A stretch of 64,000 nucleotides of DNA. Origin: Variovorax atrisoli 110B (GTDB taxonomy: Bacteria > Pseudomonadota > Gammaproteobacteria > Burkholderiales > Burkholderiaceae_C). This document shows, piece by piece, positions 1-64,000 of this stretch. Position 1 is the stretch's first letter. Every line of letters starts with the position of its first letter. The position numbers and the translations under genes are program-made. The notes beneath the pieces were generated by a model, which saw only the letters and a list, made by a program, of their open reading frames with translations, was not told the origin of the DNA and did no database searches. The stretch is taken from assembly GCF_000382045.1 (NCBI RefSeq), contig NZ_KB907450.1:248001-312000 (forward strand), read 5' to 3'.

Positions 1-232
1 TGAGGATGATGCCCTCGTTGGGCTGCAGCATGTAGAGGCCGGGGATCAGCACGAGGCCGACCACGATCAGCAGGACGCTCATCGGCAGCGGCATGAGGCG
101 CTGCACGATCGCCCAGACGCCGATGGCGATCAGCAGCAGCACCACGGCGGAAACGCCATAGCCGTTGATCGACCGGTAGGGGCGCTCCATGCGGACCGGT
201 CGCGGATTGATGTTGGGGGTCTTCTCTTGCAT
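1..232 (-). CDS. SPFH/band 7 domain membrane protein, N-terminal part
   Basis: Only the first 77 residues lie in the window; the frame runs off the left edge. After a polar N-terminus of about 27 residues there are two adjacent hydrophobic segments (about residues 28-44 and 50-67). They are followed by GLYMLQPNEGIIL, the junction typical of SPFH (stomatin/prohibitin/flotillin-like) proteins, where the membrane anchor leads into the SPFH domain. Such proteins form membrane-bound oligomers; the role of this one cannot be told from the fragment. The ATG at 230-232 has a GGAGG-like ribosome site just upstream, and the 12-bp palindrome at 249-260 sits where it could control expression. The diagnostic SPFH domain itself is outside the window. 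Confidence 0.7.
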   Translation of the reverse strand, partial: MQEKTPNINPRPVRMERPYRSINGYGVSAVVLLLIAIGVWAIVQRLMPLPMSVLLIVVGLVLIPGLYMLQPNEGIIL

Positions 233-248
233 CACTGCCTCCGTTGAA

Positions 249-260
249 AGTGATATCACT
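249..260. promoter_or_regulatory. 12-bp perfect palindrome upstream of the SPFH gene
   Basis: AGTGATATCACT is a perfect palindrome 17 to 28 bases upstream of the SPFH start codon, in a short AT-rich patch of an otherwise GC-rich spacer between divergent genes. Its position near the expected transcription start suggests a repressor site. The regulator is not identifiable from this window. Confidence 0.4.
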
Positions 261-456
261 CTAATATCTTTTCGGGGCCAGTCAAGATGTTTTGGATGTC
301 CCGGCAAGCGCGCCGGTTTTCCGCCGCCGGCTGCCGGCGCCAAGGTAAAGACGGCGCGCTTTACCGCCGCTTTACGGGCTCGCAACGCAGGCGACAGCCG
401 CCGCGCCTGAAATTCGCGGTGGCCCTTCGGAGGGCCGGCCACCGAGGACTCCAGCC

Positions 457-951
457 ATGACCATGAACCGCTCCCTGCAACGCCTCGCACTTGCCGCCGC
501 CCTCGTCGCCGTGAGCGGCCAGGGGTTCGCGCAATTCGGTGCTGGTGGGGGTGGCCCCGGCATGGGCGGCGGCCGGCGCGGCGCGAGGCCCGACAGCTCC
601 GCCGCTTCGCGCACCGGCGAAGGCCTCACCACGCCGACAACAGCCGCAGGGAAGATTCGCGACAAGCTCTACGACCTGCGACTGCAGCTCATGGTCACGC
701 CCGAGCAGTCGCCGCTGTGGGACCGTTTCTCCGACGCGGTTTGGGAGCTTGCCGGCCGCCCCGGCATGACGGCCGCCGCGCCATCCGACGACCTGAACGC
801 GGTGCAGTTCGTCCAGCAGCGCGCGATGCAGGCACAGGATCGTGCGCACCGCATGCAGGCGGTGAGCGATGCGTTGTCGAAGCTCTACGAGTCGATGACG
901 CCCGAGCAGCGCCACACGGCCGACCAGAACCTGCCGGCGGTCATTCCCTGA
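457..951 (+). CDS. Spy/CpxP-like periplasmic protein
   Basis: A 164-residue protein with a cleavable signal peptide: basic start, hydrophobic core, likely cleavage after GQGFA near residue 25. A glycine-rich linker (about residues 28-43) follows. The mature part is mostly helical and ends near a PEQ motif (MTPEQRHTADQ, about residues 146-156) that resembles the LTxxQ motif of Spy/CpxP-type envelope-stress chaperones. An in-frame ATG at 463 could also be the start. The assignment rests on architecture (small, secreted, helical, LTxxQ-like), so a precise function is not claimed. It is divergent from the SPFH gene. Confidence 0.55.
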   Translation: MTMNRSLQRLALAAALVAVSGQGFAQFGAGGGGPGMGGGRRGARPDSSAASRTGEGLTTPTTAAGKIRDKLYDLRLQLMVTPEQSPLWDRFSDAVWELAGRPGMTAAAPSDDLNAVQFVQQRAMQAQDRAHRMQAVSDALSKLYESMTPEQRHTADQNLPAVIP

Positions 952-964
952 TCGCCCCGATCAG

Positions 965-1759
965 TCAGTCGATCAGGTCGAAGCAGCAGCCCGCGTAGTA
1001 GGGCTTGTCGCCGCCCTCGACGAAAGGCACCTCGATGGGCTTGCCTTCGTTGCGCCACACGTCGCGCTTTCGGTAGCCGGAGCGCGAGAGGTCGGCCAGC
1101 AGCTCGTCGTGGTGCTGGATGCGGTAGGGGCACACCGCGATGCCGATGCTGTTGAGCGTGTAGATCGTTCGCTCCGGGTGCACGGCGGTGGTGTTCATCA
1201 CGATGCGCCGGGGCTTCACCGCGAGCTCGGAAAGGATCGCGTCCATGCGCACCGGCAGGTACTGCAGGCTGCCCGACACGTACAGCACGTCGCAGCCGCT
1301 CGCATCGCGGTAGTCGGTGGTGAAGCCCAGCTGCTCGGTCGCCTCGCGCTTGACGGCCATCGCGCGGCCGCTCTCGACCACGCCGGGCACGTCGCACACC
1401 GTCCAGCGCAGCGTGGAGGGATAGCTCAGCACGCGGCGGAAGGCGTAGTACTTGATGCCGACGTGTCCGCCGAGGTCGAACACGCGCGTCATGCCCGCGT
1501 CGATGGAGCGGCCCAGCCAGAAGAGGCCTGGGTAGTCGTAGAAGTAGATCTGCGGGCTGTAGAGTTCCCCCGCGTCGGCGTTGGCATAGCCCACGGCCTT
1601 GCTGGAAGGCGCCCCGGCCTCGGCCGCGGCGAAGCTGTCGAACGAGCCCATGAACAGGTTCTCGTCGGTGTTGTTGAGGAACTTGCGCCTGTACGCGCTT
1701 TCGCGGGCAGGAAATTGCAGGAGGCTGTTGAGCATCTCGTTCTCCGTTGGCTCGCCCAT
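965..1759 (-). CDS. Putative methyltransferase, TIGR04325 family
   Basis: A 264-residue protein resembling the TIGR04325 (LIC12133-type) putative methyltransferases. A SAM-binding-like glycine motif, VFDLGGHVG, lies near residues 92-100, followed by WTVCDVPGVVE, which matches the acidic end of strand beta2. DVLYVSGSLQYL near residue 155 resembles motif IV. Family members often sit in polysaccharide clusters, but no such genes are near here, so the substrate is unknown. The gene stands alone, convergent with the Spy-like gene. A second in-frame ATG (MLNSLL, nine codons in) is an alternative start. Confidence 0.65.
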   Translation of the reverse strand: MGEPTENEMLNSLLQFPARESAYRRKFLNNTDENLFMGSFDSFAAAEAGAPSSKAVGYANADAGELYSPQIYFYDYPGLFWLGRSIDAGMTRVFDLGGHVGIKYYAFRRVLSYPSTLRWTVCDVPGVVESGRAMAVKREATEQLGFTTDYRDASGCDVLYVSGSLQYLPVRMDAILSELAVKPRRIVMNTTAVHPERTIYTLNSIGIAVCPYRIQHHDELLADLSRSGYRKRDVWRNEGKPIEVPFVEGGDKPYYAGCCFDLID

Positions 1760-1825
1760 TCTGGGCGCAACGGGAGCGCGAAGGCGCTATAGCCCAGTGC
1801 GGTTGGGGCAGTTACCCCATGGGGG

Positions 1826-2722
1826 TTACATACCGCTCGCCAACGCCGCGGCGGCCGCCCGCGTCTCCACGCCCAGCTTCTCGAAGATGTGCTCCAGGTG
1901 CTTGTTCACCGTGCGCGGGCTGGTGCCCAGGATCTCGCCGATGTCGCGGTTCGTCTTGCCCTTGGCGAGCCACGAGAGCACCTCGGTCTCTCGCGGCGTG
2001 AGCGCCGCATCGGCCAGCCGCGCGGCCGGCCCTTCGCGCTGCACGGCGAACAGCAGCATCGTCTCGCCCAGCGCCGCCGCGCCGAGGTTGCGCACCGACA
2101 GCCGCATGCCGGTGGACGTGCCGACGGCGATGACCGCACCCGGCGCCAGCGCCGCTTCGAGCGAGCCCGGCAGCAGGCCCGGCGCCGGCGGCACCTCCAG
2201 CGCATGCAGCCACAGCGCGGCCTGCGGCGAGCGCCATGCGATGCGCCCGCGCGTGTCGACGAAGACCACGCCCATGCCCGCCACGTCCACCGCGTCGCGG
2301 GCCATGCGGGTGATGCGCGCGTTGCGCGCGTGCGTGTGCAGCCGCGCCAGCACCTCCTGCGCGCGGATCGGCTTCACCACGTAGTCGACGCCGCCGCACT
2401 CGAAGCCCTCGACCACGTGCGAGGTCTCCGACAGGCCCGTCATGAACAGTACCGGGATGTGCGCGAGCGCCGGGTTGGCCTTGATGCGCCTGCAGGTCTC
2501 GAAGCCCGAGAGGCCCGGCATCAGGCCGTCGAGCAGGATCGCGTCGGGCACCACCAGTTCGAGCCGCTGCAGCGCGGCCTCGCCGTCGGCCGCCACCAGC
2601 ACGGTGTAGCCGCTGGCCTCGAGGGTGTCGCACAGCATGCCGAGGCTGCTGGGGGCGTCGTCCACCACCAGCACCACGGGGCGTTCGGCCGAAGGCGAAT
2701 CAGGGAGCGAGGGTGTCTGCAT
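1826..2722 (-). CDS. Response regulator, REC plus LuxR-type helix-turn-helix
   Basis: A 298-residue regulator. The N-terminal receiver domain has the acidic pair at residues 21-22, phosphoacceptor Asp65 in LLDGLMPG, and the conserved Lys in YVVKPI. A middle segment (about residues 140-230) is PAS-like in length, and a LuxR/NarL-type DNA-binding domain covers about residues 235-298 (LTPRETEVLSWLAKGKTNRDI, then RTVNKHLEHIFEKL). Its start overlaps the 3' end of the transporter-kinase gene by 23 bases, so the two are co-transcribed and probably translationally coupled. It is the obvious partner of that kinase and probably controls the divergent urt operon; that target is inference from position. 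Confidence 0.9.
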   Translation of the reverse strand: MQTPSLPDSPSAERPVVLVVDDAPSSLGMLCDTLEASGYTVLVAADGEAALQRLELVVPDAILLDGLMPGLSGFETCRRIKANPALAHIPVLFMTGLSETSHVVEGFECGGVDYVVKPIRAQEVLARLHTHARNARITRMARDAVDVAGMGVVFVDTRGRIAWRSPQAALWLHALEVPPAPGLLPGSLEAALAPGAVIAVGTSTGMRLSVRNLGAAALGETMLLFAVQREGPAARLADAALTPRETEVLSWLAKGKTNRDIGEILGTSPRTVNKHLEHIFEKLGVETRAAAAALASGM

Positions 2723-5700
2723 CTTCTGACAGTGCGTTGCGGAGTTTGTCTAGTTCGAAGCGCGCGACCATGCCGCGCAGCCAGGTGCATGTGGCCGCCG
2801 CCGAGGGCGAGGAAGCGGCCAGCCGGTCGAGCGCAGTGTGCAGGCCGCGCACGTGGCCCATCTGCGCAAGCCGCATGAGTTCGGCGCGGTCGTCTTCGGG
2901 CAGGTCGAGCTGCCTGGGGCGCGGTGCGGTGTCCGCATCGTCGTCGCGGGCGTTCGGCGGCAGGGCGTCGCCGGCCGCCAGCCATTCGAGGCCGAGGTGG
3001 CGCTCCAGCGTGGCGATGAGCTCCGACTCGATCACCGGCTTGCCCACGAAGGCCTGGCAGCCCGCCGCGCGCAGCCGCTCGGCCTGGTTCTCGAACATGT
3101 TGGCCGAGACGATGATGATCGGGATCTCGCCGAAACCCGAGGCGCGCACCGACGCGGCGGTCTGCCAGCCGTCCATGTCGTCCATCGTCAGGTCGAGCAG
3201 GATGGCCGAGGGCAGCTCCTCGCGCAGGCTGTCGAGGCACTCGGTGCCGCTGGCGGCCTCGCGCACCTCGAAGCCCAGCGGCGCGAGCATGCCCGCGAGC
3301 ATCTGGCGCTGCACCGGCTGGTCGTCCACCACCAGCAGCGTGCGGCGCTCGCCGATGTAGCCCGACACGGGCTGGCGCACGGCACCCGCCTTGCCGGCCT
3401 GCGGGCCGGGGTCGGCCACCTCGCGCAGGTATACGCGCACGCTGAATGTGCTGCCCTGCGAGGAGGTCGACGCGAGCTTGAGCTCGCCGCCCATCAGCGA
3501 GGTGAGCAGGCCGGTGATGGTCAGGCCCAGCCCCGTGCCCGGCTCGCCGCGCCGGCGGCCCGCCGCGCCGCGCTCGAAGGGCAGGAAGATGCGCTGGTGG
3601 TCCTGCGGCGCCACGCCGATGCCGGTGTCGGCCACGTCGAAGCGCAGCACCTCGCGGCGCGCGTCAACGTGCAGCGTGACGGTGCCGCTGTCGGTGAAGC
3701 GCACCGCGTTCGTCAGCAGGTTGATGAGGATCTGCCGCAGCCACTTCGCGTCCGCATGCACCCAAGGCGGCAGCCGTCCCGCGTGCGTGTAGACGAAGGC
3801 CAGGCCCTTGTTCTCGGCCTGCGGCCGCACCATGTGCACGAGCTGGTCGAGAAAGGCCGGCAGCGCCAGCGGCGCGGGCTCCAGCTGCAGCCGGCCGGCC
3901 TCGATGCGCGCGAGGTCGAGCAGGCCGTCGATCAGGCCCAGCATGTGCTCGCCGCTGCGGTGGATGGTCTGCACCGCCTCGCGCGGCGGCTTCACCGAGT
4001 CGCCCTTCAGCAGGATCTGCGAATAGCCCAGGATGCTGTTGAGCGGCGTGCGCAGCTCGTGCGTCATGCCGGCCACGTAGCGGGTCTTGGCCTGGTTGGC
4101 GGCCTCGGCGGCTTCCTTGGCGGCCTGCAGCGCGGCGTCGGTGCGGCGGTGCGCCTCGATCTCCAGCGCCAGCAGGTTGTTGTGGCGGTTCGATTCCTCC
4201 TGCGCCATCTGCCGGCTCTCGCTGCCCAGCACCACCCACCACGCGGCCACGGCCGCCACCACGGAAAGCAGCGCGAACACCTTCAGGAAGGCCGTGGCCA
4301 TGACCGGGTCGCTGGTGCCCGCCAGCGCTTCCTGTGCATAGACCACGCCCACCACGGTGGCCAGCAGCGCGATGAGCGACGCGGCCACGAGCAGGTAGTG
4401 CGCCACGCGGAAGTTCAGGCGCGCCGACAGGGCAGGCGGCAGCAGCGCCTGCAGCCAGCCGCTCATCTGCTCGGCCGCGCGCGAATCGGTCTTGCAGCGG
4501 TCGTGGCAGCGCGACTCGAGCGTGCAGCACAGCGAGCAGATCGGCGCGCTGTAGGCCGGGCAGTGCGCCATGTCCTCCGACTCGAAGCTGTTGTCGCACA
4601 CCGAGCACTTCACGGCCTGGCCCGGCGTCCAGCGCTCGATGTCGTTGCGCGCCAGGTAGTAGCGCCCGTGCGTGCGCCAGGCCAGCAGCGGCGACAGAGC
4701 CATGGCGGTGGCCAGCGCGATGAAGGGCGAGAAGGCCTTCGCCCATTGCCCCAGCGTGCCGGAGTACGCCAGCATGGCCAGCGCCGCCGCCACCAGCATC
4801 GACACCAGGCCCACCGGGTTGATGTCGTACAGGTGCGCGCGCTTGAACTCGATGGTGCGCGGGCTCCAGCCCAGCGGCTTGTTGATGACCAGGTCGGCCA
4901 CCAGCGCGCCCACCCAGGCGATGGCGATGTTGCTGTAGAAGCCCAGCACGTGCTCCAGCGCCGCGAACACGCCCAGCGCCATCAGCAGGATCGCGATGGC
5001 CACGTTGAACACCAGCCACACCACGCGCCCCGGGTGGCTGTGCGTGAGCCGCGCGAAGAAGTTCGACCATGCCAGCGAACCCGCATAGGCGTTCGTGAGG
5101 TTGATCTTCATCTGCGACACCAGCACGAACAGCACCGTGATGCCCAGCACCCAGGCCGGATCGCGCAGCACGTAGGAGAAGCCCGTGAGGTACATCTGCG
5201 TGGGCTCGACCGCATGGTTGGCCGGTATCTCGTGCTGCAGCGCGAGGAAGGCCAGGAAGGCGCCGCCCATCATCTTCAGCATGCCCGGCACGATCCAGCC
5301 AGGGCCCGCGACCAGCACCGCCGTCCACCAGCGCACGCGGTTGGCGGCGGTCTTCTCGGGCAGGAAGCGCAGGTAGTCGACCTGCTCGCCGATCTGCACC
5401 ACCAGCGAGAAGGCCACGGTGGCGGCGGCGCCGAACATCAGCGGGTCGAAGCCGCTGCTGTCGGAGGTGCGGCCCACGAGGCCGGTGAAGTCGGCGTAGA
5501 GCTCCGGCTTCTTCACCAGCACCGCGACGAAGGGGCAGACGAACAGCACGATCCAGATCGGCTGCGTCCACAGCTGCAGCCCCGAAATGAGCGTGATGCC
5601 CCGCGCAACCAGCGGGATGATGACGATCGACGACACCATGTACAGCAGCCACAGCGGCCAGTCGAGGTACATCTGAAGCGCCAGCGCGAGGATGGCCGCC

Positions 5701-6104
5701 TCCAGCGCGAAGAAGATGAAGGTGAAGCTCGCGTAGATCAGCGAGGTGAGCGTGGAGCCCAGGTAGCCGAAGCCCGCGCCGCGCGTGAGCAGGTCCATGT
5801 CCACGCCGTGGCGCGCCGCGTAGTACGAGATCGGCAGGCCCGTGAGGAAGGTGATGAGGCCCACCACGAGGATGGCCCACAGCGCGTTCGAGAAGCCGTA
5901 GCTCAGCGCGATCGCCCCGCCGATGGCTTCCAGCGCCAGGAAGGAGGTGGCGCCGAAGGCCGCGTTGGCGACGCGGAACTCCGACCACTTGCGGAAGCTG
6001 CGCGGCGTGTAGCGCAGCGCGTAGTCCTCCAGCGTCTCGTTCGCGACCCAGGCGTTGTAGTCGCGGCGGATGCGGAAGATCTTCTGTCCGGAGACGGATT
6101 GCAT
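2700..6104 (-). CDS. NCS1-family permease fused to hybrid sensor histidine kinase
   Basis: A 1134-residue fusion. Residues 1 to about 490 resemble a complete NCS1 (purine/cytosine/allantoin-type) permease with about twelve hydrophobic segments. A Cys-rich, zinc-ribbon-like segment follows (Cys500, Cys503 and several more to about 537), then two more membrane helices (about 560-640) and a coiled linker. The HisKA domain has His682 in MTHELRTPLNS. An HATPase domain (NLLTNAVRF, DTGIGV, GTGLGL) and a receiver domain with Asp971 in LLDLTMDD follow, with a helical C-terminus. The preferred start is MQSVSG at 6104; 32 upstream in-frame codons look untranslated. It is transcribed away from urtA and overlaps its response regulator gene. 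Transporter-coupled kinases such as CbrA (with an SLC5 domain) are the closest known design. Sensing of urea, amide or purine breakdown products is inferred from context. Confidence 0.9.
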   Translation of the reverse strand: MQSVSGQKIFRIRRDYNAWVANETLEDYALRYTPRSFRKWSEFRVANAAFGATSFLALEAIGGAIALSYGFSNALWAILVVGLITFLTGLPISYYAARHGVDMDLLTRGAGFGYLGSTLTSLIYASFTFIFFALEAAILALALQMYLDWPLWLLYMVSSIVIIPLVARGITLISGLQLWTQPIWIVLFVCPFVAVLVKKPELYADFTGLVGRTSDSSGFDPLMFGAAATVAFSLVVQIGEQVDYLRFLPEKTAANRVRWWTAVLVAGPGWIVPGMLKMMGGAFLAFLALQHEIPANHAVEPTQMYLTGFSYVLRDPAWVLGITVLFVLVSQMKINLTNAYAGSLAWSNFFARLTHSHPGRVVWLVFNVAIAILLMALGVFAALEHVLGFYSNIAIAWVGALVADLVINKPLGWSPRTIEFKRAHLYDINPVGLVSMLVAAALAMLAYSGTLGQWAKAFSPFIALATAMALSPLLAWRTHGRYYLARNDIERWTPGQAVKCSVCDNSFESEDMAHCPAYSAPICSLCCTLESRCHDRCKTDSRAAEQMSGWLQALLPPALSARLNFRVAHYLLVAASLIALLATVVGVVYAQEALAGTSDPVMATAFLKVFALLSVVAAVAAWWVVLGSESRQMAQEESNRHNNLLALEIEAHRRTDAALQAAKEAAEAANQAKTRYVAGMTHELRTPLNSILGYSQILLKGDSVKPPREAVQTIHRSGEHMLGLIDGLLDLARIEAGRLQLEPAPLALPAFLDQLVHMVRPQAENKGLAFVYTHAGRLPPWVHADAKWLRQILINLLTNAVRFTDSGTVTLHVDARREVLRFDVADTGIGVAPQDHQRIFLPFERGAAGRRRGEPGTGLGLTITGLLTSLMGGELKLASTSSQGSTFSVRVYLREVADPGPQAGKAGAVRQPVSGYIGERRTLLVVDDQPVQRQMLAGMLAPLGFEVREAASGTECLDSLREELPSAILLDLTMDDMDGWQTAASVRASGFGEIPIIIVSANMFENQAERLRAAGCQAFVGKPVIESELIATLERHLGLEWLAAGDALPPNARDDDADTAPRPRQLDLPEDDRAELMRLAQMGHVRGLHTALDRLAASSPSAAATCTWLRGMVARFELDKLRNALSEDADTLAP

Positions 6105-6228
6105 GGCGGGTTCTCGCGGCGGCGGTGGCATGGCGCGGGTACAGCAAGAAGCGCTCCCTGCGTGCTTCCACCGGTTTCTGGCTCGCGAGTCTGCAGGCAC
6201 GACGGGCCCTCGCCGCTACGTTGAATGA

Positions 6229-6244
6229 CGTATTCGCGCATACG
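6229..6244. promoter_or_regulatory. Imperfect palindrome between the sensor gene and urtA
   Basis: CGTATTCGCGCATACG has 5-bp inverted arms (CGTAT/ATACG) around a CGCG core and lies in the 241-bp spacer between the divergent sensor-kinase and urtA genes. It is a plausible binding site for the LuxR-type response regulator. No experimental consensus is known to me for this regulator. Confidence 0.3.
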
Positions 6245-6345
6245 CCGGTGATTTCTAAAGTTCCAGCCATGGTGCTCGGGGCACCGTCCGATGCACTTCG
6301 ATGGTGCGCGGCCTTCCTTTCCAACAACCTGCCTGGAGTTTCCTG

Positions 6346-7611
6346 ATGTCGCGTGATTCCGATCTTTCCCTCGATGCCATGGCATTGCGCCGCCGCCGCC
6401 TTCTGCAGGGCGCCGCCGCGCTGCCCGTGATGGGCCTCAGCGGCCTGAGCTTCGGCCAGGGCCAGTTCCCCACGGCCAAGGTCAACACGACGAAGCTCGC
6501 CGTGACGGACACCGAGGTGACGGTGGGCCAGCTGCATTCGTCCACCGGCACCATGGCCATCTCGGAGACCGGCTCCATCCAGGCCGAGCAGCTCGCCATC
6601 GACCAGATCAACGCCATGGGCGGCATCCTGGGCCGCAAGATCAAGGTCATAAAGGAAGACGGCGCCTCCGACTGGCCGACCTTCGCCGAGAAGTCGAAGA
6701 AGCTGCTGGTCAACGACAAGGTCGCGGCCGTCTTCGGCTGCTGGACCAGCGCCTCGCGCAAGGCGGTGCTGCCGGTGTTCGAGAAGGAGAACGGCCTGCT
6801 GTACTACCCGACCTTCTACGAAGGCCTGGAGCAGAGCAAGAACGTGATCTACACCGGCCAGGAGGCCACGCAGCAGATCATCTGGGGCCTGGACTGGGGC
6901 GCGAAGGAGAAGAAGGCCAAGACCTTCTTCCTGGTGGGCTCCGACTACATCTGGCCGCGCACCTCGATGAAGATCGCGCGCAAGCACATCGAGAACTTCC
7001 AGAAGGGCTCGGTCAAGGGCGAGGAGTACTACCCGCTGGGCCACACCAACTTCAACTCGCTGATCAACAAGATCAAGGTGGCCAAGCCCGACTGCATCTT
7101 CGCGGCCGTGGTGGGCGGCTCGAACGTGGCCTTCTACAAGCAGCTGAAGGCCGCGGGCATCACCGGCGACAAGCAGTTCCTGCTGACGCTGGCCGTGACC
7201 GAGGACGAGATGACCGGCGTGGGCGGCGAGAACTTCGCTGGCTTCTACTCGTCGATGAAGTACTTCCAGACGCTGGACAACGCGAACAACAAGAAGTTCG
7301 TCGAAGCCTTCAAGGCCAAGTACGGCAAGGACGCCGTCATCGGCGACGTGACCCAGGCCGGCTACCTCGGACCCTGGCTGTGGAAGGCCGCGGTGGAGAA
7401 GGCCGGCAGCTTCGACGTCGACAAGGTGGTGGCTGCATCGCCCGGCATCGAACTCAAGACCGCACCCGAAGGCTACGTGAAGCTCGACGCCAACCACCAC
7501 CTCTGGAGCAAGGCGCGCATCGGGCAGGGCCAGGCGGACGGCACCTTCAAGGTGGTGGCGGAGTCGGCCGAGCTGATCAAGCCGGATCCGTTCCCGAAGG
7601 GCTACCAGTAA
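6346..7611 (+). CDS. urtA: Urea/short-amide ABC transporter substrate-binding protein UrtA
   Basis: A 421-residue periplasmic binding protein of the branched-chain amino acid/amide class. The N-terminus carries a twin-arginine-type signal (RRRRLLQGAAALPVMGL), suggesting Tat export. The start at 6346 is preceded by TGGAG at a suitable distance; a 15-codon upstream extension is less likely. The mature sequence (VTVGQLHSSTGTMAISE, FGCWTSASRKAVLPV, LLYYPTFYEGLE, PSFPKGY-like end) is characteristic of UrtA. It is the first gene of urtABCDE and faces the transporter-kinase operon. Relatives in methylotrophs (FmdD) bind formamide as well as urea, which matters because formamidase follows the operon. 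Confidence 0.93.
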   Translation: MSRDSDLSLDAMALRRRRLLQGAAALPVMGLSGLSFGQGQFPTAKVNTTKLAVTDTEVTVGQLHSSTGTMAISETGSIQAEQLAIDQINAMGGILGRKIKVIKEDGASDWPTFAEKSKKLLVNDKVAAVFGCWTSASRKAVLPVFEKENGLLYYPTFYEGLEQSKNVIYTGQEATQQIIWGLDWGAKEKKAKTFFLVGSDYIWPRTSMKIARKHIENFQKGSVKGEEYYPLGHTNFNSLINKIKVAKPDCIFAAVVGGSNVAFYKQLKAAGITGDKQFLLTLAVTEDEMTGVGGENFAGFYSSMKYFQTLDNANNKKFVEAFKAKYGKDAVIGDVTQAGYLGPWLWKAAVEKAGSFDVDKVVAASPGIELKTAPEGYVKLDANHHLWSKARIGQGQADGTFKVVAESAELIKPDPFPKGYQ

Positions 7612-7620
7612 CCGTGTCTT

Positions 7621-7731
7621 TCTCCCTCCCCCTCTGAGGAGGGCAGGGGTGAGGGCAGGCGGCCGTCGATGAAGCCCTGCGCTCGCAGGCGCCGTCTGTT
7701 CCCATCCCAACCTTCCCCCAAAGGGGGAAGG
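7621..7731. repeat. Intergenic inverted-repeat (hairpin-forming) sequence, urtA-urtB
   Basis: The 152-bp spacer between urtA and urtB contains two purine/pyrimidine hairpin units. One is a C-rich/G-rich unit at about 7624-7655. The other is a perfect 9-bp stem, CCTTCCCCC at 7711-7719 against GGGGGAAGG at 7723-7731, with an AAA loop. This pair resembles REP-type intergenic elements of GC-rich proteobacteria and may stabilise the urtA end of the message, so that more binding protein than permease is made. Confidence 0.5.
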
Positions 7732-7763
7732 AGCCAATACCCCAAACATCGGAATCCGTTGCC

Positions 7764-8678
7764 ATGACTCTGTCGGACATGCTGAACATCGGCCTCATGC
7801 AGGGCTTCGCGGGGCTGAGCCTCTTCGCGGTGCTGCTGCTGATGGGGCTGGGCCTGGCGATCATCTTCGGCCAGATGGGCGTGATCAACATGGCGCATGG
7901 CGAGTTCATGACCATCGGCGCCTACTCGATCTACCTGGCCGCGCGCGTCACCGAGAGCCTCGCGCCCGAGTTCATGCCGTACTACTTCCCGATCGCCATC
8001 GCGCTGGCCTTCGTCTTCGCCTTCATCGTCGGCTGGATCGTGGAGTGGGTGCTGATACGCCACCTCTACAAGCGTCCGCTCGACACGCTGCTGGCCACCT
8101 GGGGCGTGAGCCTGGGGCTGCAGCAGATCTTCCGCACCTTCATCGGGCCGAAGGAGGTGAGCCCCACGCTGCCCGAATGGCTCATGGGCTCGTGGACGCC
8201 GCACGAGGGCCTGGACATCCCGATCAACGGCCTGTTCGTGCTGGCGCTCACCGCGCTGGTCACGGGCGGCGTGCTGGTCGCGCTGCACAAGAGCCGCTGG
8301 GGCCTGAGGGTGCGCGCCACCGTCGCCAACCGAACCATGGCCAACGCCACCGGCATCGACACGAAGAAGACCGACCGCCTCACCTTCGCCATCGGCTGCG
8401 GCATTGCCGGCGTGGCGGGCGCGGCCTTCACCACCATCGGCTCGACCGGGCCCACTTCGGGGTCGCTCTACATCGTCGACGCCTTCCTGGTCGTCACCTT
8501 CGGCGGCGCGGCCAGCCTGTTCGGCACGGTGGTCTCGGCCTTCGGCATCGCGCAGACGCAGTCGGTCTCGGAGTTCTTCATGACCGGCTCGATGGCCAAG
8601 GTGCTGACGCTGTCGCTGATCGTCTTCATCCTGATGCTGCGCCCGCAGGGTCTCTTCGCCGTCAAGGTCCGCCGTTGA
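7764..8678 (+). CDS. urtB: Urea ABC transporter permease UrtB
   Basis: A 304-residue inner-membrane permease of the LivH/UrtB family with about eight hydrophobic segments. The diagnostic opening GLAIIFGQMGVINMAHGEFM is present, and the EAA-like region before the end (VTFGGAASLFGTVVSAFG) is intact. Length is normal for bacterial UrtB (around 300 residues, without the large N-terminal extension some members have). It pairs with UrtC to form the channel. It is separated from urtA by a hairpin-rich spacer and from urtC by 94 bases. Confidence 0.93.
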   Translation: MTLSDMLNIGLMQGFAGLSLFAVLLLMGLGLAIIFGQMGVINMAHGEFMTIGAYSIYLAARVTESLAPEFMPYYFPIAIALAFVFAFIVGWIVEWVLIRHLYKRPLDTLLATWGVSLGLQQIFRTFIGPKEVSPTLPEWLMGSWTPHEGLDIPINGLFVLALTALVTGGVLVALHKSRWGLRVRATVANRTMANATGIDTKKTDRLTFAIGCGIAGVAGAAFTTIGSTGPTSGSLYIVDAFLVVTFGGAASLFGTVVSAFGIAQTQSVSEFFMTGSMAKVLTLSLIVFILMLRPQGLFAVKVRR

Positions 8679-8772
8679 AGGCACGCATGAACCTGCTGCG
8701 CGATCCGATCTCGCACCGCTCGCTACGGATCCTGCGCGCCTTCAATTCCCTCTTCCTGCTTTGGAGTCATCG

Positions 8773-9972
8773 ATGAATTTCATCAAGGCCTCGATCCAGC
8801 GCTACCAGCTCGGCAGCCTGCTGCTGCTGGTGCTGCTGCTCGCGGTGGTGCTGCCGCTGTCGCTCGACATCTTCCGCCTCAACCTCGTGGGCAAGTACCT
8901 CACCTACGCCTTCGTGGCCGTGGGCCTCGTCATGGTGTGGGGCTATGGCGGCGTGCTGAGCCTGGGGCAGGGGGTGTTCTTCGGCATCGGCGGCTATGCG
9001 ATGGCGATGTTCCTCAAGCTCGAGGCTTCCGATCCGGTGTCGACCAAGATCCAGACCACGCCCGGCATCCCGGACTTCATGGACTGGAACCAGATCACCG
9101 AGCTGCCCACGCTGTGGCTGCCGTTCAAGAGCCTGCCGGTGAGCCTCGCGCTGGTGGTGCTCGCGCCGATGGCGCTGGCCTGGCTCATCAGCTTCGCGAT
9201 GTTCAAGCGGCGCGTGGGCGGGGTGTACTTCGCGATCATCACGCAGGCGGTGGCGCTGATCTGCACCGTGCTCATCATCGGCCAGCAGGGCTACACCGGC
9301 GGCGTGAACGGCATGACCGACCTGAAGACCCTGCTGGGCTGGGACACGCGCACCGACAGCGCCAAGTACGTCCTCTACTACGTCTGCGTCGGCCTGCTGG
9401 TGGGCAGCATCCTGCTGTGCCGCTGGATCCAGACCAGCAAGCTGGGCACGCTGCTGCTGGCGATGCGCGACAAGGAAGACCGCGTGCGCTTCTCCGGCTA
9501 CGACGTCTCGAACTTCAAGGTCTTCATCTTCTGCCTGGCGGCGGGGCTCTCGGGCATCGGCGGCGCGATGTTCGCGCTGCAGGTGGGCTTCATGTCGCCG
9601 AGCTTCGTGGGCATCGTGCCCTCCATCGAGATGGTGATCTTCTGCGCCGTGGGCGGCCGCATGAGCCTGGTGGGTGCGGTGTACGGCGCGCTGCTGGTGA
9701 ATGCGGGCAAGACGCTGTTCTCGGAGAGCTTCCCCGACCTGTGGCTGTTCCTGATGGCGGCGCTCTTCATCGGCGTGACCATGGCCTTCCCGATGGGGCT
9801 CGCCGGGGTGTGGGAAGAGAAGATCCGCCCCTGGTGGAAGTCGCGCCGCCAGGCGCTGCGCGAAGCCGCTGTGAAGCCGCCCGCCGCTTCCGCTGCCGTG
9901 CCCGTGCCGTCCGCCACATCGACCCCGCCCGAACCGACGCTGCCCGAAGGCGTCGGCAGCCAGCGCGCCTGA
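8773..9972 (+). CDS. urtC: Urea ABC transporter permease UrtC
   Basis: A 399-residue LivM/UrtC-type permease. The ATG at 8773 is preceded by TTGGAG; the TTG inside that motif is the ribosome site, not the start. Key stretches are GYGGVLSLGQGVFFGIGGYAMAM near the front and the EAA-like GGRMSLVGAVYGALLVN. The last 35 or so residues form a Pro/Ala/Ser-rich cytoplasmic tail, common in this family and poorly conserved. It ends 15 bases before urtD. Confidence 0.92.
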   Translation: MNFIKASIQRYQLGSLLLLVLLLAVVLPLSLDIFRLNLVGKYLTYAFVAVGLVMVWGYGGVLSLGQGVFFGIGGYAMAMFLKLEASDPVSTKIQTTPGIPDFMDWNQITELPTLWLPFKSLPVSLALVVLAPMALAWLISFAMFKRRVGGVYFAIITQAVALICTVLIIGQQGYTGGVNGMTDLKTLLGWDTRTDSAKYVLYYVCVGLLVGSILLCRWIQTSKLGTLLLAMRDKEDRVRFSGYDVSNFKVFIFCLAAGLSGIGGAMFALQVGFMSPSFVGIVPSIEMVIFCAVGGRMSLVGAVYGALLVNAGKTLFSESFPDLWLFLMAALFIGVTMAFPMGLAGVWEEKIRPWWKSRRQALREAAVKPPAASAAVPVPSATSTPPEPTLPEGVGSQRA

Positions 9973-9987
9973 CCGGAGCCAGCATCC

Positions 9988-10731
<744 letters not shown>

Positions 10732-10732
10732 C

Positions 10733-11434
10733 ATGAGCAACATCAACCTCAAGGTCGAGGACCTTCACGTCGCCTACGGCCAGAGCGAGGCCCTGCACGG
10801 CATCTCGTTCGACGGACATGCCAACGAGACCGTCGCCATCATGGGCCGCAACGGCATGGGCAAGACCACGCTGTTCAAGAGCCTCATGGGCGTGCTGCCG
10901 CTCAAGAGCGGGCGCATCGAGGTGGCGGGGCAGGACGTCTCGCGCGACGAGAGCTTCCGCCGCGTGGCCAAGGGCATCGCCTACGTGCCCCAGGGCCGCA
11001 TGATCTTTCCGACGCTGACGGTGGAGGAGAACATCCAGACCGGCCTGGAGAACTCGAAGACGCGGCGCATTCCAGAGGAGATCTACGCGCTGTTCCCGGT
11101 GCTGTGGGACATGAAGAACCGCAAGGGCGGCAACCTCTCCGGCGGACAGCAGCAGCAGCTGGCGATTGCGCGTGCGCTGGTCACCGACCCCAAGGTGCTT
11201 CTGCTCGACGAGCCCACCGAAGGCATCCAGCCTTCGATCATCAAGGACATCGCCAAGGCACTCAACGAGATCCGCAAGCTGCGCGGCATCACCATCGTCG
11301 TGTCCGAGCAGGTGCTGAGCTTCGCGATGGACGTGGCCGACCGGCTCTTCGTGATCGAGGGCGGACGCCTCGTGCACGAGACGGCGCGCGACAAGACCGA
11401 CGTGGAGCGCATCAAGGCCTATCTCTCTGTCTGA
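10733..11434 (+). CDS. urtE: Urea ABC transporter ATP-binding protein UrtE
   Basis: A 233-residue LivF/UrtE-type ATPase with Walker A GRNGMGKTT, Q-loop region YVPQGRMIFPTLTV, signature LSGGQQQQLAIARAL and Walker B VLLLDEPTEGIQPS. It is the last Urt subunit. The formamidase gene begins 39 bases downstream with an AGGAG site and no terminator between, so uptake and hydrolysis are probably one transcript. Confidence 0.94.
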   Translation: MSNINLKVEDLHVAYGQSEALHGISFDGHANETVAIMGRNGMGKTTLFKSLMGVLPLKSGRIEVAGQDVSRDESFRRVAKGIAYVPQGRMIFPTLTVEENIQTGLENSKTRRIPEEIYALFPVLWDMKNRKGGNLSGGQQQQLAIARALVTDPKVLLLDEPTEGIQPSIIKDIAKALNEIRKLRGITIVVSEQVLSFAMDVADRLFVIEGGRLVHETARDKTDVERIKAYLSV

Positions 11435-11473
11435 TTCTTCCGTTCAACACAACCCAACCAGGAGCCACTGCAA

Positions 11474-12706
11474 ATGACGGACACGCTGATCAAGGTCGAC
11501 CTGACCAAGCCGCCCACCGAGAACGAGATGATCCACAACCGCTGGCATCCGGACATCCCGATGGCCTGCTGGGTCAACCCGGGCGACGACTTCATCCTGG
11601 AGACCTTCGACTGGACCGGCGGCTTCATCAAGAACAACGACAGCGCCGACGACGTGCGCGACATCGACCTGAGCACCGTGCACTACCTCTCGGGCCCAGT
11701 GGGCGTGAAAGGCGCCGAGCCCGGCGACCTGCTGGTGGTCGACCTGCTGGACATCGGCGCCAAGCAGGACAGCCTCTGGGGCTTCAACGGCTTCTTCTCC
11801 AAGAAGAACGGCGGCGGCTTCCTCACCGACCATTTCCCCGAAGCGCAGAAATCAATCTGGGACTTCAAGGGCATGTTCACCAGCTCGCGCCACGTGCCGG
11901 GCGTGAACTTCGCGGGCCTCATCCACCCCGGCCTCATCGGCTGCCTGCCCGACAGGCCCATGCTCGACATGTGGAACGAGCGCGAGAAGGCGCTCATCGC
12001 CACCGACCCGGACCGCGTGCCCGGCCTGGCCAACCCGCCTTTCGCCGGCACCGCCCACATGGGCAAGATGACCGGCGAGGCGAGGGCGAAGGCCGCCGCG
12101 GAAGGCGCGCGCACCGTGCCGCCGCGCGAGCACGGCGGCAACTGCGACATCAAGGACCTGTCGCGCGGCTCCAAGGTGTTCTTCCCGGTGTACGTCGATG
12201 GCGCGGGCCTGAGCGTGGGCGACCTGCACTTCAGCCAGGGCGATGGCGAGATCACCTTCTGCGGCGCCATCGAGATGGCCGGCTGGGTGCACATGAAGGT
12301 CAGCCTCATCAAGGGTGGCATGGCCAAGTACGGCATCAAGAACCCGATCTTCAAGCCCAGCCCCATCACGCCGCAATACAACGACTACCTGATCTTCGAA
12401 GGCATCTCGGTCGACGAGAGCGGCAAGCAGCACTACCTCGACGTGAACGTGGCCTACCGCCAGGCCTGCCTGAACGCGATCGAGTACCTGAAGAAGTTCG
12501 GCTACTCGGGCGCTCAGGCCTACTCGATCCTCGGCACGGCACCGGTGCAGGGGCACATCAGCGGCGTGGTGGACGTGCCCAATTCGTGCGCCACGCTGTG
12601 GCTGCCCACGGGCATCTTCGACTTCGACATCAACCCGAGCGCCGCCGGCCCGGTGAAGATGATCGACGGCAGCGTGAGCATGCCGCTGTCGCCCGACCTG
12701 CGTTGA
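11474..12706 (+). CDS. fmdA: Formamidase FmdA
   Basis: A 410-residue cytoplasmic amidohydrolase of the acetamidase/formamidase family (EC 3.5.1.49), which releases ammonia from formamide. Family landmarks are HNRWHPDIP near the start, a DLLVVDLLDI strand, FAGLIHPGLIG, PREHGGNCDIKDL and the GDGEITFCGAIEM block with its conserved acidic residues. Length matches FmdA of Methylophilus, where the enzyme is encoded beside an amide/urea ABC transporter as here. No urease genes occur in the window. Formamide use is therefore better supported locally than urea hydrolysis. Confidence 0.93.
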   Translation: MTDTLIKVDLTKPPTENEMIHNRWHPDIPMACWVNPGDDFILETFDWTGGFIKNNDSADDVRDIDLSTVHYLSGPVGVKGAEPGDLLVVDLLDIGAKQDSLWGFNGFFSKKNGGGFLTDHFPEAQKSIWDFKGMFTSSRHVPGVNFAGLIHPGLIGCLPDRPMLDMWNEREKALIATDPDRVPGLANPPFAGTAHMGKMTGEARAKAAAEGARTVPPREHGGNCDIKDLSRGSKVFFPVYVDGAGLSVGDLHFSQGDGEITFCGAIEMAGWVHMKVSLIKGGMAKYGIKNPIFKPSPITPQYNDYLIFEGISVDESGKQHYLDVNVAYRQACLNAIEYLKKFGYSGAQAYSILGTAPVQGHISGVVDVPNSCATLWLPTGIFDFDINPSAAGPVKMIDGSVSMPLSPDLR

Positions 12707-12728
12707 AGAAAGAGAAAGGCGCGCGTCC

Positions 12729-13070
12729 ATGCCCACCTACGACTACGCCTGCGGGCATTGCGGCGGCTTCGAGGCGCTGCGGCCTTCGGGCCTGCGCGAC
12801 GAGCCGGCCGCGTGCCCCGACTGCGGCAGCGCTTCGCCGCGCGTGCTGTCGGCCGCGCCGCGTCTCGCGCTGATGGCCTCGGGCACGCGCCGCGCCATCG
12901 AGACCAACGAGCGCGCGCGGCACGAGCCCGTGAGCTCTCGCGACTATGCGCGGTTTCGCCATCCGGCGGGTTGCGGGTGCTGCGGATCGGGCAAGCGAGG
13001 AGCGACGGTGACCGCGCCCAACGGCGCGAAGGCGGCGCCGTCGAGGCGCCCCTGGATGATCAGCCACTGA
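12729..13070 (+). CDS. fmdB: FmdB-type zinc-ribbon protein
   Basis: A 113-residue protein that starts with the FmdB zinc ribbon: MPTYDYAC with Cys8, Cys11, Cys29 and Cys32 in CxxC pairs. The rest is polar and Arg/Ala-rich, with a late GCGCCGSG cysteine cluster. FmdB was named as a putative regulator of formamidase in Methylophilus; its biochemical role remains unclear. It sits 22 bases after fmdA and is surely in the same operon. Confidence 0.88.
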   Translation: MPTYDYACGHCGGFEALRPSGLRDEPAACPDCGSASPRVLSAAPRLALMASGTRRAIETNERARHEPVSSRDYARFRHPAGCGCCGSGKRGATVTAPNGAKAAPSRRPWMISH

Positions 13071-13270
13071 AGAACAGTGCCGCGAGCCAGGCAGCAGGAA
13101 GGAAAAAGGGGGAAGGGGAGGGATGAACCCCCTATTGACCAGTTTCTTTTCAAGAGGCTGCATTGTTTCAATCCTGTGAACGCCGCGGTTCATTTTGCGA
13201 GCGTTTTTTGATGCCGATCAGGATCAAACTTCTCCTCACCAACCAACCGTTTGCCCTGAAGGAGATTGAA

Positions 13271-13621
13271 ATGAATGCCTCGAAGATCCTCGCCGCTGCC
13301 GCCCTCTCGCTCCTGGCTGCTGCCGGCGCCCAAGCAGAAACCTATGACGGCGTGCACGTCGTGAACTCCTCGGTGAGCCGCGCCGAAGTCGCTCCGCAAG
13401 CCGTTGCCGCCGCTCGCGTCGGCAACGAATACAGCGAAGCCTCCTCCGCTGGCGCCCAGGCCTTCACGTCGACCGCCAACCGCGCCACTGTCCAGGCCGA
13501 AGCCGTCGCCAAGGCGCACGACCCGCTCGCCAGCCTCGACCGCCGCGCGTTCTACCGCGACGAAGTGCCGGCTGCGTACAAGAAGCCCAGCGTGTCGTTC
13601 ACGCGCCAAGCTGGCCTGTAA
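13271..13621 (+). CDS. Small secreted alanine-rich protein of unknown function
   Basis: A 116-residue protein starting at ATG 13271 after a GGAGA ribosome site. A signal peptide (MNASKILAAAALSLLAAAGAQA) covers residues 1-22. The mature part contains two loosely repeated segments, SRAEVAPQAVAAAR and NRATVQAEAVAKAH. The (N/D)RAxVQAEA signature recurs in the secreted protein encoded at 15629. The message ends at a strong terminator (13667-13692). No function is recognised; an abundant periplasmic or secreted small protein is the likeliest class. Confidence 0.75.
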   Translation: MNASKILAAAALSLLAAAGAQAETYDGVHVVNSSVSRAEVAPQAVAAARVGNEYSEASSAGAQAFTSTANRATVQAEAVAKAHDPLASLDRRAFYRDEVPAAYKKPSVSFTRQAGL

Positions 13622-13666
13622 TCAGGCGACACCGGCAGCCGCTGCGGCGGTTGCCTGAAAAGGACG

Positions 13667-13692
13667 AAGCGGGCCGAAAGGCCCGCTTTTTT
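13667..13692 (+). terminator. Rho-independent terminator
   Basis: A perfect 9-bp stem (AAGCGGGCC/GGCCCGCTT) closes a stable GAAA tetraloop and is followed by a run of T. It ends the small secreted protein transcript and isolates it from the pyrB promoter. Confidence 0.9.
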
Positions 13693-13727
13693 CATGGGCG
13701 GCCGATTCGCCTTGTTGCCCAAGCGCT

Positions 13728-13755
13728 TTGAAAATATACGCATTGAGTATATATT
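13728..13755 (+). promoter_or_regulatory. pyrB promoter with embedded operator-like palindrome
   Basis: TTGAAA (13728-13733) and TATATT (13750-13755) are separated by 16 bp, a good sigma-70 promoter. The predicted start lies near 13762, directly at the pyrB ATG (13763), so the message may be leaderless; no ribosome site is visible. Between the boxes and overlapping the -10 lies ATATACGCATTGAGTATAT (13734-13752), symmetric except at one position pair and the centre. A repressor bound there would block the promoter. The same half-site ATATACGCA recurs inside pyrB at 13969-13977. Confidence 0.65.
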
Positions 13756-13762
13756 CGCGGCC

Positions 13763-15058
13763 ATGAACATGCCGCAACAGGTGCTCCTCCGCGACGCGAT
13801 GCGTCAACTCAACATGACGCGCGACGCCTTCGCGGAGCGCATCGGCAGCCGAAGAAGGGCGCTCGACGCCTGGCTGCTGCCCGACGAATCCAATGAATTC
13901 AGGGCCATGCCCGAGGTTGCGCGGCGCTTCGTGAGCGAGATCCTCGCTTCCGACGGTCGGCGCGGTGAATATACGCAAAGCGCACATGATGGGGCGCTGC
14001 GCAGGTCCATGGCGGTCGAGGGCTCGCACCACCTGCTGTCGGTCAGCCAGTTCAACCGCGACGCCATCGACGAGCTGTTCCAACTGGCCGACGTGATGCA
14101 GCCCATCGCGCGCCGCCGCAAGGTGAGCCGCGTGCTCGAAGGGGCGGTGCTGGCCAATCTGTTCTTCGAGGCCAGCACCCGCACGCGCGTGAGCTTCGGT
14201 GCCGCGTTCTGCCGGCTGGGGGGCTCGGTGTGCGACACCACGGGCTTCACCTTCTCCTCGATGGCCAAGGGCGAGTCGATCTACGACACCAGCCGCGTGA
14301 TCAGCGGCTACGTCGACGCCATCGTGGTGCGGCACCCTGAGCAGGGCTCGGTGACGGAGTTCGCGCGCGCCACCAACGTGCCCGTCATCAACGGCGGCGA
14401 CGGCCCGGGCGAACATCCGAGCCAGGCGCTGCTCGATCTCTACACCATCCAGCGCGAGTTCTCGCGTCTGGGCAAGCTGGTCGACGGCGCGCACATCGCG
14501 ATGGTCGGCGACCTGAAATACGGGCGCACCGTGCACTCGCTCATCAAGCTGCTGGCGCTGTACAAGGGCCTGAAGTTCACGCTGATCTCGCCGCCTTCGC
14601 TGGCCATGCCGCAGGAGATCGTCGATGCGGTGAGCCGCAACGGCCACGTGGTCGAGACGGCCGCCACGCCGGCCCAGGGGCTGGCCGGCGCCGACATCAT
14701 CTACGCCACGCGCATCCAGAAGGAGCGCTTCGCGCACGACGAAGTGCTGGAAGGCTTCGACAACGCCTTCGAGATCAACCGCGCGCTCATCGAATCGGCG
14801 TGCAAGCCCGAGGTGGTCGTGATGCACCCGCTGCCGCGCGACAGCCGCCCCGGCTCGCACGACCTCAGCGTCGACCTGAACAACGATCCGCGCCTGGCCA
14901 TCTTCCGCCAGACGGACAACGGCATCCCGGTGCGCATGGCCATCTTCGCCACGCTGCTGGGCGTGGACAAGCTGGTGAGCCGCTCGATGCGCGACGCCGC
15001 CTGGACACCGCCTTCGCACATCGGGCCGGACGACAGCATCTTCCACGGGCTCGACTGA
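13763..15058 (+). CDS. pyrB: Aspartate carbamoyltransferase with N-terminal helix-turn-helix domain
   Basis: A 431-residue enzyme, about 100 residues longer than classical PyrB. From about residue 84 it is a complete aspartate transcarbamoylase (second step of pyrimidine synthesis). It has the carbamoyl-phosphate loop STRTR (138-142), EHPSQALLDLYT, GDLKYGRTVHSL, the RIQKERF motif and HPLPR. Residues about 5-65 (LLRDAMRQLNMTRDAFAERI, then RRRALDAWLLPDES) look like a Cro/XRE-type helix-turn-helix. I believe similar extensions occur in other Burkholderiales. No pyrI or pyrC-like partner is adjacent. The palindrome in its own promoter suggests autoregulation, which is inference. Confidence 0.9.
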   Translation: MNMPQQVLLRDAMRQLNMTRDAFAERIGSRRRALDAWLLPDESNEFRAMPEVARRFVSEILASDGRRGEYTQSAHDGALRRSMAVEGSHHLLSVSQFNRDAIDELFQLADVMQPIARRRKVSRVLEGAVLANLFFEASTRTRVSFGAAFCRLGGSVCDTTGFTFSSMAKGESIYDTSRVISGYVDAIVVRHPEQGSVTEFARATNVPVINGGDGPGEHPSQALLDLYTIQREFSRLGKLVDGAHIAMVGDLKYGRTVHSLIKLLALYKGLKFTLISPPSLAMPQEIVDAVSRNGHVVETAATPAQGLAGADIIYATRIQKERFAHDEVLEGFDNAFEINRALIESACKPEVVVMHPLPRDSRPGSHDLSVDLNNDPRLAIFRQTDNGIPVRMAIFATLLGVDKLVSRSMRDAAWTPPSHIGPDDSIFHGLD

Positions 15059-15088
15059 GGCCCGCGGCTGTCGGGCGCGTCAGGCGTG

Positions 15089-15439
15089 TCAGGTGTGGGA
15101 GAGGATGTTGACCAGCTTGCCGAACGGATCGCGCACGTAGAAGCGCCGCACGCCCCAGGGCTCGTCGACCGGGCCGTATTCGATGTCGAAGCCCGAGGCC
15201 TTCATGCGTTCGAAGGCTTCGTCCACATCATCGACCTCGACGGACAGATCGGGCACCGCGGTGCCTGAGCCGCCTTCGGATGCGAAGCTCAGCTGCACCG
15301 TCATGCCGGCCTGCGAGCCGTAGGTCTGGATCCAGCCGTGGTCCATGAGCAGGTCGAGGCCGAGGATGTCCTTGTAGAACATGGCGGCGCGCGCGGGATC
15401 GGGGGTGGCGAAGTTGGCGACCAGGCGTTTGACTTTCAT
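15089..15439 (-). CDS. VOC/glyoxalase-fold protein
   Basis: A 116-residue single-module vicinal oxygen chelate protein. The opening VKRLVANFATPDPARAAMFYKDILGL and the ending YVRDPFGKLVNIL are the usual beta-alpha-beta-beta-beta landmarks. Many such proteins dimerise and bind a metal or a drug; the glyoxalase I residue set is not clearly complete, so a substrate cannot be named. It is convergent with pyrB. Confidence 0.8.
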   Translation of the reverse strand: MKVKRLVANFATPDPARAAMFYKDILGLDLLMDHGWIQTYGSQAGMTVQLSFASEGGSGTAVPDLSVEVDDVDEAFERMKASGFDIEYGPVDEPWGVRRFYVRDPFGKLVNILSHT

Positions 15440-15526
15440 GAGACCGTTGTCTTCCTGATGGTGAAGGTTTCCGAGAGCGAAGCGGCCGAATATAGAGCTT
15501 GGCTGCGCCGCACATGCTCACGCGTG

Positions 15527-15592
15527 CCTAAGCGAACCCTCACCCCAACCTAAGCAGCCCCTCAGCGGCCGATAAGTACCGCGTCCTAGAGT
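15527..15592 (+). promoter_or_regulatory. Four 11-bp phased repeats and putative -10 upstream of a secreted protein gene
   Basis: Units CCTAAGCGAAC (15527), CCTCACCCCAA (15538), CCTAAGCAGCC (15549) and CCTCAGCGGCC (15560) follow each other at exactly 11 bp. TAGAGT at 15587-15592 is a possible -10 about 16 bp after the last unit, with no good -35. Direct repeats at 11-bp pitch ending where a -35 would be are the hallmark of OmpR/PhoB-class activators. The CCTAAG-N5-CCTcA pattern is closest to PmrA/QseB boxes (CTTAAG-N5-CTTAAG). Confidence 0.55.
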
Positions 15593-15628
15593 GAATCCGT
15601 CGTCATCACTCAACTCAAGGAGACAGCC

Positions 15629-15988
15629 ATGAGAGTTCGAACCATTGCCCTGTGCATCGCCGCCGCGCCCGCGCTGGTGCTGGCATCCCTCGCGCATGCG
15701 GGCGGGCGTGCCGATCCGGACTACCCGCAGCTCTCGCATTCCACGCAGTCGCGCGATGCGGTGGCCGACGAGGCCGCGCGCGCGAACAACGGCGTCCATG
15801 CGACCGAGGTTGCCGAGTCGCAGCCGGCACCGAGCGTGTCCGGCGCCGATCGCGCCCAGGTGCAGGCCGAGGCGATTCGCGCGAACAACGGGATCCACCC
15901 GACCGAGGTGATGGAGTCGCAGGTGGCGCCGCCCGTGGCATCGGCGAACCCGTCGGGTTCGCCGGTCGAGCACGCGATGGGCGAGTAG
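15629..15988 (+). CDS. Small secreted protein with two 33-residue repeats
   Basis: A 119-residue protein with an N-terminal signal peptide (cleavage probably after SLAHA, residue 24). The mature chain holds two tandem imperfect 33-residue repeats (42-74 and 75-107), each with RANNG(V/I)H, TEV and ESQ at the same spacing. The second repeat begins DRAQVQAEA, related to the NRATVQAEA motif in the protein at 13271. A good AAGGAG site precedes the ATG. No known domain is recognised with confidence. Expression is probably controlled through the phased repeats just upstream. Confidence 0.75.
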   Translation: MRVRTIALCIAAAPALVLASLAHAGGRADPDYPQLSHSTQSRDAVADEAARANNGVHATEVAESQPAPSVSGADRAQVQAEAIRANNGIHPTEVMESQVAPPVASANPSGSPVEHAMGE

Positions 15989-16007
15989 GACGCGGCGGGG
16001 CCGGGCC

Positions 16008-18314
16008 TCAGTCCCGCGTGAGCACGAAGCGCTTGCGGATGCCGCTCGCGGCCGAAGGCGCCACCCACAGGTCGAATTCGCCAGGCTCCACGATGGGCTT
16101 CATGTCGCGGCCGATGAACGACAGGTCGTCGGCCGTGAGCGTGAACTCGACGACTTCCGACGCACCCGGCGCGATGCTCAGCTTGCGGAACCCCTTGAGC
16201 TCGCGCACCGGCCGCGTGACGCTCGCGGCGCGTTCGCCGATGTAGAGCTGCACCACTTCCTCGGCCTCCCGGGTGCCGGTGTTGGTGACGGTGGCGCGCA
16301 CGCGCAGCGTGCCCGACAGCGGCATGCGCTCGCTGCTCAGTTCCACGTTGTCGTAGCGCACGGGTGCATAGCCGAGGCCGAAGCCGAAGGGGTAGAGCGC
16401 CTCGTTCGTCGCATCGACATAGCGGGTCTTGAAGGCCATGTCGGGTACGTTCTCGGGCGAGGGGCGGCCGGTGCGCTTGTGGCCGTAGTAGTAGGGCACC
16501 TGGCCGGCCGTCTGCGGAAAGCTCACGGGCAGCCGGCCCGAGGGATTGAAGTCGCCGAACACCACGTCGGCGATCGCGTTGCCGGTCTGCACGCCGAGGA
16601 ACCAGGTCACTAGGATGGCGCGCGCATTGCGCACCGCGCCCTTGAGCGCCATCGCGCGGCCGTTGCTCAGCAGCACGACCACCGGCTTGCCGGTGGCGGC
16701 CACTGCCTCGGCCAGGTCCTGCTGCGCCTGCGGCAGGCCGATGTCGCTGCGCGAGCGCGCCTCGCCCGACATCTTCTGGCTTTCGCCGATGGCCAGCAGC
16801 ACCACGTCGGCATCGCGCGCGGCGGCCACCGCCGCTTCGATGCCGCCGGGCAGCGCCGATTCGATGCCAGAGCCGCGCACCACGTTCACCGACGAATTGG
16901 GCCCCAGCGCCGTGCGCAGGCCCTGGTCGATGCCCACCGGCGCCGACTGCCCGGGGAACAGGCTCCAGGCGCCCATCAGGTCGATGGTGCCCTCGGCGAA
17001 GGGGCCGATCAGCGCGATCTTCGTGCCGGCCTTTGGCAGCGGCAGCAGCATGCGCTCGTTCTTCAGCATCACGATGGAGCGGCGTGCGCTCTCGCGGGCC
17101 AGCGAGATGAATTCGGGGTTCTCGGGGCGCTGTGCGGCGGGCAGGCCGTCGAGGCCGCGCATGGGGTCGTCGAACAGGCCCAGCTTCTGCTTGACGCGCA
17201 GCACGCGGCGCACGGCCTGGTCGAGCCGCGACATCGGCACTTCGCCCGAGGCGACGAGATCGGGCAGGTAGCGCATGTACAGGCCGCTCTGCATGCTCAC
17301 GTCGGTGCCCGCCATGAAGGCCTGCTTGGCTGCCTCGCGCGGGTTGGCCGCGTAGCCGTGCTCCACGAGTTCCTCGTCGGCGGTGTAGTCGGAGACCACG
17401 AAGCCGCGGAACTTCCATTCGTCGCGCAGCACGCCTGTGAGCAGCGCGGGGTTGGCGGTGGAGGGCACGCCGCCGATCTCGTTGAAGGCGCTCATCACCG
17501 ACAGCGCGCCCGCGTCCAGTGCCGCGCGGAACGGAGGCAGGTACACCTCGCGCAGCGTGTGCTCGGAGATGTCGCTCGCGTTGTAGTCCAGCCCGCCCTC
17601 GGCCGCGCCGTAGGCCGCGAAGTGCTTGGGCGTGGCCAGCATCGAGTCGGGCCGGGAAAGATCCGGGCCCTGGAAGCCGCGAACCCGCGCGGCCGCGAAC
17701 TGCTTCGCGAGGAAGACGTCCTCGCCCACGCCTTCGAGGCCGCGGCCCCAGCGCGCGTCGCGTGCGATGTCCACCATCGGCGCGAAGGTCCAGCGGAAGC
17801 CGTCGGCCGTGGCTTCCACTGCCGCGGCGCGTGCGGTGCGCTCCGCCAGCGCGGGCTCCCAGCTCGAGGCTTCGGCCAGCGGCATAGGGAACATCGTGCG
17901 AAAGCCATGGATCACGTCGGCGCCGAAGATCAGCGGAATGCCCAGGCGCGATTCCCTGGTCGCGATCTGCTGCAGCCTGCGCTTGCCTTCGAGGCCCGCG
18001 TTGTTGAAAAGGCCCGTGAGACGGCCGGCGCGAACGTCGGCCGTCTCCTGCTGGGCGTTGCGCCAGCCGGCCTGCGGATTGTTGGGCGTGTCGATGTCGG
18101 CGGGCCCGTACAGGCTGAGCTGGCCGGCTTTCTCCTGCACCGTCATGCGGGAGATCAGGGCTTCGATGCGGGCGTCGGCGTCCTGCTGTTGCCGGGACGC
18201 AGCCGTCGTCGCATCGGGGGCGGCCGATGCGGAGGGCAGGAGGAGCGCGAAGGAGAGGAGGGCGCAGGCGGGGGCGAGAGAGCGCGCCGGAAGGCGCGGG
18301 AGTCGGACGTGCAT
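16008..18314 (-). CDS. bglX: Periplasmic beta-glucosidase, glycoside hydrolase family 3 (BglX-like)
   Basis: A 768-residue exported GH3 enzyme. The signal peptide spans residues 1 to about 31. The GH3 N-terminal barrel follows (FGADVIHGFRTMFP, WGRGLEGVGEDVFL, KHFAAYG), with the catalytic nucleophile Asp309 in FVVSDYTADEEL, an arrangement like BglX. The C-terminal GH3 domain (LIGPFAEG, VVLLSNGRAM) and a fibronectin-III-like end (GTREAEEVVQLYIGE) are complete. It should release glucose from beta-glucosides in the periplasm. It is not grouped with sugar transport genes here. Confidence 0.92.
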   Translation of the reverse strand: MHVRLPRLPARSLAPACALLSFALLLPSASAAPDATTAASRQQQDADARIEALISRMTVQEKAGQLSLYGPADIDTPNNPQAGWRNAQQETADVRAGRLTGLFNNAGLEGKRRLQQIATRESRLGIPLIFGADVIHGFRTMFPMPLAEASSWEPALAERTARAAAVEATADGFRWTFAPMVDIARDARWGRGLEGVGEDVFLAKQFAAARVRGFQGPDLSRPDSMLATPKHFAAYGAAEGGLDYNASDISEHTLREVYLPPFRAALDAGALSVMSAFNEIGGVPSTANPALLTGVLRDEWKFRGFVVSDYTADEELVEHGYAANPREAAKQAFMAGTDVSMQSGLYMRYLPDLVASGEVPMSRLDQAVRRVLRVKQKLGLFDDPMRGLDGLPAAQRPENPEFISLARESARRSIVMLKNERMLLPLPKAGTKIALIGPFAEGTIDLMGAWSLFPGQSAPVGIDQGLRTALGPNSSVNVVRGSGIESALPGGIEAAVAAARDADVVLLAIGESQKMSGEARSRSDIGLPQAQQDLAEAVAATGKPVVVLLSNGRAMALKGAVRNARAILVTWFLGVQTGNAIADVVFGDFNPSGRLPVSFPQTAGQVPYYYGHKRTGRPSPENVPDMAFKTRYVDATNEALYPFGFGLGYAPVRYDNVELSSERMPLSGTLRVRATVTNTGTREAEEVVQLYIGERAASVTRPVRELKGFRKLSIAPGASEVVEFTLTADDLSFIGRDMKPIVEPGEFDLWVAPSAASGIRKRFVLTRD

Positions 18315-18399
18315 GGGCTCCTATTCTGCAGATATCGGGAGTCGTCCCAGGACGGTGGGTTTTGGCGCTGGCTGTTGCCTGATGTGACGCTGGCGGCCA

Positions 18400-18552
18400 T
18401 CAGGCATTGATCGGGCGCCAGAGCCGGTTCGCGGCCTGCTGTGACGCGAGCCGTGCGATTTGTGCCGATGGGAGGTTGGAAAGCGGCAGTGCGAGCGCGG
18501 ATGCCAAGGCCTGCAGAGCCTGGCGGCGGGTGGGTGCTTGTGTCTTTGTCAT
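18400..18552 (-). CDS. Short ORF, 50 residues, Tat-signal-like remnant
   Basis: The frame from ATG 18552 encodes 50 residues. The TRRQALQALASALALPL segment looks like a twin-arginine export signal, with only about 25 further residues. No ribosome site stands out. It lies 11 bases after the Tli4-like gene on the same strand and could be the surviving front of a truncated exported protein or a chance ORF. Confidence 0.3.
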   Translation of the reverse strand: MTKTQAPTRRQALQALASALALPLSNLPSAQIARLASQQAANRLWRPINA

Positions 18553-18563
18553 CAGGGGTCGAT

Positions 18564-19517
18564 TCACTTGAGTGCTACCGCACTGGCAGGGGCGCCGGGC
18601 ACAGCCACTCGGAACTTGAGGCCTTCGAGCAGCTTGTCCCATAGGGCGATGGCTTCCTCGTCTTCGAGCGAAGAAGCCGCGGCAGCGCCCACGCGGTCTG
18701 ATGCCACCTTGGTGAACATCGCCGCTTGCAGCAAGGCCGGACGTGCGACGTTGCCGGTTTCACCGATGAACATCCACTCGAAGTCGTGCGATCCATCGGC
18801 TTCGCGAACCAGCGACTCTTCGCCGTCCCAGCCGTGGACTTTCTTCTTTCCCTCGCGCAGCGTCGTCAGCCTGGGATAGCTGCTGCCGGCGTCCCGCTTG
18901 CGGTCGTTGATGAGCTTGAGCAGGCCGTAGCCATTGCTGCCCTTGGTGCTCTGGCTCTGGTTGCTCTGGACGCTGAACACCACGTCGGGCAGCGCCGCCA
19001 TGTGCAGGCCGGCCTGGGACAGAGCCGGGCCTCGATTGCCGTCGACACGGGTGAAGCCGTATTCATGGCAAAGGCCTTCGTCCGTGGGGACCTCGTCGGG
19101 CTCGCGTGCGCGCAGGTTGCCGGCGGTCTCGACGGTATATTGAAGTATGGAGTCCGCAGTTATGTTGTTGCTCTTGGCCGTGGCGTTGCCTCCAACAAAG
19201 ATGTGTGGGCCCACGACGTAGTAAACGTCAAAGCTCTCCAGTCCGTATTTCTTCGCCGATACGCTCTTGAACGAGCGCATGAGCCAAACATCCGGCGCCG
19301 GCCCTTTGCCGAAGTAGGTAATCTCGGCAGTCTTGTCTGCTGACAGTATCTTTGCGCGGTCGGCGGCCATCACTTTCTCGATGTCATTGGCCCGGTTGGG
19401 CAGCGTCGGAAAGTCGCGGCCAAACGCCAGCCTCGAATCGACCGGTGCTGTCAGCACATAGCGCCCGAAGCAAAGTAGCTTGGTGTACTCGAACAGTTTC
19501 TCGATGCGTCGGTTCAT
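18564..19517 (-). CDS. Tli4-like type VI immunity protein
   Basis: A 317-residue protein starting at MNRRIEK (19517). Two features resemble Tle4-cognate immunity (Tli4) proteins: an early CFGRYVLTAP segment (the family usually shows a CxGRYxxDxP-like opening) and a later GLCHEYGFTRVDG block followed by EWMFIGETG. It lies 37 bases after the Tle4-like effector gene, as expected for an immunity partner that protects the producer from its own phospholipase. No signal peptide is evident, so periplasmic location is not shown. Base composition is visibly less GC-rich than the flanking housekeeping genes, consistent with transfer. Confidence 0.65.
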   Translation of the reverse strand: MNRRIEKLFEYTKLLCFGRYVLTAPVDSRLAFGRDFPTLPNRANDIEKVMAADRAKILSADKTAEITYFGKGPAPDVWLMRSFKSVSAKKYGLESFDVYYVVGPHIFVGGNATAKSNNITADSILQYTVETAGNLRAREPDEVPTDEGLCHEYGFTRVDGNRGPALSQAGLHMAALPDVVFSVQSNQSQSTKGSNGYGLLKLINDRKRDAGSSYPRLTTLREGKKKVHGWDGEESLVREADGSHDFEWMFIGETGNVARPALLQAAMFTKVASDRVGAAAASSLEDEEAIALWDKLLEGLKFRVAVPGAPASAVALK

Positions 19518-19554
19518 GCAGGCAATCCTCGTCTTCAGTGGTTGGTAGGTGAGT

Positions 19555-21414
19555 TCAGTTCTTCTCCGACCACCACTGGATGTCGAAGTCGGCGGCGATG
19601 CGCACGATGCCGTAGAGCGTGGCTGCGCTGGCATTGGCGTCGCTGTAGCTGCCCTGGTGGTCGTATCCGGCCTGCACGAACTTGGCTTTCGCGCGCACCT
19701 TGGCGGCGCTGCGTTCCACGGGTACTGTGCCGTCGCTGGGCGTCATCGGCGGTTGGAGCTTGAGCTTGAGAACTTCGCCTCGATCGCCTTTCACGCGCAG
19801 CAAACCCTCGCCGTTGTCTCCCTCGTGTCCGGGCAACAGGGTCCAGGTCAACGGGTCGCCGGCGATGACAGGGTCGCCATTGACCACGCGCCACACCAAG
19901 TCGTTCCAAGCCGGCTGGCCAGGGTCGCTGCCGTAGTGCGCATAAGTGCGTGGATGGAACGTGTCCCGGATAGAGTCCGCAAATCTCATGGCATCTTCAA
20001 TCCGGGTCGTCGTGGCTTCCAGACCTATTTGTTCCGTCGGCTTTCCTCCTTCTTCCTTGGGTTTTCCGGCCTGCCCCGCCGGATCAATCCAATCCGGATT
20101 GATCAACCTCCACCACTTGTCCCGATCGAGCGTGTAGATCTCGCTCACTGCGTCACTACTGGGCCATTTCGCCAGGAACTTGCCGTTGTCGTCCTGCACC
20201 TGCAGCCACTGCGTGCCGTAGGCGGCTGCCGGCAGCAGTTCCAGGCCGCCTTGCGCATTGGCCAGCACGGCCGTCACTTCCTCGCCGTTGTCGCCCAGGA
20301 CGCCCTGCGTGATGCCACCTATCAACCGGGACTTCAGATGCCACCAGGGCTTGTTGCTGCCCTCGAAGCCCGCGCGCATGCGCTTGTATGCGGCGGCCGC
20401 GCCGGTGGTGGGCATCACCCCGTGCACCACGCCCAGAATGCGATGCCTGATGTCGCCGTAGTCCGCATGCATCATCGCCCGCGCCAGGATGCCGCCCATG
20501 CTGTGCGTGACGATGATGACGCCGGGGCAGTCGAAGCCGTTGTGGTTGTAGGTGTCGATCAGCAGCTCGATCTTCTTCGCGAGCTGCTTTCCTTCCTCGC
20601 CGTTGCTCCTGAGCCAGTTGTAGCCGAAGGCGTGCACCGGATACCAGCAGTTGCCGATCCTGCGGATGTCGTCCTCGCTCAGCGGCTGCGCGTCGTGAAC
20701 GCCGAAGCTCGATGGTGACCGTCCGATGAGCGCTTCGGGATTGCTCTTGTCAACCCATGCCGGCGACACGACGAGCTTGTTCTCCTCGCGGCGCAGCATG
20801 TCGTTGAGCAGGCGTTCCATCGACTGCAGGATGCTGCCGTAGGCGTCGAACATCACTTCGCTCCAGCCGCGTGCACGGGCCTTCTGGGCAGCGGTGAAGC
20901 ATTGCCGATTGCTCGCCAGCGGGTGCGTCGGATCGGCCTTGGGATCGGTGATGAGCAGCTTGCTGATGTCGCCAAGGTCATCGGGCACGTTGTCGTGGCG
21001 CTTGTCGGAGCTGATGGTCGTATCGCCCGTGGCATCGAAGCGGCGGCGTTTCTTGCCCTCGATCTTCTCGTCGGTGACGTTGTAGCGGTCGACCTCCACC
21101 TCGTCGGGGTCCAGCCGCATCTGGCGGGCCGCCGCGCTTGCGTTGCGCCGCGAGAACGCATCGCCTTTCTTGTCGGGCCACCAGGCGAGGTTGTCGCTTC
21201 GTTTGAGCAGCTCCTGCCGCTCGCGGGACAGGCGGAGGTTGCTGCCCATGATGCCGGGCAGGAACACGATCGGGATCAGCTTGCCCGGGGGCACGCGCAC
21301 GCGGACCTTTCTCCTGTCGTCGAGCGGCGTCGTCACGGCGGTGACCTCCGCGAAGCCGTCCAGGCCCAGGCTGAAGTCCAGCCAGATGTCCTCTTCTTCT
21401 CCCTGCACTGCCAT
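19555..21414 (-). CDS. Tle4-like alpha/beta-hydrolase effector (type VI lipase)
   Basis: A 619-residue hydrolase. IVFLPGIMGSNL near residues 50-61 is the oxyanion-side motif of LCAT/lipase-like folds, and VTHSMGG carries the nucleophile Ser305 (motif THSMG). The length, the cargo position behind vgrG and the adjacent Tli4-like gene point to a Tle4-type phospholipase delivered into neighbouring cells. The chosen ATG at 21414 overlaps the vgrG stop codon by one base (TGATG) and has a GGGAG site; a start seven codons upstream is possible. No Tap/DUF4123 adaptor gene is present between vgrG and this gene. Confidence 0.75.
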   Translation of the reverse strand: MAVQGEEEDIWLDFSLGLDGFAEVTAVTTPLDDRRKVRVRVPPGKLIPIVFLPGIMGSNLRLSRERQELLKRSDNLAWWPDKKGDAFSRRNASAAARQMRLDPDEVEVDRYNVTDEKIEGKKRRRFDATGDTTISSDKRHDNVPDDLGDISKLLITDPKADPTHPLASNRQCFTAAQKARARGWSEVMFDAYGSILQSMERLLNDMLRREENKLVVSPAWVDKSNPEALIGRSPSSFGVHDAQPLSEDDIRRIGNCWYPVHAFGYNWLRSNGEEGKQLAKKIELLIDTYNHNGFDCPGVIIVTHSMGGILARAMMHADYGDIRHRILGVVHGVMPTTGAAAAYKRMRAGFEGSNKPWWHLKSRLIGGITQGVLGDNGEEVTAVLANAQGGLELLPAAAYGTQWLQVQDDNGKFLAKWPSSDAVSEIYTLDRDKWWRLINPDWIDPAGQAGKPKEEGGKPTEQIGLEATTTRIEDAMRFADSIRDTFHPRTYAHYGSDPGQPAWNDLVWRVVNGDPVIAGDPLTWTLLPGHEGDNGEGLLRVKGDRGEVLKLKLQPPMTPSDGTVPVERSAAKVRAKAKFVQAGYDHQGSYSDANASAATLYGIVRIAADFDIQWWSEKN

Positions 21415-24005
21415 CAGGAGACACTCCCGAGCCATGCAACCTTGTACGACTCGGGGCCGTCAGAGCGCTGCTGCCGCGTGGTGCCGTCGTTGCTGGTGAC
21501 GTCGCCAACGGGTGCTTCCTGCGCAAGTGTCCTGCCCGAAGGGGCGGGCGTTGCCGCGCCTTCGCTGTCACGCATCAGCTCGAACAGCTGCCTTGCCGCA
21601 GGCGTGTCCTCCTCGTCGATGTGATGAAACAGCACCTCCTGGTCGAACCGCGTCTGCACATCCCGGTTCATCTTGTCAGGCGTGCGGCTGTCGGGCCCGA
21701 TGAAGCTGTGCTTCGCCGCGTGCGCCCGCCATGCTCCGCGCGTGCCATGCACGATCCCCGAGGCGTTCCAGCAGGTGTAGCTCGCCCCGCCGTTGATGAC
21801 GACTTCTTCCGCTGCAGCGATCGTGATCCGGTTGGCCTCCTGGCGGATGTTCATCTTCGCGAGCACGCTGATGCTGTTCTTCAGCGCCGCGATGTCGATG
21901 TCGGCGTTGCCCGCCACCAGCTTCATGCCGGCCTTGTAGGCGAACATGCGCACGGCGTTCTTTGCCGAGACCAGAAAGCTCTTCGCAGTGGCCACGCTGG
22001 TGTGCCCGCCGCTGGTCAGTGCGTTGTGTCCTGCGCTCGCGAAGTGGCTGGAGCCCTGCGCCGTGGCCTGGATGCCGCAGGGGCTCGCGAGCGTGAGGTG
22101 CGGCCGGCTGAACTCGAGGAATTCGCCCTGCGCGGCGTGGTTGCCCTTGCCCTGGATCGCGTCGTTCTGCAGCTTGAGTTCGGCGGCGACCTCGTTCTGG
22201 TCACCGCTTTCGTGCGCCTTGGCATCCAGCGCGAGCTGCGACATGCCTTCGTGCACCTCGCGTGCCTGCGTGAGCCGCGCAACGGTCTCGCCCATGTCGG
22301 TGATGTGCGCCCGTGCGTTCGGCCGCGGTTCAGTGCTCACCAGCAGGCCGCTGGCGGCGCGCAGTGCCCCGTGCCCATCGGTGCGCAGCTCGAAGCCCTG
22401 GCCGCGGTCGTCCTTGCGGCCCGTGGTGTCCTCGATGCGGCCTATGTGTCCGAGGCTGAGGCTGCTGCACTGGTGGTCGCTCTTGAGCTGGGCCTGCACC
22501 TTGCCCGGGCTGTCGTCGAGTGCCAGGTGGTTTCCGCGCAGGCTGGCTCCGAATTCGCGGCTTCGGATGCCTGTCAGGTGCGTCTGGGCGGGCAGCTTCC
22601 ACGCCGGCATCTCGTCGGCGTTGTGGAAGCGCCCGACGACGATGGGATGGTCGGGGTTGCCGTTGAGGAAATCGACGACCACTTCCTGGCCGATGCGGGG
22701 CAGGGCGGCAGTGCCGAACCGGGCCCCGGCCCACCCGTGAGACACGCGCAGCCAGCAGGAGGAGTTCTCGTCTCTGCCGCCCAGGCGGTCCCACTGGAAT
22801 TGCACCTTGACGCGGCCGTACTGGTCGGTCCAGATCTCGTCGCTGGCGGGGCCGACCACCACAGCAGTCTGCGGGCCGCCGGTGCGGGGCCTGCGCGTCG
22901 TGCGCGGAGGTCGCCAGGCGAAGCTGGTGGGCTGCGCATCGAAGGCGAAGCGCTGGATGGAGCTGCCCGACGTGGCGGCCGTGCCTTCGGTGGCGCGCAG
23001 GTTCTCCTGCAGGTGATAGGCCACGCCCAGCACGAGGTACTGGCGGTTCTGGTCGTCGCGAGGATGGCCGGCCAGCCGCAGCGTGTGGCCTGGTGCCAGC
23101 GAACGCAGGTTGGAACGGCCGCTGACAAGACTGCGTGCGCTCAGCTGCTCTTCATTGCGGATGCGCGCGTAAGTGTCGCCGTCGCCGTTCAGCAGATAGT
23201 GGCCGGGCCATTCGAACACCTCATGGTCGTCGTGATCGTGGCCCGGCGGCATCTGGCGCTGGCTCCGCAGGTCAGCCTTGGGCCTCTCGAAGTCGTAGTC
23301 GTCGGTGCAGTGGTGGCCGGAGCGCAGGTCTTCGGCCATCTCCCATGCGTAGATGCGTTCGGCCGGTTCTTCGCCGCCGGTCATGCCGGACTGCTCGTGC
23401 GGGTGGTAGCGCACTGTCTCGCCGCCGGGCAGCGGGCCGTGCGAAAGGGCGATGTCGTCCGCGAACACCAGCACATGCTGCGAGGTCTCGTGGCGAAACC
23501 AGTAATGGATGCCCTCGTGCTCGCACAGACGCGAGACGAAGTCGAAGTCGCTCTCGCCGTACTGCACGCAGTAGTTCCACACCCGGTAGCTGCGCGTGAG
23601 CTTCTGCTCGAAGGGATGCCCGTAGCGGCCGAGTACTTCGGCGACGATCTCGGGAACGCTGCGGTCCTGGAAGATCCTGTAGTCGTGGCGCCTGGTCGCG
23701 AGCCACAGCCAGGGGCGCAGCCTCATCGCGTAGAAGCTCTGCCGCGCATCCTCCCGAGCGAGGCCGAAGCGGGTGACGATGCCGGCGAGATGGCGCGTAC
23801 CGCCGTGCTCGGTCTGCAGCGACACCGTTGCCGTCTTGCCCAGGAGCGCCTTGGGCTCGATGGCGTTGCTGCGGCCGAGCAGGTCGACATCGAAGGCGTA
23901 GGCTTGGCTCAGCGCCTCACGGCCGACCAGCCGATGGAATTGCAGCGCCTCGCCGACGGGCGTGGCAATGGTGACGCGACGGCCAGCCAGGATGGGCTTG
24001 GTCAC
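21414..24005 (-). CDS. vgrG: Type VI secretion spike protein VgrG
   Basis: An 863-residue VgrG. The gp27-like base (SYRVWNYCVQYGESDFDFVSR) is followed by a gp5-like OB fold (SHGWAGARFGTAALPRIGQE, NPDHPIVVGRFHN). A DUF2345 beta-helix region and a polar C-terminal extension of roughly 100 residues may fit the cargo. It trimerises to form the tip of the injection apparatus and carries effectors. No structural tss genes are in the window, so this is an orphan vgrG module that relies on a T6SS encoded elsewhere. It is translationally coupled to the Tle4-like gene. Confidence 0.93.
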   Translation of the reverse strand: MTKPILAGRRVTIATPVGEALQFHRLVGREALSQAYAFDVDLLGRSNAIEPKALLGKTATVSLQTEHGGTRHLAGIVTRFGLAREDARQSFYAMRLRPWLWLATRRHDYRIFQDRSVPEIVAEVLGRYGHPFEQKLTRSYRVWNYCVQYGESDFDFVSRLCEHEGIHYWFRHETSQHVLVFADDIALSHGPLPGGETVRYHPHEQSGMTGGEEPAERIYAWEMAEDLRSGHHCTDDYDFERPKADLRSQRQMPPGHDHDDHEVFEWPGHYLLNGDGDTYARIRNEEQLSARSLVSGRSNLRSLAPGHTLRLAGHPRDDQNRQYLVLGVAYHLQENLRATEGTAATSGSSIQRFAFDAQPTSFAWRPPRTTRRPRTGGPQTAVVVGPASDEIWTDQYGRVKVQFQWDRLGGRDENSSCWLRVSHGWAGARFGTAALPRIGQEVVVDFLNGNPDHPIVVGRFHNADEMPAWKLPAQTHLTGIRSREFGASLRGNHLALDDSPGKVQAQLKSDHQCSSLSLGHIGRIEDTTGRKDDRGQGFELRTDGHGALRAASGLLVSTEPRPNARAHITDMGETVARLTQAREVHEGMSQLALDAKAHESGDQNEVAAELKLQNDAIQGKGNHAAQGEFLEFSRPHLTLASPCGIQATAQGSSHFASAGHNALTSGGHTSVATAKSFLVSAKNAVRMFAYKAGMKLVAGNADIDIAALKNSISVLAKMNIRQEANRITIAAAEEVVINGGASYTCWNASGIVHGTRGAWRAHAAKHSFIGPDSRTPDKMNRDVQTRFDQEVLFHHIDEEDTPAARQLFELMRDSEGAATPAPSGRTLAQEAPVGDVTSNDGTTRQQRSDGPESYKVAWLGSVS

Positions 24006-24204
24006 GGGATCCTCCCTGAATAGTCGATCGCTCGACCGAAATTAGTTTTTTCGGATTATTCGAGCGCGCGATTCGAGGAGGGTGACCAGTCGCTGAAAGC
24101 CAGCCGGTGCGTGAATAAATTCTCAGAGAAAGCGCGTTGGCAGGCCAGTTAAATTCTGAAGGGAATAATTTCAGGATGCCTCCGCGCCACCGGAGATCCA
24201 GCGA

Positions 24205-25431
24205 TCAATCCGCGCCCAGCTGCAATCGGCTGGGCAGCCTCTTCTCGATCGCGAACTTCAGCAGCGCCGCCGAGCGGAAGATGCCGTGCGCGAACTTGCC
24301 GTAGGGCAGCGTGAGAAAGAGCGCCATCACCACGCCCAGGTGCACCGCCAGCAGCAGCGCCATGAAGCGCGTGTCGCGCCACGCCAGCAGCGCGAGGCCG
24401 GTAAGGCTGGTGAGCAGCAGCAGGGCGATGAAGCCGCGGTCCATCGGGCGCTGTGCCGTGTCGCCATGCGCCGGGTCGCGCCGCAGGTTCAGCCACAGCA
24501 GGCCCGCGGGGCCGATCAGCAGCCCGAGGCCGCCGGCAGTGCCCAGCAGCACCGGCAGGCTGGTCAAGGCATAGGGAGCATGCAGGTCGAGCAGGTAGTG
24601 GTAGAGCGTCGCCACGCAGGTCGATGCGAAGCACAGCATGAAGCCGTAGAAGGTGAAGTGGTGGAAGCGCCTGCGCCACAGGGTGAAGCGGTCGTCCTCG
24701 TTGTTGCAGCCTTCGCCGTGGCCGCCGTCGAGGTACTTCAGGCGCAGCGCGTCGTGCGCGGCCTCGACGCTGGCGCCGCCGCGCACGCCCGGCAGGTCTG
24801 GCGCGTTCTGCGGATCGTTCGCCGGAGACACCTCGCGCCAGAAGCGGCGCACGCCCATCGCCAGCGCGAGCATCACGAAGAGGAACACCGCGCCGAACAC
24901 CAGCGCGAGCAGGTTGTGGGGAAAGATCGCGTAGAAGTTGCCCGCCATCGGCTCGTGCATCAGCGAGCCCGACATCGCCACGGCCAGCACCAGGAAGAGG
25001 GCGAGCCCGCCCGCCAGTGCCAGTGCGACCGTGAGGCCGGCCCTGCGGTACAGCGCCCCCATCGCGGGCGGCCAGGCGTAGTCGTGGTACGTCTGCATGC
25101 GCACCCGCGCCATGGCCTGCGGCACGTTCACCGCGAACTCGTGCGGCGGCGCGTACTGGCAGGCGTGCAGGCAGGCGCCGCAGTTGTGGCAGAGGTTGGC
25201 GAGGTAGTGGGTGTCGGCCTTGTTGCCGAAGTCCAGCCGGCGCGTCATGGCCGGGAACACGGCGCAGAAGCCTTCGCAGTAGCGGCAGGCGTTGCAGATC
25301 TGCAGGATGCGCGCGACTTCCTCTTCGCCGGCGGTCAGCGGCAGCGCGGGGGCGATGGGAATCACGCGCCGTGATGGCATGCCCTGGGCATCCGCTTGTG
25401 CGCGCGCGACGAGATCAGTGAGCTGCTGCAA
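24205..25431 (-). CDS. tcuB: Tricarballylate utilisation protein TcuB
   Basis: A 408-residue membrane iron-sulfur protein. Two cysteine clusters near the N-terminus ([11 protein letters not shown] and [12 protein letters not shown]) can ligate iron-sulfur centres, followed by about six hydrophobic helices with several histidines. TcuB reoxidises the flavin of TcuA and passes electrons to the quinone pool. Its start overlaps the end of tcuA by 17 bases. Length fits characterised TcuB (CitB-type) proteins. Confidence 0.92.
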
Positions 25432-26848
25432 GCGCGGCCTCCTTGTCGTTCTTCGTGGAGGCCCGCGCGGCTTTCGCTGCCTGCGTGCCTGCGATGCGGC
25501 CGAAGGCCGTGCCGATGCTCATGCCGACGCCCGCGGTGTAGCCCTTGCCCAGCACGTTGCCGGCCATCATCTCGCCGGCAACGAAGAGGTTCGGGCTGGG
25601 CCGTCCGCCGAATCGCACGGCCGCCGTTTCGTCGACCTTCAGGCCCAGGTAGGTGAAGGTGATGCCGGGCCGCAGCGGATAGGCATGGAAGGGCGCGGTG
25701 TCGATGGGGCGTGCCCAGTGCGTCTTGGCGGGTGCGAGGCCCTCGGTGCGGCAGTCGTCCAGCGTGGTGTGATCGAAGCGGCCGACGCGGCATGCGGCGT
25801 TGTAGTCCTCCACGGTGCGCACGAAGGTGGCTTCGTCCAGGCCGATCCTGCGTGCGAGTTCGCCGAGCGTGCCGGCCTGCGTGCCGGGAAACACCGGCGG
25901 CATGAAGCGCCCGACCGCCTTCTGGTCGATGACCGACCACGCGATCTGCCCCGGCTGCTGCGCCACCAGCCGGCCCCAGATCGCATAGCGCTTGGGCCAG
26001 AAGTCCTCGCCCTCGTCGTAGAAGCGCTTCGCCTCGCGGTTGACCACCACGCCCAGCGACACGCAGTCGATGCGCGTGCAGATGCCGCCGTCGTACAGCG
26101 GTGCGCGTGCGTCGATGGCCACCATGTGGCCCTGCGACGGGTCGCCGATGCTGTCGGCGCCCGCCTCGATCATGTGCTTCAAGAGCACGCCCTGGTTGAA
26201 GCGCGTGCCGCGGATCAGGAAGTTGTCGGCCGGCCATTCGCCGCGCTCGTTCCGTCCCCATGCCTCGCGCAGCCATTCGCGGTTCGACTCGAAGCCGCCG
26301 GCGGCCAGCACGCAGCTCCTCGCTTCGATGCGTTCGCCGGCCTCGGTGCGCACGGCCACGAAGCGGTCGCCGTCGAGCTCGACCGAGGCCACGGGCGTGT
26401 CGTATCGGATCTGCACGCCGAGCCTTTCGGCGCTGCGGAAATAGGCGTTGACCAGCGCCTTGCCGCCGCCCATGAAGAAGGCGTTGGTGCGCGCGACGTG
26501 CAGCGCACCCGACAGCGGCGGCTGGAAGTGCACGCCGTGGCTGCGCATCCAGTCGCGGCAGTTGGACGAGGCGCGGATCACCAGGCGCGCGAGGCGCTCG
26601 TCGGTGAGGCCGCCGGTCACCTTCAGGAGGTCCTGCCAGTACTCCTCTTCGGGATAGGCATCGACCAGCACATCCTGTGGCGCGTCGTGCATGCAGCGCA
26701 GGTTGCGCGTGTGCTGCGAATTGCCGCCGCGCCATGCCTTGGGCGAGGCTTCGAGCAGCAGCACCGAGGCGCCAGCCTCGCGCGCCATCAGGGCGGCGCA
26801 GAGGGCGGCGTTGCCGCCTCCGACAACCAGTACGTCGATCACTCTCAC
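25415..26848 (-). CDS. tcuA: Tricarballylate dehydrogenase TcuA (FAD-dependent)
   Basis: A 477-residue flavoprotein that oxidises tricarballylate to cis-aconitate. The N-terminal dinucleotide-binding motif [15 protein letters not shown] starts within four residues of the chosen start. GGNSQHTRN, the succinate-dehydrogenase-like active-site region and the final [19 protein letters not shown] motif are all present. I prefer the GTG at 26846-26848, which has AAGGAG exactly eight bases upstream, over an ATG 23 codons earlier that lacks such support. Confidence 0.9.
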
Positions 26849-26924
26849 TCGTGGGTCTCCTTGGGATCGGGAGACTGTAGGCAGGCCGGCCTTCAGGCGA
26901 AAGGCCGGTTCGGGCAACGGGTGT

Positions 26925-27851
26925 TCACGTTTCGAGAAGACTGGCGCCGGCCCAGAGGCCGTCGCGCACCAAGGCGCGCGCCGTGTCGGCCACCACCACG
27001 CGGGTGGCCAGCGCGGCGGGGGAGAGTTCGTCGTCCGACAGGCTCACGAGCAGGTTGCGCCGGCCCACGTGCGCGTCGGCGATCTGGGTGAGCTGCAGGT
27101 CGTCGCGGCCATGCCGCGCGGTGGCGGCGCCGGGCTGGATGGTCGCGCCGTGGCCGGCGCGCACCGCATCCATCAGCAGCGCGAGGCCGTCGACCTCGGC
27201 CACGATGCGCGGCGAGATGCGGGCCCGCGTGAAGGCGGCCGTCAGCGTGGAGCGCAGGCCGTGGCTGCCGCTTGGCAGGATGAGGGGCAGCTCCGCCAGC
27301 TGCGCGAGCCGCACGCGTGCACCGGTAGGGCGGTGCGCCAGTGTGGGAGAGGCGATCACGAAGAGCTTCTCGGCCAGGAGCGGCGTCACGCTCCAGCGCC
27401 GCGGGGTGTCGGTCTGGAACAGCACGGCCAGGTCGAGCTGCCGTGACTGCAGCATGGTCGTGAGATGGCCCGAGAGCGACTCGACCAGGTGCAGCCGCAC
27501 CTCGGGGTAGCGCTCGCGCATGGCCCGCATGAGCGGCACGCCGAGCACCGTGGCGGTGGTGGGCGCCAGGCCCACGCTCACGTGGCCCGAGAGCCGCGCC
27601 TGCTGCGCCGCGAGCACCGCGTCGTCGGCATGGCGCAGAACGAGCTGGGCCTGGTGAAGGAAGGCCATGCCGGCATCGGTGGGCACCACGCCGCTGGCGC
27701 TGCGCTTGAGCAGCCGGGTGGAAAGCTCGCCCTCGAGCCGGCTGATCTGCTGGCTCAGCGCCGAGGTGACGACGCCCAGTTCGACCGCGGCGCGGCCCAT
27801 GCTGCGAAGCTCGCAGACCTTGACGAAGTAGCGCAGTTGCCTCAGTTCCAT
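26925..27851 (-). CDS. tcuR: LysR-family regulator, probably TcuR
   Basis: A 308-residue LysR-type regulator: winged helix at residues 1-60 (LRQLRYFVKVCELRSMGRAA, ALSQQISRLEGEL) and a periplasmic-binding-like effector domain. It is immediately upstream of tcuA on the same strand (76-base gap), where TcuR, the activator of tcuABC in Salmonella, would be expected. The effector is presumably tricarballylate. An 18-bp perfect palindrome lies just ahead of its start. No tcuC transporter gene follows. Confidence 0.82.
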   Translation of the reverse strand: MELRQLRYFVKVCELRSMGRAAVELGVVTSALSQQISRLEGELSTRLLKRSASGVVPTDAGMAFLHQAQLVLRHADDAVLAAQQARLSGHVSVGLAPTTATVLGVPLMRAMRERYPEVRLHLVESLSGHLTTMLQSRQLDLAVLFQTDTPRRWSVTPLLAEKLFVIASPTLAHRPTGARVRLAQLAELPLILPSGSHGLRSTLTAAFTRARISPRIVAEVDGLALLMDAVRAGHGATIQPGAATARHGRDDLQLTQIADAHVGRRNLLVSLSDDELSPAALATRVVVADTARALVRDGLWAGASLLET

Positions 27852-27872
27852 CGGGCGATCATCGCACCGGCA

Positions 27873-27935
27873 ACGGGTGCCGGCACCCGTCAGCTGCCCC
27901 GGCGGGAAGGCAAAAAAATGGCCGCCGGCACCCGT
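27873..27935. promoter_or_regulatory. Palindrome plus half-site upstream of tcuR
   Basis: ACGGGTGCCGGCACCCGT (27873-27890) is an 18-bp perfect palindrome 22 bases upstream of the tcuR start. The half-site GGCACCCGT recurs at 27927-27935, and CAACGGGTG occurs again at 26915-26923 in the tcuR-tcuA junction. This layout suits an autoregulating LysR protein that also acts at tcuA. Confidence 0.5.
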
Positions 27936-27979
27936 CGCGCAGGCGCTGGCAGCCGTGGAAACCGGGACCGGCGAAGGGC

Positions 27980-28747
27980 CTACTGCTTGTAGCTGTCGTC
28001 GATGCGGTCGAGCTTGCGGATGAGCGCGGGCCAGACGAACTGCCCGCCCAGGCCGCCGGTCTGCACCTTCATGGCCTGGCCCACGCCTTCCACGATGCGC
28101 GGGTCCACGTGCGTGAGTTCACTTCCGCCCGACTGCGCCGCGATCTGGATCTGGCAGGTGGCCTCGAAGGTGTACATCGACAGGAAGGCGTCCGCGATGG
28201 TCTTGCCGCAGGTCAGCAGGCCGTGGTTGCGCAGCATGAGGAAATTGGCGTTGCCCATGTCGGCCTGCAGGCGCGGCTTCTCGTCGTCGCGGAAGGCCAC
28301 GCCCTCGTAGTCGTGATAGGCCAGCGAGGCGAGCACGAAGGTCGACTGCTGGCTGATGGGCAGCACGCCGTTCTTCTGCGCGCTCACGGCGATGCCGGCG
28401 CGGGTGTGGGTGTGCAGCACGCACTGGATGTCTTCCCGCGCCGCATGCACCGCGCTGTGGATCACGAAGCCCGCCGGGTTCACCGGGTAGGGCGAATCGA
28501 TGACCTTGTTGCACTGCTGGTCGACCTTCACCAGGCTCGACGCGGTGATCTCGTCGAACATCAGGCCGTAGGGGTTGATCAGGAAGTGGTGCTCGGGGCC
28601 CGGAATGCGCGCGCTGATGTGCGTGAAGACCAGGTCGCTCCATCCGTGCAGCGCCACGAGGCGATAGCAGGCGGCAAGGTCGACGCGCAGCTGCCACTCC
28701 TCGGCGGAGACCAGCTTCTGGATTTCGGGTTGTGCGAAGGCGTTCAT
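27980..28747 (-). CDS. Class II aldolase/adducin family protein
   Basis: A 255-residue class II aldolase-fold protein. The zinc-binding HTHTRAG motif, the later RNHGLL loop and the HGWSDLVFTHISAR opening are intact, consistent with a zinc-dependent aldolase or decarboxylase acting on a small phosphorylated or carboxylated sugar. The exact substrate cannot be read from sequence. It lies downstream of the HD-domain gene on the same strand, with a hairpin in the 159-base gap. Confidence 0.85.
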   Translation of the reverse strand: MNAFAQPEIQKLVSAEEWQLRVDLAACYRLVALHGWSDLVFTHISARIPGPEHHFLINPYGLMFDEITASSLVKVDQQCNKVIDSPYPVNPAGFVIHSAVHAAREDIQCVLHTHTRAGIAVSAQKNGVLPISQQSTFVLASLAYHDYEGVAFRDDEKPRLQADMGNANFLMLRNHGLLTCGKTIADAFLSMYTFEATCQIQIAAQSGGSELTHVDPRIVEGVGQAMKVQTGGLGGQFVWPALIRKLDRIDDSYKQ

Positions 28748-28809
28748 GGTGGGGTGTCCTTTGGAAGTTGTCGAAATCGGGCGGCCGGACGCGGAGGGTG
28801 CGAAGGTTG

Positions 28810-28869
28810 CGCAGAAGTCGCAGGAGGAAGACCAAGAAATGGTTTCCGGTCTTCTCTGCGACTCCTGCG
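28810..28869. repeat. Long imperfect inverted repeat
   Basis: A perfect 7-bp core stem (GAAGACC 28827-28833, GGTCTTC 28848-28854) is flanked by about 14 further complementary bases with two bulges and one mismatch (28810-28826 against 28855-28869). The loop is 14 bases. It lies between the HD-domain and aldolase genes and could be a REP-like element or an mRNA processing or attenuation signal. Confidence 0.5.
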
Positions 28870-28906
28870 TGGCTCTTGTCTTCCTTGTGCGTTCGGCTGT
28901 CGGACT

Positions 28907-29500
28907 TCAGGCGGCCTGTGCAGCAGGCTGCAGCGCCGATTTGTAGATGCTCTGCTTCGGCTGCGCCATCACGCGGCGCAGCATGGGTTCGAACTCGCTG
29001 ATGGGCAGGGTCTCGGCCTTGGGGTCGAAGGCGGGGTTGTCGTAGAGCGCGCAGAACTCGGCGGTGCGCTCGTAGTGCGGGTGCCCCTTGAAGTTGTCGC
29101 GCATGTCGCGGTCCAGGCCGATGTGGTGGAAGAAGTAGTGGCCCTGGAAGATGCCGTGGTTCTGCACCATCCAGTGGTTGGCCTCGCTCACGAAGGGCTT
29201 GAGGATGGCTGCGGCGATGTCGGGGTGGTTGAAGCTGCCGAGCGTGTCGCCGATGTCGTGCAGCAGGGCGCACACCACGTATTCCTCGTCGCGGCCGTCG
29301 CGCAGCGCGCGGGTGGCGGTCTGCAGGGAGTGGGTGTAGCGGTCGACCGGGAAGCCGCCGTAGTCGCCTTCGAGGATCTGCAGGTGCTTGATCACGCGAG
29401 CGGACAGGCCGCCCGCGAACTGCATGAATTCGCCACCGATCAGCTGCCAGTCTTCGCGCGTGCTTTCCTGCATGCTCTTGAAACTTGCGCGTGCATTCAT
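28907..29500 (-). CDS. HD-domain protein, possibly a diiron oxygenase (PhnZ/MIOX-like)
   Basis: A 197-residue single HD-domain protein. Likely metal ligands are His57 (THSLQ), His81-Asp82 (ALLHDIGD), His92, His115 and His121 or His125/126, with Asp154 late. The small size, the lack of a nucleotide-binding partner domain and the extra histidines recall the HD-fold oxygenases PhnZ and myo-inositol oxygenase rather than phosphohydrolases; this is inference. The start at MNARAS (29500) has GGAG upstream. It is divergent from the Crp/Fnr regulator, with a symmetric site between them. Confidence 0.7.
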   Translation of the reverse strand: MNARASFKSMQESTREDWQLIGGEFMQFAGGLSARVIKHLQILEGDYGGFPVDRYTHSLQTATRALRDGRDEEYVVCALLHDIGDTLGSFNHPDIAAAILKPFVSEANHWMVQNHGIFQGHYFFHHIGLDRDMRDNFKGHPHYERTAEFCALYDNPAFDPKAETLPISEFEPMLRRVMAQPKQSIYKSALQPAAQAA

Positions 29501-29570
29501 CGCCGGAGTCTCCGTTCTTTTGAGTCCTGTGGGGGAGCTGGCCACTGTATGCCTGCGCTTGACCATCAAC

Positions 29571-29586
29571 TGTCAAGAATTTGACA
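29571..29586. promoter_or_regulatory. Crp/Fnr-type dyad in the divergent spacer
   Basis: TGTCAAGAATTTGACA is a perfect inverted repeat (TGTCA-N6-TGACA) with the same half-site spacing as CRP sites. It lies 71 bases ahead of the HD-domain start and 57 bases ahead of the Crp/Fnr regulator start, so that regulator is the obvious candidate protein. Confidence 0.6.
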
Positions 29587-29643
29587 ATGCGGGGTTCTGG
29601 TAAACCCCCGTTCCCGCGTCATTCCCCCGTCATTCCCATCTTC

Positions 29644-30366
29644 ATGGCCGCCTCTTCGAAGCCGCGTCTTTCCGCCGCGCACCGTGCCGCGCTGGAAGGC
29701 AACCCGTGGTTCATGAGCATGCCGCGCGCTCAGCGCGAGGCACTGGTGGGTGCGGCCGAGCTGCACCACGTACGCCGCGGCGCGATGGTCTTCCGCCAGG
29801 GCGACCCCATCCATGCCACCGACGGCGGCTTCTACGGGCTGGTGGCGGGCACCATCAAGGTCTCGTCGCTGCGCCAGGACGGCCGCGAGGCCATCCTCGC
29901 CGTGCTGGAGCCGGGCAACTGGTTCGGCGAGATCACGCTGATCGACGGCTCGCCGCGCACGCACGACGCCACCGCGCTGGAGGCGCTCGACCTGCTGGTG
30001 GTGCCGCCCGCGGCCTTCGCGCAGCTGATGCGCGATGTGGTTTTCTCCAACGCCATCGCGGCGATGCTCGCTTCGCGCGTGCGCATGCTCTACGGCCTCG
30101 CGGAGGACGCCACCCTGCGCAGCCTGCGCGCGCGGGTGGCGCACCGGCTGCTGGTGCTGGCGCGCGGCGACGCCACGCAGTCGGTGCAGCTGCGCCACGA
30201 ACTGCAGCTGCCGCAGGAGGCGCTGGCCATGATGCTCGGCGTGACGCGCCAGACGCTGTCGAAGGAGCTCAATGCGCTGGCGGCCGAGGGCGTGCTTTCG
30301 CTGGGCTACGGGCGCATCGAACTGCGCTCGCTCGACGCGCTGCGTGCGCTCGTGAGCACCGGCTAG
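29644..30366 (+). CDS. Crp/Fnr-family transcriptional regulator
   Basis: A 240-residue regulator. The cyclic-nucleotide-binding-like beta roll spans about residues 20-130 (VFRQGD, GTIKVSSLRQDGREAILAVLEPGNWFGEI). A long dimer helix and a winged helix-turn-helix (PQEALAMMLGVTRQTLSKEL) follow. No cysteine cluster of the Fnr type is present, so oxygen sensing by Fe-S is unlikely. The start at 29644 (MAASSKP) is preferred on protein grounds; no clear ribosome site is seen, and an ATG at 29587 is also in frame. It probably controls the divergent HD/aldolase pair. Confidence 0.87.
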   Translation: MAASSKPRLSAAHRAALEGNPWFMSMPRAQREALVGAAELHHVRRGAMVFRQGDPIHATDGGFYGLVAGTIKVSSLRQDGREAILAVLEPGNWFGEITLIDGSPRTHDATALEALDLLVVPPAAFAQLMRDVVFSNAIAAMLASRVRMLYGLAEDATLRSLRARVAHRLLVLARGDATQSVQLRHELQLPQEALAMMLGVTRQTLSKELNALAAEGVLSLGYGRIELRSLDALRALVSTG

Positions 30367-30381
30367 AAGGGCGGTTGCCGC

Positions 30382-31557
30382 CTACCTCAGCACCCGCCCG
30401 TCGGCCGAGATGCTGATCAGGTCGATGTTGCGCACGCTGTCGCGCAGGCCCGGGCGCAGGTTGATGCGGAAGCCCCCCACGTCGTAGTCGGTCATGCCCG
30501 ACATCACCCGCATGAGGCCCGCGGCGTTCAACCCCCGGCCGGCGCGCTTCACCGCCTCGCCCGCGGCCTTGGCCGCGATGAAGCCCTCCAGGCCTTCGTA
30601 CGAGGGGTTCTGGTCGGAGTTGTCGACGGCCGCGAGGTACTCCTTGACGATCGGAATGGCCGAGGGGCGCGGCGAAGGCACCACCTGCGAGATCACGATG
30701 CCGCCGATGTCCTTGCCGAGCGTGGCGTAGAGCGGGTCGATGCCGACGATGGAGAAGGCCATGAAGCTGCCCGAGTAGCCGCTCTTGCGCAGCTTGCGGA
30801 TCGCGTTGGCCGTGGTGCCCGAGAGCGACACCAGCACGATGGCCTGCGGCGACTGCTTCTGCACTTCCTTCAGGGCCGCATCCAGCTTGTCGCCGTTGGC
30901 CGGCACCAGCGCGCTGGCGACCAGCGGCGTGAGCTTGAGCTCGCTGATGGCCTGCTCCACGGCCGCGAGGCCGGCGCGGCCCATGGCGTCGTCGTCGCCC
31001 ACCAGCGCCACGCGCGTCTGCCCCACGGTGGCGCACTGCCTCACGATCTTCAGGGCCTCGTCGATCATGCCGGGGCGCACATGGAACACGTTCGGATGAT
31101 CGGCCCCGCGCAGCGTGTCGGAAGCCGCGAAGGGCGCGAACAGCAGGCTGCCCTGCTGCGTGGCGACGTTCGCGCCGGCCTCGCTGCTGGCCGTGCCGAC
31201 GAAGCCGAAGAGCATGTCGGCCTTGTCGGTGGTGAGCAGGGTGCGCGCATTGGCGGCGGCGCGGGCCGCGTCGTAGCCGTCGTCGAGCTGCAGCAGCTTG
31301 AGCTGCAGGCCGCCGGCCGCATTGCGCTCGTTGAACGCGGTCACCGCGAGGCGGCTGCCGGCCGCGAAGGCGTTGCCGATCTCTGAGGCGCTGCCAGTGA
31401 GCGGCACCGATTGCCCCAGCAGCACGACGCGCGCCCCGCCGGCCGCGGCCGCCGCCGTTCGCGCGGTCTGCGCCATGACGGGGTGGGCCATGCCGATGCC
31501 GCTTCCGAGCACCAGCGCGCCTGCCTTGCCCAACCATTCCCTGCGTGACGTGTTCAT
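30382..31557 (-). CDS. ABC transporter substrate-binding protein, branched-chain amino acid type
   Basis: A 391-residue type I periplasmic binding protein (Peripla_BP_6/LivJ class). The N-terminus (MNTSRREWLGKAGALVLGSG) looks like a twin-arginine signal, with cleavage likely after MAQ. The ligand-binding opening VVLLGQSVPLTGSASEIG is typical. No permease or ATPase genes are adjacent, so it is an orphan receptor, either for a transporter encoded elsewhere or for sensing. It is convergent with the Crp/Fnr gene. Confidence 0.87.
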   Translation of the reverse strand: MNTSRREWLGKAGALVLGSGIGMAHPVMAQTARTAAAAAGGARVVLLGQSVPLTGSASEIGNAFAAGSRLAVTAFNERNAAGGLQLKLLQLDDGYDAARAAANARTLLTTDKADMLFGFVGTASSEAGANVATQQGSLLFAPFAASDTLRGADHPNVFHVRPGMIDEALKIVRQCATVGQTRVALVGDDDAMGRAGLAAVEQAISELKLTPLVASALVPANGDKLDAALKEVQKQSPQAIVLVSLSGTTANAIRKLRKSGYSGSFMAFSIVGIDPLYATLGKDIGGIVISQVVPSPRPSAIPIVKEYLAAVDNSDQNPSYEGLEGFIAAKAAGEAVKRAGRGLNAAGLMRVMSGMTDYDVGGFRINLRPGLRDSVRNIDLISISADGRVLR

Positions 31558-31643
31558 TGGACACCTTCTTTCACATTAGTAAAAAAGTGTAGCAATTTCA
31601 GGGCCAGGGTGGAAGGCTGGCATGCCCGCTGAAGGGGCTTCGA

Positions 31644-34095
<2,452 letters not shown>

Positions 34096-34112
34096 CGGTC
34101 CGTCTCTCCGCC

Positions 34113-34523
34113 TCAGCCCAACTGCTGGATGCGGATCAGGCTGCCCGCGGGGTCGCGCACCGCGCAGTCGCGAACGCCGTAGGGCTGGTCGGTCGGCTCC
34201 TGGACGATCTCGGTGTCGCTGGCCTGCAGCTTCGCGAAGGTGCCTTCGAGGTCGGGCGTGGCCAGCAGGATGGCGGCGTAGGTGCCCTTGGCCATCATCT
34301 CGGCGATGGTGCGGCGCTCGTCGTCGGTGATGCCGGGGTAGGCGGCCGGCGGCGAAAGCACGATGGAAACCCCGGGCTGGCCCGCGGGGCCGACGGTGAT
34401 CCAGCGCATGCCGCCGTATCCCACGTCATTGCGGACCTCGAAGCCGAGCAGGTCGCGGTAGAAGGCGAGCGAGGCCTCGGGGTCGTTGTGCGGCAGAAAA
34501 CTCGCGTGGATGCTGATGTTCAT
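34113..34523 (-). CDS. VOC/glyoxalase-fold protein
   Basis: A 136-residue vicinal oxygen chelate protein starting at MNISIHASFLPHNDPEASLAFYRDLLGF (ATG 34523), ending in the usual YGVRDCAVRDPAGSLIRIQ block. It sits between an AraC-type regulator and the UvrA-like gene on one strand. That combination suggests a resistance cassette against a toxic small molecule; this is inference. A much longer in-frame upstream extension is overlap with the regulator gene and not coding. Confidence 0.83.
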   Translation of the reverse strand: MNISIHASFLPHNDPEASLAFYRDLLGFEVRNDVGYGGMRWITVGPAGQPGVSIVLSPPAAYPGITDDERRTIAEMMAKGTYAAILLATPDLEGTFAKLQASDTEIVQEPTDQPYGVRDCAVRDPAGSLIRIQQLG

Positions 34524-34558
34524 CGTGGTCGCTCCGGTGTGTCGTTGTCGAGGAGCGC

Positions 34559-35014
<456 letters not shown>

Positions 35015-35084
35015 CCGCGGGATCGTGCCATGCCGCGGCGGCAGGCTCAATCCGGCAAGGCCCGCTCGGGCCGATGCGACGGCG

Positions 35085-35840
35085 TCAGCCCTTGCGCTCG
35101 AACACCAGGTCCCACACGCCGTGGCCCAGCTTGATGCCGCGGTTCTCGAACTTGGTCAGCGGCCGGTAGTCGGGCTTGGGCGCGTAACCCTCTGCGGTGT
35201 TGCGCAGCAGCGGCTCGGCCGAGAGCACCTCGAGCATCTGCTCGGCGTAGGGCTGCCAGTCGGTCGCGCAGTGGATGTAGCCGCCGGGGCGCAGGTGCTG
35301 CGCGAGCTTGGTCACGAACCCGGGCTGGATCAGCCGGCGCTTGTTGTGGCGCTTCTTGTGCCACGGGTCGGGAAAGAATACGTGCACGCCGGCCAGGGTG
35401 CCGGGCTGCAGCATGTGGTCGAGCACGTCGACCGCGTCGTGCGCGCAGATGCGGATGTTCGACAGCTGCTGCTCGCCGATGCGCTTGAGCAGCGCGCCCA
35501 CGCCGGGCTCGTGCACTTCGCAGCAGAAGAAATTGGTGTCGGGCAGCACTGTCGCGATGTGCGCGGTGGCCTCGCCCATGCCGAAGCCGATCTCCAGCAC
35601 CGTCGGGCCGGCGCGGCCGCCGAAGGTGGCGGTCAGGTCGATCGGCTCGGGCTTGTAGGGCACGAGGAACAGCGGCCCCAGCTCGGAGAAGGCGCGCGCC
35701 TGGCCCTCGGTGGTGCGGCCGCCGCGCTTGACGAAGCTCTTGAGGCGGCGGTGCAGCGGATGGGGCTTGTCGGCGCCATCGTCGGCACCCTCGTCATGGC
35801 CCGGCGGAAGGTCGTTGGACACGGTATCGGAAAGATTCAT
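35085..35840 (-). CDS. trmB: tRNA (guanine-N7-)-methyltransferase TrmB
   Basis: A 251-residue SAM-dependent enzyme that methylates G46 of tRNA. Landmarks are [12 protein letters not shown] (SAM loop), the [13 protein letters not shown] acidic loop, and the catalytic region [28 protein letters not shown] follows. The ATG overlaps the gluQ stop codon by one base (TGATG), so the two tRNA-modification genes are coupled. Confidence 0.95.
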
Positions 35841-36802
35841 CACGGGCGCGAATTGTAGAGAGCACGCCATTCGGGCACCCAGCCGGCCAGCGCCGCAGGG
35901 CAGTCGGTGGCCGTGGAAGGGCTCAGGCCCAGCACGCGCGCCGCGGCGTCGAGCGCGGCCAGCGCGGCGGCCGGGGAGCGGGTGTCGATGGAGGTCGCGC
36001 CGTTCTGCTTGGAGAGCTTGTCGCCGTCGGCGCCGCGCACCAGCGGCGTATGAAGGTAGCTTGGCGTGGGAAAGCCCAGCGCGCGCTGCAGAAGGATCTG
36101 GCGCGCGGTGTTGTCCACGAGGTCCTCGCCGCGCACCACGTCGGTCACGCCCTGTTCGGCGTCGTCGACCACCACCGCGAGCTGGTAGGCCCACGGGCCG
36201 TCGGCGCGGCGCAACACGAAGTCGCCGACCTCGCGGCTCACGTTCTGGCACTGGCGGCCGAGGCGGCGGTCGGTGAAGCAGAGTTCGCCGCCAGTGGTCG
36301 CATCGCCGGCGTCTTCCTCCCAGGGTACGCCGGGCGTGGGCGGAAGGTCGGCCTCGAATTTCTCGGTGGCGAAGCGCCAGGCGCGCGCGGGTTTGCCGTG
36401 CAGCCCGTCGCGGCAGGTGCCGGGGTACACGCGTTCGCCGTGGCGTTCGTGCCGCTGGCCCAGCCTGGCGAGCGCTTCGCTGATGTCCTTGCGTGAGCAG
36501 CCGCAGGGGTAGGCGAGGCCGCGCGCCTTCAGCCGCTCCAGGGCGGCCTCGTAACGGTCGGTGCGCCGGGTCTGCCACACGGGCGGCTCGTCGGGCAGCA
36601 GGGCGCAGGCGGCCAGCTGCTGGAGGATGTGCTCGCCCATGCCGGGCAGGCAGCGCTCGGTGTCGGCGTCTTCGATGCGCACCAGCCAGCGTGCCTGCGG
36701 GCCGCGCGCGCGAACGTCGAGCCAGCTCGCGAGCGCGGCCACCAGCGAGCCCGCGTGCAGCGCTCCGGTGGGCGATGGCGCGAAGCGGCCGGTCTCCCTC
36801 AT
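35840..36802 (-). CDS. gluQ: Glutamyl-Q tRNA(Asp) synthetase GluQ
   Basis: A 320-residue paralogue of the glutamyl-tRNA synthetase catalytic domain without an anticodon-binding domain. It attaches glutamate to queuosine 34 of tRNA(Asp). The HIGH-type motif [14 protein letters not shown], a cysteine-rich zinc region (YPCGCSRKD with a later CRDG) and the KMSKS-type motif KLSKQNG are all present. It starts 10 bases after the renalase-like gene ends and is coupled to trmB. Confidence 0.94.
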
Positions 36803-36812
36803 CGCGGCCCGG

Positions 36813-37940
36813 TCAGATCACGTCGAGCGCGAGCGACAGTCCCGAGAGGAAGGCTTCCTCCACACGGTGGCCAGTGCACCAGTCGCCCGCGACGCCGATG
36901 CGAGCCTTGGCGTCCCACAGGTGGGTGGTGCCCACGGGCACCTGGGTCTGGGCTTCGTCCCAGCGGGTCGCCTGCGCATGCGCGGGCGTGGCGTAGATGC
37001 CGGTGATCTCGGCGAAGGCGCGCAGCAGCTTGGCTTCCACGCGCGAGGGTGCGTCGCGCAGATGTTCCTCCGACCAGGCGGCGCTGGCCTGCAGCGTCCA
37101 GCGCTCGACCGGCTCGCGCCCGGGCTTGGACGATTCGCGCGCCAGCCAGGCGACGCGGTGGTGCGTGCTGCGGGCCGCGTTCCACTGCGGGCCCAGGTGG
37201 GACATGTTGGGCTGGTTGGCCTGGGGGTAGGCGATCATCAGCGTCCAGCAGGGCGCGATGCGCACGGGGGCGATCTTGCGGGCCAGCGTGGCCGAGAGCT
37301 TGCCGCCGTCGCCCAGCAGGGCACGGGCAGCGGAGGGCGGCACCGCGAGCAGCACGGCGTCGAAGCCCGAATAGACGTGCTGCGAATCGTCGGCACCGGC
37401 GGTGCGCAGTTGCCAGCGCTTCGCGTCGAGCGCATCGGGCTCGATCTGCGTGACGCGCGCGCCGGTGACGAGGCTGTCGCCCAGCGGCTCCGCCCAGCGG
37501 GCGACCAGCGAATCCATGCCGGGCTGGGCCACCCAGTGCGGCTCGAGAGAAGGCAGCGCAGCCTCGGCCACGCGGCCGTGTGCGTCGAGCACGCGCACGA
37601 GGTTGGCGCTCCAGCGCTTGCACACGCCGGGGGTGTTCTCCAGCGCCAGGGCAAAGCGCGGATCGCGCACGGTGAAGTACTGGGCGCCGCTGTCGAAGCG
37701 GCCGAAGGCGGTGTCCACGCTCGCCATGCGCCCGCCGGGGGCGTCGTTGCGCTCGAACAGCGTGACCTTGTGGCCGGCCTGCACCAGCGTCCGCGCGCAG
37801 GCCACCCCGGCGATGCCGGCGCCTATGACGGCGAAGTGGCGGGGCTGGGCGGGCTGTTTGGGCTGTTTAGGGGCTGGCGGGGTTCGGTGACGGTCGGCGG
37901 CGGCCTTGGCCGGTTTCCTTGCAGTTGCGCGAGTGCTCAT
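36813..37940 (-). CDS. FAD-dependent amine oxidase/renalase-like protein
   Basis: A 375-residue flavoprotein. After a basic Pro/Ala/Lys tail of about 33 residues comes the FAD motif [17 protein letters not shown] with [48 protein letters not shown] and other renalase-type blocks follow. Bacterial renalases oxidise mis-reduced nicotinamide dinucleotides; the same role here is inferred from family. It lies just ahead of gluQ-trmB and is probably co-transcribed. Confidence 0.83.
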
Positions 37941-38089
37941 GAACGGCTCTTTTCTTCTGGACGGAATGCGGATGGATGTGTCTGCACTCTACATCGGTCC
38001 GGCAGCCGCTCCGCCTGAGGGCACACCCTTAGCGGCGCCGCGCGATCCTCGGCAATACTCGTCGGCCCCGTCGATGGAGCGCGGCTGCG

Positions 38090-39043
38090 TCATCGGCCCC
38101 GATGGCGCTCCAGCAGCGCGCGCCGCGTGCCTTCGTGCTCGAACTGCGCGAGCCACCATTCGAGCGCGCGCCCCGGCTTGCCGGCGCTCGGCACCCGCCA
38201 TGCGCAGTGCAGCGATCCCAGTGGCGGCTTGCGCTCCGTCTTCAGCTCGACAAGATGCCCGGCCTCGATGTACGGCCGCGCCATCGGCTCAGGCAGGAAT
38301 CCACCGCCCAGCCCGTGCAACTGCGCCGCGATCTTGGCCTGCATGCTCGGCACGGTGAGCACGTCCTGTCCACCGACCAGGTTCACCGTCATGCTGGGCC
38401 CATGGCGCGCCGAATCGGCCGCCGCCACTGCGCGATGCCGGCGCATCACGGCATCGGTCAGCGGCTGGGTTTCGCGTGCGAGCGGGTGGTGCGGCGCCAC
38501 CGCATAGACGAAGCACAGCTCGCCGATGAGTCGGCTGCGGATGCCGGTGGCGCTGAAGGCCAGGCTCGCGGCATCGAGCACCGCGCCGATGGCGAGGTCG
38601 GCTTCGCCCGTGGTCAGTGCCTCGATGGTGCCCAGCAGGGTCTCGTCGCGCAGTTTCAGCCGGGTAGGCGGCTCCAGCGCGAAGAAGGCGGTGGCCAGGT
38701 CGAGCAGCGGGTCGCGGGCGATCACGCTGTCGACCGAGATGGTCAGCATCGCCTCCCAGCCGGTGGCCACGCGCTTCACCCGGTTGGCCACCGCGTCGAT
38801 CTCGCCGAGCAGCCGCTCGGCCTCGCGTAACAGCTCGGCGCCGGCCTCGGTCATCCGTGCCTGGCGGGTGCTGCGGTCGAACAGCAGCACGTCGAGGGCG
38901 TCCTCGATCTGGCGCACCCGGTAGCTCAGTGCGCTGGGCACGAGGTTCAGGGCACGGGCGGCGGCGGCGAAGCTGCCGGTGGCGGCCACCGCCTGGAGCA
39001 TGGCAAGGGCGTCGGGGGTCAGCACGTCTCTGGGGCTGGGCAT
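38090..39043 (-). CDS. LysR-family transcriptional regulator
   Basis: A 317-residue LysR regulator with the helix-turn-helix near its start (LQAVAATGSFAAAARALNLVPSALSYRV) and a substrate-binding-like effector domain. I prefer ATG 39043 (MPSPRDVLTPD), which has a GGAA site; an ATG six codons upstream (39061) is possible. It is divergent from a pirin gene, and several inverted repeats fill the spacer. The likely target is the pirin-DoxX-flavodoxin-pirin set, and quinone or electrophile stress is the likely signal, by inference. Confidence 0.9.
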   Translation of the reverse strand: MPSPRDVLTPDALAMLQAVAATGSFAAAARALNLVPSALSYRVRQIEDALDVLLFDRSTRQARMTEAGAELLREAERLLGEIDAVANRVKRVATGWEAMLTISVDSVIARDPLLDLATAFFALEPPTRLKLRDETLLGTIEALTTGEADLAIGAVLDAASLAFSATGIRSRLIGELCFVYAVAPHHPLARETQPLTDAVMRRHRAVAAADSARHGPSMTVNLVGGQDVLTVPSMQAKIAAQLHGLGGGFLPEPMARPYIEAGHLVELKTERKPPLGSLHCAWRVPSAGKPGRALEWWLAQFEHEGTRRALLERHRGR

Positions 39044-39053
39044 GGGGGTTCCA

Positions 39054-39084
39054 TTGATCAAAATATTTGAATGGTGCCATCAAA
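39054..39084. promoter_or_regulatory. Overlapping inverted repeats between LysR and pirin genes
   Basis: TTGATCAA (39054-39061), CAAAATATTTG (39059-39069) and TTTGAATGGTGCCATCAAA (39066-39084, one bulge) overlap in a short AT-rich patch of the divergent spacer. This is the usual place and form for LysR recognition and activation sites. Confidence 0.5.
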
Positions 39085-39204
39085 CCGCGGCGTCTTTCGA
39101 GCGGGTGCCGAGACCCAAAATTCTTCACATCCGCTGCGCATCCGGCGCGGCATACGAAGAAGGCCCGCACACCCCCCACAGGGCAGGGCAGAAGGAGTCA
39201 GACG

Positions 39205-39906
39205 ATGTTGCAAGTCCGTAAATCACAGGAACGCGGTTATGCCGACCATGGCTGGCTGCGCTCCTTCCACAGCTTTTCCTTCGCCAACTACTACGACCCG
39301 GCCCACATGGGCTTCGGCAACCTGCGCGTGATCAACGAGGACCGCGTGGCGGCAGGCGCCGGATTCGGCACCCACGGCCACAAGGACATGGAGATCATCA
39401 GCTACGTGCTCTCGGGCGAACTGGCGCACAAGGACAGCATGGGCAACGTGGAGAGCATTCCCCCCGGCGACGTCCAGCGCATGAGCGCGGGCCGCGGCGT
39501 GATGCACAGCGAGTTCAACCACAAGGCCGACCAGACCACGCACTTCCTGCAGATCTGGATCCTGCCGAAGGAGCGCGGCATCGAGCCCGGCTACGAGCAG
39601 AAGAAGTTCAGCGACGACGAGAAGCGCGGCAAGCTGCGCCTGGTGGCATCGCCCGAAGGCAGCGAAGGCTCGGTGAAGGTGAATGCCGATGCGAGCCTGT
39701 ACGCCGGTCTCTTCGACGGCGACGAGAAGGCCAGCCTCTCGCTCGACCCGAAGCGCAAGAGCTACGTGCACCTGGTGCGCGGCGAGCTCGAAGTGAACGG
39801 CCAGAAGCTCTCCGGCGGCGACGCCGCGATGCTCGAAGGCGAATCGCAGGTGACGCTGGCCGGCGGCAAGGACGCCGAAGTGCTGGTGTTCGACCTGGCC
39901 GCCTGA
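39205..39906 (+). CDS. Pirin-family protein (YhaK type)
   Basis: A 233-residue bicupin starting at ATG 39205 after an AAGGAG site. RSFHSFSFANYYDPAHMGFGNLRV and the metal-binding set FGTHGHKDMEIISYV with SAGRGVMHSEFN are the pirin hallmarks. Some pirins dioxygenate quercetin; others act as redox-sensitive proteins. It is followed by a strong terminator, yet DoxX, flavodoxin and a second pirin follow on the same strand. Confidence 0.92.
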   Translation: MLQVRKSQERGYADHGWLRSFHSFSFANYYDPAHMGFGNLRVINEDRVAAGAGFGTHGHKDMEIISYVLSGELAHKDSMGNVESIPPGDVQRMSAGRGVMHSEFNHKADQTTHFLQIWILPKERGIEPGYEQKKFSDDEKRGKLRLVASPEGSEGSVKVNADASLYAGLFDGDEKASLSLDPKRKSYVHLVRGELEVNGQKLSGGDAAMLEGESQVTLAGGKDAEVLVFDLAA

Positions 39907-39916
39907 TCTCCCCCTT

Positions 39917-39944
39917 GCCGGGCGCTGGCCGCCCGGCTTTTTTT
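39917..39944 (+). terminator. Rho-independent terminator after pirin
   Basis: GCCGGGCG/CGCCCGGC forms an 8-bp perfect stem around a 5-base loop and is followed by seven T residues, 11 bases past the pirin stop codon. Confidence 0.9.
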
Positions 39945-39993
39945 CACCCGTGTCTTTTTTCCAGTCCAGTCAACAACCGAGGAGTTCTCAACC

Positions 39994-40413
39994 ATGGCAA
40001 CCGCAAACACCGCACCCAACCCCGCGCAGGACACGCTGGCCCTCATCGGCCGCATCCTGATCGCCTACCTGTTCATTCCGGCCGGCATCGGCAAGCTCAT
40101 GGGCTTCAGCGGCACCGTCGGCTACATCACGTCCGTCGGCCTGCCGCTGCCCGAGGTGGGCGCGGTCATCGCGATCATCGTGGAGCTGGGCCTGGGCATC
40201 GCGCTGCTGCTGGGCTTCAAGACCCGCTGGACCGCGATCGTGATGGCGATCTTCAGCATCGCGACCGCGCTGTTCTTCCACAAGTACTGGTCGGCACCCG
40301 ATGCGATGAAGATGATGCAGCAGATCAACTTCAACAAGAACATCGCCATCGCCGGCGGCCTGCTCGCGCTCGCCGCCTTCGGTCCCGGCCGCTTCAGCAT
40401 CGATAAAAAGTAA
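39994..40413 (+). CDS. DoxX-family membrane protein
   Basis: A 139-residue membrane protein with four hydrophobic segments, opening with LALIGRILIAYLFIPAGIGKLMGF, the DoxX signature. DoxX proteins are commonly found beside pirins and oxidoreductases and are linked to thiol or quinone redox balance, without a firm biochemical role. A GAGGAG ribosome site precedes the start. Confidence 0.9.
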   Translation: MATANTAPNPAQDTLALIGRILIAYLFIPAGIGKLMGFSGTVGYITSVGLPLPEVGAVIAIIVELGLGIALLLGFKTRWTAIVMAIFSIATALFFHKYWSAPDAMKMMQQINFNKNIAIAGGLLALAAFGPGRFSIDKK

Positions 40414-40418
40414 GCTTT

Positions 40419-40515
40419 CCCCCAGGCTTCGCGCACTTCGTGTCGCTTCGCCGCCCCCTCGCCGGGGGCACACCTGAGGCCCGGCAGAGCCGGTTCCTCG
40501 GTGTTCCGCGAAGAG
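40419..40515. repeat. Dispersed intergenic repeat, copy A
   Basis: This roughly 95-base element (GGCTTCGCGCACTTCGTG near its start, GGTGTTCCGCGAA near its end) fills most of the gap between the DoxX and flavodoxin genes. It reappears with about a dozen differences at 41111-41209. Internal G-rich/C-rich palindromes suggest a REP-like or small non-autonomous element. Confidence 0.7.
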
Positions 40516-40552
40516 ACAGCCTCCCTTCCTTTCTCATTCAGGAGTTCCAAAA

Positions 40553-41104
40553 ATGGCAAACATCGTCGTCGTCTTCCATTCCGGCTACGGCCACACGCAA
40601 CGCGTGGCGCAGGCCGTCGCCGACGGCGCGGGCGCGCAGCTGCTCGCCATCGACGCGGACGGCAACCTGCCCGAAGGCGGCTGGGAGCTGCTGGCCGCGG
40701 CCGACGCGATCGTCTTCGGCTCGCCGACCTACATGGGCGGCGTGAGCTGGCAGTTCAAGAAGTTCGCCGACGCCTCGTCGAAGGTCTGGTTCACGCAGGG
40801 CTGGAAGGACAAGCTCTTCGCCGGCTTCACCAACAGCGCCACCATGAACGGGGACAAGGTCACGACCCTGAACTACTTGTGGACGCTGGCGATGCAGCAC
40901 AGCGGCATCTGGGTCAGCATGGGCATCCTGCCGAGCAACAACAAGGCGGCCACGCGCGACTCGTTGAACTACGTGGGCGGCTACGGCGGCCTGCTGACGC
41001 AGGCACCTTCGGACGCCAGCCCGGCCGAGATGTCCAAGGGCGACTTCGACACCGCCCGCGCCTTCGGCGAGCGCATCGCCACGGTGGCAAGATCGCGGGG
41101 CTAG
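40553..41104 (+). CDS. Flavodoxin-fold NAD(P)H:quinone oxidoreductase-like protein
   Basis: A 183-residue flavodoxin-fold protein. The FMN phosphate loop VVFHSGYGHTQRVA is at the start, and IVFGSPTYMGGVSWQFKKF matches the second FMN contact of WrbA/flavodoxin relatives. It probably reduces quinones or another electrophile with FMN. Together with pirin and DoxX it forms a redox-stress group. Confidence 0.88.
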   Translation: MANIVVVFHSGYGHTQRVAQAVADGAGAQLLAIDADGNLPEGGWELLAAADAIVFGSPTYMGGVSWQFKKFADASSKVWFTQGWKDKLFAGFTNSATMNGDKVTTLNYLWTLAMQHSGIWVSMGILPSNNKAATRDSLNYVGGYGGLLTQAPSDASPAEMSKGDFDTARAFGERIATVARSRG

Positions 41105-41110
41105 AACTCG

Positions 41111-41209
41111 CCCCCTGGCTTCGCGCACTTCGTGACGCTGCGCCAGCCCCCTCGCAGGGGGGGGCAGCACCGGCGGGCCGGCAACGCCGGTTGCGCGGTG
41201 TTCCGCGAA
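41111..41209. repeat. Dispersed intergenic repeat, copy B
   Basis: Second copy of the element at 40419-40515, in the same orientation, between the flavodoxin gene and the second pirin. The shared blocks are GGCTTCGCGCACTTCGTG, the C-rich/G-rich centre and CGGTGTTCCGCGAA. Confidence 0.7.
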
Positions 41210-41255
41210 CTGGATGCGACGAACGAAGCCGATCAATCACTCACGGAGAAACACG

Positions 41256-42179
41256 ATGACCGACGCCACCCCCGAAACCCGACTGCTCAAGCCGCACGAC
41301 AAGGACCTCGGAGGCGGCTTCAAGGTGAGAAGGCTGCTGCCCGCTGCGCAGCAGCGCTCGGTCGGTCCGTTCGTGTTCTTCGACCACTTCGGCCCGGCCA
41401 CCGAGCAGCCGGGCAGCGAGCACGACGTGCGTCCGCACCCGCACATCGGCCTCTCGACGGTCACCTATCTCTTCAAGGGCGCGATGATGCATCGCGACAG
41501 CCTCGGCAGCGTGCAGGAGATCCTGCCGGGCGCCATCAACTGGATGACCGCCGGCCGCGGCATCGTGCACTCCGAGCGCAAGCCCGAGCGCCTGAAGGCC
41601 GACACCTACGTGAACCACGGCCTGCAGCTGTGGGCCGCGCTGCCGCAGGCGCATGAAGAAATCGAGCCCAGCTTCGAGCACACCCCGGCCGACGCGATTC
41701 CCGAACTGACGCAGCAGGGCGCGGCGGTGCGCGTTCTGGTGGGCGAGGCCTTCGGCGCCCGCTCGCCGGTGAAGACGCTTTCGCAGACCGTGTACCTCGA
41801 CATCGCGCTGCCGGCAGGCGGGCGCTTCGAGCTGCCCGCGCTGGCGCCCGAGCTGGCCGTCTACGCGGTCGATGCCGACCTCGCGGTGAACGGCGAGCCG
41901 GTCGAGGTCCACACCATGGCCGTGCTGCCGCACGGGCAGGGCGGCACCATTACGGCCGACGCCGCCGTGCGCCTCGTGGTGATCGGCGGCGAGCCGCTGG
42001 ACGGCCCGCGCTACATCACCTGGAACTTCGTCTCCAGCAGCCGCGAGCGCATCCTCGAAGCCGGCGCCGACTGGGCAGCGCAACGCATGGGCCATGTGCC
42101 GGGCGAGACCGAGTTCATCCCGCTGCCCGGCAAGCCCTTCGGCGTGCGCGAGCCCGATACGGGCACCACGCCGGTCTGA
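41256..42179 (+). CDS. Pirin-family protein, second copy
   Basis: A 307-residue pirin, longer than the first and only distantly like it. The cupin metal motifs VRPHPHIGLSTVTYLFKG and MTAGRGIVHSER are present, with FVFFDHFGPA ahead of them and the typical pirin C-terminal cupin. The start at 41256 has a CGGAG site. It ends before a shared terminator with tctA. Confidence 0.92.
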   Translation: MTDATPETRLLKPHDKDLGGGFKVRRLLPAAQQRSVGPFVFFDHFGPATEQPGSEHDVRPHPHIGLSTVTYLFKGAMMHRDSLGSVQEILPGAINWMTAGRGIVHSERKPERLKADTYVNHGLQLWAALPQAHEEIEPSFEHTPADAIPELTQQGAAVRVLVGEAFGARSPVKTLSQTVYLDIALPAGGRFELPALAPELAVYAVDADLAVNGEPVEVHTMAVLPHGQGGTITADAAVRLVVIGGEPLDGPRYITWNFVSSSRERILEAGADWAAQRMGHVPGETEFIPLPGKPFGVREPDTGTTPV

Positions 42180-42215
42180 GCCTCGGCAGGCATGCGCAGG
42201 TAAACGCCAAAGAAG

Positions 42216-42238
42216 AAAGGCCCGCGATGCGGGCCTTT
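42216..42238. terminator. Bidirectional terminator between pirin and tctA
   Basis: AAAGGCCCGC/GCGGGCCTTT is a perfect 10-bp stem with a GAT loop. A T-rich stretch follows on the plus strand and the stem itself begins with A residues, so it can work for both convergent genes. Confidence 0.85.
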
Positions 42239-42257
42239 CGTTTTCCTGCCGGGCTGC

Positions 42258-43826
42258 CTACTTGCCGCCGATCGTCAGGCTCTCTGCAGGCGGTGCGCCC
42301 TCGGGCGCCTTCGGCAGCTCGAGCACGGCCTTGCGGCTGCCGCGGCCGCGCCATGCGGAGTAGCTCACGCCCAGCAGCAGCAGCGCGCACAAGCCGATGA
42401 AGGTGGCGCTGATCGGCCGCGTCACGAACACCGACATGTCGCCGCGCGACAGCAGCAGCGCGCGGCGGAAGTTCTCCTCCACCATCGGCCCGAGCACGAA
42501 GCCCAGCAGGATCGGCGCGACCGAGAACTCCAGCGTCATCAGCACCGCGCCGACGATGCCGAACACCAGCACCTCCCAGATCTGGAAGAGGCTGTTCTGC
42601 GTGCTGTACACGCCGGTCGCAATGAAGAACATCGCGGCCGGGAACAGGTACTTGTAGGGCACCTTCAGGAGCTTCACCCACACGCCGATCATCGGGACGT
42701 TCAGGATCACGAGGATCACGTTGCCGATCCAGAACGAGGCGATCAGGCCCCAGAAGATGTCCGGGTGCTCGGTGATGAGCTGCGGACCGGGCTGGATGCC
42801 CTGGATCAGCAGCGCACCGAGGATCAGCGCCATCACCGCGTCGCCGGGAATGCCCAGGCTCATCGTCGGTATGAAGTCGACCTGCGTCTTCGAGTGGGCC
42901 GAGGCCTCGGGGCCGGCCACGCCTTCGATCATGCCGGTGCCGAACTTGTTGGGCGTCTTCGACACCTTGCGCTCCAGCGCGTAGGCGATGAAGGTGGTGA
43001 TGGTCGGGCCCGTGCCGGGCATCGCGCCGAACACCGTGCCCACCAGCGTGCCGCGGATCATCGCGGGGAAGGCGCGCTTGAGCTCTTCCTTGCTCGGGCG
43101 CATGTCGCTGAGCTTGAGCGTGCCGGTGTCGCCGATGGCCTTCATGCGGTTCACGTTCAGCAGGAAGTCGGCCACGCCGAACAGGCCCATCGAGATCGCC
43201 ACCAGTTCGAGGCCGTCGCTCAGCTCCGGCAGGCCGAAGGCGAAGCGGAAGCTGCCGCTGTTCACGTCGGTGCCGACCACGCCGCACAGCAGGCCGAAGA
43301 GCGTCATCGCCACGCCCTTGAGCGGCGAGCCGCGCGACATGGTGGAGCCGGCCAGCAGGCCCAGCAGCATGATCGAGAAGATCTCGGTCGGGCCGAACTT
43401 GAACGCGATCTGCACCAGCAGCGGCGAGGCGAAGATCATCACGATGATGCCGACGGAGGCCGCGAAGAAGGAGGCGATCATCGTCACGCCCAGCGCGACG
43501 CCTCCCTTGCCCTGCTTGGTCATCGGATACCCGTCGAGACAGGTCACCGCGTGCGGCGGATGCGAGGGCATGTTCATCAGGATGGCGCCGATGGCGCCGC
43601 CGTACTGCGAGCCGTAGAAGATGCCGGCCAGCATCAGGATGGCCGGCACCGGATGCATCACGTAGGTGAGCGGCAGCAGGATCGAGATGGCCTGCAGCGC
43701 GCCCATGCCCGGCAGCACGCCGATGAGGTTGCCCACCAGCACGCCGAAGAAGGACCACATCAGGTTCGAGCCCTGGAAGGCCACGCCGAAGCCGTACCAG
43801 AGGTCGTGGAGCGATTGACCGATCAT
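42258..43826 (-). CDS. tctA: Tripartite tricarboxylate transporter large permease TctA
   Basis: A 522-residue permease with about twelve hydrophobic segments. Typical TctA stretches are GVLPGMGALQAISILLPLTY, YGGAIGAILMNMPSHPPHAVT and PGTGPTITTFIAYALE. It moves citrate-like carboxylates with TctB and a TctC binding protein using the ion gradient. It starts five bases after tctB ends. tctC is not present anywhere in the window. Confidence 0.93.
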   Translation of the reverse strand: MIGQSLHDLWYGFGVAFQGSNLMWSFFGVLVGNLIGVLPGMGALQAISILLPLTYVMHPVPAILMLAGIFYGSQYGGAIGAILMNMPSHPPHAVTCLDGYPMTKQGKGGVALGVTMIASFFAASVGIIVMIFASPLLVQIAFKFGPTEIFSIMLLGLLAGSTMSRGSPLKGVAMTLFGLLCGVVGTDVNSGSFRFAFGLPELSDGLELVAISMGLFGVADFLLNVNRMKAIGDTGTLKLSDMRPSKEELKRAFPAMIRGTLVGTVFGAMPGTGPTITTFIAYALERKVSKTPNKFGTGMIEGVAGPEASAHSKTQVDFIPTMSLGIPGDAVMALILGALLIQGIQPGPQLITEHPDIFWGLIASFWIGNVILVILNVPMIGVWVKLLKVPYKYLFPAAMFFIATGVYSTQNSLFQIWEVLVFGIVGAVLMTLEFSVAPILLGFVLGPMVEENFRRALLLSRGDMSVFVTRPISATFIGLCALLLLGVSYSAWRGRGSRKAVLELPKAPEGAPPAESLTIGGK

Positions 43827-43830
43827 GGCT

Positions 43831-44361
43831 TCAGCCTCCCCACTGGAAGAGGGGCAGCTGCAGCTTCAGCGCCCACCAGAACACGACCACCGCGATGAAG
43901 CACATCGCAAGCGAGAGCAGCAGTGCCTCGGTCAGCGTGTTGTCGCGGTCCCCGAGCGCCGAGATGAACACGATCGCGAAGGTCGCAGGCAGCAGTCCGC
44001 CGTATTCGCCGAAGAGCAGGAAGGCGAGGATGCCGAGGATGATGCAGATGCCGCCGCGCAGGTCGGGCATGCCGCCCGGGTGGCCGTGCGAGGCCGCTTC
44101 CTCGCTCGCGTCGCCGCCGGACTTGTCGCCGCGTGCGGACACCGCGATCAGCAGGCCGGTCAGTGCCAGCAGCGCGCCGAGGGCGACAGGAAAGAAGCCC
44201 GGCCCCATGTGCGCGAGCTCGCCCACGCGGTAGCCGACGCCGGCATAGACGGCTGCCAGCCCGACGACGATCAGCAGGGCGCCGCCGTAGTAGTCCTTCT
44301 TGAATTTCGAAGCGGGCCGGGGCGCGTGCGAGGCCGTTTCTTCACCGAGCTGGTGCTGCAT
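43831..44361 (-). CDS. tctB: Tripartite tricarboxylate transporter small permease TctB
   Basis: A 176-residue four-helix membrane protein of the TctB family, with YYGGALLIVVGLAAVYAG at the front and a glycine-rich loop in the middle. An AAGGAG site precedes the ATG. The expected tctC gene is missing upstream: only 155 bases separate tctB from the tctE gene. Confidence 0.88.
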   Translation of the reverse strand: MQHQLGEETASHAPRPASKFKKDYYGGALLIVVGLAAVYAGVGYRVGELAHMGPGFFPVALGALLALTGLLIAVSARGDKSGGDASEEAASHGHPGGMPDLRGGICIILGILAFLLFGEYGGLLPATFAIVFISALGDRDNTLTEALLLSLAMCFIAVVVFWWALKLQLPLFQWGG

Positions 44362-44453
44362 ATGTCTCCTTCATCTGGAAGGAGCGCAGTCTAGGAAGCG
44401 GGGCTTTCAGTCCCCTTTCGGAGGAGGCCTTCACGGCCTTGCGGGCCGCAAAA

Positions 44454-44469
44454 TACGTGTAATCACGTA
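44454..44469. promoter_or_regulatory. Perfect dyad upstream of tctB
   Basis: TACGTG-TAAT-CACGTA is a perfect 6+6 inverted repeat 92 bases upstream of the tctB start, in the tctE-tctB gap. It is a candidate site for regulation of the permease genes, perhaps by TctD, although OmpR-class proteins more often use direct repeats. Confidence 0.4.
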
Positions 44470-44516
44470 CCGGTGTATCGGGTGAAACCCTTGCGGAAAC
44501 GGCCTCTGCAAGGCCT

Positions 44517-46121
44517 TCAGCGGTCTCGCGGAGCGAGCACCGGCAGCCTGAGCGTCGCGCGCAGTCCGCCGCCGTTGGGGCGCTCTGGCGTGTCGGCGTT
44601 CGAGAGTTCGATCTCGCCGCCGTTGCGCCGCGCGTAGCCGCGCGCGATGGCGAGGCCCAGCCCCGCGCCTTGCGCCGGACCCGTGGTGGTGGAGCTGTCG
44701 CGATGGAAGCGCTCGAACACGCTCTCGCGCCGCTCGGGCGCGATGCCGGGTCCGCTGTCGCAGACCTCGGCCAGCGCATGCGTGGCATCGCGCCGCACGG
44801 TCACGGTGATGTTGCCGCCGCGCGGCGTGTACTTGATGGCGTTGTGCACGAGGTTGGAAAGCACCTCGTGCAGTTCGGCCGCGTTGGCAGCCACGGGCAG
44901 CACGGGAGCCTCTCCTTCGTCGTCGCTTGATCGGTCCGTGCCGTCTGCTTCTTCCGTGCCGATGTCGCCGCGCGCGTCGACCCAGCCGAGGTCCTGGTCG
45001 TTCTCTCGTGCGAGCGGCAGGTACTGCAGCACCACGCCGCGCGCGATGGCGTTGAGGTCGGCCACCGCGGCGCCGGCCGGCGCGGCTTCGTCGCCCGCGG
45101 TGGCATGGGCCAGCGCCAGCAGCTGTTCGCTCAGGCGGCGCGTGCGTGCGAGCTGCGCGACGATCGCGTGCAGCGATTCGCGCATGCGCGCCGGGTCGGT
45201 CTCGCGCACCGCGTAGCCGGCCTGGATCGACAGGATGCTCAGCGGCGTGCGCAGCTGGTGCGAGGCATCGGCGAGGAACTGCGACTGCTCCGCCACCAGG
45301 CGCCGGTGGCCGGCGATGTGGTGGTTGACCGCGTCGACCAGCGGCGCCACCTCGTGGGGGACGCCGCCGGCGTCCAGCGGCGTGAGGTCGTCGCGCGGGC
45401 GCTCGCGCAGCGAGCGGCGCAGGCGTTCCAGCGGGCGCAGCGTCCAGGCCACGCCCAGCCACACCAGCAGCGCCATCACCACCACCATGCGCGTGTCGCG
45501 CAGGAACTCCTGGCGCAGCGTCTCGGCCTGCGCTTCGGTGCGCGGGCCGGTGCCCTCTGCCGCCTGGATGAGCACGCTGTAGGCCGCGCCGGGATGGACG
45601 TTGTCGTACACCGTCTGGCGCAGCGCTGCAACGCGCACCGGGTGCTGCTGGTAGACCGCGTCGTAGAACACGGGAGTGCCGTCGGGCGGGCGATGCGCCG
45701 GGCGCGGCAGGCCGGGCACGCCCATGAGGGTGGTCTCGGGCGAGTTCACGTCCAGCGTCTCGCCCTTGGGAATGCGCTGCACGCCGACGTGCAGGTACTT
45801 GTAGCGCAGCCGGGTGGACTCGAACATCGCCTGGATCGAGAAGGGTTCCTGCACGCGCACGCTGCCGTCGCTGGCCACCACGATGCCGTTGGCCAGGGCC
45901 TGCACCGGCTCCAGCAGGCTCTGGTCGTAGGCGACCACGAGCGAGTCGGTCAGCGCGCGGTAGTCGTTCCAGCTGTCCAGCGCCAGCAGCACGACCAGGC
46001 CCGGCAGCAGCAGCGCCAGCAGGCGCGCGCGGATGCCGAAGCGCTGCGGCTGTTGCTGCCGATGCTGCTGCTCAGTCGTGTGCGCCGGGGAATTCGCTGC
46101 GGACTGGGGCTGAGGTTCCAT
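44517..46121 (-). CDS. tctE: Sensor histidine kinase, TctE-like
   Basis: A 534-residue membrane kinase. One membrane helix lies near residues 33-48, a periplasmic TctE-type sensor domain follows (to about 208), and a second helix covers about 211-228. HisKA has His288 in DASHQLRTPLS, and the ATPase domain carries NLVHNAIKY, DSGPGI and GAGLGLAIARGY. A long acidic insert (EEADGTDRSSDDEGEAP) sits before the N box. It overlaps tctD by 50 bases and precedes tctBA, matching the TctDE system that senses citrate-like acids. Confidence 0.88.
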   Translation of the reverse strand: MEPQPQSAANSPAHTTEQQHRQQQPQRFGIRARLLALLLPGLVVLLALDSWNDYRALTDSLVVAYDQSLLEPVQALANGIVVASDGSVRVQEPFSIQAMFESTRLRYKYLHVGVQRIPKGETLDVNSPETTLMGVPGLPRPAHRPPDGTPVFYDAVYQQHPVRVAALRQTVYDNVHPGAAYSVLIQAAEGTGPRTEAQAETLRQEFLRDTRMVVVMALLVWLGVAWTLRPLERLRRSLRERPRDDLTPLDAGGVPHEVAPLVDAVNHHIAGHRRLVAEQSQFLADASHQLRTPLSILSIQAGYAVRETDPARMRESLHAIVAQLARTRRLSEQLLALAHATAGDEAAPAGAAVADLNAIARGVVLQYLPLARENDQDLGWVDARGDIGTEEADGTDRSSDDEGEAPVLPVAANAAELHEVLSNLVHNAIKYTPRGGNITVTVRRDATHALAEVCDSGPGIAPERRESVFERFHRDSSTTTGPAQGAGLGLAIARGYARRNGGEIELSNADTPERPNGGGLRATLRLPVLAPRDR

Positions 46122-46788
46122 CGGCGATGCTCTCCAGCATGTAGCCCAGGCCGCGCACGGTGACGATGCGCACGTCGCTGTCCGCGAGCTTGCGGCGCAG
46201 CCGGTGCAGCACCACCTCGATGGCGTCGGGGCCGGCGGTGCTGTCGTTGGTGAACACCTTGGCGAAGAGCTGCGACTTGCCCACCGGGGAGCCGCTGCGC
46301 AGCAGCAGGGCGGTGAGCGCGGCCTGCTCCCGCGGCGTGAGCGACAGCAGCGTGCCGCGCAGCGTGAAGGCGCGGCTCTGGCTGTCGTAGGAGAGAGAGG
46401 CGCATTGCAGGCGCGGGTGCTGCTTGCCGCGGCTGCGCCGCACCAGCGCCGAGAGCCGCGCCTCGAGCTCCTCCAGCTCGAAGGGCTTGGTGAGGAAGTC
46501 GTCGGCGCCGAGGTTCAGGCCGCGCACCCGGTCCTGCAGCGCGCCCTGCGCGGTGAGGATCAGCACCGGCGTGCGGTCGTCGGCGGCCCGCATGTCGGCC
46601 AGCACGCTCAGGCCATGCTTGTCTGGCAGGCGCAGGTCGAGAACGATGGCGTCGTATTCGGTGCCGGCCATGAAGGCCTCGGCGGTGCGCGCGTCGGGCG
46701 CGTGGTCGGGCACGAAGCCGCTCTGCGTGAGCGCGCGGACCAGCCACGAGGCCATGTCCAGTTCGTCTTCCACCAGGAGGATGCGCAT
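46072..46788 (-). CDS. tctD: OmpR-family response regulator, TctD-like
   Basis: A 238-residue regulator with a receiver domain (acidic residues in LLVEDELD, phosphoacceptor Asp51 in IVLDLRLPD, conserved Lys in LTKPFEL). The winged-helix DNA-binding domain of the OmpR class (LTPREQAALTALLLRSGSPV, IEVVLHRLRRKL, VRGLGYML) follows. It belongs to the QseB/PmrA/TctD-like subgroup by overall look. First gene of the tctDE-tctBA run. Confidence 0.9.
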   Translation of the reverse strand: MRILLVEDELDMASWLVRALTQSGFVPDHAPDARTAEAFMAGTEYDAIVLDLRLPDKHGLSVLADMRAADDRTPVLILTAQGALQDRVRGLNLGADDFLTKPFELEELEARLSALVRRSRGKQHPRLQCASLSYDSQSRAFTLRGTLLSLTPREQAALTALLLRSGSPVGKSQLFAKVFTNDSTAGPDAIEVVLHRLRRKLADSDVRIVTVRGLGYMLESIADGTSAPVRSEFPGAHD

Positions 46789-46821
46789 GGGGGCCTGTGA
46801 GTCTCGTCGTCGTCGCCGCGG

Positions 46822-47607
46822 TTACTGCTTGATGGCGAGGTCGGGATCTTCAGACGCCCGGGCGCTGGCGCGTGCCGAGCGCGCGCTCAGGTCGGGCGCC
46901 AGGGCCTCGCGGCCGTCGAAGACGAAGCAGTCGCCCTTGTAGTGCGCGCCGCCGACTTCCTCGAAGTACTTGAGGATGCCGCCTTCGAGCTGCAGCACGT
47001 TCTCGACGCCTTCCTCGTGCATCAGGATGGCCGCCTTCTCGCAGCGGATGCCGCCGGTGCAGAAGCTCACCACCGTCTTGCCCTTGAACTCGTCGCGGTG
47101 CGCGCGCAGGGCGGGCGGGAACTCGGTGAACTTGCCGATGCGCCAGTCGATGGCGCCCTCGAAGCTGCCGTAGTCGACCTCGAAGGCGTTGCGGGTGTCG
47201 AGCAGGGCGATCTCGCGGCCCTCGTCGTCATGGCCCTGGTCGAGCCAGCGCTTGAGCGTCGGCGCGTCCACGCCGGGCGCACGGCCGGCGGCGGGGCGGA
47301 TGGCGGGGTGATCCATGCGGATGATCTCGCGCTTGAGCTTCACCAGCATGCGGCGGAACGGCTGCGCGGCAGACCAGCTTTCCTTGGCCTCGAGGTCGGC
47401 GAAGCGGGCGTCGGCACGCAGATGCGCCAGGAAGGCCCGCACGTTGTCGGCCGCTCCGGCCAGGAACATGTTGATACCTTCGGGCGCCACCAGGATGGTG
47501 CCCATGAGCTCCAGGGCCTGGGCGCGGGCGCGCAGGTCCTCGCGCAGCGCGGGGCCGTCGTCGATGGCCACGAACTTGTAGGCCGCGATATTCAAAATCT
47601 CTTGCAC
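46822..47607 (-). CDS. trhO: tRNA uridine-5-hydroxylase / rhodanese TrhO (YceA)
   Basis: A 261-residue rhodanese-domain protein. The N-terminal acylphosphatase-like part ([16 protein letters not shown]) and the rhodanese active loop [12 protein letters not shown] with Cys183 and Cys189 match YceA/TrhO, which makes 5-hydroxyuridine at position 34 of certain tRNAs using oxygen. The C-terminal 20 or so residues are polar and variable. It is divergent from dnaE. Confidence 0.92.
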
Positions 47608-47742
47608 GGGGCGGGATTTTAGGTGCCGCCGGAATATCGCCCGGGTGCGGGGCCTCTGCCGGGCTCCCGCGGGGCGCCGCGGAGGGCGGTTTCAGGGATT
47701 GCCAATCCACATCGTGGAGGGCCTGCTTTCTACAATGCAGGC

Positions 47743-50700
47743 ATGTTTGTTCACCTGCGCCTACACACCGAGTTCTCCGTCGTCGACGGCACCACCCGAA
47801 TCGACGATGTCGTCAAGGCCGCTGCTGCCGACAAGCAGCCCGCGCTGGCCATCACCGACCTGAACAACCTGTTCGGGGCCGTCAAGTTCTACAAGCAGGG
47901 GCGCGGCAAGGGCGTCAAGCCGATCGTCGGCGCCGAAGTCTTCGTCGACGGGCTGGGCAAGGAGCCCGGCGCTCTGACCCGCATCGTGCTGCTGGTCCAG
48001 AACATGGAGGGCTACCTCAACCTGTCCGAACTGCTGGCGCGGGCCTGGACGCAGAACGTGGGCCGCGGCCAGTCGCAGGCGGCCTGCAAGCTCGAATGGC
48101 TGCAGGAGCTTTCGGGCGGGCTGATCGCGCTGTCGGGCGCGCAGGCGGGCCCGCTGGGGCAGCCGCTGCTGCAGGGGCAGGGCGAGCGCGCGGCGGAGCT
48201 GGCGCTGCAGCTGGCAGGCATCTTCCCGCACCGCTTCTACATCGAGCTGCAGCGCGCGGGCCGTCCCGAGGACGAGCCTCACGTGGTCGCCGCCGTGCAG
48301 CTCGCGGCCCGGCTGCACCTGCCGGTGGTCGCCACGCACCCCGTGCAGTTCGCCGCGCGGGAGGACTACGAGGCGCACGAGGCGCGCGTGTGCATCTCCG
48401 AAGGCGAGATCCTCGGCAATCCGCGCCGCGTGCGCCGCTTCACCGAGGAGCAGTACTTCAAGTCGAGTGCGGAGATGAAGGCGCTGTTCGCCGACGTGCC
48501 CAGCGCCCTGGCCAACACGGTCGAGATCGCCAAGCGCTGCAACCTCACGCTGGTGCTGGGCAAGCCGCAGCTGCCCGACTTCCCGACGCCCTTCGTCGCC
48601 GAAGGCGTGCGCATGCCGATCGACGACTTCTTCCGCCAGGAGTCCTTCGCCGGCCTGGAGCTGCGCCTGAATCACCTGTATCCCGACGAGGCCAAGCGCG
48701 ACGCCGAGCGCCCGCGCTACGTGGAGCGGCTGGAGTTCGAGATCAACACCATCCTGAAGATGGGGTTCCCGGGCTACTTCCTGATCGTGGGCGACTTCAT
48801 CCAGTGGGCCAAGAACAACGGCTGCCCGGTGGGCCCGGGCCGGGGCTCGGGTGCGGGTTCGCTCGTGGCCTACGCGCTGAAGATCACCGACCTCGACCCG
48901 CTCGAATACAAGCTGCTGTTCGAACGCTTCCTGAACCCCGAGCGCGTCTCGATGCCCGACTTCGACATCGACTTCTGCCAGGGCAACCGCGACCGCGTCA
49001 TCGACTACGTGAAGGACAAGTACGGCCGCAACGCCGTGAGCCAGATCGCCACCTTCGGCACCATGGCCGCGCGCGCGGCCATCCGCGACGTGGGCCGCGT
49101 GCTCGACATGAGCTACATGTTCTGCGACGGCATCAGCAAGCTGATCCCGAACAAGCCCGGCATGTCGGTCACGCTGCAGTATCCGCCCGAGAAGAAGATC
49201 GAGGGCGACAAGAACAACTACGCCATCGAGATGGAGCCGCAGCTCGCGGAGCGCATCGAGAAGGAAGAAGAAGTCAGGATGCTGGTCGAGCTCGCGCAGA
49301 AGCTCGAAGGCATGACCCGCAACATCGGCATGCACGCCGGCGGCGTGCTCATCGCCCCGGGCAAGCTCACCGACTTCTGCCCGCTCTACCAGCAGCCCGG
49401 CAGCGAGTCGGCCGTGAGCCAGTACGACAAGGACGACGTGGAGGCCATCGGCCTCGTGAAGTTCGACTTCCTGGGCCTGGCGACGCTCACGATCCTGGAG
49501 ATCGCGCGCGAGTTCATCATGAAGCGCCACAAGGGCCAGGAGAACTTCGCGTTCGAGAACATCCCGCTGAACGACGCGGCCACCTACCGGCTCTTCTCCG
49601 ACGGCAAGACCGAAGCCGTGTTCCAGTTTGAAAGTCGCGGCATGCAGGGCATGCTGAAGGACGCGCGCCCGACGCGCCTGGAAGACCTGATCGCGCTGAA
49701 CGCGCTGTACCGCCCGGGCCCGATGGACCTGATCCCCAGCTTCGTGGCGCGAAAGCACGGCCGCGAGGACGTGGAGTACCCGCACCCGGCAGTGGCCGAG
49801 ATGCTCTCCGAGACCTACGGGATCATGGTCTACCAGGAGCAGGTGATGCAGACGGCGCAGATCCTGGGCGGCTACTCGCTCGGCGGCGCCGACCTGCTGC
49901 GCCGCGCGATGGGCAAGAAGAAGCTCGAGGAGATGGCCGAGCACCGCGAGAAATTCCGCGCGGGCGCCCTCAAGACCCACGGCATCGAGCAGGACAAGGC
50001 CGACGAGATCTTCGACTTGATGGAGAAGTTCGCGGGCTACGGCTTCAACAAGTCGCACGCGGCCGCCTACTCGCTGCTGGCGTACCACACGGGCTGGCTC
50101 AAGGTCCACTACACGGCCGAGTTCTTCTGCGCCAACATGACCGTCGAAATGGACGACACGGACAAGCTCAAGCTGCTGTTCGAGGACGCCCAGAAGAACT
50201 TCGGCATCACCTTCGAGCCGCCGGACGTGAACCGCGGCAACTACCGCTTCGAGCCGGTCACCAACAAGGTGATCCGCTACGGCCTCGGCGCCGTCAAGGG
50301 CACCGGCCAGCTCGCGGTCGAGGCCGTGGTGCGCGCACGGGAGGAGGGCGGGCCGTTCAAGAGCCTGTACGACTTCTGCGTTCGCGTGGACCGCCAGCGC
50401 ATCAACAAGCGCACGGTGGAAGCGCTGATCAAGGCCGGCGCCTTCGACGCCATCCAGCAGAACCGCGCGGCGCTGGTCGCCTCGCTGGACCGCGCCTTCG
50501 AATTCGCCAACGCCACGGCGGCCAATGCCTCGCAGGCCGACATCTTCGGCGACTGCGAGCACGGTTCCGCCACCGCCGAGCCCGATCTCGTCGACGCCAC
50601 GCCCTGGGGCGTGAAGGAACGCCTGACGCTCGAGAAGACGGCCATCGGTTTCTATCTCTCGGGCCACCTGTTCGACGAGGTCTCGCACGAGGTGCGGCGC

Positions 50701-51261
50701 TTCTGCAAGCGCGAGATCACCGACCTGCTCGACAGCCGCGACCAGCAGGTCATCGCCGGCATCGTGAGCGACTTCCGCGTGATCAATGGCCAGCGCGGCC
50801 GGCTGGCGATCTTCAAGCTCGACGACAAGTCCGATTCCATCGAGGCCACGGCCGACGAGGCGCTCATCAACGCCAACCGCAACACGCTGAAGGACGACGA
50901 GCTGGTCATCGTCAGCGGCCGGCTGCAGCCCGCGCGCGGCGGCTTCGAGGCGCGCTTCCAGGTGCAGCAGGTGTGGGACCTGGCCTCGGCGCGCTGCCGC
51001 TTCGGCAAGTTCCTGCGCGTGGCCGTGAACGGCAAGGCGCCCGACATCGCGCGCCTGCTGAAGGACTTCCCGCCGCGCACCGAGCAGACCGAGGTGGGCG
51101 ACCTGATCCAGGGCTTGCCGGTGCGCCTGTCGATGGCGCGCGGCGGCGCGCAGGTCGAGCTGCAGCTGGGCGAGCGCGCCAAGTTCTTCCCGACCGACGC
51201 CGCGCTGGCCAGCTGGACCGCGCAGGCCGAAGCGGGCAAGGCGCTGATCGTCTACGACTGA
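47743..51261 (+). CDS. dnaE: DNA polymerase III alpha subunit DnaE
   Basis: A 1172-residue replicative polymerase. The PHP domain opens at MFVHLRLHTEFSVVDGTT. The catalytic core includes GPGRGSGAGSLVAYAL and PDFDIDF, with Asp406 and Asp408 aligned to the catalytic pair of E. coli DnaE. GFNKSHAAAYSLLAYHTGWLK, the helix-hairpin-helix region and an OB domain near the end (VIAGIVSDFRVINGQRGRLA) are present. TACAAT at 47731-47736 is a plausible -10 that would place transcription start at or next to the ATG, so a very short or absent leader is possible. Confidence 0.97.
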   Translation: MFVHLRLHTEFSVVDGTTRIDDVVKAAAADKQPALAITDLNNLFGAVKFYKQGRGKGVKPIVGAEVFVDGLGKEPGALTRIVLLVQNMEGYLNLSELLARAWTQNVGRGQSQAACKLEWLQELSGGLIALSGAQAGPLGQPLLQGQGERAAELALQLAGIFPHRFYIELQRAGRPEDEPHVVAAVQLAARLHLPVVATHPVQFAAREDYEAHEARVCISEGEILGNPRRVRRFTEEQYFKSSAEMKALFADVPSALANTVEIAKRCNLTLVLGKPQLPDFPTPFVAEGVRMPIDDFFRQESFAGLELRLNHLYPDEAKRDAERPRYVERLEFEINTILKMGFPGYFLIVGDFIQWAKNNGCPVGPGRGSGAGSLVAYALKITDLDPLEYKLLFERFLNPERVSMPDFDIDFCQGNRDRVIDYVKDKYGRNAVSQIATFGTMAARAAIRDVGRVLDMSYMFCDGISKLIPNKPGMSVTLQYPPEKKIEGDKNNYAIEMEPQLAERIEKEEEVRMLVELAQKLEGMTRNIGMHAGGVLIAPGKLTDFCPLYQQPGSESAVSQYDKDDVEAIGLVKFDFLGLATLTILEIAREFIMKRHKGQENFAFENIPLNDAATYRLFSDGKTEAVFQFESRGMQGMLKDARPTRLEDLIALNALYRPGPMDLIPSFVARKHGREDVEYPHPAVAEMLSETYGIMVYQEQVMQTAQILGGYSLGGADLLRRAMGKKKLEEMAEHREKFRAGALKTHGIEQDKADEIFDLMEKFAGYGFNKSHAAAYSLLAYHTGWLKVHYTAEFFCANMTVEMDDTDKLKLLFEDAQKNFGITFEPPDVNRGNYRFEPVTNKVIRYGLGAVKGTGQLAVEAVVRAREEGGPFKSLYDFCVRVDRQRINKRTVEALIKAGAFDAIQQNRAALVASLDRAFEFANATAANASQADIFGDCEHGSATAEPDLVDATPWGVKERLTLEKTAIGFYLSGHLFDEVSHEVRRFCKREITDLLDSRDQQVIAGIVSDFRVINGQRGRLAIFKLDDKSDSIEATADEALINANRNTLKDDELVIVSGRLQPARGGFEARFQVQQVWDLASARCRFGKFLRVAVNGKAPDIARLLKDFPPRTEQTEVGDLIQGLPVRLSMARGGAQVELQLGERAKFFPTDAALASWTAQAEAGKALIVYD

Positions 51262-51365
51262 CTTTCCTCCGCGCGACGGCAAGTGCCCGGCAGGCGTGGG
51301 CTCTTTGGAGCCCTGACTACGATGCCTCCTGCATTTCAACCGTGAAGCACAAGGAGGATTCCGTC

Positions 51366-51776
51366 ATGAAGAAGCAGTCTCTCGTCGTCGCCTCGGCTCT
51401 GGCGCTGACCCTGGCATTGCCGTTCGCCGCCTCGGCCCAGTACACCGGCCCGAGCACCCAGCCGGCCGCCGCGTCGGGCACGCCCTATGCCGGTCCGAGC
51501 ACCGTGCCGGCGATGACAGTCAAGCAGTTGCTGGACACCGGCAAGGACGACCAGTACGTCACGCTGCGCGGCTTCATCGTGTCGCACGACGGCGGCGAGC
51601 ACTACACCTTCGCCGACGAGACCGGCCGCATCAAGGCGGAGATCGATGCCAAGCATTTCCCGGCGGGCGTGAAGATCGACGACAAGGTGCGCGTGGAGGT
51701 CACGGGCGAGTTCGACAAGGACCTGATCGGCAGCAAGGTCGAGCTCGACGTGAAGCGGCTCAGCGTGCTGCGCTGA
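51366..51776 (+). CDS. NirD/YgiW/YdeI-family periplasmic stress protein (BOF domain)
   Basis: A 136-residue exported protein. Signal peptide residues 1 to about 24 (ending FAASA), two short YTGPST/YAGPST repeats, then a bacterial OB fold (VTLRGFIVSHDGGEHYTFADETGRIKAEID, VRVEVTGEFDKDLIGSKVELDVK). YgiW-type proteins are linked to oxidative or cationic-peptide stress. An AAGGAGG site fixes the start. No qseBC pair, its common neighbour in enterobacteria, is adjacent. Confidence 0.87.
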   Translation: MKKQSLVVASALALTLALPFAASAQYTGPSTQPAAASGTPYAGPSTVPAMTVKQLLDTGKDDQYVTLRGFIVSHDGGEHYTFADETGRIKAEIDAKHFPAGVKIDDKVRVEVTGEFDKDLIGSKVELDVKRLSVLR

Positions 51777-51798
51777 CCTCGGTCCCGGCCAGGCGGCC

Positions 51799-53529
51799 TC
51801 AGTGCGCCATCGGCGTCACGGCGAGGTCGGGCACCACGTTCATGATGCGCAGCGTCTGCTGCACCACCTGGCTGAACACCGGCGCCGCCACGAGGCCGCC
51901 GAAGTACTTGCCGGCGCTGGGCTCGTCGACCATCACCGCGACGATGATGCGCGGCTTGTCGATCGGCGACATGCCCGTGTACCAGGCCCGGTACTTGTTG
52001 CTCGCGTAGCCCTTGCCCACCTGCTTGTGCGCAGTGCCGGTCTTGCCGCCCACCGAGTAGCCCACCGTCTGCGCGAGCGGCGCCGTGCCGCCGGGCGCGG
52101 CCGCCATGTGCATCATCTGGCGCACCTCGCTGGCGACCAGCGGCGAGAACACCCGCACGCCTGGAGGCTCCTCCCCCTGGTTCTTCAGCAGGCTGATGGG
52201 GATCACCTCGCCGTCATGCGCGAAGGCCGTGTAGGCGTGCGCGATCTGGAAGAGCGAGGCCGACAGCCCGTAGCCGTAGGACATGGTGGCCTGCTCGATC
52301 GGGCGCCATGACTTCCACGGCCGCAGTCGGCCGGTCACAGCGCCCGGGAAGGTGGTCTGCGGCTTCTGGCCGATGCCCACCGCGGTGAGCGAGTTCCACA
52401 TCTCCTGCGCCGACATGCGCTGCGAGATCTTGGTGGCGCCCACGTTGCTCGACTTCTGGATCACCCCCTCGACCGTGAGCACGCCGAAGTTCTCGTCGTC
52501 GTGGATGGTCGCGCCCGACACCGTGATGCGCCCCGGGTTGGTGTCGATGATGGTCTTGGGCGTGACGCGGCCCAGTTGCAGCGCGGTGGCGACGGTGATG
52601 GGCTTCATCGTCGAGCCGGGCTCGAACACGTCCGTCATCGCGCGGTTGCGCAACTGCTCGCCCGTGAGGCTGCGGCGGTCGTTGGGGTCGTAGCTCGGGT
52701 AGTTGGCCATCGCCAGCAGCTCGCCGGTCTGTGCGTCGACCACGACCACGCTGCCGGCGCGCGCCTTGTTTGCGACCACGGCGTCGCGGATCTTCTCGTA
52801 CGCCACGAACTGCACCTGGTCGTCGATGCTCAGCTGGATGTCGTGTCCCGGCGTGGGCGGCACCTGGTCCTCGGTGTCCTCGATGATGTGGCCCAGCCGG
52901 TCCTTCAGCACGTGGCGCGAGCCGGCCTTGCCGGCCAGCTCGTGGTCGAAGGCCAGCTCGACGCCTTCCTGGCCGATGTCCTCCACGTTGGTGAAGCCCG
53001 CCAGGTGCGCCGCCGCCTCGCCCTCGGGGTACTGCCGGCGGTAGTCGCGGCGCAGGTAGATCCCCTTGATGTCGAGCGCCGCGACCTGCTTGGCGATGGG
53101 CTCGTCGACCTGGCGCTTGATCCAGACGAAACTCTTGTCCTCGTCCTCGAGCTTCTTGTCGAAGTCCTTCTGCGGCATGCCGAGCAGCTTGGCGGCCTGC
53201 TTGAGCTTCTCCTGCGTGGCCGGGTCGTTGCGCTCGATGTCTTCGGGAATGGCCCAGATGCTGGGAGCGGGAATGTCCGATGCCAGGATCAGGCCGTGCC
53301 TATCGAGGATGCGGCCCCGGTTGGCAGGCAGTTCCAGCGTGCGCTGGTAGCGGACCTCGCCCTGGTGCTGGAAGAAGTCGTTGGCGAAGATCTGGACGTA
53401 GGCCGCGCGTCCGGCGAGCAGCACGAAGCCGAATGCGACGCTGGCCACGATGAACTTGCTGCGCCACACGGGGGTGGGGCTGGCCAGCAGGGGACTGCTG
53501 CCATAGCGGATGCGGCCGTTGGGGGTCAT
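51799..53529 (-). CDS. FtsI/PBP3-type peptidoglycan transpeptidase
   Basis: A 576-residue class B penicillin-binding protein with a membrane anchor near residues 27-48, a dimerisation-type domain (PANRGRILDRHG) and a transpeptidase domain. The active-site motifs are STMK (Ser306-Lys309), SSN (360-362) and KTGT (496-499). It crosslinks peptidoglycan during septation or growth. It is not in a dcw cluster (no mraW, ftsL or murE nearby) but follows tolA, so it may be a second FtsI-type enzyme rather than the essential copy. Confidence 0.88.
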   Translation of the reverse strand: MTPNGRIRYGSSPLLASPTPVWRSKFIVASVAFGFVLLAGRAAYVQIFANDFFQHQGEVRYQRTLELPANRGRILDRHGLILASDIPAPSIWAIPEDIERNDPATQEKLKQAAKLLGMPQKDFDKKLEDEDKSFVWIKRQVDEPIAKQVAALDIKGIYLRRDYRRQYPEGEAAAHLAGFTNVEDIGQEGVELAFDHELAGKAGSRHVLKDRLGHIIEDTEDQVPPTPGHDIQLSIDDQVQFVAYEKIRDAVVANKARAGSVVVVDAQTGELLAMANYPSYDPNDRRSLTGEQLRNRAMTDVFEPGSTMKPITVATALQLGRVTPKTIIDTNPGRITVSGATIHDDENFGVLTVEGVIQKSSNVGATKISQRMSAQEMWNSLTAVGIGQKPQTTFPGAVTGRLRPWKSWRPIEQATMSYGYGLSASLFQIAHAYTAFAHDGEVIPISLLKNQGEEPPGVRVFSPLVASEVRQMMHMAAAPGGTAPLAQTVGYSVGGKTGTAHKQVGKGYASNKYRAWYTGMSPIDKPRIIVAVMVDEPSAGKYFGGLVAAPVFSQVVQQTLRIMNVVPDLAVTPMAH

Positions 53530-53546
53530 GAGCCCTGATTATCGAG

Positions 53547-53574
53547 TTCCGGGTGACGTGCAAGTCACCCGGAA
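53547..53574. other. 11-bp perfect hairpin between tolA and the FtsI-type gene
   Basis: TTCCGGGTGAC/GTCACCCGGAA encloses a six-base loop. It lies after tolA and before the FtsI-type gene on the minus strand, without the T run of a classic terminator, so it may weaken read-through or protect an mRNA end. Confidence 0.6.
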
Positions 53575-53615
53575 GGGCCCCGTTTTCTTAGCTGCGCGTT
53601 AGGGGCGCAGGGAAA

Positions 53616-54533
53616 TCAGCGCTTGGGCCGCAGCGTGACGATCAGCGACGGGAAGATTCGGCCGTCGGTGTCGCGCGGGAGCTTGTCGGTCTTGCGCAGG
53701 CCGCGCTCGGCAGCGTCGTCCCAACCAGGCAGGCCGCTCGACTTGCTGAGCTTCACGCCGACGATGGTGCCGTCGGGCGCCAGGTTCACCTCGAACTCCG
53801 CCGCCGGGTTGCCGTTCACGGTGTCGGCATCGGGGAAGGTGATGTTCGGGCGCACCGCTGCGGCGATGCGGCCGGCATAGCCGCTCGACGGACCGGAGCT
53901 GCGCTGGGCCGTGCCGCGCGAGTCGTCGCTGCCGGTGGCGTTGGCCAGGCCCTGCATGCGCTTGAGAGCGGCGGCGCGGTCGGCGGCCGCCTGTTTCGCG
54001 GCAGCTTCGGCCTTCTTCTGCTCGGCCAGCTTGGCTTCGGCCTCCTGCTGCTTCTTCTGCTCGGCCAGCTTCTTCTGCTGTTCCTTCTTGCGCTCGGCCT
54101 CTTCCTCGGCGCGCTGCTTGGCTTCCAGCTCCTTCTTCTTCTGCTGTTGCTGGCGTTCGAGCTCGCGTTCCTGCTGTTCCTTCTGCTCCTTGAGCTTCTT
54201 CTCGCGTTCGAGGGCGATGTCCGGGGCCTTGGGTGCAGGAGCGGGCTCTGGCGCCTTCGCAGCCGGAGGAGGCGGCGGCGCAGGGGCGGGCGGCGGCGGC
54301 GCGGGAACCGGGGTGGGGGCCGGCGGCGCCTGCAGGCGAGGGGCCGCCTGCTGGACCGTGGACGACCACAGCTCCGCGTCGACCGCGCCTTCGTCGGCGT
54401 CGCTGCGCCAGCGCACGCCCCAGGTCAGCGCCGCGATCAGCAGGCCGTGGGCGATGAGCGCCAGCACCAGGGCACGCAGCGTGCCGCGCTGCGGCGGCGG
54501 TGCGAACTCGGGGCGATCCAGTGCGAGCGACAT
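53616..54533 (-). CDS. tolA: Cell-envelope protein TolA
   Basis: A 305-residue TolA. One N-terminal membrane helix (LRALVLALIAHGLLIAALTWGV) leads to a proline-rich linker, a long Lys/Glu/Gln/Ala helical rod (about residues 105-205) and a C-terminal TonB/TolA-like domain (ITFPDADTVNGNPAAEFEV, PRDTDGRIFPSLIV). It links the TolQR motor to Pal/TolB at the division site. It starts three bases after tolR. Confidence 0.93.
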   Translation of the reverse strand: MSLALDRPEFAPPPQRGTLRALVLALIAHGLLIAALTWGVRWRSDADEGAVDAELWSSTVQQAAPRLQAPPAPTPVPAPPPPAPAPPPPPAAKAPEPAPAPKAPDIALEREKKLKEQKEQQERELERQQQQKKKELEAKQRAEEEAERKKEQQKKLAEQKKQQEAEAKLAEQKKAEAAAKQAAADRAAALKRMQGLANATGSDDSRGTAQRSSGPSSGYAGRIAAAVRPNITFPDADTVNGNPAAEFEVNLAPDGTIVGVKLSKSSGLPGWDDAAERGLRKTDKLPRDTDGRIFPSLIVTLRPKR

Positions 54534-54536
54534 GCC

Positions 54537-54974
<438 letters not shown>

Positions 54975-54989
54975 GGGCTGCGCCTCCGT

Positions 54990-55705
<716 letters not shown>

Positions 55706-55709
<4 letters not shown>

Positions 55710-56164
55710 GGCTTGAAAGTTTGAGTCATGGAGCCGCTGTAGCGCTCGAGGGTTCCCGTCACCTGTTTCGGGATGCGTGCTGGCCGCAGCGTGGCTGCGT
55801 CCACCCATCCGATGCGGATCGTGCCTTCGCACAGCAGGACGGGTTCGGAGGCCCCCGTTCGCTCCTGCTCTGTTTTCGATAGCACGCGTTGTCCGATTAT
55901 CAACGAGGCAGTTCCCAACTGTCGAAGTTCGGCAGTCACGAGCAGTTCATCGTCCAGCCGCGAGGGCCGATGGTATTTGAGCTGGGTCTCGCTCACCACG
56001 AACTGGCCGCCGGTTTCCTCGCGCAGCTTGCGCTGCTCCACGCCCAGCGAGCGCAGCCATTCGGTGCGGCCGCGCTCCATGAACTTCAGGTAGTTGGCAT
56101 AGAAAACGATGCCGCCGGCGTCGGTGTCTTCCCAGTAGACGCGGATCGGAAACGCGTAGCTCAT
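55706..56164 (-). CDS. ybgC: Acyl-CoA thioesterase YbgC
   Basis: A 152-residue hot-dog thioesterase with the 4HBT motif VYWEDTDAGGIVFYANYLKFMERGR (catalytic Asp in this block). It is the usual first gene of tol-pal clusters, where it may act on acyl-ACP or phospholipid intermediates. It overlaps both neighbours by four bases. Confidence 0.94.
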
Positions 56165-57357
56165 CGCGCCCGGTTCTCTGCCATCTCGCGCAGGCGCTCG
56201 ATGGATTCCTGCAGGTGAGCCATCGAGCTGGCGGTGGAGAAGCGGACGAACTTCGCGGTCTCGGCGGTGCCGAAGTCGCGACCGGGCGTGACGGCGACGT
56301 GCGCGCGCTTCATCGTTTCGAAGGCGAAGTCCCAGCTGCCCGAGATGCCGAGCTTCTCGGCGAAGGACGTGCAGTCGGCCCAGGCGTAGAAGGCGCCGTC
56401 GGGAACCACGGGCACGTTCAGGCCCAGCGCATTGAGCTGCGGAATGAACCAGTCGCGACGCGCCTTGAATTCGGCGCGGCGGCGTTCGTACTCGGCGATG
56501 CTCTCGTCCTCGAAGCAGGCCAGCGCCGCGTACTGCGACACGGTGCTCGCGCAGATGAAGAGGTTCTGCGCCAGCCGCTCGACCACGGGCACCAGCACTT
56601 CGGGCACCACCAGCCAGCCCAGGCGCCAGCCGGTCATGTTGAAGTACTTGCTGAAGCTGTTGATGCTGATGACGTTCTCGTCGATGGCCAGCGCGGTCTG
56701 CCCGAAGGCGTCGTCGTAGGAGAGGCCCAGGTAGATCTCGTCGATCAGCGTGATGCCACCGCGCTTCGACACCACCTCGTGGATGCGGCGCAGCTCATCT
56801 GGCGCAATGGAGGTGCCCGTCGGGTTCGAGGGCGATGCCAGCAGCACGCCGCGCGTCCTGTCGGTCCAGGCGGCCTCGACCTTGGCGGCCGTGAGCTGGA
56901 AGCGCTCCTCGGCCGTGGTCGGCAGCAGCACCGCCTTGCCCTCGGCAGCGCTCACGAAGTGGCGGTTGCACGGGTAGCTCGGGTCGGGCATCAGGATCTC
57001 GTCGCCCGACTCGATCAGCGCCAGGCAGGCCAGCTGCAGCGCGGCGGAGGCACCTGCGGTGACGACGATGCGGCGCGCCGGCACGTCCACGTTGAAGCGC
57101 TGGCGGTACCAGGCGCTGATGCGTTCGCGAAGATGGTCGAGGCCGGTGGCCTGCGTGTACTGCGTGGCGCCGGCACGCACCGCGCGGGCGGCGGCTTCCT
57201 GGACCAGCGGCGGGGCGGTGAAGTCGGGCTCGCCGATGTTCAGGAAGATCATCGGCCGGTCGGTGTGCGCGACCTCGCGGGCGAGCACGCCCGCGGCCTT
57301 GGCCACTTCCATCACGTAGAAGGGCTCGATGCGCTGCGCGCGCGTGGAAATTCTCAT
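56161..57357 (-). CDS. PLP-dependent aminotransferase, class I/II
   Basis: A 398-residue fold-type I aminotransferase starting at MRISTRAQRI (57357). The PLP lysine is Lys237 in SFSKYFNMTGWRLGW; SPSNPTG, DEIYLGLSYD and the C-terminal Arg in VRFSTASS are present. It resembles AspC/AlaC-type enzymes; the amino donor is not predicted. It overlaps ybgC by four bases, so a metabolic enzyme is coupled to the tol operon. Confidence 0.88.
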   Translation of the reverse strand: MRISTRAQRIEPFYVMEVAKAAGVLAREVAHTDRPMIFLNIGEPDFTAPPLVQEAAARAVRAGATQYTQATGLDHLRERISAWYRQRFNVDVPARRIVVTAGASAALQLACLALIESGDEILMPDPSYPCNRHFVSAAEGKAVLLPTTAEERFQLTAAKVEAAWTDRTRGVLLASPSNPTGTSIAPDELRRIHEVVSKRGGITLIDEIYLGLSYDDAFGQTALAIDENVISINSFSKYFNMTGWRLGWLVVPEVLVPVVERLAQNLFICASTVSQYAALACFEDESIAEYERRRAEFKARRDWFIPQLNALGLNVPVVPDGAFYAWADCTSFAEKLGISGSWDFAFETMKRAHVAVTPGRDFGTAETAKFVRFSTASSMAHLQESIERLREMAENRAR

Positions 57358-57409
57358 CGCACCCCCTGGCTGCGGCGCTGTGCGCCTGCGGTCGGCCGAG
57401 CGGCGCCGC

Positions 57410-57964
57410 TCATGCCCTTGCTTTTCCGGAAGCCCGGTCGGCTTCGACCTCGAGCGGGCGAAGCTGCGGCGCCAGGCCGTTGAGCACGGCATTCACGTAC
57501 TTGTGGCCGTCGGTGCCGCCGAATTCCTTGGCGAGTTCGATGCACTCGTTGAGCACCACGCGCCAGGGCACGTCGGGGCAGTTCTGGAATTCGTAGACGC
57601 CGATCCACATCACGGCATGCTCGATCGGCGAGATCTCTTCGAACTTGCGGTCGAGCAGCGGGCGGATCAGCGCGTCGAGCTGCTCGGCGCCCTCGATGGA
57701 GCCGTGCAGCAGCGCGTCGTAGTGCAGCGCGTCGGCCTTGTGGAAGCCGGCGAGGTCGCGCGTGAAGTGGTCGATGTCGGTCGGGTCGTTGCGGCCCACC
57801 AGGTGCTGGTAGAGCGCCTGCAGCGCGAACTCGCGCGCACGGGTGCGGTTCGACTTGGCCGAAGCCTTGCGCGCGCCGGTGCTGGTGAGGCCCACGCGCG
57901 ACTGCTTGGGCTTTTCGCCGGTGGCCTTCAGGGCCTTGAGGGACTTGGAGCTGTCTTCGGTCAT
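57410..57964 (-). CDS. nusB: Transcription antitermination factor NusB
   Basis: A 184-residue NusB: a basic, poorly conserved leader of about 38 residues, then [19 protein letters not shown] and the helical fold ending [18 protein letters not shown]. It binds boxA RNA with NusE for rRNA transcription. It overlaps ribH by four bases, the classical ribH-nusB coupling. Confidence 0.95.
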
Positions 57965-58428
57965 GAAAGGGTGGCCAGCAGTTGCGCCATCTCGACAGCC
58001 ACGCGGGCAGCGTCGCGGCCCTTGTCGGTCTGGCGGGCGACGGCCTGCTCGAGGTTTTCGGTGGTGAGGATCGCGTTGGCGATGGGCAGGCGGTAGTCGA
58101 GCGCCACGCGGCTCACGCTCGCGCCCGATTCGTTGGCCACGAGTTCGAAGTGGTAGGTCTCGCCGCGGATGATGCAGCCCAGCGCCACCAGCGCGTGGTA
58201 GCCGCCGCGCTCGGCGAGCGCCTGCAGCGCCACGGGCACTTCGAGTGCGCCCGGCACCTGCACGTGGTGGATGTCGCTGGCGGCCACGCCCAGCGCCTCG
58301 AGCTCCGAGAGGCAGGCCGAGGCCAGCGCGTCGGTGATGTCGGCGTTGAAGCGCGCCTGCACGATGCCGATGCGCAGGCCCTTTCCGTTGAGCAGCTTTG
58401 CGTCCGCTCCCTTGTTTGCACCTTGCAT
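57961..58428 (-). CDS. ribH: Lumazine synthase RibH
   Basis: A 155-residue 6,7-dimethyl-8-ribityllumazine synthase. [28 protein letters not shown] and [18 protein letters not shown] with the catalytic His are all conserved. It catalyses the penultimate riboflavin step. Six bases separate it from ribBX. Confidence 0.96.
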
Positions 58429-58433
58429 GGTCT

Positions 58434-59591
58434 TCAGTCTTTCGTGAGGTAGCCGGCGATCTCGAGGCCGTAGCCCGCTGCCATGCTGGGCATGCGCCGC
58501 GGCGTGCCCAGCAGGTTCATCTTGTGCACGCCGCATTCGCGCAGGATCTGTGCGCCGATGCCGTAGCTGCGCAGGTCCATGCGGCCGCGCTCGGGCGCCT
58601 GCGCGGGACGGGCGGTGCCGTCGAACTGCGCGAGCAGCTCGCTGGCGGTCTCGCCGCAGTTCAGCAGCACGGCCACGCCCTTGCCCTCGTTCGCGATGTG
58701 CGAGAGGCTGGCGTCGAGGCTCCAGGAGTGCAGCGAGCGGTTGATCTCGAGCGCGTCGAGCACCGACAGCGGCTCGTGCACGCGCACCGACACCGTCTCT
58801 TCGGGCGCCCACTTGCCGCGCACCAGCGCGAGGTGCACGCCGTTGCTGGGCTTGTCGAGGAAGGCGTGGGCGGTGAAGCTGCCCCAGGCGGTCTGGATCT
58901 CGCGGCAGCCGACCTTCTCGACCAGCGATTCGACGCGGCTGCGGTGCTCGATGAGCGCGGCGATGGTGCCGATCTTCAGGCCGTGCTCGGCCGCGAAGAC
59001 CTGCAGGTCGGGCAGCCGGGCCATGGTGCCGTCTTCGTTCATCACCTCGCAGATCACCGAGGCGGGCGAGCAGCCGGCCATGGCGGCGAGGTCGCAGCCG
59101 GCCTCGGTATGGCCCGCGCGCATCAGCACGCCGCCGTCCACCGCCTGCAGCGGGAAGATGTGGCCGGGCTGCACCAGGTCGGCGGCCACGGCATTGGGCG
59201 CCACGGCGGCCTGCACCGTGCGCGCACGGTCGGCGGCCGAGATGCCGGTGGTCACGCCCTCGGCCGCCTCGATGGAGACGGTGAAGGCGGTGGAGTGCTT
59301 GGCGCCGTTGCGCTGGACCATCGGCGGCAGCTGCAGCCGCTCGCACATCTCGCGCGAGAGCGTCAGGCAGATCAGGCCGCGCGCATGGCGGGCCATGAAG
59401 TTGATCGCCTCGGGCGTGATGTGGTCGGCAGCGATGACGATGTCGCCTTCGTTCTCGCGGTCTTCCTCGTCGACCAGGATCACCATGCGGCCGGCGGCGA
59501 GCTCGGCCACGATCTCTTCGACCGAGGAGATCGGGGCTGGTGCGCGCGCGGCGCGGGAAGCGGCGCCGATCGGCGTGACGGAGGCGTTCAT
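58434..59591 (-). CDS. ribBA: RibBX: DHBP synthase with degenerate GTP cyclohydrolase II domain
   Basis: A 385-residue protein annotated elsewhere as RibBA. Residues to about 215 are a full 3,4-dihydroxy-2-butanone-4-phosphate synthase ([29 protein letters not shown]). The C-terminal half keeps the cyclohydrolase II fold outline but lacks the CxxxxxxxxxxxCxC zinc ligands. The region reads [20 protein letters not shown] where active RibA has a Cys-rich zinc loop. It is therefore the RibBX variant known from many proteobacteria, and GTP cyclohydrolase II must be encoded elsewhere. It overlaps ribE by four bases. Confidence 0.9.
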
Positions 59592-60244
59592 TTGGAGATG
59601 TCCTTGGATGGAGTCGGTGCGAGCACGCCCGCCTGGAGCATGCGCTCCACGTAGCGCGCCACGGTGTCGATTTCGAGGTTGACCTTCGAGCCGGCCTTCA
59701 GGCCGCCGAGAGAGGTGTTCTCGACGGTGTGCGGGATCAGGTTGATGCTGATCTCCGCGCCGTCGGCGATGTCCCTGACGCTGTTGACCGTGAGGCTCAC
59801 GCCGTTGATGGTGATCGAGCCCTTGTAGGCGAGGAAGCGGGCGAGGGCGGCGGGAGCCACCACGCGGAGCTCCCAGCTTTCTCCGACCGGCTCGAAGCGG
59901 CTGACGCTGCCGATTCCGTCGACGTGGCCCGAGACGATGTGGCCGCCGAGGCGGTCGCTTGCGCGCAGGGCCTTCTCGAGGTTGATGCGGCTGCCTTCGT
60001 CGGTCAGGCCGGCGGTCTTGTCGAGCGATTCGGCCGAGATGTCGATGGTGAACTGCTGGCGCTCGGGAGCGAGCGTGGTGACTGTCATGCAGGCGCCGTT
60101 GAGCGCGATGCTGTCGCCGAGACCGACGTCGTCGAGGTAGCCCGCGGGCACCTCGATGCTGAGTCTCTTGCCATGGGAGGAGGTGGTGCCGAGGTCGTGG
60201 ATGGCGGCGATGCGCCCCACGCCGGTGATGATTCCGGTGAACAT
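59588..60244 (-). CDS. ribE: Riboflavin synthase alpha subunit RibE
   Basis: A 218-residue enzyme with two lumazine-binding barrels, starting with the invariant [22 protein letters not shown] and the repeated [16 protein letters not shown] blocks show both halves. It converts two lumazines to riboflavin. It overlaps ribBX by four bases and lies 44 bases after ribD. Confidence 0.95.
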
Positions 60245-60288
60245 CCCGCCATTTTCGCAGAGAACGAAGGGGCCACGCGGTGGGCGGG

Positions 60289-61410
60289 CTAGAAGGCGTC
60301 CCTTCCGGCGACCCGGGCGACGATGCGAAGGTCGGGACCGACCTGCTCCAGGCCGCGGAATTCGAGGGGCAGGGCGCCCGTCAATTCCGTCAACGGCCCA
60401 CCGGCGTGGATTCCGGACGCGATATCCAGCCCGTCGCCGATCAGCTTCGGCGCCAGGTAAATCAGCAATTCGTCGACAAGACCTTCGCGCAGCAGCGAGC
60501 CATTGAGCTTGTGCCCGGCCTCCACGTGCAATTCGTTGACTTCCCGGCGGGCAAGGTCCTTCAGCATCGCCGCCAGGTCGACCTTGCCCTGCGCATTCGG
60601 CAGGCAGGTGACCGTAGCGCCGCGCGCCTCCAAGGCGGCGGACTTTTGCGCGTCCTGCGTCGCGGCGTAGATCCAGACCGCACGGCCGGGCATGAAGAGC
60701 TTCGCATCCGGGGGGGTCTGCAGCTGGCTGTCGATCACCACCACGTGCGGCTGCCGGGTGGTCTGCACCAGCCGTACGTCCAGGCGCGGGTCGTCTTCCA
60801 GCACCGTGCCCACGCCGGTCAGAACCGCGCTGGCGCGAGCCCGCCAGGCATGGCCATCGGTGCGCGCCTGCTCGGAAGTGATCCACTGGCTCACGCCGTT
60901 GCGCAGGCCGGTCTTGCCATCGAGCGAGGCCGCCGCCTTGAGCCGCACCCAAGGCGTCTTACGGACCATGCGGCTGAAGAATCCGAGGTTGAGCTCCCGC
61001 GCCTCATCCGCGCCAGTCCCCACCTCGACCTGAACGCCTGCTGCGCGCAGCCGGTCGAAACCCTGGCCCGAGACCAGCGGATTGGGATCGGCCATCGCCG
61101 CCACGACCCGGCCGATACCTGCCGCGACCAGGGCGTCGCAACACGGACCGGTGCGGCCGTGATGGGAGCAGGGCTCCAGCGTGACCCAGGCAGTTGCCCC
61201 TGCCACCGAATTGCCCCGCGCTGCCGCATCGCGCAGCGCCATGACTTCGGCATGCGGACCGCCGACTTGTTGGGTGTGGCCCTCGCCGATCACCGTGCCG
61301 TCTGGCGCCACCAGCACGCAGCCGACGCGGGGGTTCGGATCGGTCTCCGGGCCGGCCTGGCGCGCCAGATTCAGCGCCTGGATCATGAAATTCGGATTTT
61401 CTTTTGTCAT
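60289..61410 (-). CDS. ribD: RibD, riboflavin deaminase/reductase
   Basis: A 373-residue bifunctional enzyme. The N-terminal zinc deaminase has HAEVMAL and PCSHHGRTGPC; the C-terminal reductase has PWVRLKAAASLDGKTGL and LHVEAGHKLNGSLL. It catalyses the second and third steps of the pathway. It is the first rib gene and is divergent from the minor-pilin operon, with an AT-rich spacer. Confidence 0.95.
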   Translation of the reverse strand: MTKENPNFMIQALNLARQAGPETDPNPRVGCVLVAPDGTVIGEGHTQQVGGPHAEVMALRDAAARGNSVAGATAWVTLEPCSHHGRTGPCCDALVAAGIGRVVAAMADPNPLVSGQGFDRLRAAGVQVEVGTGADEARELNLGFFSRMVRKTPWVRLKAAASLDGKTGLRNGVSQWITSEQARTDGHAWRARASAVLTGVGTVLEDDPRLDVRLVQTTRQPHVVVIDSQLQTPPDAKLFMPGRAVWIYAATQDAQKSAALEARGATVTCLPNAQGKVDLAAMLKDLARREVNELHVEAGHKLNGSLLREGLVDELLIYLAPKLIGDGLDIASGIHAGGPLTELTGALPLEFRGLEQVGPDLRIVARVAGRDAF

Positions 61411-61614
61411 TCTTTTGTTAAATCAAATTCGTTGCAAATGTCAATTCGAAATTGATCGAAAACAATTTGCCGCCAATCCATCTGTTTTGACCGCCCGTCG
61501 CGCAATTGACGTTATTGGCCGGTCACTGGGAAATCGGAAAAATAGAATTCGCACCAATTGAAATCAGGGAGGAGCGCCCGCCGGCACGCAGATGCACGCA
61601 GCGGGTGGCACGAC
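61411..61614. promoter_or_regulatory. AT-rich divergent promoter region, ribD / fimT
   Basis: This 204-base spacer is markedly AT-rich compared with the rest of the window. It includes the symmetric TCAATT-CGA-AATTGA (61441-61455) and several short AT tracts. I see no clean -35/-10 pair for either gene and no FMN riboswitch (RFN) pattern ahead of ribD. Confidence 0.4.
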
Positions 61615-62115
61615 ATGGACAACAACGGATTCTGCGCGTCCGAACGGGGCTTCACGCTCATCGAGATGATGGTCGTGATCGTACTGATGGCCGTGATGCT
61701 GGGATTGGCTCTGCCGAGTTTCAACGGCCACATCGAAAGGCGTCGGGTCGAGGGTATGGCCAGGGCGCTGATGGCGAGTGTCAGCGATGCGCGCGCCGAG
61801 GCGGCCCGCCGAGGGGTGAAGGTGACCATGCAGCAGCGATCGGAGTGTCTGGGCCGGGACTGGAGCTGCGGCTGGGAGACGCTGGTCGGAAGCGGCGAGG
61901 CCGTCGAAATCCTCAAGCGCCAGGATCCCGACGGACGTGTCGCCATCGAGAAGAGCACCGCGGGCGCCATGTCGTTCGACCCGATGGGACACTCGACGGG
62001 TGGGGGCCGCTTTCGCCTTCGTCCGGCCGACAGCTCCGGTTCGTCCAAGATCGTCGTGGTGTGCCTTGCCCTTGGGGGCCGCGTTCGGTTGGTGAGGGGG
62101 AGCGACTCATGCTGA
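61615..62115 (+). CDS. fimT: Type IV minor pilin, GspH/FimT family
   Basis: A 166-residue pseudopilin starting at MDNNGFCASERGFTLIEMM. The prepilin peptidase site is ERG|FTLIE, with Glu5 and a hydrophobic helix (MVVIVLMAVMLGLAL). The rest has two cysteine regions and a GspH-like fold. It is the first gene of the minor-pilin set and helps initiate pilus assembly. Its stop overlaps the pilV start region. Confidence 0.87.
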   Translation: MDNNGFCASERGFTLIEMMVVIVLMAVMLGLALPSFNGHIERRRVEGMARALMASVSDARAEAARRGVKVTMQQRSECLGRDWSCGWETLVGSGEAVEILKRQDPDGRVAIEKSTAGAMSFDPMGHSTGGGRFRLRPADSSGSSKIVVVCLALGGRVRLVRGSDSC

Positions 62116-62666
62116 TGCGCCGTCCCCGCGTCAGCCGGGCGCAGCGGGTGCAGCGGGTGCAGCCGGGCTTCTCGATGATCGAAGCGCTGGTCGCGCTGCT
62201 CGTGCTCTCGCTGGGCCTGCTGGCGCTGGCCGGCTTCCAGGTTCGCGTGCTGGTCGACAGTGTCGGTGCAAGCAACCAGAACCTCGCAATCCAGCTGGCC
62301 GGCGACCTGGCCGATCGCATCCGTGCCAATCCCGCAGCAGCGGCGACGACGCCCAGCCGGTACGTGACAGACTGGTCGGCTGGGTCAACCAACGGGCCCA
62401 GGCCTTCTTGCGAGGGGCTCAAGGCCGCCTGCAACGCCGCCGAACTTGCGGCGCACGATCTATGGAACTGGAAGCGCGCGATAGCTGCCGCCTTGCCCGG
62501 CGGGGCGGCCGACGTGAGGGCCAGCGCCACGGCGGGCGGCGTGCTGCTCATGCACCTTGCCTGGGACGAGCCGGCGGTGCTCGACCCCATCGCGCCCGAT
62601 CCGGACTGGCAGTGCCCCACAGGCAAGGCCTGCCTCGAAGTCTCCGTCGCGGTGCCGCAGCCATGA
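62109..62666 (+). CDS. pilV: Type IV minor pilin PilV
   Basis: A 185-residue prepilin. A leader with RRPRVSRAQRVQRVQ is cut before FSMIEALVALLVLSLGLLAL, the PilV signature (the glycine before F is QPG). It ends in a pilin-like disulfide region (CPTGKACLEV). It overlaps both fimT and pilW by a few bases. Confidence 0.88.
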   Translation: MLMRRPRVSRAQRVQRVQPGFSMIEALVALLVLSLGLLALAGFQVRVLVDSVGASNQNLAIQLAGDLADRIRANPAAAATTPSRYVTDWSAGSTNGPRPSCEGLKAACNAAELAAHDLWNWKRAIAAALPGGAADVRASATAGGVLLMHLAWDEPAVLDPIAPDPDWQCPTGKACLEVSVAVPQP

Positions 62667-63469
62667 AGAGCCGAGCGCCATCCGGCTTCACGCTGGTCGA
62701 GTTCCTCGTCGCACTGGTCGTCGGAATGCTGATCGTGCTGGCCGCCATCGCGGCCATGCTCGGCACGCGCAGTACCGCCATGACGGGCGACGACGTCAAC
62801 ACGCTCAACCAATCGTCGGCGCTGGCTTTCAGGATGCTCGGCCAGCAGATACGGCAGGCGGGCTACATCCCCATCGATCCCACCGAGCCGCTCTACTACT
62901 TCAACACCAGCGCCGACCGGGGCACTAACCTGACCGACGAGCAGGCCTTCTTCGCGGTCAAGGGCGTGGAGTCCGCGGACGGCTCCAACGACAAGCTGAA
63001 GTTGGGCTACGCGCCGAACCCCGACTATTTCAAGGACTGCCTGGGTCAGGAGCCGGGGCGTTCTTCGGGCGGCGAATACGACCGGACCGAGCCCGAAGCG
63101 CAGGGCAACGCGCGGCTCATCACCAGCGAGTTCTCCGTGTCGAACGGCACGCTCAGGTGCCAGGGCAGCGGCAATGCGACTCCGCAGCCGGTCATCGACG
63201 GTGTGGAGCGTTTCGACGTCATGTATGGGGTCAGCGCCACGTCCGGAAGCCGGCAGGTGGTGCGCTACGTGACGGCCGACGGCGTCGACGATGGCTTCCG
63301 CAACGTCCGAACGGTTCGTATCTGCCTTCAGCTCGCGGGCGCCTCCAGGAGCAATCCTGCGGGCAGCCATGTCGACTGCGACGGGGTTTCGAAGAGGAGC
63401 AGCGACGGCAGGCTGCGGCGCGTTTACACGGCAGTGTTCTCGCTGCGCAACGACCTGGGAGCGCTGTGA
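62663..63469 (+). CDS. pilW: Type IV minor pilin PilW
   Basis: A 268-residue prepilin with the short leader MKSRAPSG, the cleavage site G|FTLVE and a hydrophobic helix (FLVALVVGMLIVLAAIAAML). The large C-terminal domain (QIRQAGYIP, VIDGVERFDVMYGV) is typical of PilW. Its ATG overlaps the pilV stop (ATGA). Confidence 0.9.
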   Translation: MKSRAPSGFTLVEFLVALVVGMLIVLAAIAAMLGTRSTAMTGDDVNTLNQSSALAFRMLGQQIRQAGYIPIDPTEPLYYFNTSADRGTNLTDEQAFFAVKGVESADGSNDKLKLGYAPNPDYFKDCLGQEPGRSSGGEYDRTEPEAQGNARLITSEFSVSNGTLRCQGSGNATPQPVIDGVERFDVMYGVSATSGSRQVVRYVTADGVDDGFRNVRTVRICLQLAGASRSNPAGSHVDCDGVSKRSSDGRLRRVYTAVFSLRNDLGAL

Positions 63470-63471
63470 GC

Positions 63472-64000
63472 ATGACGGAGGCGACGGGGCCCGCGCGCGG
63501 GCAGGCCGGCGAACTGCCGGCGCAGCATGGCTTCACGCTCTTCATCGTGATGATCATGCTGCTGCTCTCGGCGCTACTGCTGATAGGCGGGGCGCGCACC
63601 GCGGTGCTTCTCGAATCGATGGCAGGCAACCAGCGCGACTACCAGCGCGCCTTCGAGGCCGCCGAGGCAGCGCTGCTGGATGCGGAGCGCGACATCCGGC
63701 AACTCGCCTTCGATTCCGCGAGCAAGACCTATGTGGCGTGTACGGCACTCGCCACGGCGCGCTGCCGCAAGTCGGAGGACGGACGCGTCTTTCCCGACCG
63801 GGATACGGGCTGGGTCACCGCCTACATGAACGACGGCCCCAACAGCTGCGAGCGGGGCATCTGCTATTTCTCGGAAGCGGGTTCGGTTGCTGCCGCCCAC
63901 GGCAGCGAGGCCTACCGTTTCTGGCACCGCGATGCATACAAGTCCAAGTACGTCAGGTACGGCCAGTTCACCGGAGCGCTCAAAGCCGGCAGTCCGGCGC
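63472..64000 (+). CDS. pilX: Type IV pilus assembly protein PilX, partial
   Basis: The frame opens at ATG 63472, two bases after the pilW stop, and is still open at the window edge (176 codons). After a 19-residue leader, HG|FTLFIVMIMLLLSALLLIGG is followed by NQRDYQRAFEAAEAALLDAERDI, the PilX helix. Position 5 after the cut is Phe-Ile rather than Glu, as in many PilX proteins. pilY1 is expected downstream. Confidence 0.88.
   Translation, partial: MTEATGPARGQAGELPAQHGFTLFIVMIMLLLSALLLIGGARTAVLLESMAGNQRDYQRAFEAAEAALLDAERDIRQLAFDSASKTYVACTALATARCRKSEDGRVFPDRDTGWVTAYMNDGPNSCERGICYFSEAGSVAAAHGSEAYRFWHRDAYKSKYVRYGQFTGALKAGSPA

Follow-up and report, generated by a model that had tools for sequence, protein, structure and literature searches.

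PhoB acts at stacked pho boxes, in which 7-bp direct repeats recur every 11 bp, and makes class II contact with RNA polymerase. The published PmrA box, CTTAAT-ATTAT-CCTAAGC, is presented in the accessible part of one study as two head-to-tail half-sites with an 11-bp step (PMC3973317). The AgrRS system of Cupriavidus metallidurans also belongs to the OmpR family, and the available sections of a report on it describe type II activation at promoters whose -35 element is poor, with the system's own operon and the gene for PrsQ2, a small CopQ-like periplasmic protein, among the targets (PMC7380067). In the same sections, the AgrR box is given as an inverted repeat of ATTACA (6-4-6), to which some sites add direct repeats, and AgrR is stated not to have bound prsQ1 (PMC7380067).

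We analyzed an array of direct repeats in a 64-kb window of Variovorax atrisoli 110B, where "the window" denotes the whole stretch of 64,000 nucleotides. The original prediction had described four CCT[AC]A[GC]C words at exact 11-bp steps that end at the -35 position, followed by TAGAGT as the -10 element. These four words are present at 15527, 15538, 15549 and 15560. However, the register also takes in two further half-sites (GCTCACG at 15516, GATAAGT at 15571), and the last of them lies 9 bp before TAGAGT, which means that the array runs through the -35 position rather than stopping there. The whole array comprises six 11-bp-phased half-sites (15516-15577) built from two alternating words, TCTCA(C/G) and TAAG, an alternation that becomes evident only through the orthologues described below. 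The six half-sites form three 22-bp units, and the match fraction is 0.56 at a lag of 22 bp compared to 0.375 at 11 bp and 0.185-0.345 at other lags.

Sequence and register place the distal 22-bp dimer site at 15516-15537 on the plus strand (GCTCACG at 15516, CCTAAGC at 15527), followed on the same strand by the middle site at 15538-15559 (CCTCACC at 15538, CCTAAGC at 15549) and the proximal site at 15560-15577 (CCTCAGC at 15560, GATAAGT at 15571). The predicted -10 element TAGAGT occupies 15587-15592 (plus strand) and is trailed by a conserved GAA, and no sigma-70-like hexamer pair or -35 element was found in 15440-15640. A Shine-Dalgarno-like AAGGAG at 15617-15622 precedes the candidate controlled gene at 15629-15988, both on the plus strand. 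Direct half-sites every 10-11 bp on one helix face characterize OmpR/PhoB-family operators, and the array shows them with a period of 11/22 bp; it also has the class II layout, with a proximal site in the -35 region at a fixed distance from the -10 and no -35 of its own found. A short open reading frame on the minus strand (15089-15439), whose product may resemble VOC/glyoxalase-like proteins, reads away from the array. The array lies within the intergenic stretch common to both genes, and therefore an effect on this reading frame is possible as well.

Among 100 Variovorax genomes, the window gene has 22 strong matches, window included. Upstream DNA is present for 21 of these (L012 ends at a contig edge and was excluded), and the weak matches L031 and L032 were left out of the orthologue set. 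Twenty promoters were aligned by script, without gaps, using the final half-site and the -10 as anchors; the twenty-first, L010, was judged by eye and is excluded from all counts of 20. Half-sites were called when at least three of four core letters matched. The spacing of half-sites is fixed and their number is even in all 21 promoters, so the spacing expected by the original prediction is conserved upstream of the orthologues. Eight of the 20 promoters carry four half-sites, eight carry six and four carry eight, although L020 was scored with six, two of them poor, and four would be equally likely. The mean number of half-sites is 4.95 in register, but falls to 0.05-0.9 when the register is shifted by 1-10 bp. 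TCAC and TAAGC of the middle dimer site are invariant in 20/20 promoters, as are TCA and TAAG of the proximal site. The -10 reads TAGAGT in 19/20 promoters and TAAAGT in the remaining one, and GAA stands behind it in all 20. Because spacing is fixed and half-site number is even, the dimer site appears to be the unit that is gained or lost, and the natural unit of the array is, as far as sequence comparison can tell, a 22-bp pair of half-sites. Thus, where two tandem dimers had been proposed, there would be three in the window and two to four in its relatives. A second collection of 15 relatives of the window gene, all from Variovorax, contains the element in 14 loci, and the fifteenth is cut off upstream; these loci overlap the 100-genome set and do not form an independent sample.

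The conservation also bears on whether the array could be a run of chance repeats or a piece of an RNA or coding element, which we regard as exceedingly improbable. Neither strand of the window contains a second array of four such words. A first-order Markov model of the window generated 4748 half-sites in 20 Mb of sequence, but neither the 11-bp pair nor the row of four was ever seen; if the words are independent, the expectation for 64 kb, both strands counted, is about 4e-10 rows of four. Moreover, the array is conserved across orthologous promoters whereas the DNA immediately upstream is not, and Rfam returned no match in 15300-15800 even at an E value of 1.

We then considered which regulator would bind the array. 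The original prediction had pointed to a TctD-like regulator encoded in the window itself (about 46135-46350, locus L105). No such half-site pair occurs within 200 bp upstream of this candidate, and the promoter profile gives its locus a poor score, whereas a response regulator on contig C15 carries the element at its own promoter; the TctD-like protein is therefore not supported. Searching the 110B genome with simple words was of little help. The original word with two mismatches gave 157 matches compared to 171 for the reversed control and was useless, and a 26-bp word that allowed three mismatches found 43 places compared to 108 in the control. A 59-column model built from the 20 promoters was too strict and returned the window site only (two places). 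Four other matches in the 110B genome (C1:1620297, C1:25057, C3:154898 and C1:1437104) were set aside as isolated. A relaxed CCTAAG pair performed no better (8 matches against 21 in the control), yet it contained the decisive match at C15:44102, which precedes an OmpR-family response regulator gene (G000:C15:44203-44856) located beside a gene for a QseC-like kinase.

A profile built from the window-gene promoters was used to scan the 38 winged-helix matches of the 110B genome as 39 loci, with the C15 locus counted twice. The top site adjoins the C15 regulator and scores 2.5, compared to -18.6 for the next site and 72-88 for the window-gene promoters from which the profile was built. This top site stands before a gene for a 112-aa secreted protein behind the C15 kinase, and its promoter (L109 4370-4424) reads in register as CCTCACTCGCG CCTAACTCTTC GCTCACATCCA ACTCAGT-N9-TAGAGT. 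The autopromoter of the C15 regulator (L109 2103-2135) reads CCTAAGC-N4-CCTAAGT-N9-TACTCT. In both, the half-sites keep the step of 11 bp and the distance of 9 bp to the -10 that are seen at the window promoter, and the genome thus carries the arrangement at further promoters, as the original prediction had anticipated. In the clade of the window, the autopromoter has two TAAG halves and not the TCTCA/TAAG pair, whereas more distant relatives have TCTCAx or CTCAx followed by CTAAGA before the regulator, alternating like the window gene.

The C15 regulator has a match in 89 of the 100 Variovorax genomes (E at most 1e-70), although the sole copy seen in G011, G028 and G099 is only 63-77% identical. 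Eight genomes have an extra copy, 76-77% identical, in addition to the main one (among them G047:C1:6508408, G015:C23:592619 and G096:C8:449500). We read 41 regulator loci, comprising our own and 40 picked by hand from the matches, closest first with some distant ones added. Loose patterns detected a pair of half-sites with a correctly spaced -10 within 160 bp before the regulator in 36 of the 41 loci; the autopromoter was missed in five, in one of which (L152) it lies just past the 160 bp searched. An element after the kinase, 1.9-3.3 kb from the regulator start, was also found in 36 loci, 34 of them with four half-sites, and was missed in five.

To survey the genus we matched the composite pattern CTCAY-N7-TMAGW-N9-TANNNT exactly in the 100 Variovorax genomes. 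The pattern had been chosen with three kinds of promoter already in view, those of the window gene, of the regulator and of the gene that follows the kinase; the third type of site described below, which turned up in 22 genomes, played no part in that choice. There are 128 matches in 73/100 genomes, compared to four for the reversed pattern and three for a 12-bp step, and 117 of the 128 fall on four kinds of promoter. Fifty-six stand at the start of the gene after the kinase, 25 are regulator autopromoters, 14 belong to window-gene orthologues and 22 form the third type, grouped by its ending TAGATT; the other 11 lie elsewhere. The pattern occurs in 73 of the 89 genomes with a regulator match and in none of the 11 without one (Fisher p 9e-8, a statistic that ignores shared ancestry). 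In the 110B genome, one mismatch yields three matches, all on these targets, against three in the control, and this genome alone is therefore not convincing.

Where a site of the third type shares a contig with the regulator (19 cases), the distance is 7-28 kb and the site is downstream; in the 110B genome the site is L183 1501-1532 (G000:C15:60980-61011). The same kind of protein starts behind four of the five that were read, namely in 110B, G089 (551 aa), G025 (544 aa) and, judged by its first codons, G044; in G060 it is not in the open reading frame list of the DNA behind the site. In L216, the site at 1171-1202 precedes a gene at 1268-2923 for a protein of 551 aa, which has no Pfam or NCBIfam match and whose residues 102-292 are similar to solved KrKA chains (9yfx, 1.2e-11). 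Four of the 11 matches elsewhere represent one more sequence type, and the two that were read stand directly before the same kind of gene. Element-like sites of this type are L217 1218-1249, L218 1071-1102 and L219 1200-1231; they lie a few bases ahead of an isochorismatase-like gene, identified by Pfam in L217 and similar by eye in L218. A fifth genome, G016, also has a site resembling this type. The seven remaining matches are of other kinds, and those in G072, G027, G028 and G024 resemble the after-kinase type.

A family-wide scan found a match in 20/299 genomes, with no enrichment outside the genus (18 places compared to about 20 in the control). Two of the outside matches are autopromoters of regulators that are 82-84% identical (G184 and G355), and three stand behind kinases that are 53-58% identical, all within one genus (g72). 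In three genomes from two further genera of the family (L225, L226 and L233, near 1500), the composite pattern lies just 5' of a TTAGCACTC-N9-GAGTGCTAA inverted repeat, which we take to be CIRCE-like.

The C15 regulator contains a receiver domain (85.1 bits, cut-off 30.2) and a Trans_reg_C domain (67.8 bits, cut-off 26.2) according to Pfam. Among NCBIfam models its best match is PmrA at 227.5 of 330 bits, followed by QseB at 210.2 of 345, with TctD at 178.4 of 337, all three below their equivalog cut-offs; with the PhoB profile it reaches 149.1 of 296.2 bits. The best match of the kinase, QseC, reaches 215.8 of 475 bits and is likewise below the equivalog cut-off. The nearest solved structure to the regulator is PmrA/BasR (3.1e-47), with 90/217 positions identical. 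Compared to the DNA-contacting residues of PmrA listed in the part of the study drawn on here, five of eight are kept (N188, H195, R171, R198 and R210) and three are changed (K153R, T187S and H193L), and three of the five residues named there as reading bases differ (PMC3973317). The protein is thus placed in the PmrA/QseB neighborhood of the OmpR family, though it is not demonstrably PmrA or QseB. The BiofilmReg operon of Burkholderia was considered and rejected as a different operon, reported in the accessible text as absent from Comamonadaceae (PMC5192318). Among the papers listed from one open-access library, we found no description of the C15 system.

Five other response regulators of the genome (L093, L105, L091, L078 and L084) score higher against PmrA than the C15 regulator, and therefore class alone cannot pick the regulator; because these proteins are the more PmrA-like by score, the C15 assignment rests on promoters and synteny, not on class. 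The array might instead be bound by another protein of this class, such as L093, a 51%-identical paralogue at C1:1149974, or the TctD-like L105, both of which outscore the C15 regulator against PmrA. The recognition-helix stretch of L093 is also similar (SSNAVEVYVHGLRKKLGA compared to TSNAIDVLIHGMRRKLGA). We nevertheless consider this unlikely, because neither gene has a half-site pair in its upstream 200 bp (five of the seven regulators tried were readable), the best profile site of the 39 loci adjoins the C15 system and the pattern matches across the genus cluster there. The regulator of the array is thus most likely the C15 system and not the TctD-like protein of the window, and the operator of PmrA/QseB type foreseen by the original prediction is supported, at a promoter with no recognizable -35.

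Our reading, to which we assign a probability of about 0.83, is that the array serves as operator for a sigma-70-type promoter that depends on an activator, and that dimers of the C15 regulator bind it. The dimers would bind head to tail on 22-bp sites, each with a TCTCA(C/G) half upstream and a TAAG half 11 bp later, and phosphorylated dimers would load successively along 62 bp. The proximal dimer would cover the -35 region and contact polymerase in class II fashion; since the last half-site ends 9 bp before TAGAGT, polymerase could be held at a promoter that has no -35. Binding by the C15 regulator would activate transcription, and more dimers may give a stronger or more switch-like output; the order of stacking and the signal are likewise presumed. 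Further targets of the regulator would be its own operon, the secreted-protein gene behind the kinase and the additional gene nearby. Alternatively, with the -35 region covered and 9 bp left between array and -10, a bound protein could occlude polymerase and thereby repress the gene. We judge repression to be quite improbable, given that no -35-like hexamer was found that could serve unaided polymerase and that the spacing from proximal half-site to -10 is invariant in 20/20 promoters. In addition, a fair -10 with a poor -35 is described, in the sections available, for the type II activator AgrR of the OmpR family (PMC7380067).

The candidate target in the window encodes a 119-aa predicted secreted protein with a signal-peptide-like start and, by eye, two internal repeats of about 33 aa each, consistent with the repeat-bearing secreted product originally proposed. 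Its similarity to DUF4148 is weak, at 19.6 bits compared to the Pfam gathering cut-off of 27. PrsQ proteins are, we assume, DUF4148-like, a term that the AgrRS report does not use. The 112-aa protein after the kinase has two repeats of about 34 residues, again by eye. The repeat likeness between the two secreted proteins is visible by eye only, and sequence tools do not support a common family (BLASTP E value 0.18, hhalign probability 1%). A second small secreted-protein gene of the window (13268-13618) encodes a protein of the TYDGVHV type, with 15.9 of 27 bits for DUF4148, and no 11-bp-phased array was seen in its upstream stretch. In the relative L176, a protein that looks to be of the TYDGVHV type sits behind the kinase, there with the element.

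From sequence alone, the C15 two-component system thus gains a concrete candidate operator, a -10 spacing and a short genus-wide list of predicted targets, and the two-, three- and four-dimer forms of one promoter in sister species provide a test bed for stacking versus output. Judging from gene location, our guess is that the secreted proteins act in the envelope or feed back on the kinase. A broader and decidedly tentative possibility is an envelope circuit found throughout Variovorax. In this circuit, a system of PmrA/QseB type would drive secreted proteins with repeats, which in turn would feed back on its kinase, and evolution would tune the strength of the window-gene promoter by adding or deleting whole 22-bp dimer sites (two, three or four) and never single half-sites. 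If true, these promoters would form a natural dosage series for the cooperative stacking of response regulators.

PhoB half-sites differ from those of the window. The C15 system resembles QseB/QseC in that its kinase best matches QseC, its regulator has QseB as second-best match and a small secreted-protein gene adjoins the operon, which presumably recalls ygiW-qseBC. Unlike QseB/QseC, its accessory protein has no NCBIfam match, and both C15 proteins fall below the equivalog cut-offs. The array is also like the box of PmrA/BasR from Klebsiella and Salmonella, as presented in the part of the study used here, with head-to-tail hexamers at an 11-bp step and unequal halves, and the second half of the pbgP box, CCTAAG(C), equals the window half-site letter for letter (PMC3973317). 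In contrast to that box, the upstream half is TCTCA(C/G) and not CTTAAT, window-type promoters stack two to four boxes with no gap between them and the targets include small secreted proteins. The AgrR box was rejected as the identity of the array because it is an inverted repeat in the sections available (PMC7380067). Nevertheless, the promoter logic described there for AgrR is similar and extends to a gene encoding a small protein of the periplasm (PMC7380067).
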